NCBI GenBank assembly: GCA_002937505.1
Contig: PTJY01000004.1
Location: 189,186-253,185, forward strand
Source: Alphaproteobacteria bacterium MarineAlpha12_Bin1
Lineage (GTDB): Bacteria > Pseudomonadota > Alphaproteobacteria > UBA6615
Reading direction: 5' to 3'
DNA: 64,000 nt
The first letter of the stretch is position 1, and each line of letters begins with the position of its first letter. A program made the position numbers and the translations under genes. Shown here one piece after another: positions 1 to 64,000 of this stretch. The notes below the pieces were generated by a model that had not been told where the DNA came from, ran no database searches, and saw only the letters and a program-made list of their open reading frames with translations.

Positions 1-364
1 TCAACAAACGTGGCCCGCTTACCGGTGAAAATGGCGATGAAACTTGCATTTTTGGGTAGTAACTTCCTCCAGCTCTTTCCCATGCGTGTGCCCAGCCATG
101 GTCAAAAACGTATTCGCCTTGAGAATGGCTCTTAATATATAAGGGGGCAGCAGCAATTATTTCGTTTCTTGAATTTTCGATTACTAAATGATGAGGTAGC
201 CAACCTGTTTTGTCAGACACGCATCCTGTTTCTTCTAATGCTCTTAAAAAGGCATGACTAATAAACGGATTATCTGATTCCGTTAAATTGTCCCAGACAG
301 GTTCTGGTATGTCTGATATGTTTTCTACAACTTTTGCTTTTATGTCAGTATTACTGTCAGTCAT
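1..364 (-). CDS. GNAT-like N-acyltransferase, COG3146/DUF482 family (partial, 3' end off window)
   Basis: The minus frame is open from an ATG at 364 to the left edge and gives the first 121 residues; the C-terminal part lies outside the window. The residues resemble the DUF482/COG3146 family, which has an acyl-CoA N-acyltransferase (GNAT/FemAB-like) fold: NPFISHAFL near residues 32-40, TGWLPHHL near 53-60, then KSHSQGEYVFDHGWAHA near 81-97 and a YYPK segment. Family members are about 380-400 residues, so about a third is visible. The substrate is unknown. It is upstream of and co-directional with whatever lies left of the window, and 24 bp downstream of the RidA gene, so the two may share a transcript. 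Confidence 0.8.
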   Translation of the reverse strand, partial: MTDSNTDIKAKVVENISDIPEPVWDNLTESDNPFISHAFLRALEETGCVSDKTGWLPHHLVIENSRNEIIAAAPLYIKSHSQGEYVFDHGWAHAWERAGGSYYPKMQVSSPFSPVSGPRLL

Positions 365-388
365 TGATAAGCATTATAATATTAAGAT

Positions 389-856
389 TTATTTTATTTC
401 GAAAATTGCTTCTACCTCTACAGAAACATTTAAAGGTAAAGAAGAGACACCTACCGCTGCTCGAGCATGACGACCCTCTTCTCCAAAAACTTCGACCATA
501 AGATCTGAGGCACCATTTATTACTTTAGGTTGATCCTGATAATCAACGAGTGATGCAACATAACCTACAAGTTTTACACAACGGACAATTAAATCTAAAT
601 TCCCACCTAACGCTTCTTTTGCTATGGCTATGATAGATAATCCACACAGGCGAGCGGCTTTGTTCCCATCATCGGTAGAAATATCTCTACCTAATGTTCC
701 TATGAAAGATGGCTTTCCATCAAGCATAGGTATTTGACCTGATATGTATAAATGGTTGCCAGTAATCACATAGGGTACATAGTTTGCTAGTGGTTTATTT
801 GCTTCTGGTAATGATATGTTTAGTTTATTTAACCTATCATCGATAACATTTTCCAA
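389..856 (-). CDS. RidA/YjgF/UK114 family protein
   Basis: A 155-residue protein of the RidA/YjgF superfamily. It has the YISGQIP segment near residue 38 and the C-terminal ARAAVGVSSLP...VEVEAIFEIK signature, where the arginine corresponds to the substrate-carboxylate arginine of RidA. It is about 25 residues longer than E. coli RidA (about 128), as in the longer YER057c/UK114-like subgroup. RidA hydrolyses reactive enamine/imine intermediates from PLP enzymes, but longer subgroup members often have unassigned activities, so imine deaminase activity is inference. It sits between nrdJ and the GNAT-like gene on the same strand, separated from nrdJ by a strong terminator. Confidence 0.85.
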   Translation of the reverse strand: MENVIDDRLNKLNISLPEANKPLANYVPYVITGNHLYISGQIPMLDGKPSFIGTLGRDISTDDGNKAARLCGLSIIAIAKEALGGNLDLIVRCVKLVGYVASLVDYQDQPKVINGASDLMVEVFGEEGRHARAAVGVSSLPLNVSVEVEAIFEIK

Positions 857-898
857 AATGATTACTCCTTATTAGTCAATTAATTCATATAAAAATTA

Positions 899-931
899 AG
901 AAAAAATGGGATGTGCGGTTAAGCACATCCC
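899..931 (-). terminator. Rho-independent terminator of nrdJ
   Basis: A perfect 9-bp inverted repeat, GGGATGTGC and GCACATCCC, has a 6-nt loop at 917-922. On the minus strand it is followed by ATTTTTTCTTAATTTTT. It lies about 95 nt beyond the nrdJ stop codon and before the ridA-like gene, so it most likely ends the nrdJ transcript. Confidence 0.85.
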
Positions 932-986
932 AAGTTCAGGGAGGAGTGAGACCCAGCGCCTGGGAGAGAAATGGCGAGGGCCCCAT

Positions 987-1020
987 ATTCGATCGAGCAA
1001 ATATGATGCTCAGATCGAAT
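987..1020 (-). other. 3'-UTR hairpin just after nrdJ stop
   Basis: ATTCGATCGAGCA (987-999) pairs with TGCTC-A-GATCGAAT (1007-1020): a 13-bp stem with one bulged A and a 7-nt loop. It begins 4 nt past the nrdJ stop codon and lacks a U-tract. It may stabilise the 3' end of the mRNA upstream of the true terminator. The function is inference; the pairing is visible. Confidence 0.5.
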
Positions 1021-1024
1021 TGCT

Positions 1025-4000
1025 TTAGCTACACCCGCTTGTTGCGCCGCAGGTGTCGCATTTAAGACAAGTTCCGTTTCTAACCATTGTAAAGTTTCCA
1101 CAGTCAGTACAAGAGTCGCCTTCGTAACCCTTGATACGTGCATTACGAATTCTTTCAGTTCGTTCTTCTTGAACGATGTATTCAAGATCTAGTTGTTTAC
1201 CTGAATTTGTAGGTAGGGTGAGAACATCTGCTTTTGTGTGAACAGAATTATCTGTTCCTGTAGCCTCAGTGAGTTGAGCAGTGTCTCCAGTGCTCTCAAG
1301 ACTTTCATCGGTTTGTTTACCGCCTTCTATAACAGAGAGGTTGCTTCTAATATAACCATTGCTCACGGCAAGTTCAGCAGGGGGTAACTCTGGAATAAGA
1401 GTTTCATCAGATTTTCCTCTACCCATGGCATCTGGTTCAAGATCGTCTATTTCGACATGAGCTAGATCATGTCGCCCCATGTAACTTATTGCTATTTCGC
1501 GAAAAATATAGTCCAAAATAGAGCTAGACATTTTAATTGCGTCATTTCCTTCTACTGGACCTGATGGTTCAAACCTAGTGAATGTAAAAGCGTCTACAAA
1601 TTCTTCTAGAGGAACTCCATATTGGAGGCCTATGGATATAGCTATTGCAAAGTTGTTCATCAGTGAGCGGAAGGCAGCTCCTTCTTTGTGCATGTCTAGA
1701 AAAATTTCTCCTAAGGATCCATCATCATATTCGCCAGTTCGAATATAAACTTTGTGGCCGCCTACTATGGCTTTTTGAGTGTATCCTTTTCTACGATCAG
1801 GAAGTCGTTTTCTCTTAGCTTCTCTCTCTATAATCCTTTCAACGATTTTTTCTGCAACTACATTCGTTCTATTCGTAGTTGATAATTCATTGTAATCGTC
1901 TAATTCGTCCTCAGTTTCACTAAAGCCAAAGAAATTTGACTGCAGTGGTTGGCTGAGTTTGGAGCCGTCACGGTATAAAGCATTCGCCTTTAAACCTAAT
2001 TCCCAAGATAGCAAATAGGCTTTTTCACAGTCATATATTGATGCCTTGTTTGGCATGTTAATTGTTTTAGAGATAGCACCACTAATGAATGGCTGAGCGC
2101 CAGCCATCATTTTTATATGACTTTTAGTTGAAAGATATCGTGTACCGCTTCGACCACAAGGGTTCGCACAATCAAATACCTTTAAGTGTTGTGCCTTAAT
2201 ATGAGGAGCACCTTCTATAGTCATAGCTCCACAGGCATAAACATTGGCTGCTTCTATTTCCTCTTCAGAGAAGCCAAGAAAATCGAGCATATTAAAATCA
2301 TATTTATTTAACTCGTCATTATTTATGCCAAGAACCTCAGTGCAAAATGATTCACCCAAGGTCCATTTATTGAAAACAAATTGTATATCAAATGAGCTGG
2401 CAACTGCGTGTTCAATCGCCTCGATTTCAACTTCGCTAAAATTTAATTTCTTTAGGGTTTCATGGTTTATATGAGGAGCATTGAGTAGCGATCCATGTCC
2501 CACAGCAAAGTTAACTATTTCAGTCACTTCGATGGGGTTGTAACCTAGGGATATTAGCCCTTCAGTTACCATCTGATTTATAATTTTAAAATATCCTCCA
2601 CCAGCCAGTTTTTTAAACTTAACTATAGAGAAGTCTGGTTCTATACCTGTAGTATCACAATCCATCACCAAGCCTATTGTTCCTGTAGGAGCAATGACAG
2701 TTGTCTGGGCATTTCGAAAACCATTTTTTGAGCCTAGTTTCAAGGCCTTGTCCCATGCTTTTTTAGCAGCTTTAGTCACTTTCTTGCTTTGAGCGTCCTT
2801 GGGAGTTAGTGGAACAGGGTAAATAGAAAGCCCTTCATAATCAGTGTTTTCTCCAAAGGCCGCTCGTTTATGATTACGAATAACTCTTAGCATGTCGTCA
2901 GAATTCTTTTTGTAGCCTGGGAAAGCTCCCATTTCACTAGCTATTTCCGCTGAAGTTTCATATGCAATACCCGTCATCAGTGCACTTATGGAGGCGCACA
3001 AGTTTCGACCTTCATCACTGTCATAGCCTACGCCCGAAGCCATCAATAAACCGCCTAAGTTCGCGAAACCCAACCCTAATGTCCTGAAATCATAACTGCG
3101 TTGTGCTATCTCCTTAGATGGAAATTGGGCCATTAAAACAGATATTTCCAGTGTTAAGGTCCAAAGTTTAACTGTGTGCCCAAATTTTGTAGTGTCAAAA
3201 GAGAAATCATCCTCTCGAAACTTTAGAAGGTTTAGGGAAGCCAAGTTGCAAGCTGTGTCATCTAGAAACATGTATTCGGAGCAAGGATTTGAAGCATTGA
3301 TACGACCTGAATTGGGACAGGTGTGCCATTCATTTATTGTTGTGTCGAACTGTACTCCTGGATCAGCGCTTGACCATGCTGCAGAACAAACTTTATCCCA
3401 TAATTCTTTCGCTTCTATTGTTTTAGAGACCGATCCATCAGTACGGGCACGTAACTCCCACATATCATTAGCTTTAACGGCAGAAAGAAAATCATTTGTT
3501 ATGCGAACTGAGTTATTAGAATTTTGTCCAGATACAGTGTTATAAGCTTCTGAATCCCAGTCTATGTCGTACACGGAAAAACTAATTTCATTGTATCCTT
3601 GTTGTGCAAGTTGAAGGCATTTATGAATATAACTTTCTGGCACCATATCTTTACGGGCCAGTTGTATAGCTTTTTTTAAATCAGGGTTTTCTGCGGGGAT
3701 GTATCTTTCGTCACTATTATTGTCAAAATCACCTTGGTGGCATGCCTTAATGATAGAATTTAAACGTTTAAAGCAGATTTTTGAGCCAGATACGATTGAG
3801 GCAACCTTTTGTTCTTCTATAACCTTCCAATCTATAAATTCTTCCACGTCAGGATGGTCAATATCAACAACAACCATCTTTGCCGCTCTTCTTGTTGTTC
3901 CCCCAGATTTAATAGCCCCTGCAGAGCGATCACCAATTCTCAGAAAGCTCATGAGTCCAGAAGATTTACCTCCGCCAGATAGAGCCTCACCACTAGACCT

Positions 4001-4714
4001 TATATTTGAAAAATTTGTACCAGAACCCGATCCATATTTGAAAAGACGTGCTTCTCTTGTCCATAGATCCATTATTCCGCCGTCTGTTACTAGGTCATCT
4101 GAGACGGATTGAATAAAACAGGCATGAGGTTGTGGATGTTCGTAAGCACTGGACGATTTAACTAACTTGCTAGTCTTATAGTCCACGAAATAGTGTCCCT
4201 GACCCGGGCTGTCTATGCCATAGGCCCAATGCAATCCGGTATTAAACCACTGAGGGCTGTTTGGAGCTGCCATCTGATTAGCGAGGGTATACCTTATTTC
4301 ATCAAAATATATTTGGGCATCCTCATCGCTGTCAAAATATCCTCCTTTCCAACCCCAGTAAGTCCAGGTGCCAGCCATACGATTAAAAACTTGTCTAGCG
4401 TCTGTCTCAGACACGTATCTCTTGTTATTTGGTAATTTAGCTAGCTCTTTTTTGTCTTCCGTATGCTTCCATAAGAATTCTGGAACGTCATCTTCTGCAA
4501 CAGCTTTGAGTGATGATGGTATACCAGCTCTTCGAAAATATTTTTGTGCAAGTATATCAATCGCGACCTGGCTCCAGTGTTCTGGGACCACTATGTTATT
4601 AGCCGAAAAAACAACAGAACCGTCAGGATTTCGTATCTCGCTAGACGTCTTATGAAACGTTATATTCTGATACGGGTCGTCACTCCCAATAGTTAGGCGG
4701 CGTTCAATCCGCAT
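1025..4714 (-). CDS. nrdJ: Vitamin B12-dependent ribonucleoside-diphosphate reductase (class II)
   Basis: A 1229-residue protein, the usual length of alphaproteobacterial class II ribonucleotide reductase. It reduces ribonucleotides to deoxyribonucleotides using adenosylcobalamin, without needing oxygen. Visible catalytic residues are C199 (HACFIQS) and C489 ([12 protein letters not shown]), the presumed redox pair, and NPCSEY at 476-481 with the radical cysteine C478 and E480. The glycine-rich [10 protein letters not shown] segment is near 228-237. The C-terminus has a cysteine-rich tail (C1202, C1205, C1216, C1219, C1222, C1228) that probably relays electrons or binds zinc. A low-complexity linker at about 1100-1180 precedes it. 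No cobalamin riboswitch was recognised upstream, but candidate NrdR boxes are present. The start is the ATG at 4714 (MRIERRLT), typical of the family. Confidence 0.97.
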
Positions 4715-5095
4715 ATCTTAACTCCTAAATACACTAAGTTTTCGTTCTAGAGTGTCGAAAACTACAAAACCAGGTTATCTGTATCGGTTCTTGTTTTATC
4801 CCCTAACCGTTCACAGCTTTTTCGATTCGTTTTATAGCTAGAATCATCTTATGTTCTTAGTCTACAATATATAGTCATATGTATAGGCTATACCACTACA
4901 TATTTATGTATCAACTATATTTTGTATTTTTTAACCTATTAAAAGTATATATAGTGCTAAATAGTGAGAGAAACCCTTGTGAATAGAGATACATAGACGG
5001 GTGGACGGTGAAGGGTGGATGGTGCCATATTTATAAGATATTAAGAGACTCGGTTACAAAAAATGGTTGTTATGAACAGAATAGGATGAACCCAT
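4715..5095. other. 381-bp divergent intergenic region between nrdJ and the NDUFA12 gene
   Basis: No open reading frame of note. The region must hold the divergent promoters for nrdJ (minus) and the NDUFA12 gene (plus). The central part (about 4860-4960) is very AT-rich and contains the candidate NrdR boxes listed separately. I looked for a cobalamin riboswitch B12-box and did not recognise one. Upstream of 5096 an AGGATGA stretch serves as the ribosome-binding site for the NDUFA12 gene. Confidence 0.7.
4862..4957. promoter_or_regulatory. Cluster of candidate NrdR boxes upstream of nrdJ
   Basis: The NrdR consensus is ACACWATATATWGTGT. Core matches (CWATATATWG) are: 4865-4874 CAATATATAG (10/10), 4896-4905 CTACATATTT (8/10), 4915-4924 CTATATTTTG (9/10) and 4945-4954 GTATATATAG (9/10). 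The first and second cores start 31 bp apart, and the third and fourth 30 bp apart, close to the 31-32 bp spacing known for paired NrdR boxes. nrdR is encoded at 39433-39900. The AT-rich background raises the chance of accidental matches, so this is a supported candidate only. Confidence 0.5.
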
Positions 5096-5449
5096 ATGGC
5101 CACACTAGGAACATTACTTAAAACTTGGTTAAAAGGGATTAGGGTCGGTGAGGACTCCTTTGGAAATAAGTACTATAGGTCTAAGAATCTAGATAATTAT
5201 GGTCGTGCTAAACGATGGGTTGTTTATAATGGTCAACCAGAGGCGAGCAAAGTTCCTCCTGAATGGCACGCTTGGCTGCATTATATGGTTGAGGATCCTT
5301 TGCTGGATAAGGTTCGATATGATTGGCAAAAGGATCATTTGCCAAACCTAACAGGGACAGGAGCGTCATATGCGCCTGATGGAAGTGTGCATCGTGATGG
5401 AAAACGTTCGGCTAGTGTAGGTGATTATGAAGCCTGGACCCCAAACTAA
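5096..5449 (+). CDS. NADH:ubiquinone oxidoreductase subunit NDUFA12 (17.2 kDa accessory subunit family)
   Basis: A 117-residue protein matching NDUFA12, an accessory subunit of respiratory complex I shared by Alphaproteobacteria and mitochondria. Visible signatures are GNKYYRS near residue 23, RWVVYNG near 40 and PPEWHAWLHY near 54-63, followed by a short C-terminal tail. It probably acts at the peripheral arm of complex I on the cytoplasmic membrane. As in many Alphaproteobacteria it is separated from the nuo operon and precedes an MlaD-type gene and a DUF2155 gene. It is the first gene of a likely four-gene plus-strand unit, with 23 bp to the next gene. Confidence 0.93.
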   Translation: MATLGTLLKTWLKGIRVGEDSFGNKYYRSKNLDNYGRAKRWVVYNGQPEASKVPPEWHAWLHYMVEDPLLDKVRYDWQKDHLPNLTGTGASYAPDGSVHRDGKRSASVGDYEAWTPN

Positions 5450-5472
5450 ATATTTTCTATTAAGATGTACTG

Positions 5473-5946
5473 ATGGTTCTTATGGGTTTATTAAAATCTG
5501 AATACTACGAAATTGCTGTTGGTTTAGGTGTCTCAGTTTTCCTAATCATAATTCTATCTTTTGTGTTTATGACAAAAGAAGATAAAAATAACACAGCAAT
5601 AGTGGTTGCAAAGTTTAACAACGTTGACGGATTAAAAGTAGGTGATCATGTTAGGGCAGCCGGAATATCAGTAGGTAAGATTACGAAAATTTCTATCGAT
5701 GAAGACTTTAAAGTAATTACAGTTTTAAGAATAATTGATACATTATTATTGGATGAAGACACAACTGCCTCAATCGTGACCGACGGGCTTTTTGGAGAAA
5801 AGTCGATCCAATTGAGTATTGGAGGCAGTGAAAAACTTATCACTAATGGTGGCGAAATAAACTTTACAGAGGATTCTCTGATTTTGGATGACCTACTTGA
5901 GTTAATTGTTAATCAGAAGTCTCAATATTCTAAAGAAGCTAACTAG
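5473..5946 (+). CDS. MlaD-like MCE-domain lipid-transport protein, copy 1
   Basis: A 157-residue protein with one N-terminal transmembrane helix (about residues 13-32) and one MCE domain (about 41-118), including VDGLKVGDHVRAAGISVGKI and FGEKSIQLSIGG. MlaD forms the periplasmic hexameric ring of the Mla system, which moves phospholipids between inner and outer membranes with MlaE, MlaF and MlaB; none of these is in the window. The start could be the ATG at 5473 or 5482, and neither has a strong ribosome-binding site. It is followed 17 bp later by a second MlaD-like gene. The pair is discussed as a finding. Confidence 0.88.
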   Translation: MVLMGLLKSEYYEIAVGLGVSVFLIIILSFVFMTKEDKNNTAIVVAKFNNVDGLKVGDHVRAAGISVGKITKISIDEDFKVITVLRIIDTLLLDEDTTASIVTDGLFGEKSIQLSIGGSEKLITNGGEINFTEDSLILDDLLELIVNQKSQYSKEAN

Positions 5947-5963
5947 TCATTAAGGGAAGCAAA

Positions 5964-6413
5964 GTGAACCGTTCAACATTAGAAACTTTTCTCGGCGCAT
6001 TTGTTATATTAGTAACTCTGGGGTTTTTATTATTTGTTCTTCAATTATCTGATTTTTCTTCCAAAGAAGGAACCCTTTACAAGGCACGTTTTTTAAAAGT
6101 TGGTGGTTTGGAAAAGGGGAATGAGGTTAGAATAGGTGGTGTAAAAGTAGGAACGATTATTACAAGAGATCTTGATGCCGTAAACTTTGAGGCTATTGTT
6201 AAATTCAGTGTGGACTCGAGTATAAAATTACCGAGTGATACAAAGGCGATGGTTATAGGACAAGGTTTTTTGGGAGAAAAATATTTAAGGCTTACACCAG
6301 GGGTTTCTAAAGATTACATCAAGCCTGAACATGAAGTAATGGACACTGTTGACTATAAATCGTTGGAGGATACTGTTTCTAAAATTATATTTATGGCAAC
6401 AGAAGAAAAGTGA
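5964..6413 (+). CDS. mlaD: MlaD-like MCE-domain lipid-transport protein, copy 2
   Basis: A 149-residue protein with a transmembrane helix at about 8-27 and an MCE domain at about 38-118 (VGGLEKGNEVRIGGVKVGTI, FLGEKYLRLTPG). It starts with GTG at 5964, preceded by AAGGGAAG. It looks closer to the canonical alphaproteobacterial MlaD than copy 1: the N-terminal ETFLGAFVI and the LGEKYL segment are typical. It probably anchors in the inner membrane with the MCE ring in the periplasm. The sequences of the two copies are clearly diverged, so the duplication is not recent. Confidence 0.9.
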   Translation: MNRSTLETFLGAFVILVTLGFLLFVLQLSDFSSKEGTLYKARFLKVGGLEKGNEVRIGGVKVGTIITRDLDAVNFEAIVKFSVDSSIKLPSDTKAMVIGQGFLGEKYLRLTPGVSKDYIKPEHEVMDTVDYKSLEDTVSKIIFMATEEK

Positions 6414-6422
6414 GATTATTGT

Positions 6423-6881
6423 ATGTCTGTTAGACGATGTTTAACGACTAAGGTCTTAGGTTCTTTTGTGTGTTTTTTTTTGATTTTTGTTATTACCTCA
6501 GACAAGTTAGCAATTTCTCAAACAAGTTTTCGAAATAGCTTTCCCTTTTTAGAAAATAATAAATTAGCAGTTTTGCAGGGACTTGATAAGGTTACAGCTA
6601 GAATTTCGACTTTATATGTACGAATAAATGAGAATGTTCACTTTGGCACTTTATCAATTAATGTACGAGCGTGTTTTAAAACACCTCCTACTGAACCACC
6701 GGAAAGTATTGCGTTTTTAGAGATACACAAGATTATTGGCGGTAAACAAGTGGCAAAATTATTTAGCGGTTGGATGTACTCTTCTAGCCCAGCATTGTCT
6801 GCTTTAGAACATGCTGTTTATGACGTTTGGGTAGTTGATTGCACAAATAGTTTAAATTCTTCTGGTGCCAAATCCGAATAA
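6423..6881 (+). CDS. DUF2155 domain-containing protein, predicted secreted
   Basis: A 152-residue protein with an N-terminal signal peptide (hydrophobic about residues 12-32). The DUF2155 core has LQGLDKVTARISTLYVRINE, FGTLSINVRACFKTPPTEPPE and a C-terminal SALEHAVYDVWVVDC. The family has two conserved cysteines and is usually encoded beside mlaD and NDUFA12 in Alphaproteobacteria, as here, 9 bp after mlaD copy 2. The function is unknown; a periplasmic or envelope role is inferred from the signal peptide and the context. Its last 64 bp overlap the 3' end of the convergent aat gene; the overlap falls after the conserved domain. Confidence 0.85.
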   Translation: MSVRRCLTTKVLGSFVCFFLIFVITSDKLAISQTSFRNSFPFLENNKLAVLQGLDKVTARISTLYVRINENVHFGTLSINVRACFKTPPTEPPESIAFLEIHKIIGGKQVAKLFSGWMYSSSPALSALEHAVYDVWVVDCTNSLNSSGAKSE

Positions 6882-7468
6882 AACTTGGCGTTTGTTGCTA
6901 TAGCGTTAGCTAGTAGAGATTTGTAAGCACCTCTGGTTATTTCATAACAACCAAATTGAGCTAGATGGTCTGTTAAGAATTGAGTGTCGAGTAATTTGAA
7001 ATTACCTTTTTCAAGCCTTGCTACTAAATGACAAAGGGCTATTTTACTTGCATCCTTTTCTTTGGAAAACATACTTTCACCGAAAAACGCCCCTCCTATA
7101 GCTAGGCCGTATAAACCGCCGACAAGTTTATTATTAAACCAGACTTCTACCGAGTGAGCGTATCCTAATCTAAATAAAGATTTATAAAGCATTTCTATTT
7201 TTTCGTTAATCCAAGTTTCTTGGCGTTTTTTTGAGAGTGAATAACAACCTTCTATAACTCCATTAAAATCTATGTCAGAACTAACTTGATAACGGCAATC
7301 CTTTAGGGTGCGCTTTAATCGTCTAGGTATGTGCATATTATTTATCGGAAGAATACCCCTGATTTCTGGTTCTACCCAGAAAAGATTGGGATCATCTCTA
7401 TTTTCTGCCATAGGAAATATTCCTTGGGAGTATGCACTTAATAAATTTTCCGTTGTTATATCATGCAT
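6818..7468 (-). CDS. aat: Leucyl/phenylalanyl-tRNA--protein transferase
   Basis: A 216-residue protein matching Aat, which transfers Leu or Phe from aminoacyl-tRNA to proteins with N-terminal Lys or Arg, marking them for ClpS/ClpAP degradation. Signatures include AYSQGIFPMAE near residues 12-22, FWVEPEIRGILP near 29-40, the HSVEVW segment and GGLYGLAIGGAFFGESMFS near 117-135. The length fits (about 220-230 typical). It lies 8 bp after accC and closes the aroQ-accB-accC-aat minus-strand group. The 3' end overlaps the convergent DUF2155 gene by 64 bp. A second N-end-rule transferase, bpt, is at 26723-27472. Confidence 0.95.
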   Translation of the reverse strand: MHDITTENLLSAYSQGIFPMAENRDDPNLFWVEPEIRGILPINNMHIPRRLKRTLKDCRYQVSSDIDFNGVIEGCYSLSKKRQETWINEKIEMLYKSLFRLGYAHSVEVWFNNKLVGGLYGLAIGGAFFGESMFSKEKDASKIALCHLVARLEKGNFKLLDTQFLTDHLAQFGCYEITRGAYKSLLANAIATNAKFYSDLAPEEFKLFVQSTTQTS

Positions 7469-7476
7469 AGTTTAGA

Positions 7477-8817
7477 TTAATTTTCAGACATGAATTTTTC
7501 TAACCAGTGTATATTGTAATCACCAGAAATAAAATTATCATTATCTATAACCCTTTTATGCAAAGGTATCGTGGTTTCTACGCCGGAGATCACAATTTCA
7601 TCTAGGCAGCGTTTTAATCTTCTAATACAGCTGCTTCGATCATCAGAGTGAACGATTAGTTTAGCTATCAAGCTATCGTAGTTAGGAGGTATTTTATATC
7701 CGTTGTAGAGAGCTGAATCTATTCTTACTCCCAAGCCACCAGGAGCATGTAACTCGGTTATTTGTCCTGGAGATGGAATAAAGGTATCAGGATTTTCAGC
7801 ATTTATGCGACATTCAATAGAATGACCCGAATGTTTTATATCTTTTTGGGAGAAAGATAGTTTTTTATCCGCGGCTACATTAATCATTTCTTTTATTATG
7901 TCCACGCCGCATATCATTTCAGTGATACCGTGCTCAACCTGCACTCGAGTATTCATTTCTATAAAATAAAATTCTCCATTTTCGTATAAAAATTCAAAGG
8001 TGCCAGCACTAATATAATGCAAACTTTTGGCTGCTTCACAACATATCGCTGATAGCTTTTGTCTTGTAACTGTGTCTAAAGTCGGGGAAGGGGCTTCTTC
8101 AATTATTTTTTGATGATTGCGTTGAATAGAGCAGTCGCGTTCGAACAGGCTTACCACATTTCCAAATTTATCGGCAAGAATCTGAACTTCAATGTGTCTC
8201 GGTTTAGTAAGGTATTTCTCTATATAAACTGAGGATTCCCCAAAATTGGCCTTTGCTTCATTTTGTGCGGATTTTAAACTATTTTCAAGATTATCTTTGT
8301 GGGTGACTACTCTCATCCCTTTACCACCCCCGCCGGCTGCTGCTTTTATTAGAACTGGAAAACCAATTCTTTCAGCAATTTCTAAAGCGGATGAGACATC
8401 CTCAATTCTGCCCTCCGTTCCAGGTACGACAGGAACATTTGCTTTTTTCATCTCAGCTTTTGCTTGTACCTTATCACCCATAATTTGTATATGGTCAGGA
8501 CTTGGCCCAATAAATGTAAAACCGTGTTCTTCAGTAATACGAGCAAAGTTCGAGTTTTCAGAAAGAAAACCATAACCTGGATGGATAGCATTAGCGTTAG
8601 TCACTGTTGCCGCAGATATAATCGCAGGTATATTTAGGTAGCTGTCTGAAGAGCTGGGTGGGCCAATACATACGCTTTCGTCGGCAAGTTTGACATGCAT
8701 TGCTTCGGCATCAGCGGTAGAATGAACAGCAACAGTAGAGATGCCCATTTCCTTACAGGCTCTGTGAATACGCAGAGCAATTTCACCTCGGTTGGCTATA
8801 AGAATTTTGTCAAACAT
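7477..8817 (-). CDS. accC: Acetyl-CoA carboxylase, biotin carboxylase subunit
   Basis: A 446-residue biotin carboxylase, the usual length. It carboxylates biotin on AccB using ATP and bicarbonate, the first half-reaction of malonyl-CoA synthesis. The order is N-terminal domain (ILIANRGEIALRI, residues 5-17), ATP-grasp domain with the glycine-rich loop KAAAGGGGKGMR near 158-169, the metal/active-site stretch EMNTRVQVEHGITE near 287-300, and the C-terminal domain. Most homologues have EHPVTE, so EHG here is a small oddity. It lies 17 bp after accB, and the two are almost certainly cotranscribed. The carboxyltransferase genes accA/accD are not in the window. Confidence 0.97.
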   Translation of the reverse strand: MFDKILIANRGEIALRIHRACKEMGISTVAVHSTADAEAMHVKLADESVCIGPPSSSDSYLNIPAIISAATVTNANAIHPGYGFLSENSNFARITEEHGFTFIGPSPDHIQIMGDKVQAKAEMKKANVPVVPGTEGRIEDVSSALEIAERIGFPVLIKAAAGGGGKGMRVVTHKDNLENSLKSAQNEAKANFGESSVYIEKYLTKPRHIEVQILADKFGNVVSLFERDCSIQRNHQKIIEEAPSPTLDTVTRQKLSAICCEAAKSLHYISAGTFEFLYENGEFYFIEMNTRVQVEHGITEMICGVDIIKEMINVAADKKLSFSQKDIKHSGHSIECRINAENPDTFIPSPGQITELHAPGGLGVRIDSALYNGYKIPPNYDSLIAKLIVHSDDRSSCIRRLKRCLDEIVISGVETTIPLHKRVIDNDNFISGDYNIHWLEKFMSEN

Positions 8818-8834
8818 GTAGGTCTAGCCCGGGT

Positions 8835-9275
8835 TTAGCTAATTAAGGCAAGTACTTCGCCATACTCGACCGGCTGTCCATCATTAACAAGGATTTCAGA
8901 TAAATTACCGTCACAGTGAGCTGATATTTCGTTAAAAGTTTTCATGGCCTCAATAACAAGTATAGTTTGGCCCTTCGAGACGGAATCTCCTACCTTAACG
9001 AATGGAGGTTCTCCTGGGGCTGATGCCATATAAATGGTTCCTACCATAGGAGCAGTAACTGCGCCTTGTAGTGAGGATCGATCTAAATTCACATCGGTGC
9101 TTATGTCAGGACTCTTAATGTCCGCCGTAACAATTGGCGAGCTTTGATAGCTAGGCTTGGTTACTCTTATTCGTACGCCAGATTCTTCATATTCAATTTC
9201 TCCAAGCCCAGTCTCAGAGAGTAATTCAGCTAACTTGCGAACCAGTTCAGTATCTACATCAAATTTCTTGCTCAT
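8835..9275 (-). CDS. accB: Acetyl-CoA carboxylase, biotin carboxyl carrier protein
   Basis: A 146-residue carrier protein. The N-terminal MSKKFDVDTELVRKLAELL region is typical and supports the start at 9275; the longer open frame to 9356 would overlap the end of aroQ. A Pro/Ser-rich linker (about residues 40-72) leads to the biotinyl domain, where EAMK at 109-112 places the biotinylated lysine at K112. It carries carboxybiotin between AccC and the AccA/AccD carboxyltransferase. aroQ ends 16 bp upstream, so aroQ-accB-accC form an operon, as is common in Proteobacteria. Confidence 0.95.
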   Translation of the reverse strand: MSKKFDVDTELVRKLAELLSETGLGEIEYEESGVRIRVTKPSYQSSPIVTADIKSPDISTDVNLDRSSLQGAVTAPMVGTIYMASAPGEPPFVKVGDSVSKGQTILVIEAMKTFNEISAHCDGNLSEILVNDGQPVEYGEVLALIS

Positions 9276-9291
9276 TTTTTTGGCTTCAACG

Positions 9292-9738
9292 TTAGTTAGT
9301 GATTCTATTTGATATGGCTCTAATTGACAGTAGGTAGCCATCCCCACCGAAACCACATATTAGACCAGAGGCTACGGAACTTACATAAGAATGATGTCTA
9401 AATTCTTCTCTCGAGAAAATATTTGATAAATGTACCTCTATTATTGGGATAGTTAAAAGTTTTAAAGCATCGAGAACTGCGACAGAGGTATGGGTGTAAG
9501 CGCCGGCATTAATTATAAGACCCGCAGCTTCTTTTTTGGATTCTTGTATCCAAGCAACTAATTCCCCCTCATGATTTGTTTGCCGGAAATCAATTGAGAT
9601 ATCAAATATTTTTGCTTCTGCAACACAACGATCTTTAATCGTGTCTAGTGTTTCGTGTCCATATTGATCAGGCTCACGATCACCTAGAAGATTTAGATTT
9701 GGACCATTAAGTATCCATAAGTTTGGATTATCAGCCAC
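9292..9738 (-). CDS. aroQ: 3-dehydroquinate dehydratase, type II
   Basis: A 148-residue type II dehydroquinase, which converts 3-dehydroquinate to 3-dehydroshikimate in the shikimate pathway. Motifs seen are LNGPNLNLLGDREPDQYG (residues 9-26, with the catalytic Arg and Tyr), TNHEGEL near 54, NAGAYTHTSVA near 77-87 (Asn and His in substrate binding) and EVHLSNIFSREEFRHHS near 100-116. The C-terminus ISNRITN extends slightly beyond the usual end. It is the first gene of the aroQ-accB-accC-aat group. Confidence 0.96.
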   Translation of the reverse strand: MADNPNLWILNGPNLNLLGDREPDQYGHETLDTIKDRCVAEAKIFDISIDFRQTNHEGELVAWIQESKKEAAGLIINAGAYTHTSVAVLDALKLLTIPIIEVHLSNIFSREEFRHHSYVSSVASGLICGFGGDGYLLSIRAISNRITN

Positions 9739-9840
9739 TGTTTAAAACCTACAATGTTAATTTGTATTAGGCGTTATCATACAGGTCGATTCATCGCAAT
9801 GATTACATATATTTAATTTATTATGTGCAGATCATTAGAT

Positions 9841-10491
9841 TTACTCAGTTGAGCTCAGTAATTTGGTGATTGATTCAAAAACGTTTTCAAACATCTCAAC
9901 TGATAGTCGTTTCGTGTTTATATTGTATCTTGAACAATGGTAGCTATCTATTAGTTTAAACGACCGATTGTCGTTTGAAACTTTATGAATAACAGAATGT
10001 TTAAAAGCATAATCTTTAAGAGAAAGTTTTAAACAAGCTAATAACGAATTATGGGCCGTAACTCCAAGGGCTAGAATAGCCTGCAGATTAACCATTGATT
10101 TTATCTCAGAGTTTAAAAAACTCCTGCAAGATTTTACTTCTGAGCCAATTGGTTTATTTTCTGGTGGAACACATCTCACTGCATTAGTTATACGACAATC
10201 CAATAGTTTTAAGCCGTCATCTTTTGATTGGGAATACAAGCCTTTTGCAAAGCCGAATTTAATCAGAGTTGAATACAGTACGTCGCCTGCATAGTCCCCA
10301 GTGAATGGGCGACCAGTCTTATTTGCGCCTTTAAGCCCTGGCGCTAAACCCACTATTAAAAGACGAGAATCTAACTCACCAAAACTCTCCACTGGCCCAT
10401 TATGGAAGTCTGTAAACTTTTTTTGGTTAGCTTTTCTAAAATCGACTAATCTTGGGCATAAATTACAATTGCTTTTAGGATTTACTTGCAC
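9841..10491 (-). CDS. Uracil-DNA glycosylase, family 5 (UDGb)-like
   Basis: A 216-residue member of the uracil-DNA glycosylase superfamily. C-rich NCNLCPRLVDFRK at residues 9-21 plus later cysteines in NAVRCVPP and SCRSFL probably bind a 4Fe-4S cluster. Motif 1, GLAPGLKGANKTGRPFTGD near 48-66, has the Ala-Pro-Gly form of family 5 instead of the catalytic polar residue of families 1-4. Motif 2 is SYHCSRYN near 178-185, where HPS is usual. Such enzymes excise uracil, hypoxanthine and other deaminated bases. The substrate range here is inference. It is divergent from folK across a 242-bp gap and separated by 102 bp from aroQ. Confidence 0.88.
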   Translation of the reverse strand: MQVNPKSNCNLCPRLVDFRKANQKKFTDFHNGPVESFGELDSRLLIVGLAPGLKGANKTGRPFTGDYAGDVLYSTLIKFGFAKGLYSQSKDDGLKLLDCRITNAVRCVPPENKPIGSEVKSCRSFLNSEIKSMVNLQAILALGVTAHNSLLACLKLSLKDYAFKHSVIHKVSNDNRSFKLIDSYHCSRYNINTKRLSVEMFENVFESITKLLSSTE

Positions 10492-10733
10492 ATAATCTCC
10501 TTTTTACTCTACTAGGTTAAAGTGATTGCGAATGTGTAAACAATTGTTAATTGTTACTATACTTGAAGTGTAGCACACAGATTGCGTTAAAATTTTTATA
10601 TTTTTTTTGTTTGTTAAATTAATTCTTCAACAGAGCAAATCAATATTTCTTGTTAATTGTCTAGCCTCCCTAAGTATTGTTTGTTCAGAGAGTTTATCAA
10701 CCTTAAAACAGCCGTATTTTAAAAGAAACTAGC
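10492..10733. other. 242-bp divergent intergenic region between the glycosylase and folK genes
   Basis: No gene seen. The region is AT-rich. It contains the 10-bp palindrome AACAATTGTT followed directly by AATTGTTA (about 10540-10557), and GATTGCG twice (near 10524 and 10583). These may belong to the divergent promoters, but no well-matched promoter could be assigned. Confidence 0.4.
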
Positions 10734-11252
10734 ATGACAAATAATAAAAGCGTCTTTATCGGTCTAGGAGCAAATTTGCCCAGTGAAATTTATGGGGCGC
10801 CTATTAAAACATTGGAAGCTTCATTGAAGGTGCTTATAAAGTGTGGTGTACAAATAGTAGGGCAGTCTCGTTGGTATTCAACTCTTTCATTTCCTGACCC
10901 CAATCAGCCTAGGTATTTAAACGGAGTAGTGTCTGTAAAAACTAACCTGACACCGATAGAATTGTTAAATCTACTAAATACAATTGAAAAACAATTTGGA
11001 AGGGTGAGAACTGTTAAGAATGCCCCACGTATTATAGATCTTGATCTACTTGCATTTGGAAACACAATTCGAACAGATGATCCACCTCTTTTGCCTCACC
11101 CTCGGTTAGCAAAACGAATTTTTGTACTTAGGCCTTTAATTGACATAGAACCTTTTTGGAAACATCCATTACTTGGTTTGTCAGCGAAAGAGCTAATTAA
11201 AAATTTACCTAGCACTGATGGTATTAGATTATTTAATGAAACAGACGAGTAA
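10734..11252 (+). CDS. folK: 2-amino-4-hydroxy-6-hydroxymethyldihydropteridine pyrophosphokinase
   Basis: A 172-residue HPPK, which transfers pyrophosphate from ATP to 6-hydroxymethyl-7,8-dihydropterin in folate synthesis. Signatures are FIGLGANLP near residues 8-16, RYLNGVVSVKT near 60-70, the magnesium-binding PRIIDLDLLAFGN near 100-112 and LPHPRLAKRIFVLRPL near 118-133. The length is normal. It precedes rpoZ by 84 bp and opens the folK to parC block. folP and folB are not in the window. Confidence 0.95.
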   Translation: MTNNKSVFIGLGANLPSEIYGAPIKTLEASLKVLIKCGVQIVGQSRWYSTLSFPDPNQPRYLNGVVSVKTNLTPIELLNLLNTIEKQFGRVRTVKNAPRIIDLDLLAFGNTIRTDDPPLLPHPRLAKRIFVLRPLIDIEPFWKHPLLGLSAKELIKNLPSTDGIRLFNETDE

Positions 11253-11270
11253 CGATTTTTATATAATTGG

Positions 11271-11299
11271 TTGGCATTAAATATATTTATGCTTATAAA
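11271..11299 (+). promoter_or_regulatory. Sigma-70-type promoter for rpoZ-rsh
   Basis: TTGGCA at 11271-11276 and TATAAA at 11294-11299 are separated by exactly 17 bp. Transcription would start near 11306, about 30 nt before the rpoZ start at 11337. This is one of the best -35/-10 matches in the window. It is predicted from sequence only. Confidence 0.55.
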
Positions 11300-11336
11300 G
11301 TGTTTGTAGTACAATACAATGCTGGAGGTGATTAAC

Positions 11337-11747
11337 ATGGCACGGGTGACTGTAGAAGATTGTGTAGAAAAGGTATCAAGTCGATTCCAATTAGTATTAC
11401 TCGCAGCACAGAGGTCACGGGAAATATTGGCTGGTTCACCAATTACTGTTGAGAAGGATAACGATAAAAATCCAGTCATAGCATTACGGGAAATCGCTGA
11501 TGAGACACTCGATTTAGAAGAATTAACTGATGCACTTGTAGCAAGCCAGCAACGTCATGTCGATTTTGACATTCTCGAAGAAGAATCAGATGAAGATGAA
11601 GTGGTAGAGTTATTGGAATCTGAGTCCCATGTTGAAGGAGTAAGTTTGGGTGAACCTGTTGATGAAACGGTTAATCAAATTGAGATTCCTTCGGACAGTA
11701 AGAAAATGCGTTTTGAGGATGTGGCTGGTTCTGTGGATATTGATTGA
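11337..11747 (+). CDS. rpoZ: DNA-directed RNA polymerase omega subunit
   Basis: A 136-residue omega subunit, which helps assemble RNA polymerase and in many bacteria contributes to a ppGpp site. The start at 11337 (MARVTVEDC) is chosen over the open frame from 11319 because GGAGGTGAT sits just upstream and the N-terminus then matches the family. Conserved [17 protein letters not shown] spans residues 13-29, followed by [21 protein letters not shown]-type sequence. The C-terminal 60 residues are acidic and variable. It is followed by the ppGpp synthetase/hydrolase gene rsh, the usual alphaproteobacterial pairing. Confidence 0.96.
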
Positions 11748-11861
11748 TTTTGTGATATCAGGTTTGTCCTTAAAAAGGTTAAATTATGGACCACGGGAGT
11801 TATAAGTCTAATTAACCCAAGTGTCCAAAATATGTTTAATTGGAACTGGATCTGAGAAGAA

Positions 11862-14039
11862 ATGGTCGGGCAACATGAGCTTGTAGATAGAGTCAAATCT
11901 TACGATCCAAAGTTTGATTCGTCGTTGCTTAATTTAGCCTATGATTTTTCTGAGAAAGCGCATGGTGGACAAAGACGCGATTCTGGAGATTTGTACTTTT
12001 CTCATCCGCTGGAAGTAGCTGACATACTGACAGACTATCGACTTGATGGGGCCTCAATTGTAACAGCGTTGCTGCATGACACGATCGAAGATACTGATAC
12101 GTCACAAGCTGAAATAAAAAAAATATTTGGTGATGAAATATCACAGTTAGTGGATGGAGTTACCAAGCTCACACGAATTGAATTACAGTCAAACAAAGCA
12201 AAGCAAGCTGAAAATTTTAGAAAATTTGTTTTAGCAACTAGCCGCGATATTCGTGTTTTATTAGTTAAACTAGCTGATCGATTACATAACATGCGTACGA
12301 TTCAACACGTGGATATGCCAGAGAGAAGGCGACGTATTGCTCAAGAGACAATGGATATATATGCACCTTTAGCAGCTCGTATTGGTATGAACGACTTTAA
12401 GGACGAGTTGGAGGACTTGGCTTTTTCTGAGCTTAATCGCGATGCAAGGGATTCTATTGTTAAACGTTTAAAATTTTTGAGGGAAGAAGGTGAAAATCTT
12501 ATAGAAAGAGTAACAAAAGAGTTAAATCAGGTTCTTCTTGACGATCATGTTACCGCTGTTGTCTCTGGACGAGAAAAATCTCCCTATTCAATATGGCGTA
12601 AAATGTCTCGAAAGCAAGTTGCCTTTGAACAACTTTCTGACATTATGGCTTTCAGAATATTAGTCAGCGATTATTCAGACTGTTATCGTACGCTTGGAAT
12701 AATTCATGCGAATTATCGCGCAGTCCCTGGTCGATTTAGGGACTATTTGTCTACCCCAAAACCAAATGGTTATCAGTCCCTGCACACTGGAATTCTGGGA
12801 CCTGAAAAGCATCGAATAGAGGTGCAGATACGTACTTCTGAAATGCATGAAATTGCTGAAAGGGGAGTTGCTGCACATTGGAGGTATAGTCAACTTGGAG
12901 CTGGCCCGGAATCAGTTTTTGGTTTATCTGACGATAGCCATTACAGATGGCTCCAAGAGTTGTTGGATATATTAGACGATGCAGCAGGACCGGAAGATTT
13001 TCTTGAGCATACCAAACTTGAAATGTTTTCAGATCAGGTTTTTGTTTTTTCGCCAAAAGGAGAAGTTTACGCTTTGCCACAGTCCTCAACACCAATTGAT
13101 TTTGCTTATGCGGTTCATACTGAAGTAGGGGATCACTGTGTAGGTTCAATGATTAATGGAAGAAACATGCCATTACAAACTCTTTTACAGAATGGGGACC
13201 AAGTAGAAATATTGATTTCGGAGAATCAAACACCTTCTCCAAATTGGGAACAATTTGTAGTAACTGGCAAAGCTAGAGCTAGAATTCGTCGAGTTTTAAG
13301 GCAACAAAAACAATTAGAATACGTTGAACTCGGGAAAAGTATAATTGAACAGGCTTTTTTGAGAAGGAATGAAGAGTTCGACGAAGGTAAATTAATTGAA
13401 GCTTTAAAAGAGCTTCATGCAAATTCTGTGCATGAGCTTTATACACTGGTTGGGCAAGGGGTTCACACAGGCCGTGATGTTGTTGGCGTCATATATCCTG
13501 ATAAAACAGAAGAAAAGAATAAACAGACTAAAAACTCTTTGTTTTCTTTGCGCAGATCAAAACGTAAAACACAAAATCATGGAGAATTTTCGGTACCTAT
13601 AGATGGTTTAATACCCGGCATGGCTGTTCATTTGGCTAAGTGTTGTTATCCACTACCAGGAGAAAGAATTGTGGCCATTGCAACAACCGGAAAAGGAGTG
13701 ACTGTTCACACTATAGATTGTATGACTTTAGAAGCTTTCTCGGATAGTCCAGAAAGATGGGTTGATGTCTCTTGGACTACTGATCCAGAGTCAATTAATA
13801 AACAACTCAGCAGGTTAAATGTCACTTTAGTAAACGAGCCAGGTAGTCTTGGAGAATTAGCTAATATAATTGCCAAGTCAGGTGGTAATATTTCTAACCT
13901 TCAATTTACAAATAGAAATCCTGATTTTTTTGATATGACTGTTGATATCGAAGTTGATGATAATAAACACCTAAGCAACGTTTTATCTGCTTTAAGGGCT
14001 GGTCGGTCGGTTAGCACTGTAGGTAGATCTCGTAGCTAG
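11862..14039 (+). CDS. rsh: Bifunctional (p)ppGpp synthetase/hydrolase (RelA/SpoT homologue)
   Basis: A 725-residue Rsh enzyme that makes and degrades the stringent-response alarmone (p)ppGpp. The N-terminal HD hydrolase domain keeps HP at 48-49 and the HD pair in LLHDTIEDT (H72, D73), so hydrolase activity is expected. The synthetase domain (about 235-345) keeps REKSPYSIWRKM, FRDYLSTPKPNGYQSLHT and EVQIRT, so synthesis is also expected. A TGS domain follows at about 385-445 (VFVFSPKGEVYALP), then a linker and a C-terminal ACT domain (about 650-720). As in most Alphaproteobacteria it is probably the only long Rsh. The ATG at 11862 follows GAGAAGAA. Confidence 0.96.
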   Translation: MVGQHELVDRVKSYDPKFDSSLLNLAYDFSEKAHGGQRRDSGDLYFSHPLEVADILTDYRLDGASIVTALLHDTIEDTDTSQAEIKKIFGDEISQLVDGVTKLTRIELQSNKAKQAENFRKFVLATSRDIRVLLVKLADRLHNMRTIQHVDMPERRRRIAQETMDIYAPLAARIGMNDFKDELEDLAFSELNRDARDSIVKRLKFLREEGENLIERVTKELNQVLLDDHVTAVVSGREKSPYSIWRKMSRKQVAFEQLSDIMAFRILVSDYSDCYRTLGIIHANYRAVPGRFRDYLSTPKPNGYQSLHTGILGPEKHRIEVQIRTSEMHEIAERGVAAHWRYSQLGAGPESVFGLSDDSHYRWLQELLDILDDAAGPEDFLEHTKLEMFSDQVFVFSPKGEVYALPQSSTPIDFAYAVHTEVGDHCVGSMINGRNMPLQTLLQNGDQVEILISENQTPSPNWEQFVVTGKARARIRRVLRQQKQLEYVELGKSIIEQAFLRRNEEFDEGKLIEALKELHANSVHELYTLVGQGVHTGRDVVGVIYPDKTEEKNKQTKNSLFSLRRSKRKTQNHGEFSVPIDGLIPGMAVHLAKCCYPLPGERIVAIATTGKGVTVHTIDCMTLEAFSDSPERWVDVSWTTDPESINKQLSRLNVTLVNEPGSLGELANIIAKSGGNISNLQFTNRNPDFFDMTVDIEVDDNKHLSNVLSALRAGRSVSTVGRSRS

Positions 14040-14081
14040 AATTTTGATTAGTTTTTTTTGTCATACATTTTAGAGGCATTG

Positions 14082-14831
14082 ATGATTACAGATAAAATGC
14101 GCTTAGGTGTTAATGTTGATCATGTTGCAACAATAAGAAACGCAAGAGGGGGAAAACATCCAGATCCATTGAAAGCTGCAAAACTAGCCATTAACTCTGG
14201 GGCCGATAGTATCGTTGTACACTTACGTGAAGACAGACGTCATATTTCAGATGATGATTTAATTAACTTAATGAAGGAGCTTGATAAGCCTATTACTCTG
14301 GAAATGGCAGCAACAAATGAGATGGTTGACATCGCGTGCGAAAGCTCCCCAAAAAAAGTTTGTTTTGTTCCCGAGAAAAGAGAAGAAAGGACTACGGAGG
14401 GAGGTTTAGATGTATGCTCCTCATTCTCCTCTTTGCAAGAATATATTGCTAAATTAAAAAGTCATAATATGGATGTTTCCTTGTTTATTGAGCCTGATGT
14501 TGATCAAATTAACGCTGCTAAAGAATTAAATGCTACTGCTGTCGAATTACATACAGGAGAGTATTGCAATGCATTTGATAGTCATGATGTATTAAATATA
14601 CAAAAAGAGTTAATTAGGTTAGAAGAAGCATCTGCGCATGGTTATAATTTAGGCTTAGAAATCAATGCTGGTCATGGTCTAAACTACGCATCCGTTGCTT
14701 CTGTCAGTAAAATAAAACAAATTACTGAACTTAATATTGGACATTTTATAATTGGTGAATCTTTATTTGTTGGAATTGAGGATGCAGTGCGAGAAATGCG
14801 ATTATTAATTGATACAGCTAGACAGAGCTAG
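14082..14831 (+). CDS. pdxJ: Pyridoxine 5'-phosphate synthase
   Basis: A 249-residue PdxJ, which condenses 1-deoxyxylulose 5-phosphate with 3-amino-2-oxopropyl phosphate to form pyridoxine 5'-phosphate. The start at 14082 is preferred over the upstream TTG at 14058 because AGAGG lies just before it. Signatures are [35 protein letters not shown] and [12 protein letters not shown], with [12 protein letters not shown] toward the end. It follows rsh and is linked to acpS by 14 bp, the conserved pdxJ-acpS arrangement. Confidence 0.96.
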
Positions 14832-14845
14832 AATACGAAAACTTT

Positions 14846-15244
14846 ATGATCATTGGTGTCGGTATAGATTTGATTAATATCACGCGAATAGAACGTACTT
14901 TAGGTAGGTTTGGTGACCGTTTTACGGAACGTTGCTTTACCGCTCTAGAGCGTGAAAGGTCAGATTCGCGTTACAATCGGGCCGATAGCTATGCCAAGAG
15001 ATACGCAGCAAAAGAAGCCTGTTCTAAGGCCTTAGGCACAGGCTTTCGTCAGGGTGTTTATTGGCGTGATATAGGTGTTGTAAATCTTCCATCAGGAAAA
15101 CCGAGTATTGAATTATCTGGAGGTGCGGCCAGTCGTTTAATTGAAATTACACCGACTGATTTCGAGGCGGTGATAAATATATCAATAACCGATGAAAGTC
15201 CTATTGCTCAAGCAATTGTGATTATTACTGCAATAAGAAATTGA
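14846..15244 (+). CDS. acpS: Holo-[acyl-carrier-protein] synthase
   Basis: A 132-residue phosphopantetheinyl transferase that attaches 4'-phosphopantetheine from CoA to apo-ACP. Metal-binding [13 protein letters not shown] spans residues 4-16 and [16 protein letters not shown] spans about 51-66, with the conserved Lys-Glu of family members. The length is normal. It is in the pdxJ-acpS-lepB-rnc-era-recO run. Confidence 0.95.
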
Positions 15245-15311
15245 TATTGATTTCGTTAAATTTATTAATTTTTAATTATAAGAGATTTTGTAAGTGGAAA
15301 TGTAAATAGCT

Positions 15312-16058
15312 ATGACCAGAGAGAAAGATAAAAAAAGTAAGACTAGTTGGGGAGAAAATATTCGTGTTATAATTTATGCCCTTTTAATTGCATTCTTTAT
15401 TCGCACTGTAGCATTTCAACCTTTTAATATTCCTTCTGGGTCAATGATCCCGACCTTGCTTGTTGGTGATTATTTGTTTGTTTCTAAATATTCTTATGGT
15501 TATAGCAGGTATTCTTTACCATTCGGGTTAAAGCTATTTAATGGTAGATTATTTTCTAATCAACCAAAACGAGGAGACGTAGCAGTTTTTCGTCAACCTC
15601 CTTCAAACAGGGATGATTTCATTAAAAGAATTGTTGGGTTACCAGGCGATAAAATACAAATGATTGGTGGAGTTTTGTATATTAATGGATCGCCAACTAA
15701 AAAGAAACGAATTGAGGATGCTAGCTTCACTGATTGGAGAGGGCGTGAAATTAGTATTCCACAATATGCGGAAACATTAGACAACGGAGTTAGCTATATT
15801 GTTAGTGAATCAATGGGTAATGCAGGGCCAGTTGATAATACTCAAGAATTCATAGTACCGAAGAATCACTATTTTGCGATGGGAGATAATCGTGACAATA
15901 GTAATGATAGCAGGAGTTGGCTTTATATTCCTTCTGAAAACTTAGTCGGTCGAGCTGAAATTATCTTCTTTTCAACCGATGGGTCTTCGGGGTGGCTCAA
16001 ACCTTGGTTGTGGCTAGATTCTACTCGTTTTGAACGAATATTTAGTTCAATTGATTAA
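15312..16058 (+). CDS. lepB: Signal peptidase I
   Basis: A 248-residue type I signal peptidase that cleaves signal peptides from secreted proteins at the periplasmic face of the inner membrane. One N-terminal membrane helix is at about residues 17-34. The catalytic serine is S44 in IPSGSMIPTLL and the general-base lysine is K105 in DDFIKRIVGLPGD. The late MGDNRDNSNDSR box is near 193-204. It follows acpS by 67 bp and is 3 bp from rnc, the usual lepB-rnc-era order. Confidence 0.96.
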   Translation: MTREKDKKSKTSWGENIRVIIYALLIAFFIRTVAFQPFNIPSGSMIPTLLVGDYLFVSKYSYGYSRYSLPFGLKLFNGRLFSNQPKRGDVAVFRQPPSNRDDFIKRIVGLPGDKIQMIGGVLYINGSPTKKKRIEDASFTDWRGREISIPQYAETLDNGVSYIVSESMGNAGPVDNTQEFIVPKNHYFAMGDNRDNSNDSRSWLYIPSENLVGRAEIIFFSTDGSSGWLKPWLWLDSTRFERIFSSID

Positions 16059-16061
16059 ACT

Positions 16062-16727
16062 ATGAATCAAAGTTTATATAAGGAGTTCATGGAATCTATA
16101 ATACAGTATAGGTTTAAGAATTTAGCTCTTTTGAATCAGGCAATGACACACGTTAGTTCAGGTGTAGTAAATAATGAGAGACTGGAATTTTTGGGAGATA
16201 GAATACTTGGTTTAGTTATAGCTGAACTCCTTCTCGAAAAATTTCCTCACGAAAACGAAGGTGACATAGGCAAACGTTATGCTAGCCTTGTGCAGAGTGA
16301 AACGCTCGCTTTGATAGGTAACCGTCTTAATTTGAAAAAGTACCTTCATGCGGTTGGGACAGAAATCAATGACAGTATCATCGGAGATGCAACAGAAGCT
16401 TTGATTGCAGCTATTTACTTGGATGGTGGATATACAGTTTCAGCTGAATTTATTAAAAAATACTGGAATCCTCTTATTAAGTTATCGGATATGCCCCCAC
16501 AAGACTCGAAGACCAAACTACAAGAAATGAGTCAAGCAAAGGGCTTGGGGTTGCCAATCTATCGAAATATCTCAAGAGAAGGACCTGATCATAATCCCAT
16601 ATTTCAGGTAGAAGTTTCGGTGAAGAAATTTGGTAAATTTGTTGGCAGAGGGACCAGTAAAAAAAATGCTGAGCAAGAGGCTGCAACACAACTTTTGCAA
16701 AAGGTGAAAAGCAAAAGTGACGCCTGA
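16062..16727 (+). CDS. rnc: Ribonuclease III
   Basis: A 221-residue RNase III, which cuts double-stranded RNA including rRNA precursors. The nuclease signature NERLEFLGDRILGLVIAELL begins near residue 38 (catalytic E42 and D46), with GDATEALIAAIYLDGG near 115-130. The double-stranded RNA-binding domain is at about 150-220, ending in KNAEQEAATQLL. It overlaps era by 11 bp. Confidence 0.96.
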   Translation: MNQSLYKEFMESIIQYRFKNLALLNQAMTHVSSGVVNNERLEFLGDRILGLVIAELLLEKFPHENEGDIGKRYASLVQSETLALIGNRLNLKKYLHAVGTEINDSIIGDATEALIAAIYLDGGYTVSAEFIKKYWNPLIKLSDMPPQDSKTKLQEMSQAKGLGLPIYRNISREGPDHNPIFQVEVSVKKFGKFVGRGTSKKNAEQEAATQLLQKVKSKSDA

Positions 16728-17619
16728 TAATACTAAATGTGGGTTAGTTTCTATCATAGGATTACCGAACGCCGGTAAGTCCACACTTTTAAATAACTTT
16801 GTTGGTGAGAAAATATCTATTGTAACTCATAAGGTTCAAACAACTAGATCACGTGTTAGAGGAGTATCAATAGTTGGTAATACACAGATTGTTTACATAG
16901 ACACACCCGGAATATTTAAAGCAAAAAGACGCCTAGAAAGATCTATGGTTGATGCTGCCTGGTCAAGTGTTAAAGATGCAGATGCTGTCGTTGCAGTAAT
17001 AGATGCGTATAGAGGAGTAGATGATAAAGTCAAAACTTTGCTAGTGGAAGTAAATGAACGGGCTCATGAAGCTATATTGGTTCTCAATAAAGTTGACAAA
17101 GTAAAGCGTGAGTTTTTACTTTCATTAACAAATGATCTAAGCAGAATTACAAAATACGAAGCGGTGTTTATGGTGTCTGCATCAAAAGGAGATGGAATAG
17201 AAGATTTACAAAATTATATTGCGTCGCTTATGAGCCCAGGACCTTGGTTGTATCCAGGTGACCAGTTGTCTGACCTTCCACAGAGGCTTGTCGCTTCTGA
17301 AACAACAAGAGAAAAAGCGTATTTATTTTTACATCAAGAATTACCCTATTCACTCTCAGTTTTTACTGAAGAGTGGAAAGTGTTACGAGATAAGAGTGTT
17401 CGCATGAGACAAGTTATATACGTAGAAAGAGACACACAAAAAGCAATTGTTTTAGGGAAATCTGGAGAAACTATCAAAAAAATCAGGATGTCATCTCAGA
17501 AAGAAATGATTGATATATTTGATACAGAAGTTCATCTATTTATTGAAGTGAAAGTAAGGAAAAATTGGGTCAATGATCCTAGGGTATATGAGGAATGGGG
17601 TTTAAAATTTGACATTTGA
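16717..17619 (+). CDS. era: GTPase Era
   Basis: A 300-residue Era GTPase that binds 16S rRNA and assists 30S subunit maturation. G1 GLPNAGKST at residues 15-23, G3 DTPGIF near 62, and G4 NKVDK near 126 are intact. The KH RNA-binding domain at the C-terminus has IVLGKSGETIKKIRMSS. It starts with GTG at 16717 inside the end of rnc, which implies translational coupling. Confidence 0.97.
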   Translation: MTPDNTKCGLVSIIGLPNAGKSTLLNNFVGEKISIVTHKVQTTRSRVRGVSIVGNTQIVYIDTPGIFKAKRRLERSMVDAAWSSVKDADAVVAVIDAYRGVDDKVKTLLVEVNERAHEAILVLNKVDKVKREFLLSLTNDLSRITKYEAVFMVSASKGDGIEDLQNYIASLMSPGPWLYPGDQLSDLPQRLVASETTREKAYLFLHQELPYSLSVFTEEWKVLRDKSVRMRQVIYVERDTQKAIVLGKSGETIKKIRMSSQKEMIDIFDTEVHLFIEVKVRKNWVNDPRVYEEWGLKFDI

Positions 17620-17647
17620 CCGAGTCACTACTAGTTGGATTTGCTAA

Positions 17648-18388
17648 ATGGAATGGATTGACCAAGCAATAATAATTGGTTCTAGAAAACATGGAGAAAA
17701 AGCTTCAATAGTCCAGATGTTAACAAAAAACCATGGAAAACACGCAGGTCTACTTTCTGGTGGGAGCACTTCTTCTAAAAGACATCTTGTAGAACCTGGT
17801 AATTATGTAAGTGCAAATTGGCGCGGAAGATTACCTGAGCATCTTGGCAGGGTTAATATAGAGCTAGAACGGTCGTTTGGAGCTGTAATTCTTGGTGAAC
17901 CAAAAAAATTAGCTGCTCTAAACTCTATTTGCGAGATTATATTATTAGTATTACCTGAAAGAGAATCACATAATGAGATTTTTATGGCCACACTGTTTCT
18001 TTTACAAAACATGGCAAATGAGCAGGATGATATCTGGTTAGCTCTGTATGTTAGATGGGAGCTAGGTTTGCTCGGTGCATTAGGGTTTGGATTACAGTTA
18101 TCTACATGTGCAGTCACTGGGCAAACTAATAATCTAGCATATGTTAGCCCTAAAACTGGTCGAGCAGTGACTATGGATATCGGTCTTCCTTACAAAGATC
18201 AATTATTTGTTTTGCCTGACTTTTTATCGAATGGCGAACGCAATCATGGTAACGCGAGTTACAAAGACATTGTGAATGGCGCTAAATTGACCGGTTATTT
18301 TTTAGAAAAACATGTTTTTGCTACTCTTAATAAAACTCTTCCCCCAATGAGAAATAGGTTTTTTGATCTAATGAATAAAGAAATTTAA
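17648..18388 (+). CDS. recO: DNA repair protein RecO
   Basis: A 246-residue RecO, which with RecR loads RecA onto SSB-coated DNA. The N-terminal OB fold (about residues 1-80) starts MEWIDQAIIIGSRKHGEKASIV. The C-terminal half carries CAVTGQTNNLAYVSPKTGRAV, typical of alphaproteobacterial RecO. Only one cysteine remains there, so the zinc site of some RecO proteins is absent. It follows era by 28 bp and precedes parC by 79 bp. Confidence 0.94.
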   Translation: MEWIDQAIIIGSRKHGEKASIVQMLTKNHGKHAGLLSGGSTSSKRHLVEPGNYVSANWRGRLPEHLGRVNIELERSFGAVILGEPKKLAALNSICEIILLVLPERESHNEIFMATLFLLQNMANEQDDIWLALYVRWELGLLGALGFGLQLSTCAVTGQTNNLAYVSPKTGRAVTMDIGLPYKDQLFVLPDFLSNGERNHGNASYKDIVNGAKLTGYFLEKHVFATLNKTLPPMRNRFFDLMNKEI

Positions 18389-18467
18389 TAAACAACTGGT
18401 ATAGCAAAAATCAATAAGTTGATTTAAAACACCAAAATGATACTAGATATAGGGTAGTATTTATAAG

Positions 18468-20693
18468 ATGTCTTTAAATGGCGCTAACGGAAATATACGT
18501 GAAGAAAGTTTTAAAGATGCTCTCAGTGAGAGATACCTAAACTATGCCGTGTCTACAATTATGTCTCGGTCGTTACCTGATGTTAGAGATGGTTTGAAAC
18601 CAGTTCACAGAAGGCTTCTATACGCAATGCTGCAGTTACGTTTAAATCCAGAACAAGGGTTTAAAAAGTGCGCTCGTATCGTTGGCGATGTAATGGGAAA
18701 GTATCATCCACATGGGGACCAAGCTATTTATGATGCATTAGTAAGGTTGGCTCAGCAATTCTCTGTTAGATACCCATTAATTGATGGTCAAGGAAATTTT
18801 GGTAATATAGACGGCGATAATGCTGCGGCAATGAGATATACAGAATCCAGATTGACGGAAACTGCCATATCATTGCTAGAGGGTATTGAGCAAGACTCTG
18901 TTGATTTTAGAGACACTTACGATGGTGACAGTTCGGAGCCAATAGTTTTGCCGGCAAATTTTCCAAATTTATTGGCGAATGGTGCGAGTGGCATTGCTGT
19001 AGGCATGGCCTCAAGTATTCCACCACATAACGTTTGTGAAATTTATGATGCAGCGTTACATCTTTTGAAAACCCCTAATGCAACAATTACTAAATTAGTT
19101 AGTTTTATTTCTGGCCCAGATTTTCCAACAGGTGGTATTTTAGTTGAAAATAAGAATACATTGGTTGAAGCATACAGTCAGGGAAAAGGAAGTTTTCGTA
19201 TTCGTTCCAAATGGGAAGTCGAAAATCTAGCACATGGACAGTATCAAGTGGTCATAACTGAGATACCGTACTTGGTTCAGAAGTCCAGACTAATTGAAAA
19301 AATAGCTGATCTTTTGCAACAAAGAAAATTGCTCCTTTTATCAGATATTAGAGACGAGTCTGCTGATGATATTCGCCTTGTTCTTGAGCCGAAGAATAGG
19401 AACGTTGATCCAGAGCTGCTAATGGAAAGTTTATTTCGAACAACGGAGTTAGAATCACGGTTTAACCTAAATATGAACGTCATTGATTCAAATCAAAATC
19501 CTCGGGTTATGTCATTGAGAGAAGTTCTCCAAGCATTTATTGACCACCGTCATGATATTCTGATTAGGAGCAATAAATATAAACTTAATAATATAATCCG
19601 ACGGTTAGAGATCCTAAATGGTTATATGATTGTTTATTTAAATCTGGATGAAGTAATACGCGTCATCAGAGAAGAAGAAGATCCAAAGTCAGTGTTTAAA
19701 ATTAAGTGGGATTTGAGTGATGTTCAATCCGATGCGATTTTAAATATGAGATTACGGTCCCTTCGTCGTCTTGAAGAACTTTCCATTAAAACTGAAATAA
19801 CGAATTTAAAATCTGAAAAAAAGTTAATTAAACATTTATTAGAAAACAAAAAAAAGCGTTTAGAGCACATAAGTGATGAATTTAAAACTGTTAAAAAACA
19901 ATATAACAATAAGACATCCATTGGAAAAAGGAGGACAATAATTGGTGAAGCCCCCAAAGAGGTGGACATATCTACTGAGCTGGTTATCGAAAAGGAGGAG
20001 GTTACGGTTGTTTGTTCGCAGAAAGGTTGGGTGCGAACAATTAAAGGGCATGAATTAAAAATTAATGAATTAAAATATAAAGAGGGTGATAAAGAAAGAT
20101 TCATTATTAAGGCGTTAACCACAGATAAACTAATTTTATTTGCTAGTGATGGTAGATTTTTTACACTGGAGGTAAATAAGTTACCTGGTGGTAGGGGACA
20201 TGGTGAGCCAATTAGTCTTATGATTGATCTAGGAAATGAAACAGAATTAGTTAATGTTTTAACATACCATGAAAGTATGAAACTCGTTATTTCTTCTGAT
20301 ACTGGGAGAGGGTTTATAGTTCCTGAGAAAGATGTTGTTGCTCAGACCCGAGCTGGAAAAAAAGTCTTATTTTTAGATGAAGGTGCTGAATCGCATATAT
20401 GTAGGCCTATAAATGGTGATCATATAGCTTTAATAGGAACAAATAGGAAGCTGCTAATTTTTCCTATTGAGGAAGTGCCAATTATGTCTAAAGGAAAGGG
20501 AGTAAGATTGCAGAATTATACTAGTGGTAGGTTAGCTGATTTAACAACTTTTTTTCTAGAACAAGGATTAATGGTTCGAACAGGAAACCGAAACAGAACT
20601 TTCAGTTCCAAAGAAATCGTCCAATGGTCTGGTAAAAGGGCCCAAACAGGAAGGTTGCCGCCTGCCGGTTTTCCTCGCTCTAATGTTTTTTAG
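18468..20693 (+). CDS. parC: DNA topoisomerase IV subunit A
   Basis: A 741-residue type IIA topoisomerase A subunit that decatenates daughter chromosomes with ParE. The catalytic tyrosine is Y124 in [32 protein letters not shown] is near 36-55 and the coiled-coil and C-terminal beta-pinwheel follow ([12 protein letters not shown] near 575). ParC is chosen over GyrA because of the length, the position after recO and the alphaproteobacterial sequence [20 protein letters not shown]. At the quinolone-determining positions it has Q85 and D89 where E. coli ParC has Ser80 and Glu84. Confidence 0.93.
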
Positions 20694-20765
20694 TGTGATT
20701 AAAGTAAACAGTTAAATATTATGGATAGTTATAAATTGTGAATTATTTAGAAAGGGAATAAAAAC

Positions 20766-21380
20766 ATGAACAATACGATAGCCCACCAATCTACTATTGT
20801 TAGCTCAATTTGGCCAAACAGAGGCTCATCGTTAGACATGCGTATTATTCGGGGTATTATTCTAGCGATTATAGGAAGTTTTGTCGTTGCTACTTTGGCT
20901 CAGATATCAGTCCCTCTTTGGCCTGTGCCTATCACTGGGCAAACTTTTGGGGTTTTAATTGTTGGGATGGCATTGGGTTGTAAACTAGGTGTGTTATCGC
21001 TCACTCTTTATATGTTGGAAGGCATTTGTGGTTTACCTGTCTTCGCTAATTTTAGCTCTGGTCCTGGAGTTATATTCGGACCTACGGGTGGCTACATAGT
21101 TGGTTTCATAATAGCTGCTGGTGCAGTTGGCTATATGGCAGAGAGAACATGGGATCGCTCAATAGTTTTTACAGCATTAGCAATGCTAATTGGAAATATA
21201 ATACTTTATATACCTGGGTTAATTTGGCTTGGTTTATTTTTTTTAGGACTGGGTAAAACTGATCCGCTTATGGCAACAATTACTGCTGGTTTATTTCCAT
21301 TTCTGATTGGGGACTTTCTAAAACTTGCTTTGGCTGCATTGTTATTCCCAACAGCATGGAGATATCTTCTAACTAAGTAA
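20766..21380 (+). CDS. bioY: Biotin transporter BioY
   Basis: A 204-residue membrane protein with about six hydrophobic segments, the substrate-binding S component of the biotin ECF transporter. Characteristic sequence includes AQISVPLWPVPITGQTFGVL near residues 56-75, LYMLEGICGLPVFA near 92-105 and GPTGGYIVGF near 118-127. No EcfA/EcfT genes are adjacent; solitary BioY proteins occur in Alphaproteobacteria and can transport biotin themselves or with shared EcfAT. It supplies biotin for enzymes such as AccB. AAAGGG precedes the start. Confidence 0.94.
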   Translation: MNNTIAHQSTIVSSIWPNRGSSLDMRIIRGIILAIIGSFVVATLAQISVPLWPVPITGQTFGVLIVGMALGCKLGVLSLTLYMLEGICGLPVFANFSSGPGVIFGPTGGYIVGFIIAAGAVGYMAERTWDRSIVFTALAMLIGNIILYIPGLIWLGLFFLGLGKTDPLMATITAGLFPFLIGDFLKLALAALLFPTAWRYLLTK

Positions 21381-21387
21381 CCTTAAA

Positions 21388-21404
21388 ACAGCTTGATCCG
21401 CTGT
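21388..21404. terminator. Weak bidirectional terminator-like hairpin between bioY and dctM
   Basis: ACAGC and GCTGT (21388-21392 and 21400-21404) form a short stem around a 7-nt loop in the 50-bp gap between convergent genes. On the minus strand it is followed by TTTTAAGG, so it could end the TRAP operon. The stem is short, so confidence is low. Confidence 0.3.
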
Positions 21405-21430
21405 CATGATGATTAGTAAAACTTAGCATC

Positions 21431-24097
21431 CTAGAAGTTAAGTGATATGTCTCGGTGGACTGCTTGACAGCCGGCTATTTTTCTCGCCATTGCTGCAGGC
21501 AGTCGTTCCTGTAACCGTATTCCGATTGAGTTACGAATTTTTAATTCATATTCGCTCAGTTGTTTAAACAACTTCTTTTCTGCGAGAGTTCTCCATTTAA
21601 CCTCCATTTCAAATATTTTTATTGCTTCATTAATTAAAATTAAAGATTTACTTCTGTCTTTACTTGTTTTTCTCAAGGAGCGTGATGCTTTTCTCAACTT
21701 AGATGTAATTAAATTTGTGCTGGGCGCAGACTTTGAAACTACACTTATGACTTCTTTAATTGATTTTTTTGCATCTTTTATCGAACTATTCTGAACTATA
21801 TCAATAAGTGATTTGATTTTCGTTGAGGTGCTTTGTAAATCTGGTCCGGATTTTGCACTCATTAAAAGATCCTTTATTGGCTGGTAAGCGTCGTCAACAT
21901 TACGGCGGTATTTTATCCGTGCTAATTTTTCTGATTTTAGTAAATTTTGAAAATTCTTTTTTTCTGTAACCCAATTTGCGGGTATTTCATTCATGATGCG
22001 CTTTTTTTCACTTTTGAGTAATTCTATATTTCTTTCTATTTGTTTTAGAGATATTCTTTCAGTTTGGTTTCCATTTTGTATCCGCCGTTTAAGGTTTTGA
22101 AATTCTTTTATTTTGTTTTTTATATCTCTTTCTTGTTTCTGTATCTGACGCACTTGTTTATGTAATGGTCTATATCCTGGTGTGGCTAGGTCAATTTTTA
22201 TTTCAGAACTTTGAACCCTATCTACAAGTTCAAAAGTGTTTAGTGCAGCTGAAAAACTCTTTTCAATTTTGTTGCGACGTATTTCAGGCAAATAACTTAT
22301 ATCTATTGCTTTAGCCGAAGAAATTGTATTTCTTAGGCTTGCTTCATTATCTTTATAATAAACAAACATTTGTTTCTCTAGACAGTTTTGTAATCTTCTA
22401 TTTTTTGGTGGAGGAGCGGTTTCTGAAGTTAAAAATGCTTGGTTTGGTAGAAAGTTAACTAAACTAGGGAAAGCCCCTACAATACCTAAACCCACTAGTT
22501 GTAGAATAATAAATGCTACTACACCTTTATAAATGTCAGTGGTTTTAACTTCTATAGATGCAACTCCTCGTAAATAGAATAAAGCAAAACCAAAAGGTGG
22601 TGTTAAAAACGATGTTTGCATGTTTACACCAATCATAACTCCTAGCCATACGGCTGTTATGTTGGCTGCTGGATCTGATAGTAGGATGGGGGCAACAATA
22701 GGAACGACAACAACTGCTATCTCGATGAAGTCTAAAAAGAATCCTAGTAGAAATATTACAGCCATAACTACTATAAATTGTGCCCAAAAACCTCCAGGTA
22801 AACCTGTTAAAAATTCTTTTACAAGATGTTCTCCACCAAAACTTCTAAATGCAGCAGTCAGCATTGCTGCTCCAAGTAAAATGATAAATACCATTGACGT
22901 GGTTTTTGCTGTTTCAACCATGACGCCTTTTAGTGTGTCGTCAATTTTTATAGTTCTCCAGCCACTCCAGCCGACAGAGAAAATTAGCGACAACACAGCA
23001 ATAATAGCGATAATTATTCCTATAGTGTCTTCCTGAGAGTTTATGTTTTTGATGTTTAAATCAAATTGGTTAATTAGGGTAAGTATTATAGTTATGGAGA
23101 TAATCGCTATTATTGCAGGAGTAAAAGCTCCTTTTTTACCTTCCATAAGACGATAACCAGCCATTATCATTGCACCAATTGCTCCAATAGCTCCGGCTTG
23201 GTTAACCGTTGCGATACCCATAATAATTGATCCAAGTACAGCGAGTATCAATGTCAAAGGAGGAACCAAAGCTAGCAGAACTCGAAAAGCAAATTGTAAG
23301 TCTAGTTTGCTGTTTGAATGAACTGGAGGAGCCATATGTGGTCTTACTAAGGCAGTGATGAGAATATAGGTCACATACAGTGCAACAAGAACTAAGCCAG
23401 GTAGTAAGGCTCCCAGAAACATATCACCTGCGCTAGTCGAAGTGATTCCAAATTCAGTTGGTAAAGTTGTTTGGCCAGTTGCGTTCTTGTACTCTTGCCA
23501 ACGAATAGTGGCTGCTTGATCAGTTGCATTCGATAATTGATCGGCAAGAATAATTAACACTATAGACGGTGGTATTATCTGACCTAATGTACCTGCAGCA
23601 GCTATAGTGCCTGATGCAAGAGACTTAGAGTAATTATTTCGCAACATTGCAGGCAGTGAAATTAATCCCATTGCTACTACTGTTGCTCCTAGAATACCCG
23701 TGGTAGCAGCGAGTAACGCGCCAACAAGCACAACTGAGATTCCAAGTCCCCCAGGAATTGGACCAAATAGTTGAGCCATTGTTACAAGAAGGTCTTCAGC
23801 AATTTTTGAACGTTGCAGCATTATTCCCATAAATACAAATAAGGGTACCGCTATTAATGTGTCCCGCTCTACCTCCCAGTAAATACCCCGAAAATTGGTT
23901 ACTCCGGCGGTAAGCCATTGGACAGGACCATCTTGAGCAAAATAAGCACTAACATCCCCAGCAAATATTGATCCTGCAATAGAAGCTAGTCCTATTGTTA
24001 GAATTGCTGACCCGGGCAGCGCAAATGCAACAGGAAAACCTGCAGCCAGAGCCCCAGCCATTGTCAAAACGAGTATTGCTAAGAAGAATAGTTCCAT
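21431..24097 (-). CDS. TRAP transporter large permease (DctM) with long C-terminal extension
   Basis: An 888-residue protein. Residues 1 to about 555 are the DctM membrane subunit of a TRAP (tripartite ATP-independent periplasmic) importer, driven by a sodium or proton gradient, with many hydrophobic helices and motifs such as VPLFVFMGIMLQRS, GTLGQIIPPSIVL and LLGFFLDFIEIAV. An insertion of about 80 residues adds two extra helices around positions 300-370, as in the larger mannitol/chloroaromatic-type DctM subgroup. From about 565 to 888 there is a hydrophilic Lys/Arg/Glu-rich tail with predicted helices and coiled coil and no recognised domain. Usual DctM proteins are about 430 residues. It is the last gene of dctP-dctQ-dctM. 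Confidence 0.9.
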   Translation of the reverse strand: MELFFLAILVLTMAGALAAGFPVAFALPGSAILTIGLASIAGSIFAGDVSAYFAQDGPVQWLTAGVTNFRGIYWEVERDTLIAVPLFVFMGIMLQRSKIAEDLLVTMAQLFGPIPGGLGISVVLVGALLAATTGILGATVVAMGLISLPAMLRNNYSKSLASGTIAAAGTLGQIIPPSIVLIILADQLSNATDQAATIRWQEYKNATGQTTLPTEFGITSTSAGDMFLGALLPGLVLVALYVTYILITALVRPHMAPPVHSNSKLDLQFAFRVLLALVPPLTLILAVLGSIIMGIATVNQAGAIGAIGAMIMAGYRLMEGKKGAFTPAIIAIISITIILTLINQFDLNIKNINSQEDTIGIIIAIIAVLSLIFSVGWSGWRTIKIDDTLKGVMVETAKTTSMVFIILLGAAMLTAAFRSFGGEHLVKEFLTGLPGGFWAQFIVVMAVIFLLGFFLDFIEIAVVVVPIVAPILLSDPAANITAVWLGVMIGVNMQTSFLTPPFGFALFYLRGVASIEVKTTDIYKGVVAFIILQLVGLGIVGAFPSLVNFLPNQAFLTSETAPPPKNRRLQNCLEKQMFVYYKDNEASLRNTISSAKAIDISYLPEIRRNKIEKSFSAALNTFELVDRVQSSEIKIDLATPGYRPLHKQVRQIQKQERDIKNKIKEFQNLKRRIQNGNQTERISLKQIERNIELLKSEKKRIMNEIPANWVTEKKNFQNLLKSEKLARIKYRRNVDDAYQPIKDLLMSAKSGPDLQSTSTKIKSLIDIVQNSSIKDAKKSIKEVISVVSKSAPSTNLITSKLRKASRSLRKTSKDRSKSLILINEAIKIFEMEVKWRTLAEKKLFKQLSEYELKIRNSIGIRLQERLPAAMARKIAGCQAVHRDISLNF

Positions 24098-24177
24098 AAT
24101 GTCTTAATTTTTTTTGTTACATAAAATTACTTTGTTGTAAGTCTAAAAGTATAAGTTCAATAAATTATTAGTGGATT

Positions 24178-25194
24178 TTACAATTCTGGTTCGCCTTTTA
24201 AGTCAGCAGCGCTAGATAAAAAATAGCTTGTAAATTGTATCATCATCGAAAGAGCATATACGGCTAAAAACCCTGCCATTAAATATTTGACATATAGCCC
24301 AAACCCACTTTGTGTCATCTCAAATGCGAGCAATGGACTATTAATAACTGTAGCTTTACTCCACATTCCAAGGGCTAATATAGTCCAACATAATGGGACA
24401 CCTAACAAAATTGATCCAACTAAATTAACCCATGCCTTTTTCGTTTTGTTAAATCCTGCATATAGAACATCCACTCTAACATGTGCATCCTCAATCAGGG
24501 TGTAGGCACTTGCAAAAAGAAAGAGAGCTGCATACCAGAATCTTACAAGATCTCCTAGAAATGCTTGTTCATAAGAAAATATAAAACGAACTATAACTAT
24601 TTGAAATTCAGCAATTACTACTAATAATGCTAGCCAGATAAAGCTCAGCCCTTTTATGTAATAAGCAAAGATTAAAGAGATTAGTATTAGGGGGTAATGA
24701 ACGTAGATTCCTCTAAATCTTGATTGGGCAAGAGATTTTTCAAGCTCAGATCCTACGACATCTGAAAGCAATCCTTCAACTCTTAGGAATGAAATAGCAC
24801 TATCGACGACACCAATGAACAAAACAGCCCAAAAAGCGACACGTATAATATAAGCTGAGAGAGATGTAAGGCAAGAAGCGTCTTCTCTTAATGCCCTATT
24901 ACTTGTTAAAACTATGTATAGTACCAGAACAAGCAATAAGCCTACGTAACTAGTTACCTGTAACCAGCCAAGTAAAATTTCAACGTCTGAAAGTGATTTT
25001 TTTACTGGTTCTAACCCAAACCAGTTTTTATTTGAAAACAAAGTTATTAAACCAGGCCAACCACGCCAGAAAATTAAATAATTATTAATAAGAAATATAA
25101 AAGCCATTCCAATTGTTGAAAGAGCAATAAATCTTATAGCCAGATTGGTTTTAAGAGATCTGGTTAGTTGATTTTTTGATACTACCGGGTTCAA
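24178..25194 (-). CDS. TRAP transporter small permease (DctQ), extended form
   Basis: A 338-residue membrane protein. The DctQ domain lies in the C-terminal half: EDAHVRVDVLYAGFNKTKKAWVN near residues 236-258 is the family signature, followed by two helices. The N-terminal 170 or so residues add about four further hydrophobic segments (near 18-36, 75-97, 112-135 and 165-185). Standard DctQ proteins are about 160-200 residues, so both permease subunits of this system are enlarged. It works with DctM and the binding protein to import an organic acid. It lies between dctP and dctM, with an intercistronic hairpin on the dctP side. Confidence 0.85.
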   Translation of the reverse strand: MNPVVSKNQLTRSLKTNLAIRFIALSTIGMAFIFLINNYLIFWRGWPGLITLFSNKNWFGLEPVKKSLSDVEILLGWLQVTSYVGLLLVLVLYIVLTSNRALREDASCLTSLSAYIIRVAFWAVLFIGVVDSAISFLRVEGLLSDVVGSELEKSLAQSRFRGIYVHYPLILISLIFAYYIKGLSFIWLALLVVIAEFQIVIVRFIFSYEQAFLGDLVRFWYAALFLFASAYTLIEDAHVRVDVLYAGFNKTKKAWVNLVGSILLGVPLCWTILALGMWSKATVINSPLLAFEMTQSGFGLYVKYLMAGFLAVYALSMMIQFTSYFLSSAADLKGEPEL

Positions 25195-25258
25195 AACTTT
25201 TTTCCAAAAACTAATTAAAGTAATAATATTTTACTCTAATTATATTTAGATATAATTA

Positions 25259-25290
25259 ACGAGAGCGAAACATTAAGGTTCCGCTCTCGT
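25259..25290 (-). other. Intercistronic hairpin between dctP and dctQ
   Basis: ACGAGAGCG (25259-25267) and CGCTCTCGT (25282-25290) form a perfect 9-bp GC-rich stem; inner bases AAC and GTT can extend it past one mismatch. On the minus strand it starts 22 nt after the dctP stop. It lacks a strong U-tract, so it fits an mRNA-stabilising or partial-termination hairpin that raises binding-protein level over the permeases, a known pattern in solute-importer operons. Confidence 0.6.
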
Positions 25291-25311
25291 CACTAATCTT
25301 TAAACGATTAT

Positions 25312-26409
25312 TTATAAGCCGAGAACTCTGTTGCGCTGTCTTAGATAAGCGACATCAGCAATATTGGCCCATGCTCCAACTTCACTTCGAGATTTGGTGA
25401 AACTTTCATGGATCTTATTTGCTAATGGACTATGAGCTCTGACTTCTTCAAAGACTTCGTTAGCAGCCGTTCCAAAACTATCATAGATCTCGTCATTAAA
25501 TTCACGAAGCTGAACACCTTGATCTTTTATAAGAGAAGCCAAGGCAGCACCATTTTTAGCATTGTACTCAGACATCATAACGTCGTTTTCCATCGATGCT
25601 GCTGATTCTAAGATCGTCTGATCGTTTTTGGATAATTTACTCCAAAATGAGGCATTCATTCCGAACGACAACATTGATCCAGGTTCGTGCATGCCCGGGA
25701 AGTAATAATATTTAGCTGCTTCATAGAATTTCATGAAGCCGTCATTCCAGGGGCCAACCCACTCGGTTGCATCGATAGCGCCAGATACAAGGTTTTCATA
25801 AATTTGGCCACCAGGTAATGAAACAGGTGAGGCACCAAGTTTTGCCATGACATCACCACCTAGGCCTGGGATACGCATTTTCAGACCTTTAAGATCGTCA
25901 GCTGAGTTTATTTCCTTGTTAAACCAGCCACCCATTTGTACACCAGTACTTCCAGCCATAACTGCTTTAATACCGAAACTTCCAGCTAATTCGTCCCAAA
26001 GTTGTTGTCCGCCACCAAATCGTATCCAAGCATTCATTTCAGTATAAGTTAAACCAAATGGAACTGAGGTGAAGTAGGCCCAACCAGGATGTTTGCCTTT
26101 CCAATAATAATCTGCTGCGTGATATGCTTGTGCATTGCCTGAGGCAACCTCATCGAAGGAATCAAATGCCCCGACACGTTCGCCAGCAGCGAAGTACTCT
26201 ATTTGAATTCGGCCGTCACTCATGTCTGCAATTCGCTTAGCCATTCTTTGAGCGCCTGTTCCTAAACCAGGAAAATCGCGAGGCCATGTGGCCACCATGG
26301 CTATTTCAACGCGATCTTTTGCTATTGCAGGTGTTGCAAAACCGGTTGCTGCAAGAGCGCTACCTGCGCTGGCGATACCAGCTGTTTTAATAAATTTACG
26401 TCTTTTCAT
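25312..26409 (-). CDS. TRAP transporter solute-binding protein (DctP/TakP-like)
   Basis: A 365-residue periplasmic binding protein. The N-terminus MKRRKFIKTAG, then a hydrophobic stretch and ATPAIAKD, looks like a Tat-type signal peptide cleaved near residue 30. Signatures include LKGLKMRIPGLGGDVMAKLG near 172-191, PVSLPGGQIYENLVSGAIDA near 193-212 and EWVGPWND near 214-221, close to the TakP-type subgroup that binds alpha-keto acids. The ligand is therefore predicted to be a keto acid or related carboxylate, by inference. AGGGAGAG gives a strong ribosome-binding site. It is the first gene of the TRAP operon. Confidence 0.92.
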   Translation of the reverse strand: MKRRKFIKTAGIASAGSALAATGFATPAIAKDRVEIAMVATWPRDFPGLGTGAQRMAKRIADMSDGRIQIEYFAAGERVGAFDSFDEVASGNAQAYHAADYYWKGKHPGWAYFTSVPFGLTYTEMNAWIRFGGGQQLWDELAGSFGIKAVMAGSTGVQMGGWFNKEINSADDLKGLKMRIPGLGGDVMAKLGASPVSLPGGQIYENLVSGAIDATEWVGPWNDGFMKFYEAAKYYYFPGMHEPGSMLSFGMNASFWSKLSKNDQTILESAASMENDVMMSEYNAKNGAALASLIKDQGVQLREFNDEIYDSFGTAANEVFEEVRAHSPLANKIHESFTKSRSEVGAWANIADVAYLRQRNRVLGL

Positions 26410-26722
26410 AATACTCTCCCTGATAAGCTAAGAGTGTTAGTAGTTAGATATATTCGAAAAGTTTTAGGCCCTTAGGAAGGTTATTCATACATAAGTAATA
26501 TATTAAAATTATAATAATGCTTATCGAAACATCCAAAACTACCGTGTTTTATTTGTTAAAATTAAATTATAATAAATTAAATTGAACTTACTGTAATTCC
26601 AAGTTTACATATTATAAACGCTAACAATAAACGTGAGTTACCTGATTCGTAGTTTTATCTAAATAAGCTTAAGTTAGTAATGCGAAATGAGCAAGTCAGT
26701 GATATGGAGTAATATTTTTCTA
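26410..26722. other. 313-bp intergenic region upstream of the TRAP operon
   Basis: No gene or recognised RNA. It lies between bpt and dctP, both on the minus strand, and is very AT-rich in the middle (about 26520-26640). It should contain the dctP promoter and leader, but I could not single out a convincing -35/-10 pair. No terminator hairpin for bpt was recognised. Confidence 0.6.
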
Positions 26723-27472
26723 TCAACTTTGGTGGAGATAGTTAGCTATTTTATCTTCATAATTTATCCAACCTGAACTACTAAGTATTTCTATTGGTTT
26801 AAACCTTGTTTTGTAGGCCATTTTATTACTGTTTTTTATCCAGTAACCAAGATACACATATGAAAGGCCAATATTTATAGCTTCTTTAGTTAACCACAGA
26901 ATCATAAAGTTACCCAGACTTCGGTTATGTTCTTTTGGATCATAGTAACTATACACTGCTGAGTAAGCATCACTTATCCGGTCTACAATGCAGCAAGCAA
27001 CAAGAGTTCCAAGACCAGTACGAAATTCTAATAATTTTGTATCAACATCAGTTACTTCAACCATATCTTTGAAGTCCTCATATTTCATTGAGGCCATTTC
27101 TCCATCCTTATGACGTATTTGTTGATAAGAATTAAAAATGTGATAGTGCTCTTTAGTGGCGATTGGTTTAATAAACTTAACAGTTAAATCATGATTTCGC
27201 TTTATAATCCTACGTTCTGAACGATTCGCAGAAAATTGTTTTGCCACAATTCTTATAGGAATGCAGCTGGAGCATGTGGAACAGGATGGACGATATATAA
27301 TCTTTTGGGATCTTCTAAACCCAGCGCGAGTTAAAGTTTCATGGTGATGTTTAGAATGTGTTTTTTTTAATTCAGTAAATATGTTTGTTTCAGTCTGACC
27401 TGATAAATATGGGCAGGGCGTTGGTCCAGTCCTGTAAAATACTATTGGAGAATCAGAGGCAGTTTTTATCAT
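26723..27472 (-). CDS. bpt: Aspartate/glutamate leucyltransferase (arginyl-tRNA transferase family)
   Basis: A 249-residue protein of the ATE family in its bacterial form (Bpt), which adds Leu from leucyl-tRNA to proteins with N-terminal Asp or Glu. Motifs are TPCPYLSGQ near residues 18-26, GFRRSQKIIYRPSCSTCSSC near 52-71, and LGYWIKNSNKMAYKTRFKP near 216-234. Leucyl rather than arginyl transfer is inferred from the bacterial subgroup. With aat (6818-7468) it gives both bacterial N-degron transferases. It is separated by about 100 bp from the membrane protein gene upstream. Confidence 0.92.
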   Translation of the reverse strand: MIKTASDSPIVFYRTGPTPCPYLSGQTETNIFTELKKTHSKHHHETLTRAGFRRSQKIIYRPSCSTCSSCIPIRIVAKQFSANRSERRIIKRNHDLTVKFIKPIATKEHYHIFNSYQQIRHKDGEMASMKYEDFKDMVEVTDVDTKLLEFRTGLGTLVACCIVDRISDAYSAVYSYYDPKEHNRSLGNFMILWLTKEAINIGLSYVYLGYWIKNSNKMAYKTRFKPIEILSSSGWINYEDKIANYLHQS

Positions 27473-27573
27473 TATCTATAATGTGCTGATTATTTGATTC
27501 ATAATTTAATCAAGACCAGATGATAAACGTTTATAGATGAATCAGCAAATAGCATGTGTTTTTAAAGTTATTA

Positions 27574-28194
27574 CTAACTGGGCATTATCGTAGTTGAGTT
27601 ATCTGTTCTTTCTTCATGATTCTTTTGCCAGTAATCAATATGATTCTGTATAACAACTAAAACATCCGTCGCTTTAGTGTCCAATCCGTATTCCATAAGC
27701 GCGGGTTCTTGCATTTCCATGTCTGCCCAAATTTCTACGATAAAGGATAAAGGAAAAGGTAAGGCAGACTTTGCTTTTGGTGGATTAGAAAACTTGAAAA
27801 CGAGGTAAGGCCCTCTTCTGGACCTCGTTAGCATGCTAATTATACCTCTTCTAACCGAGCTAGAGTGAGCTATAAAATCTATGTTTTCCCATCCAACTGT
27901 TCCTACATGCCAATCTCTTACATATATACCATTTATGTCGACAATAACCTGAGGGCGTCTGTCGGTAATTCTCTTAGCTGTAATTATACCCCAAAAACAA
28001 AATCCTAGAAAAAATACTGCTAAAATTGATAGAGAACCAATATCGGTGTTTTCAACTAGAAATGGGAGTATCATAATTATAAAGCAAACTGATATTATGG
28101 CCGCCAGTTTAAAAAGGTGGGTTTTCGGGTTATAGTAAACATAAAAATCGAGCGGAATATTTCCTCCACTTTTCATATCAGTGTTTCCAATCAA
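27574..28194 (-). CDS. Conserved membrane protein, possibly STM3941/PH-like family
   Basis: A 206-residue protein with two adjacent transmembrane helices (about residues 28-46 and 51-70) followed by a soluble domain. The soluble part has PQVIVDINGIYVRDWHVGTVGWENIDFI near 82-109, which resembles PH-like domains of small bacterial membrane proteins such as STM3941. The family assignment is tentative and the function unknown. It starts 5 bp after the hemB stop, so it is likely translated from the hemB transcript. Confidence 0.6.
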   Translation of the reverse strand: MIGNTDMKSGGNIPLDFYVYYNPKTHLFKLAAIISVCFIIMILPFLVENTDIGSLSILAVFFLGFCFWGIITAKRITDRRPQVIVDINGIYVRDWHVGTVGWENIDFIAHSSSVRRGIISMLTRSRRGPYLVFKFSNPPKAKSALPFPLSFIVEIWADMEMQEPALMEYGLDTKATDVLVVIQNHIDYWQKNHEERTDNSTTIMPS

Positions 28195-28199
28195 TAGAC

Positions 28200-29213
28200 T
28201 TAAGAGTTAAGCTGTCGTGCAGCGTCAATGGCAAAATAGGTTAAAACTCCGTTGCATCCAGCCCTCTTAAATGAAATCAACGTTTCCAACATAACATTAT
28301 TCAAATCCAACGCTCCTGCTTCAGCGGCAAAACGAATCATGGAATACTCACCACTCACATTATAAGCGAATGTAGGTAAGCCAAATTTTTCTTTAACCCT
28401 CCATATAATGTCTAAGTATGGCAATCCAGGTTTAACCATTACCATGTCAGCGCCCTCGTTTATGTCTAACGCTACTTCTCTTATAGCTTCGTTAGAGTTT
28501 GATGGATCAATTTGATATGTGTCTTTAGTTTCTCCTGCTAAAAAACCAGAGCTGTCTATTGCATCACGAAATGGGCCATAAAAAGATGAAGAAAATTTTG
28601 CTGCATAAGACATAATCATCACTTTTTGATAATCATGTTTGTCTAAGAATTCCCGAATTTTACCTATCCTACCATCCATCATGTCTGAAGGAGCAATTAT
28701 ATCACAACCAGCTTGTGCTTGAACAAGAGCTTGGCGACAAAGCGCGTCTATCGTTGAATCATTGTCTACGTGTCCATTTTGTACGAGACCATCATGTCCG
28801 TCAGAATTAAATGGATCTAAAGCGACGTCACATATGACACCAATATCTGAATGTGATTCCTTTATGCGCTTTATTGACCGGCATAATAAATTATCGGGAT
28901 TCCATGCTTCTTCTGCTTCGGGACTTTTAAGTTCTGGGTCTATAGCAGGAAAAAGGGCTACAGCAGGGATACCTAAAGATTTCGTTTCATCTATTACTTT
29001 AGATAAATCATCAATAACATACCTTTTGACGCCTGGCATGGTATCTATAAATTCAGAGCCATGTGTTTCATCCCTAATGAATAAAGGCAAAATAAGGTCG
29101 TTAGGTTCTAAATTATTCTCCCTGATCATTCTTCGAGACCAGTCAAATCGACGATTGCGCCTCATTCGAGTGGTTGGGTATGATCCAAAAAATGTTGTCA
29201 TACTGGTTCTCAT
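28200..29213 (-). CDS. hemB: Porphobilinogen synthase (delta-aminolevulinic acid dehydratase)
   Basis: A 337-residue HemB, which condenses two 5-aminolevulinate molecules to porphobilinogen in haem and corrin synthesis. Active-site lysines are in MSYAAKFSSSFYGPFRDA (near 197-214) and MVKPGLPYLD (near 255-264). The metal-binding segment is DVALDPFNSDGHDGLVQNG, with no cysteines, which marks the magnesium-type rather than the zinc-type enzyme. Two in-frame starts exist (29213 and 29201) and neither has a strong Shine-Dalgarno sequence. The downstream membrane protein gene follows after 5 bp. Confidence 0.96.
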   Translation of the reverse strand: MRTSMTTFFGSYPTTRMRRNRRFDWSRRMIRENNLEPNDLILPLFIRDETHGSEFIDTMPGVKRYVIDDLSKVIDETKSLGIPAVALFPAIDPELKSPEAEEAWNPDNLLCRSIKRIKESHSDIGVICDVALDPFNSDGHDGLVQNGHVDNDSTIDALCRQALVQAQAGCDIIAPSDMMDGRIGKIREFLDKHDYQKVMIMSYAAKFSSSFYGPFRDAIDSSGFLAGETKDTYQIDPSNSNEAIREVALDINEGADMVMVKPGLPYLDIIWRVKEKFGLPTFAYNVSGEYSMIRFAAEAGALDLNNVMLETLISFKRAGCNGVLTYFAIDAARQLNS

Positions 29214-29417
29214 TGTTACTTTTTTGAAATTATATGAACTATATCTAATTTTTGAAAAGCTAGATAGCTATTGCTAGCATACAATTCTAACAGATATCCT
29301 AGAAAATATTTATTTAAAGTTAAAAAATGTAGAGATAGAAATATTCATTGGTGAAAACCCAATCAGTTAGTTTATATTTATATAGTAACAAACATTAATT
29401 TAGTGGAGTCCTTACCA

Positions 29418-30557
29418 GTGGATTTTAAATTATCGGAAGAACAGATAGCAATTCAGGATCTGGCTAAAAGATTCGCTATTGAGGAAATTCTGCCAAATGC
29501 TTCATTATGGGACGAAAACTCGACATTCCCTATAGAAACATTGAGAAAAGCCGCTGCTTTGGGCTTTGCGAGTATATACTGCTCAACTGATTATGGTGGT
29601 TCAGGCCTTGGTAGGTTAGAGGCTGCTTTGGTATTTGAAGAACTTGCTTCGGCGTGTCCCTCAACATCTGCTTATCTGTCAATCCATAATATGTCCTCTT
29701 GGATGATAGATAAATTTGGAAATGATAATCTAAAAAAACAATTTCTTCCAAAACTATTTTCTATGGATTTCTTTGCTAGCTACTGTTTAACAGAGCCTAG
29801 TTCAGGATCCGATGCTGCTTCTTTAAAATCCAAAGCCATAAGAGATGGTGATTCATATGTCATTAATGGTGAAAAAGTTTTCATTTCAGGTGGATCTGTA
29901 TCAGATGTGTATGTGTGTATGCTAAGAACAGGTGGAGATGGATCTAGTGGAATTTCTTGTATTGTTGTTGAAAAGGATTCCCCAGGTTTAAGTTTTGGCA
30001 AACTTGAAAAGAAGTTAGGATGGAATAGTCAACCTACTGCATCAGTTATATTTGAGAATTGTCGTGTTCCAATATCCAATTTAGTAGGAAAAGAGGGGGA
30101 TGGTTTCAAAATTGCAATGCAAGGCTTAGATGGAGGGCGGATTAATATAGGAGCGTGTTCCATAGGCGGCGCTCGTGCGTGTCTAGATTTAACAAAAGAA
30201 TATCTTAAAACGCGGAAACAATTTGGACAGCCATTAGCTGATTTCCAAGCACTACAATTTCATCTTGCGGATATGGCTACTGACCTAGAAATATCTAGGG
30301 TTATGTTGCATAAAGCTGCTTGTATGTTCGACTCAAATTCACATAACACCACACAAGCATCCGCAATGGCCAAAAGAGTGGCTACTGATTTTGGGTTTGA
30401 TATCGTTAATAAAGCCTTACAGCTTCATGGGGGTTATGGTTATCTTAAAGAGTTTCCTGTTGAACGATATCTAAGAGACCTCAGAGTTCATCAAATTCTA
30501 GAAGGAACAAATGAGATTATGCGCTTAATTATTTCTAGAGATTTACTGAGGCAATAG
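29418..30557 (+). CDS. Acyl-CoA dehydrogenase, isobutyryl-CoA dehydrogenase-like
   Basis: A 379-residue FAD-dependent acyl-CoA dehydrogenase. The GTG at 29418 (MDFKLSEEQ) is preferred over the GTG at 29403 because GGAG lies in between at good spacing and the N-terminus then matches the family. Signatures are SYCLTEPSSGSDAASL near 118-133 and LHGGYGYLKEFPVERYLRD near 335-353. The catalytic base is the Glu in QILEGTNEI near 361. Isobutyryl-CoA as substrate (valine pathway, methacrylyl-CoA product) is inferred from the next two genes, which encode later steps of valine breakdown. Confidence 0.9.
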   Translation: MDFKLSEEQIAIQDLAKRFAIEEILPNASLWDENSTFPIETLRKAAALGFASIYCSTDYGGSGLGRLEAALVFEELASACPSTSAYLSIHNMSSWMIDKFGNDNLKKQFLPKLFSMDFFASYCLTEPSSGSDAASLKSKAIRDGDSYVINGEKVFISGGSVSDVYVCMLRTGGDGSSGISCIVVEKDSPGLSFGKLEKKLGWNSQPTASVIFENCRVPISNLVGKEGDGFKIAMQGLDGGRINIGACSIGGARACLDLTKEYLKTRKQFGQPLADFQALQFHLADMATDLEISRVMLHKAACMFDSNSHNTTQASAMAKRVATDFGFDIVNKALQLHGGYGYLKEFPVERYLRDLRVHQILEGTNEIMRLIISRDLLRQ

Positions 30558-30567
30558 AACGATCAAA

Positions 30568-31614
30568 ATGAATCAAGAATCCGAAGTATTGTTCGACGTC
30601 CAAGGATGTGTTGGATTGATTACTTTAAATAAGCCCAAGGCCTTGAATGCGTTATCATTAAATATGGTGGTGTCCATACATAATCAATTAATTAGTTGGG
30701 CTTCAGATGAAAGTATTGAGTTAATAGTTATCAAGGCGGATGGTAATCGTGCTTTTTGTGTGGGTGGCGATGTTAGGGCGCTATATGATAATCGTGGCAC
30801 TAATTATGGTTCTGAATTTTGTGGAAAAGAGTACTTGTTGAACACCTACCTTTATAATTACCCAAAACCCTATTTGGCTTTAATGGATGGAGCGGTAATG
30901 GGCGGTGGTGTAGGTGTTTCAATACATGGCTCTCATAGAATTGTTACTGAACGAACTATTTTTGCTATGCCGGAAACAGGTATCGGGCTATTCCCAGATA
31001 TTGGAGCAGGGTGGTTTTTACCTAGGTGTCCTGGAGAGATCGGTATGTATTTAGGGCTCACAGGACATCGTTTAAATGCCTCTGATTGTATCTATACAGG
31101 TTTAGCAGATTACTACATTCAGTCAGAATTTCTTGAGGCTGTTGTTAAAAAACTGTCTGAGAGAAATGTCACTAGAAGTAAGATAAATGACGTGCTTTCT
31201 GAATTTTCTATAAATGGAGAATCGTCTGACTTTTATAAATCCAGAAATTCTATTGATCGTTGCTTCTCTGCTGATAGTGTTGAATCTATAATTGATAGAC
31301 TTAGAAAAGAGAAAAGTCCCTGGGGCGATAATATAGTGGATATAATCAATTTAAAATCTCCGACCTCGTTAAAAATTACTTTTAAACAATTGAGAGCCGG
31401 CGCGTTGATGAAGCGATTTGAAGAAGTAATGGCTATGGAATATCGAATGGCAACTCATGTTTTTAAAAATAATGATTTTTTTGAAGGAATACGTTCAGTC
31501 GTTATAGACAAGGATGGTAACCCGAACTGGGACCCGTCTACTTTGGAGGAGGTCACGCCATCTGAAGTTGATAAATATTTTGAGTTAGTCGATGGAGAGC
31601 CCAGTTTTAACTAA
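30568..31614 (+). CDS. 3-hydroxyisobutyryl-CoA hydrolase (ECH_2 family)
   Basis: A 348-residue crotonase-fold protein of the HIBCH type, which releases free 3-hydroxyisobutyrate from its CoA ester in valine catabolism. Signatures are FCVGGDVRALYDN near residues 63-75, MGGGVGVSIHGSHRI near 111-125 and FAMPETGIGLFPDIGAGWFL near 131-150, which contains the catalytic Glu and Asp typical of the hydrolase. The length fits HIBCH (about 350) rather than ordinary enoyl-CoA hydratase (about 260). It starts 10 bp after the acyl-CoA dehydrogenase gene and is followed by mmsB. Confidence 0.92.
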   Translation: MNQESEVLFDVQGCVGLITLNKPKALNALSLNMVVSIHNQLISWASDESIELIVIKADGNRAFCVGGDVRALYDNRGTNYGSEFCGKEYLLNTYLYNYPKPYLALMDGAVMGGGVGVSIHGSHRIVTERTIFAMPETGIGLFPDIGAGWFLPRCPGEIGMYLGLTGHRLNASDCIYTGLADYYIQSEFLEAVVKKLSERNVTRSKINDVLSEFSINGESSDFYKSRNSIDRCFSADSVESIIDRLRKEKSPWGDNIVDIINLKSPTSLKITFKQLRAGALMKRFEEVMAMEYRMATHVFKNNDFFEGIRSVVIDKDGNPNWDPSTLEEVTPSEVDKYFELVDGEPSFN

Positions 31615-31641
31615 AAAGATGTAGAATATGAGGGATAAGAT

Positions 31642-32532
31642 ATGTCAAATATTGGATTTATAGGTCTGGGTAATATGGGTGGACCGATGGTCAAAAACCT
31701 CGTCGAGGCTGGTCACTCTGTAGCTGTTTATGACATTAACAATGAAGCCGTTATTCGTGCAGCTAGCTACGGAGGAATCGCTAAAGCTGATGCTATTGGC
31801 ACTACAGAAAGTGCTGATGTAGTAATAACGATGCTTCCTGCTGGAGAGCATGTGAAATCAGTGTACTTGGAAAATGATAATCTTATTGAACATGTTAACA
31901 GTGATTGTCTATTAGTTGATTGCTCAACTATAGACGTATTAACTGCGAGAGAAGTCATAGCTCGAGCCAAAGAAAGCGATTTAGAGATGATTGATGCCCC
32001 CGTTTCTGGAGGCGTCGGTGGTGCGGAGGCGGCCACACTGACATTTATGTGTGGGGGTACAGATAGCGCTTTTGATAAAGCGGAGCCAGTTTTAAAAGTT
32101 ATGGGTAAAAACATTTTTCATGCAGGTACAGCAGGTAGCGGGCAGGCAGCTAAGGTCTGTAATAATTTAATGTTGGGTATAGAAATGATTGCTGTGAGTG
32201 AAGGTTTTGTTTTAGCTGATAAATTAGGTCTTGATAAACAAAAGCTTTGGGACATTGCATCGACAGCAACTAGCCAATGTTGGGCCATGACAAATTATTG
32301 CCCCGTACCGGGCCCTGTCCCTTCATCTCCTGCAAATCGTGATTATCAGGCCGGCTTTACTATAGCAATGATGTTGAAGGATCTGAAGCTTTCTCAAGAA
32401 GCTGCAAAAAATAATGGTGCATTCACTCCTTTAGCAGCATTAGCAACAGATTTGTATGAATCGTTTGCAAGCACAAATCAAAATGACGGCCTCGATTTTT
32501 CATCAATAATTAAGCTTATTGAAAATCAATAG
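31642..32532 (+). CDS. mmsB: 3-hydroxyisobutyrate dehydrogenase
   Basis: A 296-residue NAD-dependent dehydrogenase that oxidises 3-hydroxyisobutyrate to methylmalonate semialdehyde. It has the Rossmann motif IGFIGLGNMGGPM at residues 3-15, the substrate motif DAPVSGGVGGAEAATLTFM near 120-138, and the catalytic lysine in GQAAKVCNNLML near 168-179. It completes a three-gene valine set; methylmalonate-semialdehyde dehydrogenase (mmsA) is not in the window. The gene is convergent with thiG, 32 bp away. Confidence 0.94.
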   Translation: MSNIGFIGLGNMGGPMVKNLVEAGHSVAVYDINNEAVIRAASYGGIAKADAIGTTESADVVITMLPAGEHVKSVYLENDNLIEHVNSDCLLVDCSTIDVLTAREVIARAKESDLEMIDAPVSGGVGGAEAATLTFMCGGTDSAFDKAEPVLKVMGKNIFHAGTAGSGQAAKVCNNLMLGIEMIAVSEGFVLADKLGLDKQKLWDIASTATSQCWAMTNYCPVPGPVPSSPANRDYQAGFTIAMMLKDLKLSQEAAKNNGAFTPLAALATDLYESFASTNQNDGLDFSSIIKLIENQ

Positions 32533-32564
32533 GTTTGGTGTTTGTCCAGTATAATATATCTAAT

Positions 32565-33335
32565 CTATGAACCTATCAGTCCTAAACGAGGACTGGACTC
32601 TACTGCATGATCTAGTTTAGGGATTCTACCAGAAATTGATGCTTTTCGTCCGGCAGACACTGCTTCACGCATAGCTGAAGCCATTAGTACTGGATTTGCG
32701 GCTTTAGACACAGCAGAATTTAATAATACGGCTTCACAGCCAAGTTCCATGGCGAGCGTAGCGTCTGAAGCGGTTCCAACACCTGCGTCTAGAACTACTG
32801 GAATATTAATATGGTTGCATATCATTTCTATGTTATAGGGGTTACATATTCCCATTCCAGAACCTATTGGTGAACCAAGAGGCATTACAGAAACGCAACC
32901 AAGGTCTTCTAATTTCTGACAAGAAACTGGATCATCTGTGCAGTACGGAAAGACTTTGAAGCCGTCTTTAACTAATTCTTTTGCTGCGGAAATTAATTCA
33001 GTGCTATCAGGATACAAAGTATCTCTATCTCCTATTAGCTCTAATTTTATCCAATTAGTTTCTAAAGCTTCACGCGACAATTGTGCTGTTAAAACTGCAT
33101 CTTTGGCAGTTGAGCAGCCCGATGTGTTGGGCAGTAATCGATAATTATTTCCTATTATATCGATCATACTTTCGTTGTATGTATCAAGGCTTATTCTTCT
33201 AATAGATACAGTAATAACTTCAGCTCCACTGGCTTTTAATGAATCCAGCATAATCTGTTGATTAGGATACCCTGCGGTACCAATCCAAAGTCGAGATTTG
33301 ATATTCTCGCCAGCAATTTCTAATAAATCTGACAT
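32565..33335 (-). CDS. thiG: Thiazole synthase
   Basis: A 256-residue ThiG, which forms the thiazole ring of thiamine from deoxyxylulose 5-phosphate, dehydroglycine and ThiS-thiocarboxylate. Signatures are [13 protein letters not shown] near residues 15-27, [13 protein letters not shown] near 158-170, and [20 protein letters not shown] near 177-196, followed by [14 protein letters not shown]. It starts 12 bp after thiS. The operon is thiO-thiS-thiG behind a TPP riboswitch; thiC, thiD and thiE are elsewhere. Confidence 0.95.
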
Positions 33336-33347
33336 CTTGTGTTTTTA

Positions 33348-33560
33348 TTATCCCCCCTGAAATGATTTCACGATTTCGACTTTATCTCCATCATTTAAAA
33401 CAGTTTCATTCCAACTATCTTTTAAAGCAATAATATCATTAATCGCGACGGCAATGCCACGGGCCGTTGGGTCTATGCCTTCTTGTAAGAGCAGTTCATT
33501 AACACTTTTTGCTAGCAAATGTTTTGTCTCTCCATTAAGAAATATGCTTATTTCATTCAT
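33348..33560 (-). CDS. thiS: Sulfur carrier protein ThiS
   Basis: A 70-residue ubiquitin-like carrier ending in the essential Gly-Gly (VKSFQGG), which is adenylated and thiocarboxylated to deliver sulfur to ThiG. The start at 33560 (MNEISIFLNGE) gives the usual size; the longer frame begins at 33578 and would nearly touch thiO. It is between thiO and thiG in the riboswitch-controlled operon. Confidence 0.93.
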   Translation of the reverse strand: MNEISIFLNGETKHLLAKSVNELLLQEGIDPTARGIAVAINDIIALKDSWNETVLNDGDKVEIVKSFQGG

Positions 33561-33583
33561 ATTAGTGTTATCCAGCAAAAGAC

Positions 33584-34735
33584 TTAGTTTATAAATCTAT
33601 CGATACCATAATCCTCTATTTCAGATGGGATGTTCCCTGTTAAAATATATTCACTAATGGTATCAGCAGTTAGCGGTGCGAGTAAAATTCCGTTTCTGTG
33701 ATGTCCAGTCGCCAACACAAGTCCTTCAATTTCTGTTGGCCCAAGTATCGGGGCATCATCGCGGCTGGTGGGTCTAAATCCACACCACGTTTCAACTATT
33801 GGAAGTTCTTCAATAGTAGGTAGGGTACGCCAAGCTGATTCTAATAATGAATATAATGCTCCTGCAGTGATTTCAGAATTAAACCCACGTTCTTCAACAG
33901 TTGCTCCAATGATTAGTCTTCCATCATCTCGTGGAACTAAATAAGAGTTTGGAGTCCATATTACGTGTTTGGCAAGTGGCCTGTTTATGTCCATTTGTAA
34001 CGCTAGCATTTGTCCTTTAACGGGTCGAACAGGAGGAATGATGTTACTTGGAAGTCCATCAATAGTTGACGAATGGGCGCCAGCTGCTAATAACACTATG
34101 TCAGCTTCATGAAAGACTGAATCGATTACTATTCCTTTGACCCTGCCTTTTTCAATCTTAATAGATTCAACCCTATGTTTTTCATGTATTTTTCCTCCTG
34201 AATTCTTAAATGCATCCATTAGAGCCAGCAGTAAAAACCGATTGTCGACCTGGTGGTCATTTTTACTGAATACTGCATCGAGTGTTTTCGTATTCAAATG
34301 TGGCTCCATGTTTCTTACTTCTTCTTTGTCTAACCATTCTAAGTCTATTCCTAATCCAGATTGAAATTTGTAATTGAATTTCAGTTTACTTAATTCGTCG
34401 TTATTAAATGCTATAACCAATGTACCTTCATCTTTGTAGTGCGGATTTATATCTGTCGATTTTGCTAAATCTTTTAAAAAGTTGGGCCACATTTTCTGGC
34501 TCTTAGTAGTTAATTCAAGTAATTTTTCTTCACCTGGCTCACACTCAACGCCGGCAGCTAACATACCTGCTGCTGCCCATGTAGCGCCTTTGCCAACTTC
34601 TTCTGCCTCAAACACGTCAACTTTGTAGCCAAGTTCACTTAGTCTCCAACCTATTCCAAGTCCACAAACCCCTGAACCTATTACGGTGACTCTTGGCGAG
34701 GATCTGTTGTATATATTTTTAGGTTTTGTTTTCAC
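33584..34735 (-). CDS. thiO: Glycine oxidase
   Basis: A 383-residue FAD-dependent amine oxidase. The dinucleotide-binding motif VIGSGVCGLGIGWRLSELGY is near residues 17-36, and GATWAAAGMLAAGVE near 49-63 and the C-terminal ATGHHRNGILLAPL near 345-358 are typical of ThiO. It oxidises glycine to iminoglycine for ThiG. Start is GTG at 34735; the Shine-Dalgarno GGGAG lies at the 3' end of the TPP riboswitch, so translation start should be under direct riboswitch control. Confidence 0.93.
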   Translation of the reverse strand: MKTKPKNIYNRSSPRVTVIGSGVCGLGIGWRLSELGYKVDVFEAEEVGKGATWAAAGMLAAGVECEPGEEKLLELTTKSQKMWPNFLKDLAKSTDINPHYKDEGTLVIAFNNDELSKLKFNYKFQSGLGIDLEWLDKEEVRNMEPHLNTKTLDAVFSKNDHQVDNRFLLLALMDAFKNSGGKIHEKHRVESIKIEKGRVKGIVIDSVFHEADIVLLAAGAHSSTIDGLPSNIIPPVRPVKGQMLALQMDINRPLAKHVIWTPNSYLVPRDDGRLIIGATVEERGFNSEITAGALYSLLESAWRTLPTIEELPIVETWCGFRPTSRDDAPILGPTEIEGLVLATGHHRNGILLAPLTADTISEYILTGNIPSEIEDYGIDRFIN

Positions 34736-34736
34736 T

Positions 34737-34815
34737 TTGCTCCCTACGCTGGCATTAACCAGATCAGGTTTGTGGGTTTGCTCTCAGACGCCAGATACTG
34801 GCGACACCCCAGCTG
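34737..34815 (-). promoter_or_regulatory. TPP riboswitch (THI element) of the thiO-thiS-thiG operon
   Basis: Reading the minus strand, the conserved elements GGGGTGTCG, GCGTCTGAGAG, AACCTGATCTGG and TTAATGCCAGCGTAGGGA occur in order and at normal spacing, with the variable P3 hairpin GCCAGTATCTGGC between the first two. This is a full thiamine-pyrophosphate aptamer. Its last helix strand overlaps the GGGAG ribosome-binding site 5-9 nt before the thiO GTG. Binding of TPP should hide that site and lower translation. Confidence 0.95.
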
Positions 34816-34883
34816 ATATGTATAAATTATCGTATACTAATACGTTTGTACGTAATTTATTAGCCCGAAGCTAGACACAATTA

Positions 34884-35159
34884 TTAACCCTGACCAATTT
34901 CATTTTCTGCTAAACGAACAAGGTAATCAAATTTCCTATACTGATAACGTATGTGCCAGAAAGCCAAAAATAAAGCTACAATTGCTAAAGCTATAATTAT
35001 TTGTTTATTTTGCGGGTTTTCTAGGACTCCAGAGTCAATAATCAATTTTGTTGCGAAGAATAAGCAAACTAAATAAGACAGACAGAGTCCAAGCATCCAA
35101 AGAAGTAGCCTTTTTCGTAACCTGTTCACAAGTTGCTGTCTATTTTTTTCCATAATCAA
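34884..35159 (-). CDS. Small membrane protein of unknown function
   Basis: A 91-residue protein with two hydrophobic helices (about residues 17-38 and 52-70) and basic ends ([13 protein letters not shown] at the start, [11 protein letters not shown] near 70). I do not recognise the family. Its start codon overlaps the stop of the glutaryl-CoA dehydrogenase gene by 4 bp, so it is translationally coupled. Nothing in the sequence shows a catalytic site. Confidence 0.6.
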
Positions 35160-36376
35160 TTAAAAGCTTGGAATCCAGTTTGAGCACGACCGAGAATTAA
35201 AGTATGAATATCATAAGTCCCTTCATAGGTGTTTACCGTTTCAAGATTCATAAGATGTCTAATAATATGGTATTCGTCTTGTATTCCATTGCCTCCGTGC
35301 ATGTCTCTTGCTAGGCGTGCAATGTCCAGAGCCTTAGCAGCATTATTACGTTTAAGTAACGAAATCATTTCTGGAGTAGCTTTATTTTCATCCATTAATC
35401 GCCCAAGACGCAAACATGCATGTAGCCCCAGTGTTATGTCTGTTTGCATGTCTACTAATTTCTTTTGAACTAATTGATTTGCAGCTAAGGATTTTCCAAA
35501 TTGTATTCTATCTAGCACATACTGTCTGGTTGAGGACCAACAAAACTCAGCTGCCCCTAAAGCGCCCCATGAAATCCCATATCTTGCTTTGTTGAGGCAA
35601 CCAAATGGTCCACTTAGGCCCTTGGCATTTGGGAGTTTATTTTCACTAGGGACGAATACGTCCTTCATATAAATTTCTCCTGTTGATGACGCTCTCATCG
35701 AGAATTTTCCATTTATTTTTGTAGTGGTTAGACCTTTCATTCCTTTTTCAAGTAGAAATCCACAAATGGTGTCATATTCATTTTTTGCCCAGACAACGAA
35801 AATATCAGCAATTGGAGCGTTAGAAATCCACATTTTAGAACCATTCAATACATAGCCACCGTCTACACTGGATGCTCTGGTTATCATACTTCCTGGGTCG
35901 GAGCCTGCATTAGGTTCGGTTAAGCCAAAAGCCCCGATGTATTCGCCGCTAGCAAGTTTTGGTAGATAAGTGTCCTTTTGCTTTTGTGAACCGTACTCAT
36001 TTATAGGCCACATTACCAATGATGATTGAACGGATAAAGCAGATCGATATGCGGAATCAACTCTCTCTACTTCTCGTGCAATCAGTCCGTAGCAAACATA
36101 ATTTACCTCAGCACAATTGTATTTAGCTGGAAGGGTAGGGCCAAGCATTCCCAGGGATCCTAATTCATTCATTATTTCTCGATCAAATACTTCACCTCTA
36201 TTGGCTTCAAGGATTCTAGGCATCAACTTTTCTTGGCAGTATGACCTAGCGGAGTCTCTTATGATTTTTTCTTCTTCAGATAGAAGATCTTCTAACAAAA
36301 GAGGATCCTCCCAGTTAAACTGATTCGAACCAGAAGTTTTAGGGATTTGATCTATAGTGTCTTTTGCCGTGTCCAT
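35156..36376 (-). CDS. gcdH: Glutaryl-CoA dehydrogenase (acyl-CoA dehydrogenase family)
   Basis: A 406-residue FAD enzyme that oxidatively decarboxylates glutaryl-CoA to crotonyl-CoA in lysine and tryptophan breakdown. The pattern [20 protein letters not shown] near residues 92-111 is characteristic of this enzyme. [15 protein letters not shown] is near 135-149 and the catalytic glutamate lies in [17 protein letters not shown] near 383-399. The length is normal. It is transcribed away from the thi operon and coupled to the small membrane protein gene downstream. Confidence 0.93.
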
Positions 36377-36425
36377 ATTGGCTCCGCATTAACAGTCTTA
36401 AAATAATGTTAAAACTTTATTTCGG

Positions 36426-36824
36426 TTATATTTCTTTGGTTTCAAATTCTGCAGGTGTAGCAATTTCTAATATTTCACAGTCTTCGGACATATATAATGC
36501 GTCGTGAACTAGGCCATCAGGTTGATAGTAACAGTCACCTTTTGAAACAGAGACCTCGCCTTCTCCTTCAAAGTAAAATTTAGCATTACCTTCCAGAACA
36601 TAGAACATTTGAAAATTAGTTATGTGACTATGGTTTCCTGTCGGTTTCTTTAGCTCTACCCCAGCCATACGAATAACATGTGCAGTGAATTCGTTTTCAG
36701 TGGCGTTCTTAATGCCTAGGTCTCTGTATTCAAATTCTTTTCTTAGACCTTTTTCCCATTTGGCTGAACTTATCCTATTAACATTAAATTTATGTTTTTT
36801 GGATTTCATAGTTGGTGTTTCCAT
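36426..36824 (-). CDS. Cupin-domain protein
   Basis: A 132-residue protein with one conserved-barrel cupin domain (about residues 50-125). Metal ligands are plausible: GNHSHITNFQMFYVLEG near 63-79 with two histidines and a conserved glutamate position, and DGLVHDALY near 103-111 with a histidine. It may be a small enzyme or a ligand-binding protein; the substrate is unknown. Start may be at 36824 or the ATG at 36809. It lies between mucR and gcdH on the same strand. Confidence 0.75.
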   Translation of the reverse strand: METPTMKSKKHKFNVNRISSAKWEKGLRKEFEYRDLGIKNATENEFTAHVIRMAGVELKKPTGNHSHITNFQMFYVLEGNAKFYFEGEGEVSVSKGDCYYQPDGLVHDALYMSEDCEILEIATPAEFETKEI

Positions 36825-36869
36825 TTATTAATTAGTTTTTACATTATAACAGTATTAAACATTCATAGT

Positions 36870-37334
36870 TTAAATAGGTCTTTTCCCAAGACCAATTTTT
36901 TTTGCAAAAGCTGACCTCTGCTTTGCGTAATTTGGTGCAACCATAGGGTAATCTGAACTGAGCCCCCACTTTGTACGATATTCTTCCGGTGTAAGGCCGT
37001 ATGAAGTCCGCAGATAGCGTTTGAGCATTTTCAATTTTTTTCCATCTTCTAAACAGATTAAATAGTCTGCTGTTATAGACTTCTTTATAGTAACTGCGGG
37101 TTTTTGTCTGACTTTGTTATTAACCTCTACATTGTCTTTTAGCCCAGCTAAGTTAGAGTAGACGGCCTTTATTAATTCAGAAATTTGAGGTCCACCAACA
37201 CTATTATTTCCAACATAGGCCGCAACAATTTGCGCTGTCATTTTCAACACATCATCATGAGGTAGCTCTTCCGTATTCTTGGCATTAACGATTTTCCCAT
37301 TTCCATAGTATGCTTTAGCACCGGATTGTGACAT
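36870..37334 (-). CDS. MucR/Ros-family transcriptional regulator with lost zinc ligands
   Basis: A 154-residue regulator. The start at 37334 is preferred over the GTG at 37376 because GGAGGA precedes it with 6-8 nt spacing. The C-terminal Ros/MucR domain is clear: YGLTPEEYRTKWGLSSDYPM near residues 112-131, then VAPNYAKQRSAFAKKIGLG. The zinc-finger positions C-x2-C-x9-H-x4-H of Ros read C94, D97, Y107 and Y112 here, so most ligands are missing. Such variants are known in Rhizobiales and fold without zinc. MucR proteins regulate many genes and AT-rich promoters. It is divergent from rpiB across a 290-bp AT-rich gap. Confidence 0.9.
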   Translation of the reverse strand: MSQSGAKAYYGNGKIVNAKNTEELPHDDVLKMTAQIVAAYVGNNSVGGPQISELIKAVYSNLAGLKDNVEVNNKVRQKPAVTIKKSITADYLICLEDGKKLKMLKRYLRTSYGLTPEEYRTKWGLSSDYPMVAPNYAKQRSAFAKKIGLGKRPI

Positions 37335-37624
37335 GTCTAGTCCTCCACTATCATAATTTAAACCAGATAAATTCACTTAAATAAACGTTACTGATTTAAG
37401 GATAGTCATCAAGAAATTAATAAACATCTCGTTTATTATATAAAAAAATTTTTATTTTTGAAATTAAAGTGCCATTTATATATTTAAAATAAAACAAGAT
37501 TATTTTATAACAAAGTAATTCTGGTTAGTGTACGACAATTTGTGCTATGGTGGAGTTATATTACAAGATATGGTAACACCTTATTAATTTAATTCTTTTT
37601 GTGGCACCGTTACGGATTTAAAAT
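37335..37624. other. 290-bp AT-rich divergent region between mucR and rpiB
   Basis: No gene seen. A long A/T tract (about 37437-37480) and a T-rich stretch near 37590-37600 are present, the kind of sequence bound by MucR-type regulators. Promoters of mucR and the rpiB-glyA-nrdR-rib operon must lie here. GTAAC at 37573 and GTTAC near 37612 could pair, but no firm structure could be assigned. Confidence 0.4.
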
Positions 37625-38062
37625 ATGAATAACATAACCGTTGCGATAGCTGCTGATCACGCAGGATATGGATTAAAGGAAGAGCTTAAGAAGTATGTAA
37701 GTGATCTTGGTTATGACATATTAGACTGTGGGACAAATAGTCAAGAGTCTGTTGATTACCCTGATTTTGGCAAAGCTGTTGCGGATTCCATAATAGGCGG
37801 ACGAGCAGAACGCGGGGTTCTTGTTTGCGGAACTGGCATAGGTATATCTATATCCGCTAACCGGTACCAAGGTATTAGGGCAGCTGTTTGCCATGATGTT
37901 ACAACTGCTCGGTATGCTAGAGAACATAATGACGCTAATGTAATAGCTCTCGGGGCTAGAATCATTGGAACTTCTGTTGCTAAAGACTGTTTAAATGTTT
38001 TTTTATCGACCCCATTTGAAAATAATGAGCGTCATTTGAAACGTATAATGAAATTAGATTAA
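37625..38062 (+). CDS. rpiB: Ribose-5-phosphate isomerase B
   Basis: A 145-residue RpiB/LacAB-family isomerase that interconverts ribose 5-phosphate and ribulose 5-phosphate. Motifs seen are [16 protein letters not shown] near residues 7-22, [16 protein letters not shown] near 37-52, [23 protein letters not shown] with the active-site cysteine near 70, and [18 protein letters not shown] near 99-116. The order rpiB-glyA-nrdR is common in Alphaproteobacteria. It supplies ribulose 5-phosphate, the RibB substrate made downstream in the same gene run. Confidence 0.95.
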
Positions 38063-38094
38063 TAACTTCATCTTATTTGCCTAGGGGATTATGT

Positions 38095-39396
38095 ATGACT
38101 AGTGAGGCCGTTCTAGAAAATGATTCACAAATCGACCATTTTGATCAACAGCTAGATCGTGTTGATCCAGACATATCGACTGCTATTAGGAATGAGAAGA
38201 GAAGACAACAGGACCAAGTTGAATTAATAGCGTCTGAAAATATTGTTTCTCAAGCGGTATTAGAGGTGGCTGGGTCAGTGTTAACTAACAAATATGCAGA
38301 AGGTTATCCTGGCAGAAGGTACTATGGTGGTTGTGAGTTCGTTGATGAAGCAGAACTTTTATGTATCTCACGGGCGAAAGAACTCTTTAATTGCGAATTT
38401 GCCAACGTACAACCTCATTCTGGTTCTCAAGCAAATCAGGCTGTCATGCTGGCTCTTTGTGAGCCTGGTGACACAATATTAGGGATGTCATTAGCCGCTG
38501 GTGGGCATTTAACTCATGGCGCTCCTCCTAACATGTCGGGAAAATGGTTTAACTCTATTCAATATGGTGTTAATCGAGACGATGATTTGATTGACTATGA
38601 CGAGGTTGAGGAGCTTTCTCTTCAGCATAAACCTAAGTTAATCATTGCTGGTGGCTCAGCCTATCCTAGAATTATCAATTTTGAGCGTTTTAAAATGATT
38701 GCCCAAAAATCTGGTTCGTTACTCTTGGTAGATATGGCACATTTTTCTGGATTGGTTGCTGGTGGGGTCCATCCTAGCCCTTTGCCTTTTGCTGATGTTG
38801 TTACAACTACAACTCACAAAACTCTTCGAGGTCCAAGGGGCGGAATGGTGCTTACAAATGATTTAGATATAGGGAAAAAAATTAATTCAGCTTTATTCCC
38901 AGGTTTACAGGGCGGACCGTTAATGCACATTATCGCGGCAAAAGCTGTGGCATTTGGTGAAGCCTTACGGCCGGAATTTAAGGATTATTCTCAGAAAGTA
39001 GTTGATAATGCAAGAATTCTTGCCAATACGTTATCAAGCTCTGGGTTTGATATAGTTTCTGGAGGTACTGACACACATGTATTATTGGTTGATCTACGAC
39101 CAAAGGGATTGACGGGAGACATAGCTGAAGACGCGTTGGAAAGAGCTGGATTGACCTGTAATAAGAATGGCATTCCATTTGATCCCGAAAAGCCAACGGT
39201 AACTTCGGGTATAAGACTGGGCACTCCAGCGGCTACAACGAGAGGATTTGGAGAAAAAGAATTTATTTTGGTTGGAACATTAATTAGCGAAGTTCTTGAT
39301 GCTCTTGTTGGGAACCCTCAAGGAAACAACGATGTTGAAAATGATGTTCGTCGACGCGTTTCCGAATTGTGTGCCCAATTTCCGATTTATGATTAG
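38095..39396 (+). CDS. glyA: Serine hydroxymethyltransferase
   Basis: A 433-residue PLP enzyme that converts serine and tetrahydrofolate into glycine and methylene-tetrahydrofolate. The start at 38095 is preferred over the upstream TTG at 38077; AGGGG lies before it. Signatures are [12 protein letters not shown] near 42-53, the PLP-lysine segment [16 protein letters not shown] near 241-256, and HSGSQANQ near 108-115. The one-carbon product links it to fhs at 60936 and to folate synthesis. It is in the rpiB-glyA-nrdR run. Confidence 0.97.
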
Positions 39397-39432
39397 ACTA
39401 AAAATATTATGTTTCTAATTGAGGATTAAATT

Positions 39433-39900
39433 ATGCGATGCCCCTTTTGCGGCCATTCAGACACACACGTTAAGGATTCACGTCCAACAGAAGATAACTC
39501 TGCTATACGTCGACGTAGAGCTTGTCCTGATTGTGGCGCCAGATGGACAACTTTTGAACGCGTCCAGCTTCGTGATCTTATTGTTGTTAAAAAAAATGGA
39601 CAACGTACCAACTTTGATCGCGATAAACTTGAAAGATCTATGAGAATTGCTCTACGTAAACGGCCAGTTGATTCTGACAGGACTGATCGTGTTATTAGTG
39701 GCATAGTTCGCAGATTGGAATCTTCAGGTGAATCTGAAATATCCAGTGACGCTATAGGTGAAGCTGTAATGGACGCGCTCGCGAGTCTTGATTCAGTTGC
39801 TTACGTTAGATTTGCTTCTGTATATAAAAATTTCAGAGAAGCAAAGGATTTTGAAGATTTCATTGGTCTGGAGCAACTCGCGACCGATACTACCAAATGA
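39433..39900 (+). CDS. nrdR: Transcriptional repressor NrdR
   Basis: A 155-residue NrdR, the nucleotide-sensing repressor of ribonucleotide reductase genes. The N-terminal zinc ribbon has CPFC at residues 3-6 and CPDC near 31-34 with RRRRAC before it. The ATP-cone follows ([20 protein letters not shown] near 51-70). It senses ATP/dATP and binds paired NrdR boxes; candidate boxes precede nrdJ at 4862-4957. It overlaps no neighbour and is 16 bp from the ribD start. Confidence 0.96.
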
Positions 39901-39916
39901 AGTCATAATATATTCT

Positions 39917-41053
39917 ATGTTAGACATCCAAAGTCATAATAGATTTATGCAAACAGCACTTCGACTTGCCCGAAGAGGTTTTGGTAAGACTTGGCCTAAC
40001 CCGACTGTTGGTTGTGTAATTGTCGATACTTCAGAAATGCATAATAAAGTAATAGGGCTAGGCTTTACTCAGCCCTCTGGCTCAGATCACGCTGAATGTG
40101 TTGCTATCAAACAGGCATTAAATCGATATGGTAAAGATAGATTGCGCGGTAGCACTTTGTATTCGTCGCTTGAGCCCTGTTGTCATCAGGGAAAAACCCC
40201 TCCTTGTACCGAATTAATAATCAAGAATGGAATATCTACGGTAGTTATTGGTTGTAAAGATCCTGATAGCAGGGTTTCTGGTCGAGGAATAAACGAACTA
40301 AGAGAGTCTGGGATCAATGTAATAGAAAACGTTCTAAGAGAGGAGTCCGAAGATCTTAATGCTGGCTTTATTTCCCGTGTAAAACTTGGAAGACCGTCGG
40401 TTACTATGAAGGTGGCCACATCTGCTGATGGCAAAATAGCCACGTATATGGACAAATCTAAATGGATAACCTCTGAATTGGCAAGAAAGCGAGCTCATTT
40501 GATGAGGTCACAACACGATGCGTTGCTTGTAGGAATAGGGACAGTATTAAAAGATGATCCATTGTTAACTTGTCGTTTGAATGGGTTGGAGAACAGTTCT
40601 CCTATAAGAGTCGTTATTGATACTAATCTAAGAATTAATCACTCATGTAATCTTATGCGCACATCTGGTGATGTACCTACTTGGATATTTACCGTTGGTA
40701 ATAAGAATGATAAACCGATAGCCCAGTTACAACAAAATGGAGCTGATGTTATATCAGTATCTGCTGATGAGCGGGGTCTAGTTGATTTAAACGAAGTCTT
40801 GTCAATCCTAGGTAACAGAGGCATCTCAAGAGTATTATCAGAAGGTGGCGCTTCACTTAATAGTTCGCTTATAAAGTCTAACTTAGTTGATAAGATAGCT
40901 TGGTTTCGATCAAATAAGCTTATTGGTAGTGACGGAAAATCAGTTTTTGAATCAATAGGTGTAAAAGATATTGATGATATGATTGATTTCAAACTAACTA
41001 AAAGAGAAAGTGTTGGTAATGAGACGCTCGATCGATATAGACGAATGGATTAA
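39917..41053 (+). CDS. ribD: Bifunctional diaminohydroxyphosphoribosylaminopyrimidine deaminase / 5-amino-6-(5-phosphoribosylamino)uracil reductase
   Basis: A 378-residue RibD that performs the deamination and reduction steps of riboflavin synthesis. The ATG at 39917 (MLDIQSHNRFMQ) is chosen because the longer frame runs back into nrdR. The deaminase domain (1-145) keeps HAECVAIKQAL near residues 53-63 and EPCCHQGKTPPC near 78-89 for zinc binding. The reductase domain (about 148-378) begins PSVTMKVATSADGKIA and contains SEGGASLNSSLI near 311-322. It starts the rib gene run. Confidence 0.96.
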   Translation: MLDIQSHNRFMQTALRLARRGFGKTWPNPTVGCVIVDTSEMHNKVIGLGFTQPSGSDHAECVAIKQALNRYGKDRLRGSTLYSSLEPCCHQGKTPPCTELIIKNGISTVVIGCKDPDSRVSGRGINELRESGINVIENVLREESEDLNAGFISRVKLGRPSVTMKVATSADGKIATYMDKSKWITSELARKRAHLMRSQHDALLVGIGTVLKDDPLLTCRLNGLENSSPIRVVIDTNLRINHSCNLMRTSGDVPTWIFTVGNKNDKPIAQLQQNGADVISVSADERGLVDLNEVLSILGNRGISRVLSEGGASLNSSLIKSNLVDKIAWFRSNKLIGSDGKSVFESIGVKDIDDMIDFKLTKRESVGNETLDRYRRMD

Positions 41054-41061
41054 CTAAACCC

Positions 41062-41652
41062 ATGTTTACAGGTATTATTATAGACGTAGGTTCAGTGAAG
41101 AAGATTGTTCGTCATGGGGTGGGATGTTCTTTAAAGATTGAAACTACTTTTGATACAGAAGACGTTTTGATAGGGTCCTCTATAGCATGTAATGGAGCGT
41201 GCTTAACAGTCGTAGATAAAGGAAATCATTGGTTCTCTGCAGATGTATCTGGCGAAACACTGAATTGTACCTCTCTCGGGGATTGGGTAGTGAATACTCG
41301 TGTTAATATAGAAACTGCCCTAAAAGCTGGTGATGAATTTGGCGGGCATTTAGTTCAAGGTCATGTAGATGGAATAGGTTCACTGGTGGATTGCGTTACT
41401 GAAGGAAGTAATCATCGAATAACAATTGAGTCTGAGGCTAAAATAATAGAGTTTATTGCCCCAAAGGGGTCGATTACGGTTGATGGGGTTTCGCTAACAG
41501 TAAACGAACTTAATTATAACAGATTTGGAGTTAACATAATTCCTCATACTTGGGATAACACAAATTTCTCTCATCTTAAGATAAAAGATAAAGTAAATAT
41601 AGAAATTGATATTGTTGCTCGTTACGTGGCGAGACTTATGGAACGGAGTTGA
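41062..41652 (+). CDS. ribE: Riboflavin synthase alpha subunit
   Basis: A 196-residue riboflavin synthase that dismutates two 6,7-dimethyl-8-ribityllumazine molecules to riboflavin. It consists of two similar lumazine-binding halves: MFTGIIIDVGSVKKI at the start with IACNGACLTVV near 46-56, and GGHLVQGHVDGIGSL near 94-108 with SITVDGVSLTVNEL near 138-151. It is 8 bp after ribD and 3 bp before ribB. Confidence 0.95.
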   Translation: MFTGIIIDVGSVKKIVRHGVGCSLKIETTFDTEDVLIGSSIACNGACLTVVDKGNHWFSADVSGETLNCTSLGDWVVNTRVNIETALKAGDEFGGHLVQGHVDGIGSLVDCVTEGSNHRITIESEAKIIEFIAPKGSITVDGVSLTVNELNYNRFGVNIIPHTWDNTNFSHLKIKDKVNIEIDIVARYVARLMERS

Positions 41653-41655
41653 TAG

Positions 41656-42801
41656 TTGGCACATAATAGTCAAACGGTAAGATCATCTGAAGATATGAGT
41701 ATCCTATCTCCGATTGAAGACATCATCGACGATGCTAGAAACGGTAGAATGTTTATTCTAATTGATGATGAGGGTCGAGAAAATGAAGGTGATTTAGTTA
41801 TACCTGCTCAGATGGCAACTCCTGATGCCGTCAATTTTATGGCAACTTTTGGTAGGGGGCTGATATGTCTAGCTTTAACTCGTGAGCGGGTGAACAAACT
41901 GGAGCTTCCGCTATTGCCTCAATCACGTAGAGGGGGACTGGAAACTGCATTTACTGTATCAATTGAAGCGAAAGAAGGAGTGACGACAGGAATATCCGCT
42001 CCTGACAGAGCGAGAACCATAAGCGTTGCAATTGACCCACGTTCAACGCCTGATGAGATAGTGACACCAGGTCATGTTTTTCCTCTGGCAGCTAGAGATG
42101 GAGGGGTCCTAGTCAGAGCTGGGCATACAGAAGCAGGTGTGGATTTATCTCGATTAGCTGGGCTTAATCCATCTGCTGTGATTTGTGAGATTATGAATGA
42201 AGATGGCACTATGGCACGTCTTCCAGAACTTGTTAAATTTGCTCAATTTCACGGCCTTAAAATCGGTGCTATTGCCGATCTTATAGCTTATCGAAGACGT
42301 AATGATAGGATAGTTGAGAGACTACTTGAGCATGATTTTAACTCAAAATTTGGAGGTACCTATAAGTATTACGTCTATTTTAATAAAGTTGAATATGCAG
42401 AACATATTGCTTTAGTTAAGGGAAAAATTTCACCTTCCACACCTGTTTTAGTTCGTATGCACTCATTTAGTCTCGGAAGTGATGCGCTAGGTAGTGTTGA
42501 TGCAAAAGACGCAGGCGTTTTACAGAAATCTATGGAAATGATTGGTGAAGAAGGTAATGGTATTATTGTTGTGATAAGGGATACTGGTCCTACAGATCCA
42601 AGTGATCGTTTGAAACAACTCTGGAGCGCCCCGACAAAACCTGTAAATGAACTTCGAGATTATGGTGTTGGAGCACAAATATTGGTGGATTTAGGGGTAA
42701 GAGATATAATTCTTTTATCTAACTCAGAAAGATCGATTGTGGGTTTAGAAGGCTTTGGTCTTAAAGTAGTAGAAACCCGTCCCGTTTCAACTAGCCTTTA
42801 G
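41656..42801 (+). CDS. ribB: 3,4-dihydroxy-2-butanone 4-phosphate synthase with degenerate GTP cyclohydrolase II domain (RibBX type)
   Basis: A 381-residue fusion. The N-terminal domain (about 18-215) is a complete DHBP synthase: DDEGRENEGDLVIPA near 37-51, TAFTVSIEAKEGVTTGIS near 98-115 and GHVFPLAARDGGVLVRAGHT near 139-158. The C-terminal domain (about 230-375) aligns with GTP cyclohydrolase II, but its three zinc cysteines are replaced (S272, A283 and D285), and the catalytic RQEGRGIGL loop is gone (RDTGPTDPSD). So only the RibB reaction is expected. The TTG start at 41656 follows GGAG; an ATG at 41695 is the alternative. A separate active RibA must exist elsewhere if the pathway is complete. 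Confidence 0.9.
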   Translation: MAHNSQTVRSSEDMSILSPIEDIIDDARNGRMFILIDDEGRENEGDLVIPAQMATPDAVNFMATFGRGLICLALTRERVNKLELPLLPQSRRGGLETAFTVSIEAKEGVTTGISAPDRARTISVAIDPRSTPDEIVTPGHVFPLAARDGGVLVRAGHTEAGVDLSRLAGLNPSAVICEIMNEDGTMARLPELVKFAQFHGLKIGAIADLIAYRRRNDRIVERLLEHDFNSKFGGTYKYYVYFNKVEYAEHIALVKGKISPSTPVLVRMHSFSLGSDALGSVDAKDAGVLQKSMEMIGEEGNGIIVVIRDTGPTDPSDRLKQLWSAPTKPVNELRDYGVGAQILVDLGVRDIILLSNSERSIVGLEGFGLKVVETRPVSTSL

Positions 42802-42817
42802 TAAGTGAGTTGATCTT

Positions 42818-43285
42818 ATGATTCAAAAAAAATGCAATGTTTTGATTGTTGCTGCTACTTTTTATAAAAGTATTATCGACGAATTAATCAAAGGTGCCGG
42901 TCAGGTGTTAAATGACTCTGACGTTTCATTCAATTTAATTGAGGTTCCTGGAGCGTTTGAATTACCAGCTGTTGTTTCAATGGCTTTAGCAGTAGAAAAA
43001 AGTGAAAATAAAAAGATATATGACGGTTACATAACTCTTGGCTGTGTTATCAGAGGTGAAACAACTCATTACGATTACGTCTGCGGTGAAACGGCAAGGG
43101 CACTGCAAGAGCTGTCCACTAAACACCAGCTTGCTTTAGGTTTTGGCTTATTAACAGTTGAGAACGTGGACCAAGCCAAAGAAAGAGCTTTTGTTGATAG
43201 AAAAAACAAGGGTGGTGAGGCAGCTGAAGCGTGTATAAAAATGATACAAGTAAGGAACGATTTAGGTGTTCAATCAAGTGACTGA
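42818..43285 (+). CDS. ribH: 6,7-dimethyl-8-ribityllumazine synthase
   Basis: A 155-residue lumazine synthase that condenses 5-amino-6-ribitylaminouracil with 3,4-dihydroxy-2-butanone 4-phosphate. Characteristic stretches are NLIEVPGAFELPAVVSMAL near residues 39-57, GYITLGCVIRGETTHYDYVC near 68-87, and FGLLTVENVDQAKERA near 108-123. It follows ribB by 16 bp, and its end overlaps the nusB start. Confidence 0.96.
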   Translation: MIQKKCNVLIVAATFYKSIIDELIKGAGQVLNDSDVSFNLIEVPGAFELPAVVSMALAVEKSENKKIYDGYITLGCVIRGETTHYDYVCGETARALQELSTKHQLALGFGLLTVENVDQAKERAFVDRKNKGGEAAEACIKMIQVRNDLGVQSSD

Positions 43286-43778
43286 GATAGAAAACGATTT
43301 TGACCCCAATTTATCCAGGCAAACGAATTTGACTAAGAGCGTTTCGCGTTTAGCAGCTGTACAAATAATGTATCAATTGTCTATGACAGATACGAGTGTT
43401 GTTGAAGTTATAAATCATTATGAATCCTTATTAACTTCAAAGACACTGGATGAAAGTATGTCTATGATGGCGGCACCAGACACGTCATTTGTTAAGGGCC
43501 TTGTGATTGGTACGTATCCCCAAATTGAATCAATTGATGAAATAATCACCAAATATCTAGATGAATCATGGTCGATTGATCGTATTGATGTCCTGCTTTT
43601 AAATATATTGAGATGTGGAGTTTATGAGATAAAGGACGCTCTCTCGGTGCCTCCAAAAGTCGTTATAAGTGAGTATCTATCCATATCTGATGCATTTTAT
43701 GATTCAAAAATAAGTGGTTTAGTCAATGCGGTTTTGGATAAAGTAGTTAATGATTTGAGACCAATTGAAACAAATTAA
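43266..43778 (+). CDS. nusB: Transcription antitermination protein NusB
   Basis: A 170-residue NusB, which with NusE binds boxA RNA and promotes rRNA antitermination. Signature segments are RLAAVQIMYQLSM near 28-40, RIDVLLLNILRCGVYEI near 106-122, and PPKVVISEYLSIS near 129-141. The start is either GTG at 43266 or GTG at 43278; both overlap the end of ribH. The ribH-nusB-thiL order is widespread. Confidence 0.94.
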   Translation: MFNQVTEIENDFDPNLSRQTNLTKSVSRLAAVQIMYQLSMTDTSVVEVINHYESLLTSKTLDESMSMMAAPDTSFVKGLVIGTYPQIESIDEIITKYLDESWSIDRIDVLLLNILRCGVYEIKDALSVPPKVVISEYLSISDAFYDSKISGLVNAVLDKVVNDLRPIETN

Positions 43779-43801
43779 CTTACATAACCCCCAGTATATT
43801 T

Positions 43802-44794
43802 ATGACAATTGGATTAGACGAATTTGAAATTATAAGAACTTATTTCTCTCCTCTATCGAAAGGGGAAAGCGGTGCTTATTCATTATTGGATGATGCCGCA
43901 AAAGTTAAATTTAATTCCTCATCCTCTACAATCATAACAAGCGATCTAATGGTTTCTGGTGTTCACTTTCCTCTGACTGAGCCTGCTAATTATGTTGCGG
44001 CTCGGCTCTTAAGAGTCAATTTATCGGATATAGCGGCGATGGGCGCAGTTCCAGTTGGTTATACTTTGTCACTAGCCTTACCAGACAATATAAATATCGA
44101 ATGGATATCGTCATTTTCTAAGGGACTTGCAGAAGAACAGGAACTTTTTGGTATAACTTTATTAGGGGGTGACACCACTAAATGTTCTAGTGAAATGGTT
44201 TTATCTGTTACAATGTTTGGAGAAGCCAAAGACAATAGCGTTCTGTTGCGATCTGGAGCAAGGGTCGGTGATGAGGTTTTCGTCTCTGGATATATTGGTG
44301 ACGCATTTTTAGGTTTGTCAATCTTACAAGAAGAGACTGTAGACAGTTATAATAAAACGCATAGATATTTGATTAACAGGTTTCGTAAACCGTCTCCTAG
44401 ATTGGAGTTAGGGGAGAAACTTATTGGAATTGCAACCTCAGCAATTGATGTCTCTGATGGTTTGATTTCTGATCTTGGACATGTGTGTTCAGCTTCTATG
44501 GTTTCTGCAAATATTTTATTTGATAAAGTCCCAGTATCGAAAGCTGCAAAACTCACAGCATTTAAAAATGAAAACATCAGAAAAAGTCTCATTACCGCGG
44601 GAGATGACTATGAGCTTATTTTTACCGTACCGTCCAATCGATCCGGTATTGTGAAGAATTTATCACTTGAATTGGGGATTAATCTTACAAAAATTGGTAA
44701 TATTGTTAATAACAAAAACTCACAACTGGTGTCTGCCTTTGATTTAGACGGTAATATTATTAGTTTAGACAGAACAGGATTTAGGCATTTTTAA
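43802..44794 (+). CDS. thiL: Thiamine-monophosphate kinase
   Basis: A 330-residue kinase of the PurM/ThiL superfamily that phosphorylates thiamine monophosphate to the active cofactor TPP. Visible are LDDAAKV near residues 29-35, SDLMVSGVHFPL near 47-58, LGGDTTKC near 121-128, DVSDGLISDLGH near 218-229 and GDDYELIFT near 265-273. It is last in the rib-nusB run and functionally completes thiamine synthesis begun by thiOSG. No riboswitch is visible before it. Confidence 0.94.
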   Translation: MTIGLDEFEIIRTYFSPLSKGESGAYSLLDDAAKVKFNSSSSTIITSDLMVSGVHFPLTEPANYVAARLLRVNLSDIAAMGAVPVGYTLSLALPDNINIEWISSFSKGLAEEQELFGITLLGGDTTKCSSEMVLSVTMFGEAKDNSVLLRSGARVGDEVFVSGYIGDAFLGLSILQEETVDSYNKTHRYLINRFRKPSPRLELGEKLIGIATSAIDVSDGLISDLGHVCSASMVSANILFDKVPVSKAAKLTAFKNENIRKSLITAGDDYELIFTVPSNRSGIVKNLSLELGINLTKIGNIVNNKNSQLVSAFDLDGNIISLDRTGFRHF

Positions 44795-44932
44795 ATCTCT
44801 GTGCTATATGCTTTTTTATAAATCGGTTGAATCTATAAACAGTTTAGAATCTCAAGCTATCTGTCAAAAGTGATTGCCTAAACCTGACATGTGAAAAGTT
44901 TCCTAGTTTTAGAATCTTTAGAAGGATATTTG

Positions 44933-46147
44933 ATGGCGTTAAATGATGTTGTAAGAAATGTCTCTCTCTTGTCAATGTGCCAAGCCTTGGCACAAACACA
45001 GATGGTTCTAATATTCTCCGTGACTACCTTTATTGGAGCAGCACTCGCTCCAGTTGTTAATTTTTTCGGTGTTCCATTTAGCTTAGCAACCCTCCCAATT
45101 ACAGTTCAATTTACTTTCATGACGCTCTCAACTCTTCCTGCTGCACTATTAATGAAGAAACTTGGAAGGGCTAACGGTTTTATTCTATTTATTTTATTAG
45201 GTGTCTTAGGTATAGCAGTATGTTTAATAGCTCTTGTTTATCACGATTTTATTCTTTTTTGCATTGGCTCTTCTCTATTTGGCGCGTCAGCTGGATCTAA
45301 TCAGCAATTTCGTTTTGCTGCGGTCGATACAGCCGATGAAGCAACTAGGTCAAAAGCAGTTAGTTTAGTTCTTGCAGGTGGTGTTTTTGCGGGTATTGTG
45401 GGTCCTACCTTGTCTGCTTGGTCTTTTGATTTGCTTGCTCCAGTAATTTATGCTGGCGTTTTTGCTGTCATAATGGCCATGCAGATAATAATGGTTATCT
45501 TGCTATTATTTACGAATATACCTCCTCCAAATAAAACTGAATTATCAGGTCCCACGAGGAGTTTCTGGGAAATAGCATCACAACCTAAATTTATAGTTGC
45601 AGTTATGAGCGCGATGGTTGGTTATGGAGTAATGAATTTTGTTATGCTTGCTACACCACTATTTATGGGTTCTCATCCTGCACATTCCTTCACTTTTCCA
45701 GACGTGAATGACGTTATTATGTGGCATGTGCTTGGAATGTTCGCTCCAAGTTTCTTCACAGGTTGGTTAATTAAACGTTACGGTGATATTAACATAATAA
45801 CTATTGGAGCCATTATCTCTGGTATTAGTATAGCTGTGAACTTAACCGGAGACACTTTAATGCACCTGAGAATTGCTATGGCGTTAGTCGGCTTAGGATG
45901 GAACTTTATGTTTACAGGTGGCACAACACTTTTGTTGCAAACATATAAACCTTCTGAAAAGGCAAAAGTTCAAGGAATAAACGATTTTTTTGTTTTTGGT
46001 ACCGTTGCAGTTTGCTCATTGTTAGCAGGGGGTACGTATCAATCAGTAGGTTGGAGTGCCGTAAACCTCGCAGCTGTTCCATTATTAGTTTTAGTATTAG
46101 TAGCTGTTATTTGGTTAAGAGGAAGACGTTTACCTGTGACAACTTAA
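44933..46147 (+). CDS. MFS transporter
   Basis: A 404-residue major facilitator superfamily protein with about twelve hydrophobic helices. The ATG at 44933 (MALNDVVRN), preceded by AAGGATA, is preferred over the GTG at 44891. Features are FGASAGSNQQFRFAAVDTAD near 122-141, which resembles a subgroup of multidrug/sugar-like MFS proteins, and SFFTGWLIKRYGDINI in the second half. The substrate cannot be inferred. It stands alone between thiL and hppA. Confidence 0.88.
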   Translation: MALNDVVRNVSLLSMCQALAQTQMVLIFSVTTFIGAALAPVVNFFGVPFSLATLPITVQFTFMTLSTLPAALLMKKLGRANGFILFILLGVLGIAVCLIALVYHDFILFCIGSSLFGASAGSNQQFRFAAVDTADEATRSKAVSLVLAGGVFAGIVGPTLSAWSFDLLAPVIYAGVFAVIMAMQIIMVILLLFTNIPPPNKTELSGPTRSFWEIASQPKFIVAVMSAMVGYGVMNFVMLATPLFMGSHPAHSFTFPDVNDVIMWHVLGMFAPSFFTGWLIKRYGDINIITIGAIISGISIAVNLTGDTLMHLRIAMALVGLGWNFMFTGGTTLLLQTYKPSEKAKVQGINDFFVFGTVAVCSLLAGGTYQSVGWSAVNLAAVPLLVLVLVAVIWLRGRRLPVTT

Positions 46148-46317
46148 TAACATTAATGAGTAATTGTAAAAACTAATATCAACATAGGTTGCTTTAGTTA
46201 ATGGTTTTTGGCATGTTCCCGAATCTATAAACCTGATAAATAACTTCGAAATTCAGCAAAGGTGTTTGTGTCTACAGAACGGACAATTCTATACACTAAT
46301 ATAAGGAAAGTATAAAT

Positions 46318-48441
46318 ATGGCTCCTGTTATTTGGTTCGCCATCGCATGTGGCGTTTTGGCAGTAATATATGGCGTTTGGGCTTCTAAATCTGTATTAGC
46401 GATGAGCTCCGGCTCAGAAAGAATGCAGGAAATTTCTTTGGCCGTTCAAGAAGGTGCGGCGGCGTATCTAAGTAGGCAGTATCGTACAATTGGTATAGTT
46501 GGAATTGTTATTACAATCATACTGTTTTTTGTACTTAAATGGCCTGCTGCTGTTGGTTTTATCATTGGAGCAGTTTTATCAGGTGCCACTGGGTTCATAG
46601 GTATGAATATATCTGTGAGATCAAATGTTCGTACAACTGAGGCTGCTAGGCAAGGGCTATCCCAAGGACTATCTGTTGCTTTTAAGGCGGGTGCCGTTAC
46701 TGGGATGTTGGTGGCCGGATTAGCTCTTTTATCTGTGGCTGGTTACTTTGGTGCTTTAATTTTACTTCAAGAAAGTGGGGCCATCGGGGGTAGAGACTTA
46801 ATTGATGCCCTAGTTTCTCTTGGGTTTGGCGCTTCATTAATTTCCATATTTGCCCGCCTTGGCGGAGGGATATTTACTAAGGGGGCTGATGTGGGTGCTG
46901 ATTTAGTTGGTAAAGTTGAAGCAGGCATTCCTGAAGACGATCCTAGAAACCCAGCTGTTATAGCGGATAATGTTGGAGACAACGTGGGTGACTGCGCAGG
47001 CATGGCTGCAGACTTATTTGAGACATATGCAGTGACAGTAGTAGCCACTATGGTGCTCATATCTATATTTTTGACTGGCAATCCTCTTTTGGACCAGATG
47101 ATGGTATATCCATTAGCTATAGGAGGTGTTTGTATTATAGCGTCTATTATAGGAACTTTTTTCGTCCGCTTGGGAAGTAATAATAATATAATGGGTGCTT
47201 TATATAAGGGGTTTATTGCAGCAGCAATTTTATCTTTGATTGGTATTGCCGTTGTTACTTCTTGGGTTATTGGATTTGATTCTGAATTTAATGTGGGAAG
47301 TCAAATTGTAACTGGAACAGATCTTTTTCTTAGTTCGATAGTAGGTCTAATAGTTACGGGACTATTGATTTGGATCACTGAATATTACACAGGAACAGAG
47401 TATAGGCCAGTTCGATCAATCGCTCAATCGTCGACTACTGGGCACGGTACTAATGTGATTCAAGGATTGGCAATATCTATGGAAGCTACTGCAGTGCCAG
47501 CTCTCGTAATATGTGCTGCTATAATCGTTTCACACTCCTTGGCTGGTTTACTTGGTATTGCCATAGCGGTCACTGCAATGCTTGCATTAGCCGGAATGGT
47601 AGTTGCTCTAGATGCTTATGGACCGGTAACAGATAATGCTGGTGGTATTGCTGAAATGGCTGAGTTAGACGAGGATGTTAGAAAAACTACAGATGCACTT
47701 GATGCAGTTGGAAATACAACGAAAGCTGTGACAAAAGGCTACGCGATTGGCTCAGCTGGTTTGGGTGCATTGGTCTTGTTTGCTGCCTATACATCTGATT
47801 TGAATTATTTCAAAGATAACTCAGATCAATTTTCTTATTTTAGTGGGTTAAGTTTCGATTTCTCACTTACAAATCCATATGTAGTTATTGGATTGTTCAT
47901 CGGTGGAATGTTGCCATTTCTTTTTGGAGCGCTTGGTATGACTTCTGTTGGTAGAGCCGCCGGATCGGTAGTTGTCGAAGTGAGGAGGCAGTTCAAAGAA
48001 ATTCCAGGTATAATGGAGGGCAATGCTAAACCTGAGTATGGAACTTGCGTTGACCTCCTTACAAAAGCTGCAATAAAGGAGATGATTATTCCTTCTCTGT
48101 TACCTGTTTTATCACCAATTATATTGTTTGTAGTTATATTAGTAATCGGTGGAAAGTCAGCAGCATTCTCATCTTTGGGAGCGATGCTATTGGGAGTCAT
48201 AGTTACTGGATTATTTGTTGCAATATCAATGACTGCAGGTGGTGGCGCATGGGATAATGCGAAGAAATTTATTGAGGATGGTAATCATGGAGGAAAGGGA
48301 TCTGAAGCACATAAAGCTGCAGTTACTGGAGATACAGTAGGGGATCCGTATAAAGATACAGCAGGACCCGCAGTGAACCCAATGATAAAAATTACAAATA
48401 TTGTTGCTCTAATGATTCTGGCTGTTTTAGCTGGCCACTAA
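46318..48441 (+). CDS. hppA: Membrane-bound proton-translocating pyrophosphatase (K+-independent)
   Basis: A 707-residue H+-pyrophosphatase with about sixteen membrane helices, which pumps protons out at the expense of pyrophosphate. The catalytic loop [13 protein letters not shown] is near residues 191-203 and the [20 protein letters not shown] loop near 218-237. The C-terminal [16 protein letters not shown] motif is near 674-689. K469 in GNTTKA marks the potassium-independent subfamily, in which this Lys replaces the Ala of K+-dependent enzymes. It may provide an energy reserve under starvation. AAGGAA precedes the start. Confidence 0.96.
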
Positions 48442-48500
48442 TGTTATGACTTAATGTGATGGTTTTATTTAGCGGTTGTAAGCACAGGATAAAAATGTTT

Positions 48501-48992
48501 TTACTTATTCTCTAGATCTGCTTCTGAGCCGCTAAACCTGCCAAGGTTAGCAAACAACTGCTGCAGTATTGTCAGCTCGTTACCCGAAGTTGGGGTGACA
48601 CGAGAAACAAGCGAGATTGGTACTGAGTCCTTTTCTGTATAAGTAGCTGTGTTTATAACTTTATTTTTATTATTGAAAATAATAGCATAAATTTTTCGTT
48701 CAATAACGACAGGTTTAAAAAATGCTTTCGTCTCAGTAGTTTGTGTTAAATAATACCAAACTTTATCACCATAAACGCTAGTAATCGATGGAGTGCCCAA
48801 TAAATTAATCACATCGTTTTTGTTTGATTGACCTAATTTAATTAAGTTAACTTTTTCAGAGGATGATATCTGTCCTTGAATATTTGTTGTAGGGGTACAG
48901 GCTGTAAGAATTCCTATTAGGATTAGTAGTATAAAACTGTGCCTTATAATAATAGATGGGGGAGTTCTGCTAAGTGAGTTCGTCTGTATCAT
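48501..48992 (-). CDS. bamE: Outer membrane protein assembly factor BamE (SmpA/OmlA lipoprotein)
   Basis: A small outer-membrane lipoprotein, part of the BAM complex that inserts beta-barrel proteins. It has a signal with lipobox LTAC near residue 33 (from the start at 48992; a longer start at 49037 is possible). The SmpA/OmlA domain has KLGQSNKNDVINLLGTPSI, WYYL and a conserved beta-hairpin. It is divergent from the ubiquinol-cytochrome c chaperone gene, the usual alphaproteobacterial arrangement, and convergent with hppA at 59 bp. Confidence 0.9.
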   Translation of the reverse strand: MIQTNSLSRTPPSIIIRHSFILLILIGILTACTPTTNIQGQISSSEKVNLIKLGQSNKNDVINLLGTPSITSVYGDKVWYYLTQTTETKAFFKPVVIERKIYAIIFNNKNKVINTATYTEKDSVPISLVSRVTPTSGNELTILQQLFANLGRFSGSEADLENK

Positions 48993-49099
48993 TAAAAGGT
49001 CTTTCGGTAAGAGATTGTATCGATTCAATTTGGACATTTACATCGGACTTATCTCGTGTCAACTAATCTAAAATATATAGGACTGTAGTCGGTAGTTAA

Positions 49100-49642
49100 A
49101 TGTACACATGGATAAAAAAGAGAAGGTACCAGCAAAAAATAGCCTCTAATATTTATAAATTGATAGTAGATCAGGCTAGAAGCAAAGATTTTTATTTAAC
49201 ATATGGTGTTCCTGACACAGAGTTGGGCAGATTTGAGATGATTTGTCTCCATTGTTATTTAATTTTCAAAAGGTTTTCTAAAGAGAAAAATGAAGCTTCT
49301 AAGTTGTCTCAAAAAGTTCACGATTTAATGTTTGCAGATTTTGATCAAACTCTCCGAGAAAAGGGTATAGGGGATATGGGAATTGGAAAACGTATTAAAA
49401 GTCTTGCACGTAACCTATATGGAAGAATTGACGCCTATGAAAAAGGATATTTGGCTGGCACAAGTGGTCTTTATGATGCTCTAACACGAAACCTTTATGC
49501 TTCAGTCACTGTTACAGATAAAGAAGTTTATAAAATGGTGATTTATGTAAATAACTCTATAAATCATCTATTTGATCAAGATATCGAAAAGTTATTAATA
49601 GGCGAGATTGATTTCATGTCCACAGAAAAGATTGTGGAGTAA
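49100..49642 (+). CDS. Ubiquinol-cytochrome c chaperone family protein (Cbp3-like)
   Basis: A 180-residue protein of the family related to mitochondrial Cbp3/UQCC1, which assists assembly of the cytochrome bc1 complex. Recognisable segments are DFYLTYGVPDTELGRFEMICLH near residues 32-53 (shown in part), DQTLREKGIGDMGIGKRIK near 76-94, and YGRIDAYEKGY near 102-112. It is cytoplasmic or membrane-associated. It is followed 6 bp later by DUF177 and then rpmF-plsX-fabH, as in many relatives. Confidence 0.88.
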   Translation: MYTWIKKRRYQQKIASNIYKLIVDQARSKDFYLTYGVPDTELGRFEMICLHCYLIFKRFSKEKNEASKLSQKVHDLMFADFDQTLREKGIGDMGIGKRIKSLARNLYGRIDAYEKGYLAGTSGLYDALTRNLYASVTVTDKEVYKMVIYVNNSINHLFDQDIEKLLIGEIDFMSTEKIVE

Positions 49643-49648
49643 ATTTTG

Positions 49649-50185
49649 ATGATGGCACAAGTTAATATAGGGCCTGAATTCATTCGCTTGGTTAAGATAA
49701 CTGACATAGAACAGCTGGTTCCACGTGTGGTAGATATCGAGGCAAATGAATCTGAACGAGTGTTACTCTCAGAAAGGTTCTCAGTTTTGTCAGTCAATGA
49801 TTTTACTGCGCAAATAGAAATTAAAAAAAGTTCTCCTTATGAGTATATAGCCAAAGGTAGTTTGAAAGCTGAGGTAACACAAACATGTGTTGTCACCCTA
49901 GAAAAGGTGGTTAATCACATTTCCACTCAGTTTGTTCAAAAATATAGTACAGATGAAAAAATTATTTCCGATGATTTGGTTATTGGGCCTGAAGACGAAC
50001 AGCCACCGGAGATTATTGGGGGCGGCACAATAGACTTAGGTGAGCTTGCCTCTGAATATTTATTACTTTCCATAGATCCCTATCCTCGTCTAAACGAAGA
50101 AGATGATAACTCATATGAGCTTAATACAAAGACGAATGAAGAAAATCCTTTTTCTAGTTTAAAGGAGTTGTTAGATGGTAATTAA
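49649..50185 (+). CDS. DUF177 (YceD-like) protein
   Basis: A 179-residue DUF177 protein. Members usually precede rpmF and are linked to 23S rRNA accumulation and ribosome assembly. Visible features are KGSLKAEVTQTCVVTLEKV near 71-89 and LGELASEYLLLSIDPYPR near 131-148, both typical. Starts at 49649 or 49652 (ATG ATG); the upstream TTG at 49646 is less likely. It precedes rpmF after 120 bp. Confidence 0.88.
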   Translation: MMAQVNIGPEFIRLVKITDIEQLVPRVVDIEANESERVLLSERFSVLSVNDFTAQIEIKKSSPYEYIAKGSLKAEVTQTCVVTLEKVVNHISTQFVQKYSTDEKIISDDLVIGPEDEQPPEIIGGGTIDLGELASEYLLLSIDPYPRLNEEDDNSYELNTKTNEENPFSSLKELLDGN

Positions 50186-50305
50186 TTGCATAATTGTTTC
50201 ATTATACTTCATTTATCATCTTGCAAGTCGGTCATGTATTAGCTAAGTACTTGGCTAAGTCTGTTTATAGTCTGATTTGAGAAGATTTGATTAAAGGAAT
50301 GAATG

Positions 50306-50491
50306 ATGGCTGTACCAAAAAAGAAGATATCTAAATCTCGTCGTGGAGAGCGTCGTTCTCATGATGCATTAAAGTCAGCAACATATGTTGAAGATCAGAC
50401 AACTGGTGAATTTCATAGGCCTCACCATGTTGATATGAAAACAGGATTCTATAAGGGACGACAAGTAGTTCAAGTTAAAGAAAAGATCTGA
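50306..50491 (+). CDS. rpmF: 50S ribosomal protein L32
   Basis: A 61-residue L32: [20 protein letters not shown] at the start is diagnostic. The cysteines found in zinc-binding L32 forms are absent, so this is the zinc-free type. AAAGGA before the ATG at 50306 supports the start. It opens the rpmF-plsX-fabH-ihfA cluster. Confidence 0.97.
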
Positions 50492-50532
50492 TAACTCTAG
50501 AAGTCGATTGATCGGCTGGAAAGCGGTCTCAA

Positions 50533-51552
50533 GTGAAAGAGCCCGTCACTATCGCATTAGATGCAATGGGGGGTGATAATGCGCCACAAATAGTGGTTGC
50601 GGGGGCGAATATTGCTCGGCGTAGGCACCCAAAAATACGCTTTATATTTTATGGCGATGAATCTGAGATAGAAAAATATTTATCAAAATATAAACGACTG
50701 AAAGAAGTTGCTGATATTCATCACACTACTGCAACGGTTAAGCCTGAAGACAAGCCTTCTTATGTTTTAAGAAACGGAAGGGATACTTCAATGTGGTGGG
50801 CAGTAGATTCTGTAAAAACTGGTCAGTCTTCAGGAGTGGTTTCGGCCGGCAATACAGGAGCGCTGATGGCCATATCTATGTACCAGTGGAGAAACTTAAC
50901 TGGAATAGCCAGGCCGGCAATCGCGTCTTTTTTCCCTACCTTACGTGGCGAAACCGTAATGCTTGATTTAGGAGCAAATATTTCGTGTGATGCTGATAAC
51001 TTAGTTCAATTTGCCGTTATGGGAGAAGTTTATTCGAGGACTATTCTTGGAATCGAAGACCCCACTGTAGGTTTATTAAACGTAGGTGAAGAAGAAACAA
51101 AAGGTAATGATTCTCTTAGAGAAGCTGCTGAAATTATTAAACAAATAGATTTTCCCGGAGAGTTTGTTGGTTTTGTCGAGGGGAACGATATTCCCGCAGG
51201 GGTAGTTGATGTGGTAGTAACAGATGGATTTACGGGAAACATAGCTTTGAAAACTGCCGAAGGAACAGCAACGCTTATTAATGGATTTGTAAGAGAAGCT
51301 TTCAGAAATTCATTTATGGCAAAAGTTGGATATTTATTTGCAAAGCATTCCCTTGATAAATTACGTAGTAGAAGCGATCCTAGACGATACAATGGTGCAA
51401 TGTTTTTAGGCTTAAATGGTATTTGTGTTAAAAGCCATGGAGGTACTGATGCCCTTGGATTCGCAACCGCGATAGGGGTTGCTGTAGACATGATAGAGTA
51501 TGGTGGAAATCAAATGATTGCTGATCATATTGCTCGACTAGGTCTTTCATAG
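50533..51552 (+). CDS. plsX: Phosphate acyltransferase
   Basis: A 339-residue PlsX, which makes acyl-phosphate from acyl-ACP for phospholipid synthesis. [19 protein letters not shown] near 7-25 and GNTGALMAI near 107-115 are characteristic, with [15 protein letters not shown] near 235-249. GTG start at 50533. It precedes fabH by 19 bp and links with the fatty-acid genes. Confidence 0.96.
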
Positions 51553-51571
51553 ACACAGATGTGAGGAAATA

Positions 51572-52543
51572 ATGCGTCGTTCTGTTGTTGTTGGATGTGC
51601 AGGATATTTACCAGAAAAGATCGTTAGTAATAGTGATCTTTCTAAGCAGCTTGATACTTCTGATGAATGGATTCAGAGTCGGAGTGGTATATTAAAGAGA
51701 CATATCGCATCCGGTAATGAGGTTACCTCTGATCTGGCTTATAGATCAGCTGATACTGCCATAAAGGCTTCAGGCGTTTCAGTTTTAGATATAGACTTAA
51801 TTGTCGTCGCAACATCTACGCCAGATGTTACGTTTCCTGCGACCGCAACAGCGGTACAAGCTAAGTTAGGTGCAACAAATGCTGTGGCGTTTGATATGCA
51901 AGCAGTTTGTTCGGGATTCGTGTATGCTTTAGCAACCGCTGATAATTTTATCAAATCGTCTCAATACGATCTTGCCTTAGTCATTGGCGCTGAAACTTTT
52001 TCTAGAATTCTAGACTGGGATGACCGCAGCACATGCGTGTTATTCGGTGATGGAGCTGGAACAGTTATCCTACAAGCCGAATCGGGAAACGGCGATTTAA
52101 GCGATAGAGGTGTTTTGTCTACACATTTACATTCAGATGGAAGATTACATGACTTGTTATACGTTGATGGAGGGCCCTCTTCGACGGGGGAAGTTGGTTA
52201 TCTGCGGATGGAGGGAAAAGAAGTCTTTCGTCATGCGGTAGAGAAAATGGCTGCAGTTACTATTGAAGCTCTAAATGCTAATAATATTTCGGCTGATGAT
52301 ATAGATTGGTTTGTCCCACATCAGGCCAACAAAAGAATTATAGATGGCACGGCTAGAAAGCTAGGGATAAGTATGGAGAAAGTGGTTTCAACAATAGACA
52401 TACACGCAAATACATCAGCAGCATCGATTCCTTTGGCGTTGTGGACAGCTATTTCAGATAATCGTATTAAAAATGGTGATTTAGTACTGATAGAGGCGTT
52501 AGGTGGGGGCATGACTTGGGGGTCAGGTTTGATGAGGTGGTAA
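51572..52543 (+). CDS. fabH: 3-oxoacyl-[acyl-carrier-protein] synthase III
   Basis: A 323-residue KAS III, which condenses acetyl-CoA with malonyl-ACP to start fatty-acid synthesis. The catalytic cysteine is in [13 protein letters not shown] near residue 112, with the active-site His in [13 protein letters not shown] near 250 and Asn in [10 protein letters not shown] near 280. [12 protein letters not shown] near 29-40 is typical. It is followed by the ihfA promoter region. Confidence 0.97.
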
Positions 52544-52627
52544 ATTTTATAAATGTATATATTTAATATATAATTTAGAGGATTTATTACTCTTCTTAGT
52601 TTAAGGAAAACGTATAATATATTGATA

Positions 52628-52656
52628 TTGACGCATTTATCGGCACACGTTACCGT
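52628..52656 (+). promoter_or_regulatory. Candidate promoter for ihfA
   Basis: TTGACG (52628-52633) and TACCGT (52651-52656) are 17 bp apart, leaving about 20 nt to the ihfA start. The -35 is close to consensus but the -10 is weak, so this is a modest candidate. Confidence 0.35.
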
Positions 52657-52681
52657 TGTTTAATTATTAATGGAGAGGACA

Positions 52682-53005
52682 GTGTCGGAAACCATTACTC
52701 GTGCGCAGCTGACAGAAGCGATATATCAAGAGGTCGGATTATCAAGGAATGAATCCGCAGACCTAGTTGAATCAGTTCTTTCTGAAGTTGCTGATGCTTT
52801 ATCTAGAGGAGAAATGGTAAAATTTTCGTCATTTGGTAGCTTTTCAGTTCGCTCAAAAACTCAAAGAATGGGAAGAAATCCAAAGACAGGTGAAGAGGTT
52901 CCAATTTTACCAAGAAGGGTATTAGTTTTTAAGCCAAGTAATGTCTTGAAGAATGCCGTTAATGACGGTAGTTATGATTTAGAATTAGACGAGCCCCACA
53001 AATAG
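52682..53005 (+). CDS. ihfA: Integration host factor subunit alpha
   Basis: A 107-residue IHF-alpha, a DNA-bending protein. GTG at 52682 is preferred over ATG at 52670 because GGAGAGG lies between them and [14 protein letters not shown] is the usual N-terminus. Signatures are [20 protein letters not shown] near 47-66 and [20 protein letters not shown] near 68-87, the beta-arm. It works as a heterodimer with IhfB, encoded elsewhere. It precedes the MerR gene. Confidence 0.95.
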
Positions 53006-53047
53006 TTATAATAAAATAACTTAATCAATAGAAGCCTTAGGGTAGCG

Positions 53048-53491
53048 ATGACGACTAGGCCCAGAGCAAAAAAGCAACAACTTGAAAAATCTTCACAGGC
53101 TTTTAGGACCATAAGTGAAGTGTCGGGCGTTCTTGATGTGCCACAGCACGTTTTGAGGTTTTGGGAAACAAAATTTAAAGAAATTAAGCCTCTAAAAAGG
53201 GGTGGAGGCAGAAGATATTATCGGCCAAATGATATAGAGGTCTTAAGCATAATAAGAGAACTGTTGTATCAAGATGGTTACACCATAAAAGGTGTTCAAA
53301 GATTATTTAGTGAAGGTGACATCAAATCCATCAAAAAGTTATCACAAGGAGCTGAACATACAAAAGCTCCTAACATAAATGATGAAAATGCATCAACCTC
53401 TAAATCAGTCTTATCGTCCTCGCAAAGGAGTGATTTAGAAGACGTTTTGAAAGAGATAGAAGCTTTAAGAGCAAGATTAAATAATATTTAG
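53048..53491 (+). CDS. MerR-family transcriptional regulator
   Basis: A 147-residue MerR-like regulator. The N-terminal winged helix has [20 protein letters not shown] near residues 22-41 and [15 protein letters not shown] near 52-66. The C-terminus is short and charged, with a helix ([19 protein letters not shown]) that could dimerise, and no clear metal-binding cysteines. Alphaproteobacteria usually carry this gene after ihfA. The ligand and targets are unknown. Confidence 0.9.
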
Positions 53492-53617
53492 TTCACCTGA
53501 TGACATGACCTATTTGTGGATGTCTTTATATTATTTTAAAATATGAAAGTTCTTAACTTTATAGAGAACAAAAACATAAGAGTGTGTTTTATATTTTGTT
53601 AAAATACTTTAGTCAGT

Positions 53618-53694
53618 CGGGACGTAGCGCAGTCTGGTAGCGCATCACACTGGGGGTGTGGGGGTCGGAGGTTCGAATCCTCTCGTCCCGACCA
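53618..53694 (+). tRNA. tRNA-Pro (GGG)
   Basis: A 77-nt cloverleaf with the CCA encoded. The acceptor arm CGGGACG pairs with CGTCCCG, the D-arm is GCGC...GCGC, and the anticodon stem TCACA/TGTGG flanks the loop CTGGGGG (53650-53656), with anticodon GGG at 53652-53654. The T-arm GGAGG-TTCGAAT-CCTCT is intact. It reads CCC and perhaps CCU codons. Following merR is its usual place in Alphaproteobacteria. Confidence 0.97.
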
Positions 53695-53844
53695 TTATTT
53701 CTTATAAGGTTACTTAATTATTCGATACAGCTAATGTATTTATTTCTAGTAAATGAAATGTCTAACACAATAGATTCATCGGACTGATATTTATTAGTAA
53801 GGGAAAACTGTGCTTAAGTAACTGATCACTATTCGTGGCTAGAT

Positions 53845-54168
53845 TCAGAGCTCCAATTGTCTTCTTCCCTCATCAGTTAGCTTGCATATGAGCCAATCAG
53901 GTTTAATTGGATTATCGAACCAGGGAGTGGCCCAGCCCATTTTAATACAACTATTTATTGTCTTTTTGTTAACCTTTTGGCCATCACGGTCAAAAATTGG
54001 AAGTTTGCCTCCAGGTTGAGATAAACCTCTAGTCAGCCATTGTCTTTGTGCAAGAGATAAATTGTCTTTTTTATCTTTTGACTTCTGAATGTTTCTTCGA
54101 GGCCTATGAGGCTGTAAAGCAATTACATTATCCTTCAATCCAGCTATATTTATTTGTTTTTGCTTCAT
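53845..54168 (-). CDS. Conserved hypothetical protein, winged-helix-like C-terminal half
   Basis: A 107-residue protein that I cannot name. Residues 1-40 are basic and Lys/Arg-rich. From about 40 the sequence reads AQRQWLTRGLSQPGGKLPIFD, then a KKTINSCIKMGWATPWF segment and a C-terminal PDWLICKLTDEGRRQL, resembling a small helix-turn-helix or winged-helix domain found in alphaproteobacterial hypotheticals. DNA binding is a guess. It is isolated: 150 bp after the tRNA and divergent from ytoQ. Confidence 0.6.
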   Translation of the reverse strand: MKQKQINIAGLKDNVIALQPHRPRRNIQKSKDKKDNLSLAQRQWLTRGLSQPGGKLPIFDRDGQKVNKKTINSCIKMGWATPWFDNPIKPDWLICKLTDEGRRQLEL

Positions 54169-54256
54169 TTTTCAGGTCATTTATTTATATTGTTTTAATC
54201 ATAAATTCCAATTTGTATAAATAATCAAGAAAAAATTAAATAAACAATCTTTAATT

Positions 54257-54314
54257 TGTGCATATATGTGCATATAACAGACATAGTATATTTATAAGTG
54301 GCTAAAACTTATAA
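54257..54314. repeat. Tandem 10-bp repeat and inverted repeat upstream of ytoQ
   Basis: TGTGCATATA occurs twice without a gap at 54257-54276. Further on, TTATAAGT (54292-54299) and ACTTATAA (54307-54314) form a perfect 8-bp inverted repeat around a 7-nt loop. Both lie in the 208-bp divergent region between the unknown gene and ytoQ. They could be operator sites for the divergent promoters. Confidence 0.5.
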
Positions 54315-54376
54315 CGTTTAGGTTTTTTTGATAAACTAATTTTTGATGTAATACTTGATCAAATAGGAATGCGACG

Positions 54377-54868
54377 ATGGGTGAACGAGTTTGGAAAATA
54401 TATCTATCAGGTGAAATACATAGCGATTGGCGCGAACAAATAGAATTAGGCGTTAAAGAGGTTGACTTGCCTGTTGTCTTAAATGCTCCAGTAACAGTGC
54501 ATGAGGATTCAGACGATTGTGGTGTGACTATATTAGGTAAAGAGGATTCTGTTTTCTGGCATGACCATAAAGGAGCTCTACTTAACTCAGTGCGAACTAA
54601 TACACTTATTAGTGACGCAGATATAGTAGTTGTGAGATTTGGGGAGAAATATAAACAGTGGAACGCTGCATTTGATGCTGGTTATGCAGCCGCATTAAAC
54701 AAGCCGACTATAATTTTGCATCAGGAAGAGCATAATCATGCTTTAAAAGAAATAGATGCTTCGGCCAAGGTTGTGGCAAGAACTCCCCAACAAGTCGTTC
54801 AAGCACTTGTTTATGTAATAAAAGGTATCCTGCCAAAGAACATATCAGTTGAACAAGCCGCCGAATAG
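54377..54868 (+). CDS. YtoQ family protein
   Basis: A 163-residue protein of the YtoQ family, related in fold to nucleoside 2-deoxyribosyltransferases. Visible signatures are WKIYLSGEIHSDWREQI near residues 6-22, DIVVVRFGEKYKQWNAAFDAGYAA near 81-104 (described in part), and NKPTIILH near 108-115. Its reaction is not established; an N-glycoside or nucleotide role is inferred from the fold. It stands alone, convergent with metY at 22 bp. Confidence 0.85.
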   Translation: MGERVWKIYLSGEIHSDWREQIELGVKEVDLPVVLNAPVTVHEDSDDCGVTILGKEDSVFWHDHKGALLNSVRTNTLISDADIVVVRFGEKYKQWNAAFDAGYAAALNKPTIILHQEEHNHALKEIDASAKVVARTPQQVVQALVYVIKGILPKNISVEQAAE

Positions 54869-54890
54869 AAAACTGATTTAGTCCAAGTTT

Positions 54891-56195
54891 TTATACGCCA
54901 GCTTTATCTAGAGCTTGCTCGAGATCGGCTATAATATCATTGACTGACTCTAGGCCGACGGAGATTCTTATGACCTCGGCACCGGCACCGGCATCTAAGC
55001 GCTGCTCATCGGTTAGTTGTCTATGTGTGGTTGATGCGGGATGTATAATCAGAGACCTAGTATCCCCTAAATTGGCTAAGTGTGATATTAGCTCAGTACT
55101 TTCTACAAGTTTAATTCCTGCTTCGTATCCCCCTAGCAAACCGAAAGTAAATAGAGCTCCTGGTCCTTTAGGTAAATATTTTTTGGCGAGTTCGTAGTAG
55201 GGGCTATTTTTTAGCCCTGCATATGACACCCATTCAACTCCTGAATGATTGTTTAAAAATTCTGAAACAATCATGGCGTTTTCAACGTGACGCTCCATTC
55301 TTAGCGGCAGGGTTTCAATACCTGTAGAAATTAGTGAAGCATTAGTTGGGGATAATGTCGGGCCTAAGTCCCTAAGCGCGACAGCGCGACCTTTAGTAGA
55401 GAATCCAAAGTCACCAAAAGTTTCGTAAAAGGTTAAATTATGGTAGGCCGGATCAGGTTGAGTTAGGGAAGGGAACTTATCATTTTGTGCCCAGTCAAAT
55501 TTACCACTTTCTACAACTATTCCACCCATAGCATTGCCATGTCCACCTAAGTATTTAGTCATGGAGTGAATAATGATGTCAGCACCCCACTCAAAAGGTT
55601 GACATAGATATGGACTAGCTGTTGTGTTATCCACAATTAAGGGGATACCTTCTGATTTTGCAATTTTGGATAATGGTTCAATATCAATTACAATACCGCC
55701 CGGATTTGCTAGCACTTCTGTAAAAATAGCTTTGGTATCTTTATCTATCGAGTTTTTAAATGAATCGAGATTTGCAGTATCAGCAAATCTGCATTCCCAT
55801 CCAAATTTTTTAAAAGTATGGGTGAATTGTGTTATTGATCCTCCATAGAGATTTGGAGAAGAAACAAAGTTCGCTCCTGGTTCCATCAGAATGTACATGG
55901 CTAATAGCTGAGCTGCGTGTCCCGACGCTGTCGCTACGGCTGCACGACCGTTTTCAAGTGCAGCTACTTTTTCCTCTAGTGCGGAAACTGTAGGGTTGCC
56001 TATGCGGCTATAAAGATACCCAAAAGTTTGCAGATTGAATAGTGAAGCTGCATGATCTACATCATCAAATACGTAGGCTGTTGAATTATATATAGGGACG
56101 TTTCTTGCTCCAGTAGTTGGATCTGGTGATGCACCTGCATGTATTGCAAGAGTTTCGAACCCGGGTGGTTTGGCTTGTTTTGACTTGTTTTTCAT
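54891..56195 (-). CDS. metY: O-acetylhomoserine aminocarboxypropyltransferase (sulfhydrylase)
   Basis: A 434-residue PLP enzyme that makes homocysteine from O-acetylhomoserine and sulfide. The start at 56195 (MKNKSKQAKPPGFETLAIHAG) gives the family length; the open frame to 56273 overlaps the gene upstream. The PLP lysine is in HSMTKYLGGHGNAMGG near residues 209-224, and the N-terminal FETLAIHAG and GARNVPIYNSTAYVF segments are characteristic of MetY. The metX/metA partner is not in the window. It follows two CoA-binding protein genes and a crotonase-like gene on the same strand. No SAM riboswitch was recognised. Confidence 0.93.
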   Translation of the reverse strand: MKNKSKQAKPPGFETLAIHAGASPDPTTGARNVPIYNSTAYVFDDVDHAASLFNLQTFGYLYSRIGNPTVSALEEKVAALENGRAAVATASGHAAQLLAMYILMEPGANFVSSPNLYGGSITQFTHTFKKFGWECRFADTANLDSFKNSIDKDTKAIFTEVLANPGGIVIDIEPLSKIAKSEGIPLIVDNTTASPYLCQPFEWGADIIIHSMTKYLGGHGNAMGGIVVESGKFDWAQNDKFPSLTQPDPAYHNLTFYETFGDFGFSTKGRAVALRDLGPTLSPTNASLISTGIETLPLRMERHVENAMIVSEFLNNHSGVEWVSYAGLKNSPYYELAKKYLPKGPGALFTFGLLGGYEAGIKLVESTELISHLANLGDTRSLIIHPASTTHRQLTDEQRLDAGAGAEVIRISVGLESVNDIIADLEQALDKAGV

Positions 56196-56223
56196 AGTGT
56201 TTTTGCTCACGTAACTCTTAATG

Positions 56224-56709
56224 TCATCTAATTTTTTTTGACCTTCTAGAAGAGATGACCCTGGTATTAACACCCCCCCAACCTAACTCGCCGCTCAATC
56301 TGCCAAATTCAATTTTAGGGCAACGATCCATTATAACCACTAGGCCAGCATTTTCAGCTTTTTTTGCGGCCTCATCATGACGTATAGTCAATTGCATCCA
56401 AACAATCTTAGCTCCAATTTCAATTGCGTCATCGACAATGGCTGGCACTCGCTCCGGTTTTTGAAATATGTCGACCATTTCAATAGAAAATGGAATACTT
56501 TTCAAACTTCCATACACAGTTTCACCTAGGAGTTGTTGTCCTTCTATGCCTGGGTTAACAGGTATTACCCTATATCCTTTTTCTTGTAGGTACTTCATTG
56601 CAAAATAGCTCGGCCTATTCCAATTACTACTAGCGCCAATCATTGCTATTACGTTTGTTTCAGATAGAATTCTTCGTATTTGCCAATCGGGGTAATATAA
56701 TTTTTCCAT
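56224..56709 (-). CDS. CoA-binding protein, YccU-like, copy A
   Basis: A 161-residue Rossmann-like CoA-binding protein. Residues 17-33 have TNVIAMIGASSNWNRPS and 47-65 have YRVIPVNPGIEGQQLLGET; VDIFQKPE near 79 and IVWMQLTIRHDEAAKKAENA near 101-120 follow, then VVIMDRCPKIE. The MDRCP cysteine motif is typical. Family members resemble the CoA-binding domain of succinyl-CoA synthetase. Its ligand and role are unproven. It is the second of two tandem paralogues before metY. Confidence 0.88.
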   Translation of the reverse strand: MEKLYYPDWQIRRILSETNVIAMIGASSNWNRPSYFAMKYLQEKGYRVIPVNPGIEGQQLLGETVYGSLKSIPFSIEMVDIFQKPERVPAIVDDAIEIGAKIVWMQLTIRHDEAAKKAENAGLVVIMDRCPKIEFGRLSGELGWGGVNTRVISSRRSKKIR

Positions 56710-56747
56710 AATTTTCGTCCTTAATTTAGATGGGCTAACTTAGAATT

Positions 56748-57176
56748 CTATTTTAAGTCTAATCTTGGAATCTCGATTGCAGGACAACGATCCATTATTA
56801 CTATTTTACCAAAAGATCTGGCGACTTGAGCCGATTCTTCATCTATTACTCCGAGTTGCATCCATATGAAAGATGCATTTATTTGTAGGGCATGTTCTAC
56901 TATTGGCTTTACGTATTTAGAACGTCTAAATATGTCAACCATATCAACCCTTTCTGGTACATCTAGTAGAGAAGGAAATACTTGTTCTCCAAGAATCTTT
57001 TGACCTGCTGCATTGGGGTTAACAGGGTACACATTAAAACCATTAAATTGTAGATACTTCATCACCCGCCAACTAGCACGGCTAGCACCTTTAGGGCTTG
57101 CCCCTACTAAGGCTATGTTTTTTGTATTTAAAAATATTTTTTTGAACAAATCGTCTGTGTACAAGAAACCATTCAT
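56748..57176 (-). CDS. CoA-binding protein, YccU-like, copy B
   Basis: A 142-residue paralogue of the previous protein, with ALVGASPKGASRASWRVMKY near residues 22-41, VYPVNPNAAGQKILGEQVF near 49-67, VDMVDIFRRS near 77-86, FIWMQLGVIDEESAQVARSF near 102-121 and VIMDRCPAIEIPRL at the end. It keeps the MDRCP motif. The two copies share the same blocks but are clearly diverged. It directly abuts the crotonase-like gene (57177), so they are cotranscribed. Confidence 0.88.
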   Translation of the reverse strand: MNGFLYTDDLFKKIFLNTKNIALVGASPKGASRASWRVMKYLQFNGFNVYPVNPNAAGQKILGEQVFPSLLDVPERVDMVDIFRRSKYVKPIVEHALQINASFIWMQLGVIDEESAQVARSFGKIVIMDRCPAIEIPRLDLK

Positions 57177-58040
57177 TTAGGTTTTATCCTTGTCGACTAA
57201 TGCTTTTCTTGGACTTTGATCCCAAACGGGTTGTCGTTTGTTTATAAAAGCGTCAAACCCTTCAGCAGCATCCTTGTCCATGACATTGTTTGCCATTTCA
57301 GTACTTGCAAATTTATAAGCGTCGCTTATTCCCATTTCAATGTGCTGGTAGAATGCTTGTTTACCAATTTTCAAGCTGTGAAAGCTCTTTTCTGATAACT
57401 TAATAGCTAATTCTTCTACGCTAATACTGAGTACAGATTCATCGACGGCTTTATTGATAAGGCCGACTTCCACCGCGCGTTCAGCGCTTATAAAATCACC
57501 AGTTAGCAGCATTTCCATTGAATGTTTCCTGCTTAGGTTCCTACTTAAGGCAACACCTGGTGTCGTGCAAAATAAACCGTTATTAATTCCCGATACAGCA
57601 AAACTTGACAGCGTTGAAGCTATCGCCAGGTCACAAGTAGCAACCAACTGACATCCTGCAGCAGTAGCTATTCCATTTACCTTTGCTATTACGGGTTGTG
57701 GCAAGCGATGTATTGAAAGCATAAGTTTACTACATTGGGCAAATAAATTATTTTGATATTTATAAGTGTAATTATGTCTCATGTCTTTGAGGTCATGCCC
57801 AGTACAAAAAGCTTTTCCATTAGCTTCTAATACTATTACGCGTATACTTTTATCTGTTGCTAAATCATCCAAACAGTCCTGAATTAAGCTTAACATTTGA
57901 CTTGAGAGAACGTTCAACTTTTTTGGTTGATTCAAAGTGATCGTGGCCAACGGGCCATTTGTCTTTTTTAATAAAATATCACCTTCACTGGAAGATAATG
58001 ATTTTGAATCATCTGTAACCATTTGCTCACAACCTTGCAT
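57177..58040 (-). CDS. Enoyl-CoA hydratase/isomerase family protein (ECHDC3-like)
   Basis: A 287-residue crotonase-fold protein. ATITLNQPKKLNVLS near residues 33-47 and VLEANGKAFCTGHDLKDMRH near 70-89 form the first half of the fold. It is closest in pattern to ECHDC3, having SGINNGLFCTTPGVALSRNL near 149-168, where classical hydratases carry catalytic glutamates; both seem absent here. Hydratase activity is therefore doubtful. The start is 58040, or 58022 if the second Met is used. It opens a four-gene set with CoA-binding B, CoA-binding A and metY, and is divergent from rplM. Confidence 0.82.
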   Translation of the reverse strand: MQGCEQMVTDDSKSLSSSEGDILLKKTNGPLATITLNQPKKLNVLSSQMLSLIQDCLDDLATDKSIRVIVLEANGKAFCTGHDLKDMRHNYTYKYQNNLFAQCSKLMLSIHRLPQPVIAKVNGIATAAGCQLVATCDLAIASTLSSFAVSGINNGLFCTTPGVALSRNLSRKHSMEMLLTGDFISAERAVEVGLINKAVDESVLSISVEELAIKLSEKSFHSLKIGKQAFYQHIEMGISDAYKFASTEMANNVMDKDAAEGFDAFINKRQPVWDQSPRKALVDKDKT

Positions 58041-58124
58041 TTTAGTTGTTATTTATAACTGCTTTTAATTAACTACAGAAATAATTTTTTTATTGATTAA
58101 CAAAAAATGGATTACGATTTGTAA

Positions 58125-58138
58125 GGTATTATAATACC
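58125..58138. promoter_or_regulatory. 14-bp perfect palindrome between crotonase-like gene and rplM
   Basis: GGTATTATAATACC is a perfect dyad with no gap. It is 87 bp from the minus-strand crotonase-like gene start and about 40 bp before the rplM -35 element. It could be an operator for a dimeric regulator. Confidence 0.35.
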
Positions 58139-58160
58139 ATATTGTTAACTCTTTATAATA

Positions 58161-58206
58161 TAATGAAAAATTCATTATTGACAGGGGATAATAACTTAAA
58201 TAAGTA
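58161..58206 (+). promoter_or_regulatory. rplM-rpsI promoter with adjacent inverted repeat
   Basis: TTGACA (58178-58183) and TAAGTA (58201-58206) are 17 bp apart, with a consensus -35. TAATGAA (58161-58167) and TTCATTA (58171-58177) form an inverted repeat separated by AAA and ending exactly at the -35. Transcription would start near 58213, about 50 nt before rplM. The repeat may be a regulator site or an upstream element. Confidence 0.5.
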
Positions 58207-58264
58207 TAACTTATAAATCTCCTGAAAAGAATCTTTAATACTTCATAATTAAGTGGAAAAACTT

Positions 58265-58744
58265 ATGCGTATGCAGGCTCAGAAATCATATAGCGCTAAA
58301 CCGAGTGAAGTAGATGCGAAATGGTGGATCATAGATGCGGAAGATGCAGTCCTTGGTAGAATGGCTGTCATTGTTGCCGATAGGCTTAGAGGTAAACATA
58401 AACCAATGTTTACTCCCAATATAGATTGTGGTGATCATATTATAATTATAAACGCAGAAAAAGTTTATTTGTCAGGAAATAAAAAGGATAACAAGGTTTA
58501 TCATCGACATACAGGCTACCCTGGTGGTTTAAAAAGTCGAACCGCAGGTGAAATATTAGAGGGTGATCACTCTGATCGAGTTATAAGAAAAGCAGTAGAG
58601 CGGATGCTTCCAAAAACAAAGATGGGACGGGCACAACTAAAGAAATTGAAAGTTTATCCAGGACCAGACCATCCCCATGAGTCTCAGCAACCTGAAAATA
58701 TAGATATAGCTGCTTTAAGTGCAAAGAATAAGAGGAATGACTGA
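58265..58744 (+). CDS. rplM: 50S ribosomal protein L13
   Basis: A 160-residue L13. The start at 58265 ([13 protein letters not shown]) is preferred over GTG at 58253, or the internal Met at 58271 may be used. [20 protein letters not shown] near 25-44 and [12 protein letters not shown]-type sequence near 81-92 are diagnostic, with [20 protein letters not shown] near 116-135. It is paired with rpsI, whose start follows the stop by 1 bp. Confidence 0.97.
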
Positions 58745-58745
58745 A

Positions 58746-59216
58746 ATGTCTGACGTTAGTACTCAAGAGGCAAGTGAACCAGTAATTCAAGAGGCTGCAG
58801 CTACTATTGGCAAACCAGCAATTGATGAATTTGGAAGAACATACGCTACTGGTAAGAGAAAAGACGCAGTAGCAAGGGTTTGGATAAAGCCTGGCACAGG
58901 ATCGTTCACAATTAATGGACGAGATGGAGGTGTCTATTTTGCTCGTCCTGTTCTACGAATGGTTCTATCTCAACCATTCCAGATAACTGATAGAGTCGGT
59001 CAATATGACATTAGTTGTACAGTATCTGGTGGAGGTCTATCTGGACAAGCTGGTGCTGTGCGTCATGGCCTATCTAAGGCCTTAAGTCTACGTGAGCCCG
59101 AGTTGAGGGCTGTTCTTAAAAAAGCGGGTATGTTAACTCGAGATTCACGTGTTGTGGAACGTAAGAAATATGGAAGGGCAAAAGCACGTCGAAGTTTCCA
59201 ATTTTCCAAGCGTTGA
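58746..59216 (+). CDS. rpsI: 30S ribosomal protein S9
   Basis: A 156-residue S9. The start at 58746 ([10 protein letters not shown]) is favoured because AGAGGA lies 9 nt upstream; 58737 and 58719 are alternatives. The N-terminal 25-30 residues are an extension common in Alphaproteobacteria. [35 protein letters not shown] and the basic C-terminus [17 protein letters not shown] are diagnostic. Confidence 0.97.
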
Positions 59217-59246
59217 TTTGTATCCCTTTATTATCTAATTAAAAAC

Positions 59247-59278
59247 AAGGGGTTAGATTATTCTAAACCCCTTTTTTT
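59247..59278 (+). terminator. Rho-independent terminator after rplM-rpsI
   Basis: AAGGGGTTAGA (59247-59257) pairs with TCTAAACCCCTT (59262-59273), with one bulged base and a 4-nt loop, followed by a run of T to 59278. It lies 31 nt after rpsI and fits a strong intrinsic terminator. Confidence 0.9.
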
Positions 59279-59468
59279 CAACAAAAATATAAACGACTGC
59301 CACTCTGTTTGGATTGGAAGTTTTATTTACGGTTCAAATTTACTTTACTTAAGAAAATCTGGATTGTTGGATTTTATAAAATTCAAGTTAACTACCATTT
59401 ATTACAAACGTAGTAACGGGAATGTGAACATATGTTTTTAGAAAGAATTAATTAAGGATGATAGACAG

Positions 59469-60281
59469 ATGAAACAGCAAATAAACAAATTTGTAGATCA
59501 CTCTTTCTTCCAGAAATCTATAATGGCATTGATTATAATCAATGCTGTAATACTTGGGTTAGAGACATCACCAACAATAACTAGAGCTATTGGACAGGAA
59601 CTACAACTTTTTGATCAGGCAGTAATTATAATATTTTGTATTGAGCTTGCGTTAAGAATTTATGCAAAAGGGCTACACTTTTTCAAAGATCCTTGGGGGA
59701 TCTTTGACTTTTTAGTAATTGGTATCACATTAGTTCCATCTAATGAATCACTGTCGGTACTGAGAGCATTAAGAGTACTAAGAGTATTCAGGTTAGTATC
59801 TGCTGTACCGCGACTACGGAGAATAGTAACAGCTCTGTTGCACGCCGTGCCCGGAGTGGGAGCGATAATAATATTACTATTACTAGTTTTTTATGTTTTT
59901 TCCGTTATAACGACAGAAATATTTGGTCAAAATTTCCCAGACTGGTTCGGTACCCTTGGAAATTCAATGTTTACACTTTTCCAAATTATGACATTAGAAA
60001 GCTGGTCTATGGGGATTGTCCGACCAGTAATGGAAATTTATCCATGGGCTTCGATTTTATTTGTTATTTTTATAACTTTATCAAGCTTTACAGTGTTAAA
60101 TTTATTTATCGCTATTATTATAGATTCTCTACAAACTTTAAATGAAAATAAACAGGATAATGAATACGGTGAAAAGAAGGTTAGCGAAAATCATATAACT
60201 GAAAAACTACACACTGAGTTAAAGCAAGTGCGGAGTGAGATAGAGGAGCTCAAACGTATGATAATTAGCCAATCTCGATGA
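59469..60281 (+). CDS. Bacterial voltage-gated sodium channel (NavBac/NaChBac-like)
   Basis: A 270-residue six-helix channel that assembles as a tetramer. The S4 voltage sensor has arginines R99, R102, R105 and R108 at three-residue intervals (LRALRVLRVFRLV). The pore filter TLESWSM is at 175-181, identical to the filter of characterised bacterial Nav channels such as NavMs and NavAb, with E177 as the key selectivity residue. A cytoplasmic C-terminal helix (about 230-268) has a coiled-coil pattern, as in this family. A sodium current may serve motility, pH or osmotic homeostasis; which one is unknown. AAGGATG precedes the start. Confidence 0.94.
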   Translation: MKQQINKFVDHSFFQKSIMALIIINAVILGLETSPTITRAIGQELQLFDQAVIIIFCIELALRIYAKGLHFFKDPWGIFDFLVIGITLVPSNESLSVLRALRVLRVFRLVSAVPRLRRIVTALLHAVPGVGAIIILLLLVFYVFSVITTEIFGQNFPDWFGTLGNSMFTLFQIMTLESWSMGIVRPVMEIYPWASILFVIFITLSSFTVLNLFIAIIIDSLQTLNENKQDNEYGEKKVSENHITEKLHTELKQVRSEIEELKRMIISQSR

Positions 60282-60428
60282 CAAATCCGTTCACAAAGAA
60301 CTATTCTGGGATTTGTTCAAACATAATATAAAACAGGCTCTTTTTTTTATTTAAAAATTCTTTAAAGTTAATATGATCGAAACATATTTATAAAAATAAT
60401 TTTAGTTTTTAAATTCAGGAGGCAAATT

Positions 60429-60752
60429 ATGAAAGCGTATTTATTGGGATCATATTCCCCATCAGGATTGAAGGGACTTATCGCTGGTGGTGGTGCTGGT
60501 CGGAAGGCTGCAATTGATAAACTTAGCCAAACACTTGGTTTGAAAATACTAGATGTAGCTTTCACTAGAGGTGAATTTGATGTAACAGTGACCTTTGAAT
60601 GCGACAGTGAAGAATCTGCATTAGGTTTGGCGATCGCAGTTAAATCGTCTGGAGGTTTTGAAAGGGCAGTAGTTTTAACAGAGCTTGATATGGATTCAAT
60701 AGCTGATCATGCCCGTAAGGCAGGGGCTTCATACACTCCTCCAAATGCCTAG
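60429..60752 (+). CDS. GYD-domain protein
   Basis: A 107-residue GYD-family protein (ferredoxin-like fold). It begins MKAYLLGSYSPSGLKGLIAG; DVAFTRGEFDVTVTFECDSEES is near residues 43-64 and RAVVLTELDMD near 76-86. The family has no established function. AGGAGG precedes the ATG. It is followed by a terminator and stands between the sodium channel and fhs; nothing ties it functionally to either. Confidence 0.85.
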   Translation: MKAYLLGSYSPSGLKGLIAGGGAGRKAAIDKLSQTLGLKILDVAFTRGEFDVTVTFECDSEESALGLAIAVKSSGGFERAVVLTELDMDSIADHARKAGASYTPPNA

Positions 60753-60805
60753 GATAAAACTTCGATCTATGTATTTAAACTAACTTATATTACCTACGTA
60801 TTTAC

Positions 60806-60839
60806 AGGCGGAGAGTAAAATCTCCGCCTCTTTTATTTT
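60806..60839 (+). terminator. Rho-independent terminator after GYD gene
   Basis: AGGCGGAGA (60806-60814) and TCTCCGCCT (60821-60829) form a perfect 9-bp stem with a 6-nt loop, followed by CTTTTATTTT. It lies 53 nt after the GYD stop. Confidence 0.9.
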
Positions 60840-60935
60840 CTGATAGATGCTTTATAGATAGGTTCAACAATGATTGAAATCATATCAGCGTATTAATATT
60901 AGATTTCAAATTAACTATTTAAATATTGGTTTAAT

Positions 60936-62612
60936 ATGATGCAAATACCGGACATAGAAATAGCTAGAAACTCTGAAGTGCTTCCTATTAAAGAAGTAGC
61001 TAATAACTTGGGGGTTCCTGAGAAACATTTATTTCAATATGGTCCATACAAGGCAAAGATCGACCTAGAGTATATCCAGAGCCTCAACAGTCGACCGAGG
61101 GGCAAATTAATATTAGTTACTGCTTTGACGCCAACTCCGGCTGGCGAAGGTAAAACGACAACGACAGTAGGCCTTGGCGATGGCTTAAACAAGATTGGTA
61201 AGAAAACAGTTATTTGTATTAGGGAGCCATCACTAGGCCCGTGTTTTGGTATTAAAGGAGGAGCTGCTGGTGGTGGGTATTCTCAAGTAGTTCCTATGGA
61301 AGATATAAACCTTCATTTTACTGGTGATATTCACGCTATAAGTTCTGCCCATAACCTTATGAGTGCTTTAATAGATAACCATGTTCATTGGGGTAATAAT
61401 TTATCTATTGATGTAAGGAAGATTGATTGGAGAAGGGTAATAGACATCAATGATCGAGCTTTACGCCAAATTGTTCAGTCACTGGGTGGGCCTTCAAATG
61501 GTATTCCAAGAGAATCTGGTTTTGATATAACGGTAGCTTCTGAAGTAATGGCCATTTTCTGTTTAGCTACGTCATTGAAAGATTTAGAACGAAGATTAGG
61601 TAATATAGTTATCGGGTCAAATAAAGAAAACCTTCCTATCACTGTTAAAGATTTATCCGGTGAGGGATCAATGGCTGTGCTACTTAAGGACGCTTTAATG
61701 CCTAATTTAGTTCAGACATTAGAGCACACTCCGGCATTTGTTCATGGAGGACCTTTTGCTAATATTGCTCATGGATGTAACTCTATAATTGCGACAGATG
61801 CCGCACTTCATTTATCCGACTATGTTGTTACGGAGGCTGGTTTTGGAGCAGACTTAGGGGCAGAAAAGTTTTTCAATATTAAATGCAGAAAATCAGGACT
61901 AGAGCCTGCAGCCGCAGTAGTCGTTGCAACTGTTCGTGCTTTGAAAATGCATGGAGGAGTGGACTTATCTGAGCTAAAAAACGTTGATGTTACCGCTGTT
62001 TCACGGGGGCTATCAAACTTACGTCGACATATCTCAAACATAAAAAAGTTTGGAGTTCCTGTTATTGTAGCAATTAATAGATTTAGTGCTGATTCTGATT
62101 CTGAAATCATGGAAATCAAGAATAATATTTCATCTTTAAATGTTGATGTTGTTGAGTGTAATCATTGGAAAAATGGATCAGAAGGCATAATAGATTTGGC
62201 TACCAAAGTAAGTGAATTAGTGGATGAAGGCGTTTCTCAGTTCCAACCACTTTATGAGGAAAATCAATCATTGTTTGAGAAAATTAATATTATATGTAGG
62301 GAAATTTATGGAGCTAAGGAGGCAATAGCTAATAAAAGTATCAGAGAGAAATTAAGAGAGTGGGAAAGCCAAGGTTTTGGAAAATTTCCAATTTGTATTG
62401 CTAAAACCCAGTATAGTTTTTCTACTGATCCGAATCTACTTGGAGCTCCAAAAGACCACGTTGTTCCGATAAGAGAAGTACGGTTATCAGCAGGCGCGGA
62501 GTTTGTCGTAGCTATCTGTGGGCAAATAATGACCCTTCCAGGTTTACCAAGTGAGCCTGCTGCAAATAACATTAGATTAGACGATAACGATTTAATAACT
62601 GGGTTGTTTTAA
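60936..62612 (+). CDS. fhs: Formate--tetrahydrofolate ligase
   Basis: A 558-residue ligase that forms 10-formyl-tetrahydrofolate from formate, ATP and tetrahydrofolate. The P-loop is [20 protein letters not shown] near residues 66-85. [20 protein letters not shown] near 99-118 is diagnostic, as are [20 protein letters not shown] and the C-terminal [13 protein letters not shown]. Length is normal. ATG ATG at 60936/60939 gives two start choices. It suggests use of formate or C1 units, together with glyA. Confidence 0.97.
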
Positions 62613-62636
62613 ATATTTGGTGTCACAATCATAGTT

Positions 62637-63485
62637 TTACATGTAATCCTTAAGTAATTTAAGGTGCTCTTGTTCCATAGTCATCTTATTGATTAAATCA
62701 TCTTTATTTCCATGATTCTCTTTGCCGTCATTACGGAGCTTATACAACGTTTCATAGGTTGCTTTAATGCCCTCAAAATATGGCGAATGACCTTGTAGAC
62801 AAAATTTAACATTCTGGGAAGCCAGATATGATTTGTCAGAAAGATCTGACGATATTCCGCCCAACATGATTGGTGTTTCTATATTTTGAGTGACTTTATT
62901 TAAATCTTCTCGTGATTTTAAACCTACCAAGAAAATCACATCAACACCAACTTCTGCATACGCGATAACTCGTTTTAGCACCTCGTCCATATCTGTCATA
63001 ATAGGAGCACTGGTTCTACCCATTATAACAAGATTTGGGTCTATTCTTGCTGCAAGGGCCGCTCTCATTTTGTTTACACCTTCTTCAACTGATATTAATT
63101 GTGGTTTATTATTACTACCAAAAGATATTGGTAATTCAGTATCTTCTATTGAAAGTGCTGATACGCCAGCTATCTCAAGAGACTCAACTGTGCGCATTAC
63201 ATTTAGTGCATTTCCATAACCGTGATCAGCGTCAACAATAATTGGTAGTTCACAAGCGCGGCAAATCCTATGAGCCTGATCAGAGAATTCGCTTAAAGTA
63301 AGAAGAGTTAGATCTGGAGCACCCAGCACTGTCATGGATGCTATGGATCCTGCGAACATTCCTACCTCAAATCCAATCTCTTCTGCCATTCTTGCTGATA
63401 GCGGGTCTGAAACAGAACCAGGAAAGTAACATTCTTGTTTTGAAAGCAGGGAACGAAATATTTTACGTCTTTTATCCCATTTCAT
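62637..63485 (-). CDS. Oxaloacetate decarboxylase-like protein (isocitrate lyase/PEP mutase superfamily)
   Basis: A 282-residue TIM-barrel protein. SARMAEEIGFEVGMFAGSIAS near residues 30-50 (described in part), DADHGYGNALNVMRTVESLE near 84-103, SIEDTELPISFG near 111-122 and MRAALAARIDP near 139-149 match the soluble oxaloacetate decarboxylase subgroup of the isocitrate lyase/PEP phosphonomutase superfamily, seen in Pseudomonas. The alternative functions (methylisocitrate lyase, PEP mutase) fit less well. ATG at 63485. It is preceded by the C45-like gene on the same strand with a 34-bp gap. Confidence 0.85.
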   Translation of the reverse strand: MKWDKRRKIFRSLLSKQECYFPGSVSDPLSARMAEEIGFEVGMFAGSIASMTVLGAPDLTLLTLSEFSDQAHRICRACELPIIVDADHGYGNALNVMRTVESLEIAGVSALSIEDTELPISFGSNNKPQLISVEEGVNKMRAALAARIDPNLVIMGRTSAPIMTDMDEVLKRVIAYAEVGVDVIFLVGLKSREDLNKVTQNIETPIMLGGISSDLSDKSYLASQNVKFCLQGHSPYFEGIKATYETLYKLRNDGKENHGNKDDLINKMTMEQEHLKLLKDYM

Positions 63486-63519
63486 TTATGTAAGCCTTTA
63501 GTTTGATCAAGATTAAATA

Positions 63520-64000
63520 TTAACTATCAATGGAATAGTTTATGAAAGAGTTTGAACAGGGAGGACCGTTTGCTACAGACATTCTTCGTTGATTTAGATC
63601 AATTACAAATGCCGCATTAGTCATTGTTTGTTTTGCTTGAGGTAAAGTTTCGTCTGGGTGTCTACATATAGCGTTAGGTAACCCAAAATGGTCGGCTAAA
63701 GCCTGTTTACATAAATGCTCATCCAGATTTCCTTTATTTTTCATCAATAAGCGTTTTAGTCTGTTTCCACGATATAAAGTACTGGTGGATATACGCTCCA
63801 TTAATGATGGTCCGTGTCTAGTGTCTGTGAAGTGATTAGAGTGGGTAATTATTCCTTCTTCAGGGAAATGATATGAAGCCTCATTTGGGCTGGTTTCTAT
63901 ATTAATTATTTCGCCATCAGCATGTCCTATTACGAAATTTGCAGAGCACACTCGCTTAGTTTCAATAACTGGTCGTAGGGCTTGATCAAAACTATCAGAG
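63520..64000 (-). CDS. C45 family peptidase / acyl-CoA:6-APA acyltransferase-like protein (partial)
   Basis: The C-terminal part (about 160 residues) of a protein whose start lies right of the window; the frame is open through 64000. It matches the acyl-coenzyme A:6-aminopenicillanic acid acyltransferase/C45 peptidase family, an Ntn-hydrolase group: VCSANFVIGHADGEIINIE, IITHSNHFTD, HFGLPNAICRHPDET and a C-terminal VANGPPC segment. The catalytic N-terminal cysteine would be outside. The substrate is unknown; such proteins act on amide bonds of small acyl compounds. Confidence 0.8.
   Translation of the reverse strand, partial: SDSFDQALRPVIETKRVCSANFVIGHADGEIINIETSPNEASYHFPEEGIITHSNHFTDTRHGPSLMERISTSTLYRGNRLKRLLMKNKGNLDEHLCKQALADHFGLPNAICRHPDETLPQAKQTMTNAAFVIDLNQRRMSVANGPPCSNSFINYSIDS

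Follow-up and report, generated by a model that had tools for sequence, protein, structure and literature searches.

A putative periplasmic helical arm on the large permease of TakP-type TRAP transporters for alpha-keto acids

A TRAP transporter operon is located in a 64,000-nucleotide stretch of DNA from Alphaproteobacteria bacterium MarineAlpha12_Bin1 (GCA_002937505.1, contig PTJY01000004.1, positions 189,186 to 253,185), which is called the window below, and its large permease, DctM (M), carries about 330 residues beyond the last membrane helix in the same frame. With moderate confidence, we read these residues as a helical arm that projects into the periplasm from the elevator domain of a TakP-type importer for alpha-keto acids (DctP-type TRAP), is braced by an enlarged small permease, DctQ (Q), and probably docks the substrate-binding protein (P). 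The arm would leave the last transmembrane helix, a part of the moving transport domain, via a proline-rich elbow, extend as a long helical hairpin, pass through a small helical bundle and then return; a disulfide between Cys572 and Cys877 would hold its two ends together close to the membrane. The arm would rest on the enlarged Q, which has about four additional membrane helices, and help to dock and retain a dimer-forming TakP-type P above the transport domain. Attachment of the arm to the elevator domain is suggested by homology, and bracing by Q and docking of P are proposed on indirect grounds. Coupling of TRAP binding proteins to the elevator is an open question, for which such an arm gives a concrete and testable docking element.

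DctM is encoded by a single unbroken ORF of 888 aa (Table 1). PF06808 matches it with 206.6 bits against a cut-off of 23.8 (whole-protein E 7.4e-61) in two stretches, the better of which covers residues 219-545, and TIGR00786 gives 255.9 bits, under its own cut-off of 268.45. The AlphaFold2 model of the full-length protein has a pLDDT of 79.9 and a pTM of 0.69 as a whole, and its core, predicted with moderate confidence, is weaker than the extension. The modelled core matches 7qha_B (TMt 0.82, E 2.4e-10, 546 columns) and 9pym_A (E 1.5e-10), and is, as modelled, the elevator fold of the solved TRAP M subunits. This core fold is common to SiaQM (7qha, 7qe5, 8thi and 8y4w) and IseQM (9pym); in four of these five chains (7qha is outside the four) no domain follows the core, the window core aligning to within 5 residues of the chain end. 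Na+-driven, binding-protein-dependent uptake is the putative function of the DctM system. Two additional hydrophobic helices are predicted in the model between the elevator repeats, at residues 326-344 and 355-384 (window 22946-23122). A further TRAP large permease (L002, G000:C11:10803-12173) is found within a 782-aa open frame in the genome of the window.

Table 1. Features of the TRAP operon in the window (window coordinates).
Feature	Position	Strand	Basis
TRAP large permease (DctM/TakM-like), 888 aa	21431..24097	-	PF06808 match; model matches TRAP QM structures (9pym, 7qha, others)
DctM membrane core, residues 1-555, elevator fold (modelled)	22433..24097	-	Pfam, AlphaFold2 model, hydropathy, structure match
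DctM C-terminal extension, residues 556-888, helical domain, most likely periplasmic	21434..22432	-	Alignment, AlphaFold2; topology by homology and loop charges
Pro-rich elbow APPPxN, residues 561-566, nearly invariant; chain exits membrane core here	22400..22417	-	Alignment
Cys572 codon, near domain start	22382..22384	-	Invariant 67/67
Long helical hairpin, residues 605-749 (helices 605-675, 678-702, 709-749)	21851..22285	-	Alignment and AlphaFold2
Helical bundle, residues 751-854	21536..21847	-	AlphaFold2; most (754-838) absent from one divergent relative
Conserved C-terminal end CxxxHRDISLNF, residues 877-888, with invariant Cys877	21434..21469	-	Alignment
TRAP small permease (DctQ), 338 aa, canonical from about residue 177	24178..25194	-	PF04290
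DctQ N-terminal extension, residues 1-176	24667..25194	-	Hydropathy peaks; Q-extension profile
Substrate-binding protein, TakP (SmoM) family	25312..26409	-	2hzk E 8.2e-78, 4pet E 5.6e-79

The extension begins with the APPPxN elbow followed by LQxC and ends with GxRxQxxL...CxxxHRDISLxF, both strongly conserved across 67 sequences, and the hairpin bears the conserved motifs YxPxHxxxR and ARxxYRxxxDxxY. Its cysteines are exactly two, C572 and C877, both invariant in 67/67 sequences, and apart from them no DctM column has Cys in more than 30% of these sequences. A hydrophobic peak is missing from the 67 aligned extensions (maximum 19-residue mean 0.54). Modelled alone from a 73-sequence alignment, the extension gave a mean pLDDT of 89.8 and a pTM of 0.82, in accord with the initial annotation, which had looked to a confident fold and co-conservation with an enlarged DctQ as signs of a real module. 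The predicted order is a first helix, the hairpin (a 71-residue helix and its return helices), the helical bundle, and a last helix with Cys877. Inside the full-length model, the pLDDT of the extension is mostly 85-95 and falls to 64 near residue 675.

No domain had been recognised in the extension at first, and indeed Pfam and NCBIfam gave no family at E<=0.01 for that of the window. For the 73 extension sequences, the matches listed (25 of 82 Pfam and 25 of 51 NCBIfam families) are scattered and mostly coiled-coil or helical; the commonest NCBIfam match is SMC (47 of 73 members, best E 6.2e-8), which we read as coiled-coil background because it is accompanied by other unrelated coiled-coil families. 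Foldseek comparison of the extension model with the PDB returned 0 matches at E<=0.001 (best E 0.074), and a second fold comparison (VIA) gave assorted generic helical bundles with Z up to 11.3, within the common range, results which do not establish a new fold.

The extension is most likely periplasmic, since solved M subunits have their C-terminus outside and the core matches them in fold, with loop charges in agreement. In the structure 7qha, the 12 segments of M are described as N-out/C-out, TM10-12 belonging to the transport domain, and the orientation given for Q is N-in/C-in (PMC9971032); for FnSiaQM, a periplasmic C-terminus was inferred without direct observation, as stated in PMC11801797. 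The additional helices 326-344 and 355-384 leave the parity unchanged. Conserved Lys and Arg per loop amount to 2.0, 1.7, 3.4, 3.1, 0.9, and 1.0 in the six inside loops and to 0, 0, 0, 1.5, 0, and 0 in the six outside loops, or about 12.1 vs 1.5 in sum, where the sides were assigned by us via homology and 9 of the 21 inter-helix stretches were left out. Those left out are hairpin tips, arm-helix joints, within-helix breaks, and the turn 17-24 (which would be inside, with 0.0); the stretches 73-82 and 418-423 have 1.0 each. This pattern agrees with a C-out topology and is not a strong test alone; the homology carries the argument. A lone invariant Cys pair is what is expected of a periplasmic disulfide, and C572 and C877 may well form one.

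The initial annotation described a hydrophilic extension of about 325 residues after residue 560, and this length holds beyond the window: from residue 566 onward the extension measures 310-325 residues in 67/67 complete sequences (window included), and extended M is encoded in one frame in all 66 complete relatives. Among 60 related genomes, the own one included, 20 have the extension, several of them with the gene cut at contig ends; 19 of these carriers come from the window's family, represented by 24 genomes, and the twentieth comes from a different family. The other five genomes of the family gave no extension match, and one of them (G003, 93% complete) has the short form. Scanning of named genomes with the extension profile gave at least 558 tblastn-confirmed stretches, of which 80 were kept as loci; where the records of these 80 give a placement, the carriers are Alpha- and Gammaproteobacteria, including Pelagibacteraceae (L125, L132), with Stappiaceae among the tree labels. 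M is complete in 66 of the 80 loci (876-974 aa as called, the longest probably with over-called starts), Q is complete in 66 (317-386 aa), and both are in 65; the two loci in which only one of them is complete are L132, where Q ends at the contig end, and L148, where the M frame is broken. In wider sets, the profile matches 32 of 385 class genomes and 8 of 398 phylum genomes, one phylum match (G558) being weak (E 1.5e-4). One of the class matches (G230) was rejected as a false positive, M, Q, and P all being missing, and the two lowest-scoring true ones (G107 and G221) have lost either the bundle (window residues 754-838) or part of the hairpin tip, but not the two cysteines or the whole of the C-terminal end.

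Of 11 pairs, nine were estimable for dN/dS, which was 0.07-0.37 in the extension (two of the nine with dS near 2.7, near saturation, and the remaining two pairs saturated) and 0.03-0.16 in the core (likewise 9/11 estimable). By these ratios, the extension is under purifying selection. The initial annotation had named absence from close relatives and a lack of selection as what would speak against the module; instead, 66 complete relatives and the above ratios were found. In an M-core tree of 34 of the 67 long forms and 19 others, made by a quick method and with several long branches among the short forms, a branch with SH-aLRT 100 separates all long forms from the others, corresponding to one change. 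Of the two divergent relatives, L210 lacks window residues 754-838 in the bundle and L211 lacks part of the hairpin tip; the cysteine pair is kept and His881 is gone in both. M of L210 (1742-4138), with its shortened arm, is also adjoined by two tandem TakP-like binding-protein genes.

The small permease is also unusual. PF04290 matches DctQ with 30 bits against a cut-off of 28.3 and only at residues 199-319, and no NCBIfam match was obtained for DctQ at E<=1. The N-terminal enlargement, put at about 170 residues in the initial annotation and amounting to about 176, probably consists of four additional membrane helices; Pfam gave no family at E<=0.01 for this region in 14 of 14 members. A duplicated DctQ, with an N-half related to the C-half, was also considered and found no support (hhalign probability 0.5%). 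An independent Q-extension profile matches 32 of the 385 class genomes, and both extensions are found in 30 genomes. The mismatches consist of a contig end leaving only the C-terminal end of Q (G131), M cut by a contig end (G030 and G059), and the false-positive G230. The operon of G216 is divided between two contigs, with Q cut on both. That both subunits deviate together, as noticed at first in the window, is therefore seen without true exception in the 385 class genomes wherever contig ends permit checking. For comparison, short or variant relatives were taken if their M reached 450 aa or more. Of the Q ORFs of these 19, 16 are 170-259 aa as called, one (L061) is over-called (752 aa, match at 591-734), and two (L071 and L074) are longer and different; the Q-extension profile has no match in the seven of their genomes that were compared with it (G026, G031, G032, G038, G039, G041, and G045).

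The dctP gene lies upstream of dctQ in the operon. In TakP, sodium-pyruvate is reported to be bound by Tyr100, Gln156, Arg177, Glu214, Trp215, and Glu240, in TakP numbering (PMC1839085). These six residues are identical in all 56 P proteins sampled from extended systems (window included), a sample limited to near complete proteins more than 60% identical to the window's P; among the P proteins of short or variant systems, 17 to 19 of 19 keep them. Because the ligand residues are conserved, the substrate is presumably an alpha-keto acid. Extended-system P proteins end in a QRNRVLGL-like tail, with NRVLG in 37 of 56 and variants in the others, and the NRVLG tail is rare in short or variant systems (1 of 19, namely L074). 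The C-terminal region of the window's P aligns with TakP, and by homology P would be a helix-swapped dimer of the TakP type.

Which partner the arm contacts can be approached from divergence. With the M core controlled, divergence of the extension still correlates with that of P (partial r 0.21, a value reached in 10 of 500 permutations); this correlation vanishes once the M core and both parts of Q are controlled (partial r 0.06, 125/500, 47 sequences), while that between the extension and the Q extension survives all controls (partial r 0.29, 0/500, 47 sequences). Used for choosing P or Q as the partner, such distance-matrix correlation favours the Q extension and is confounded by evolutionary rate. 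The main rival explanation builds on this: the arm would be a structural brace, which lies against the enlarged Q on its periplasmic side or joins two QM units into a dimer, with no contact to P. Co-occurrence of extended M with extended Q and divergence following the Q extension rather than P speak for it, and parallel QM dimers through Q have been described for HiSiaQM (PMC10942642). Against it, the last helix, to which the arm is attached, belongs to the moving transport domain, where a static brace would be unexpected; P of these systems also carries a conserved tail of its own, which suggests joint change of the three parts, and correlation between fast-evolving regions can arise from rate alone. 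We regard a brace without P contact as rather unlikely, and prefer docking of P by an arm that is braced by Q. The model of HiSiaPQM places the two binding-protein lobes on the stator and the elevator (PMC9352664), so that P would be close to an elevator-borne arm. Counting against a need for the arm, short-form systems with TakP-like P, mostly with the same six ligands, exist armless, and hence the arm is not required for keto-acid TRAP transport as such.

It is improbable that the arm is instead a periplasmic sensor or gate, which would read ligand, redox state, or cell-envelope condition via the cysteine pair and tune transport. The two invariant cysteines, the strongly conserved C-terminal end, and a hairpin and bundle variable in length would suit such a role, whereas the window's extension has neither a sensor-domain match (E<=0.01) nor a PDB fold match (E<=0.001), and the loss of His881 from both divergent relatives speaks against a Cys-His metal site. 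A metal site of Cys877 and His881 is disfavoured on the same ground, His881 being replaced in these two relatives.

Even less probable is a cytoplasmic extension scaffolding an enzyme, a regulator, or nucleic acid. The initial annotation placed it in the cytoplasm from its positive charge, and residues 556-888 of the window's DctM indeed contain 70 K+R and 37 D+E; this net charge of +33 is, however, the maximum of a range from -25 to +33 with a median of -2 over 67 sequences. Lys/Arg richness, taken at first for a property of the domain, is on this comparison a trait of the window's lineage. C-out solved M subunits with the core fold match, the invariant lone Cys pair, and the loop charges also argue against the cytoplasmic side. 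Among the roles that had been offered, nucleic-acid sensing is thus disfavoured, and scaffolding of a partner is the best one left, but on the periplasmic side. An assembly error or a chance fusion of two genes has a negligible probability, as nothing in the window speaks for it, and the same single frame under purifying selection is found in the 66 complete relatives. One relative (L148, 4340-6993), from a metagenome-assembled genome, has a frame broken in M; the break lies between the core and the extension, both parts are present, and either a sequencing error or a pseudogene would account for it.

A comparable element is known in the TAXI-type TRAP transporter VcGluQM of Vibrio cholerae, whose C-terminal "claw" domain lies in the periplasm and is predicted to touch the binding protein; an extension of this type is stated there to be unreported in DctP-type TRAPs (PMC11574862). 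The claw and the present arm are alike in being C-terminal extensions of a TRAP membrane component on the transport-domain side, a likeness in role. In the TAXI system, the claw is formed by a beta-rich DUF3394 domain flanked by extra membrane helices, whereas the arm is predicted to be all-helical, follows directly after the last helix, bears the Cys pair, and is part of a DctP-type transporter whose Q and M are separate; DUF3394 is not among the Pfam matches of the window's DctM or of the extension at E<=1. Among the papers listed in a literature search by titles and abstract starts, largely outside subscription journals, none describes such an extension in DctP-type TRAPs. The P2 domain of MalF, a periplasmic domain of the membrane subunit of the maltose ABC importer, holds the binding protein, and its resemblance to the arm is a works-like analogy only, from an unrelated transporter class. 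The claw has been compared with MalEFGK2 by its authors (PMC11574862). A periplasmic domain in DctP-type TRAPs of marine lineages, including Pelagibacteraceae, would mean that TAXI systems are not the only ones with domains of this kind, as suggested in the claw paper (PMC11574862).

TakPQM of Rhodobacter sphaeroides shares with the window the binding-protein family, the six sodium-pyruvate ligands, and the grouping of the P, Q, and M genes (PMC1839085). In the same paper, TakP is a helix-swapped dimer, proposed possibly to stay bound to the membrane subunits, and how it engages its membrane partners was left open in 2007 (PMC1839085); the arm is a candidate for retaining a TakP-type dimer on these subunits. 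Q of HiSiaQM and PpSiaQM is described with four helices (PMC9352664, PMC9971032). Tentatively, and with some doubt, one may go further and regard the extended systems as an architectural class of their own among DctP-type TRAPs, with joint remodelling of M, Q, and P. In such a class, the moving elevator would carry a disulfide-closed helical arm that grips the dimeric P, keeps it mounted, and passes its opening and closing on to the elevator.

Two DctM variants of 784 aa, L071 (5470-7824) and L074 (4769-7123), have, like the window, a related core of the keto-acid TRAP group, an enlarged but different Q (307 and 325 aa), and P proteins whose tails (AQRDRVMG and QRNRVLGI) are similar to those in the extended systems. 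Unlike the window, they lack the C-terminal arm; instead, about 200 residues are inserted between helices 6 and 7, including a common stretch NVSEECxASMIDLHG; the genome of L071 (G045) gave no match to the M- or Q-extension profile. Possibly, these two represent a second, independent remodelling.

The operon in the window is adjoined by era, recO, parC, and bioY (16717-21380). Among the 80 named loci, flanking ORFs are ParC-like in 29, BioY-like in 19, RecO-like in 16, and Era-like in 14, the clusters being named by eye from sequence and many flanks being cut. Since homologous-looking neighbours recur in up to 29 of the 80 loci, the operon seems to be a stable chromosomal locus in many carriers.
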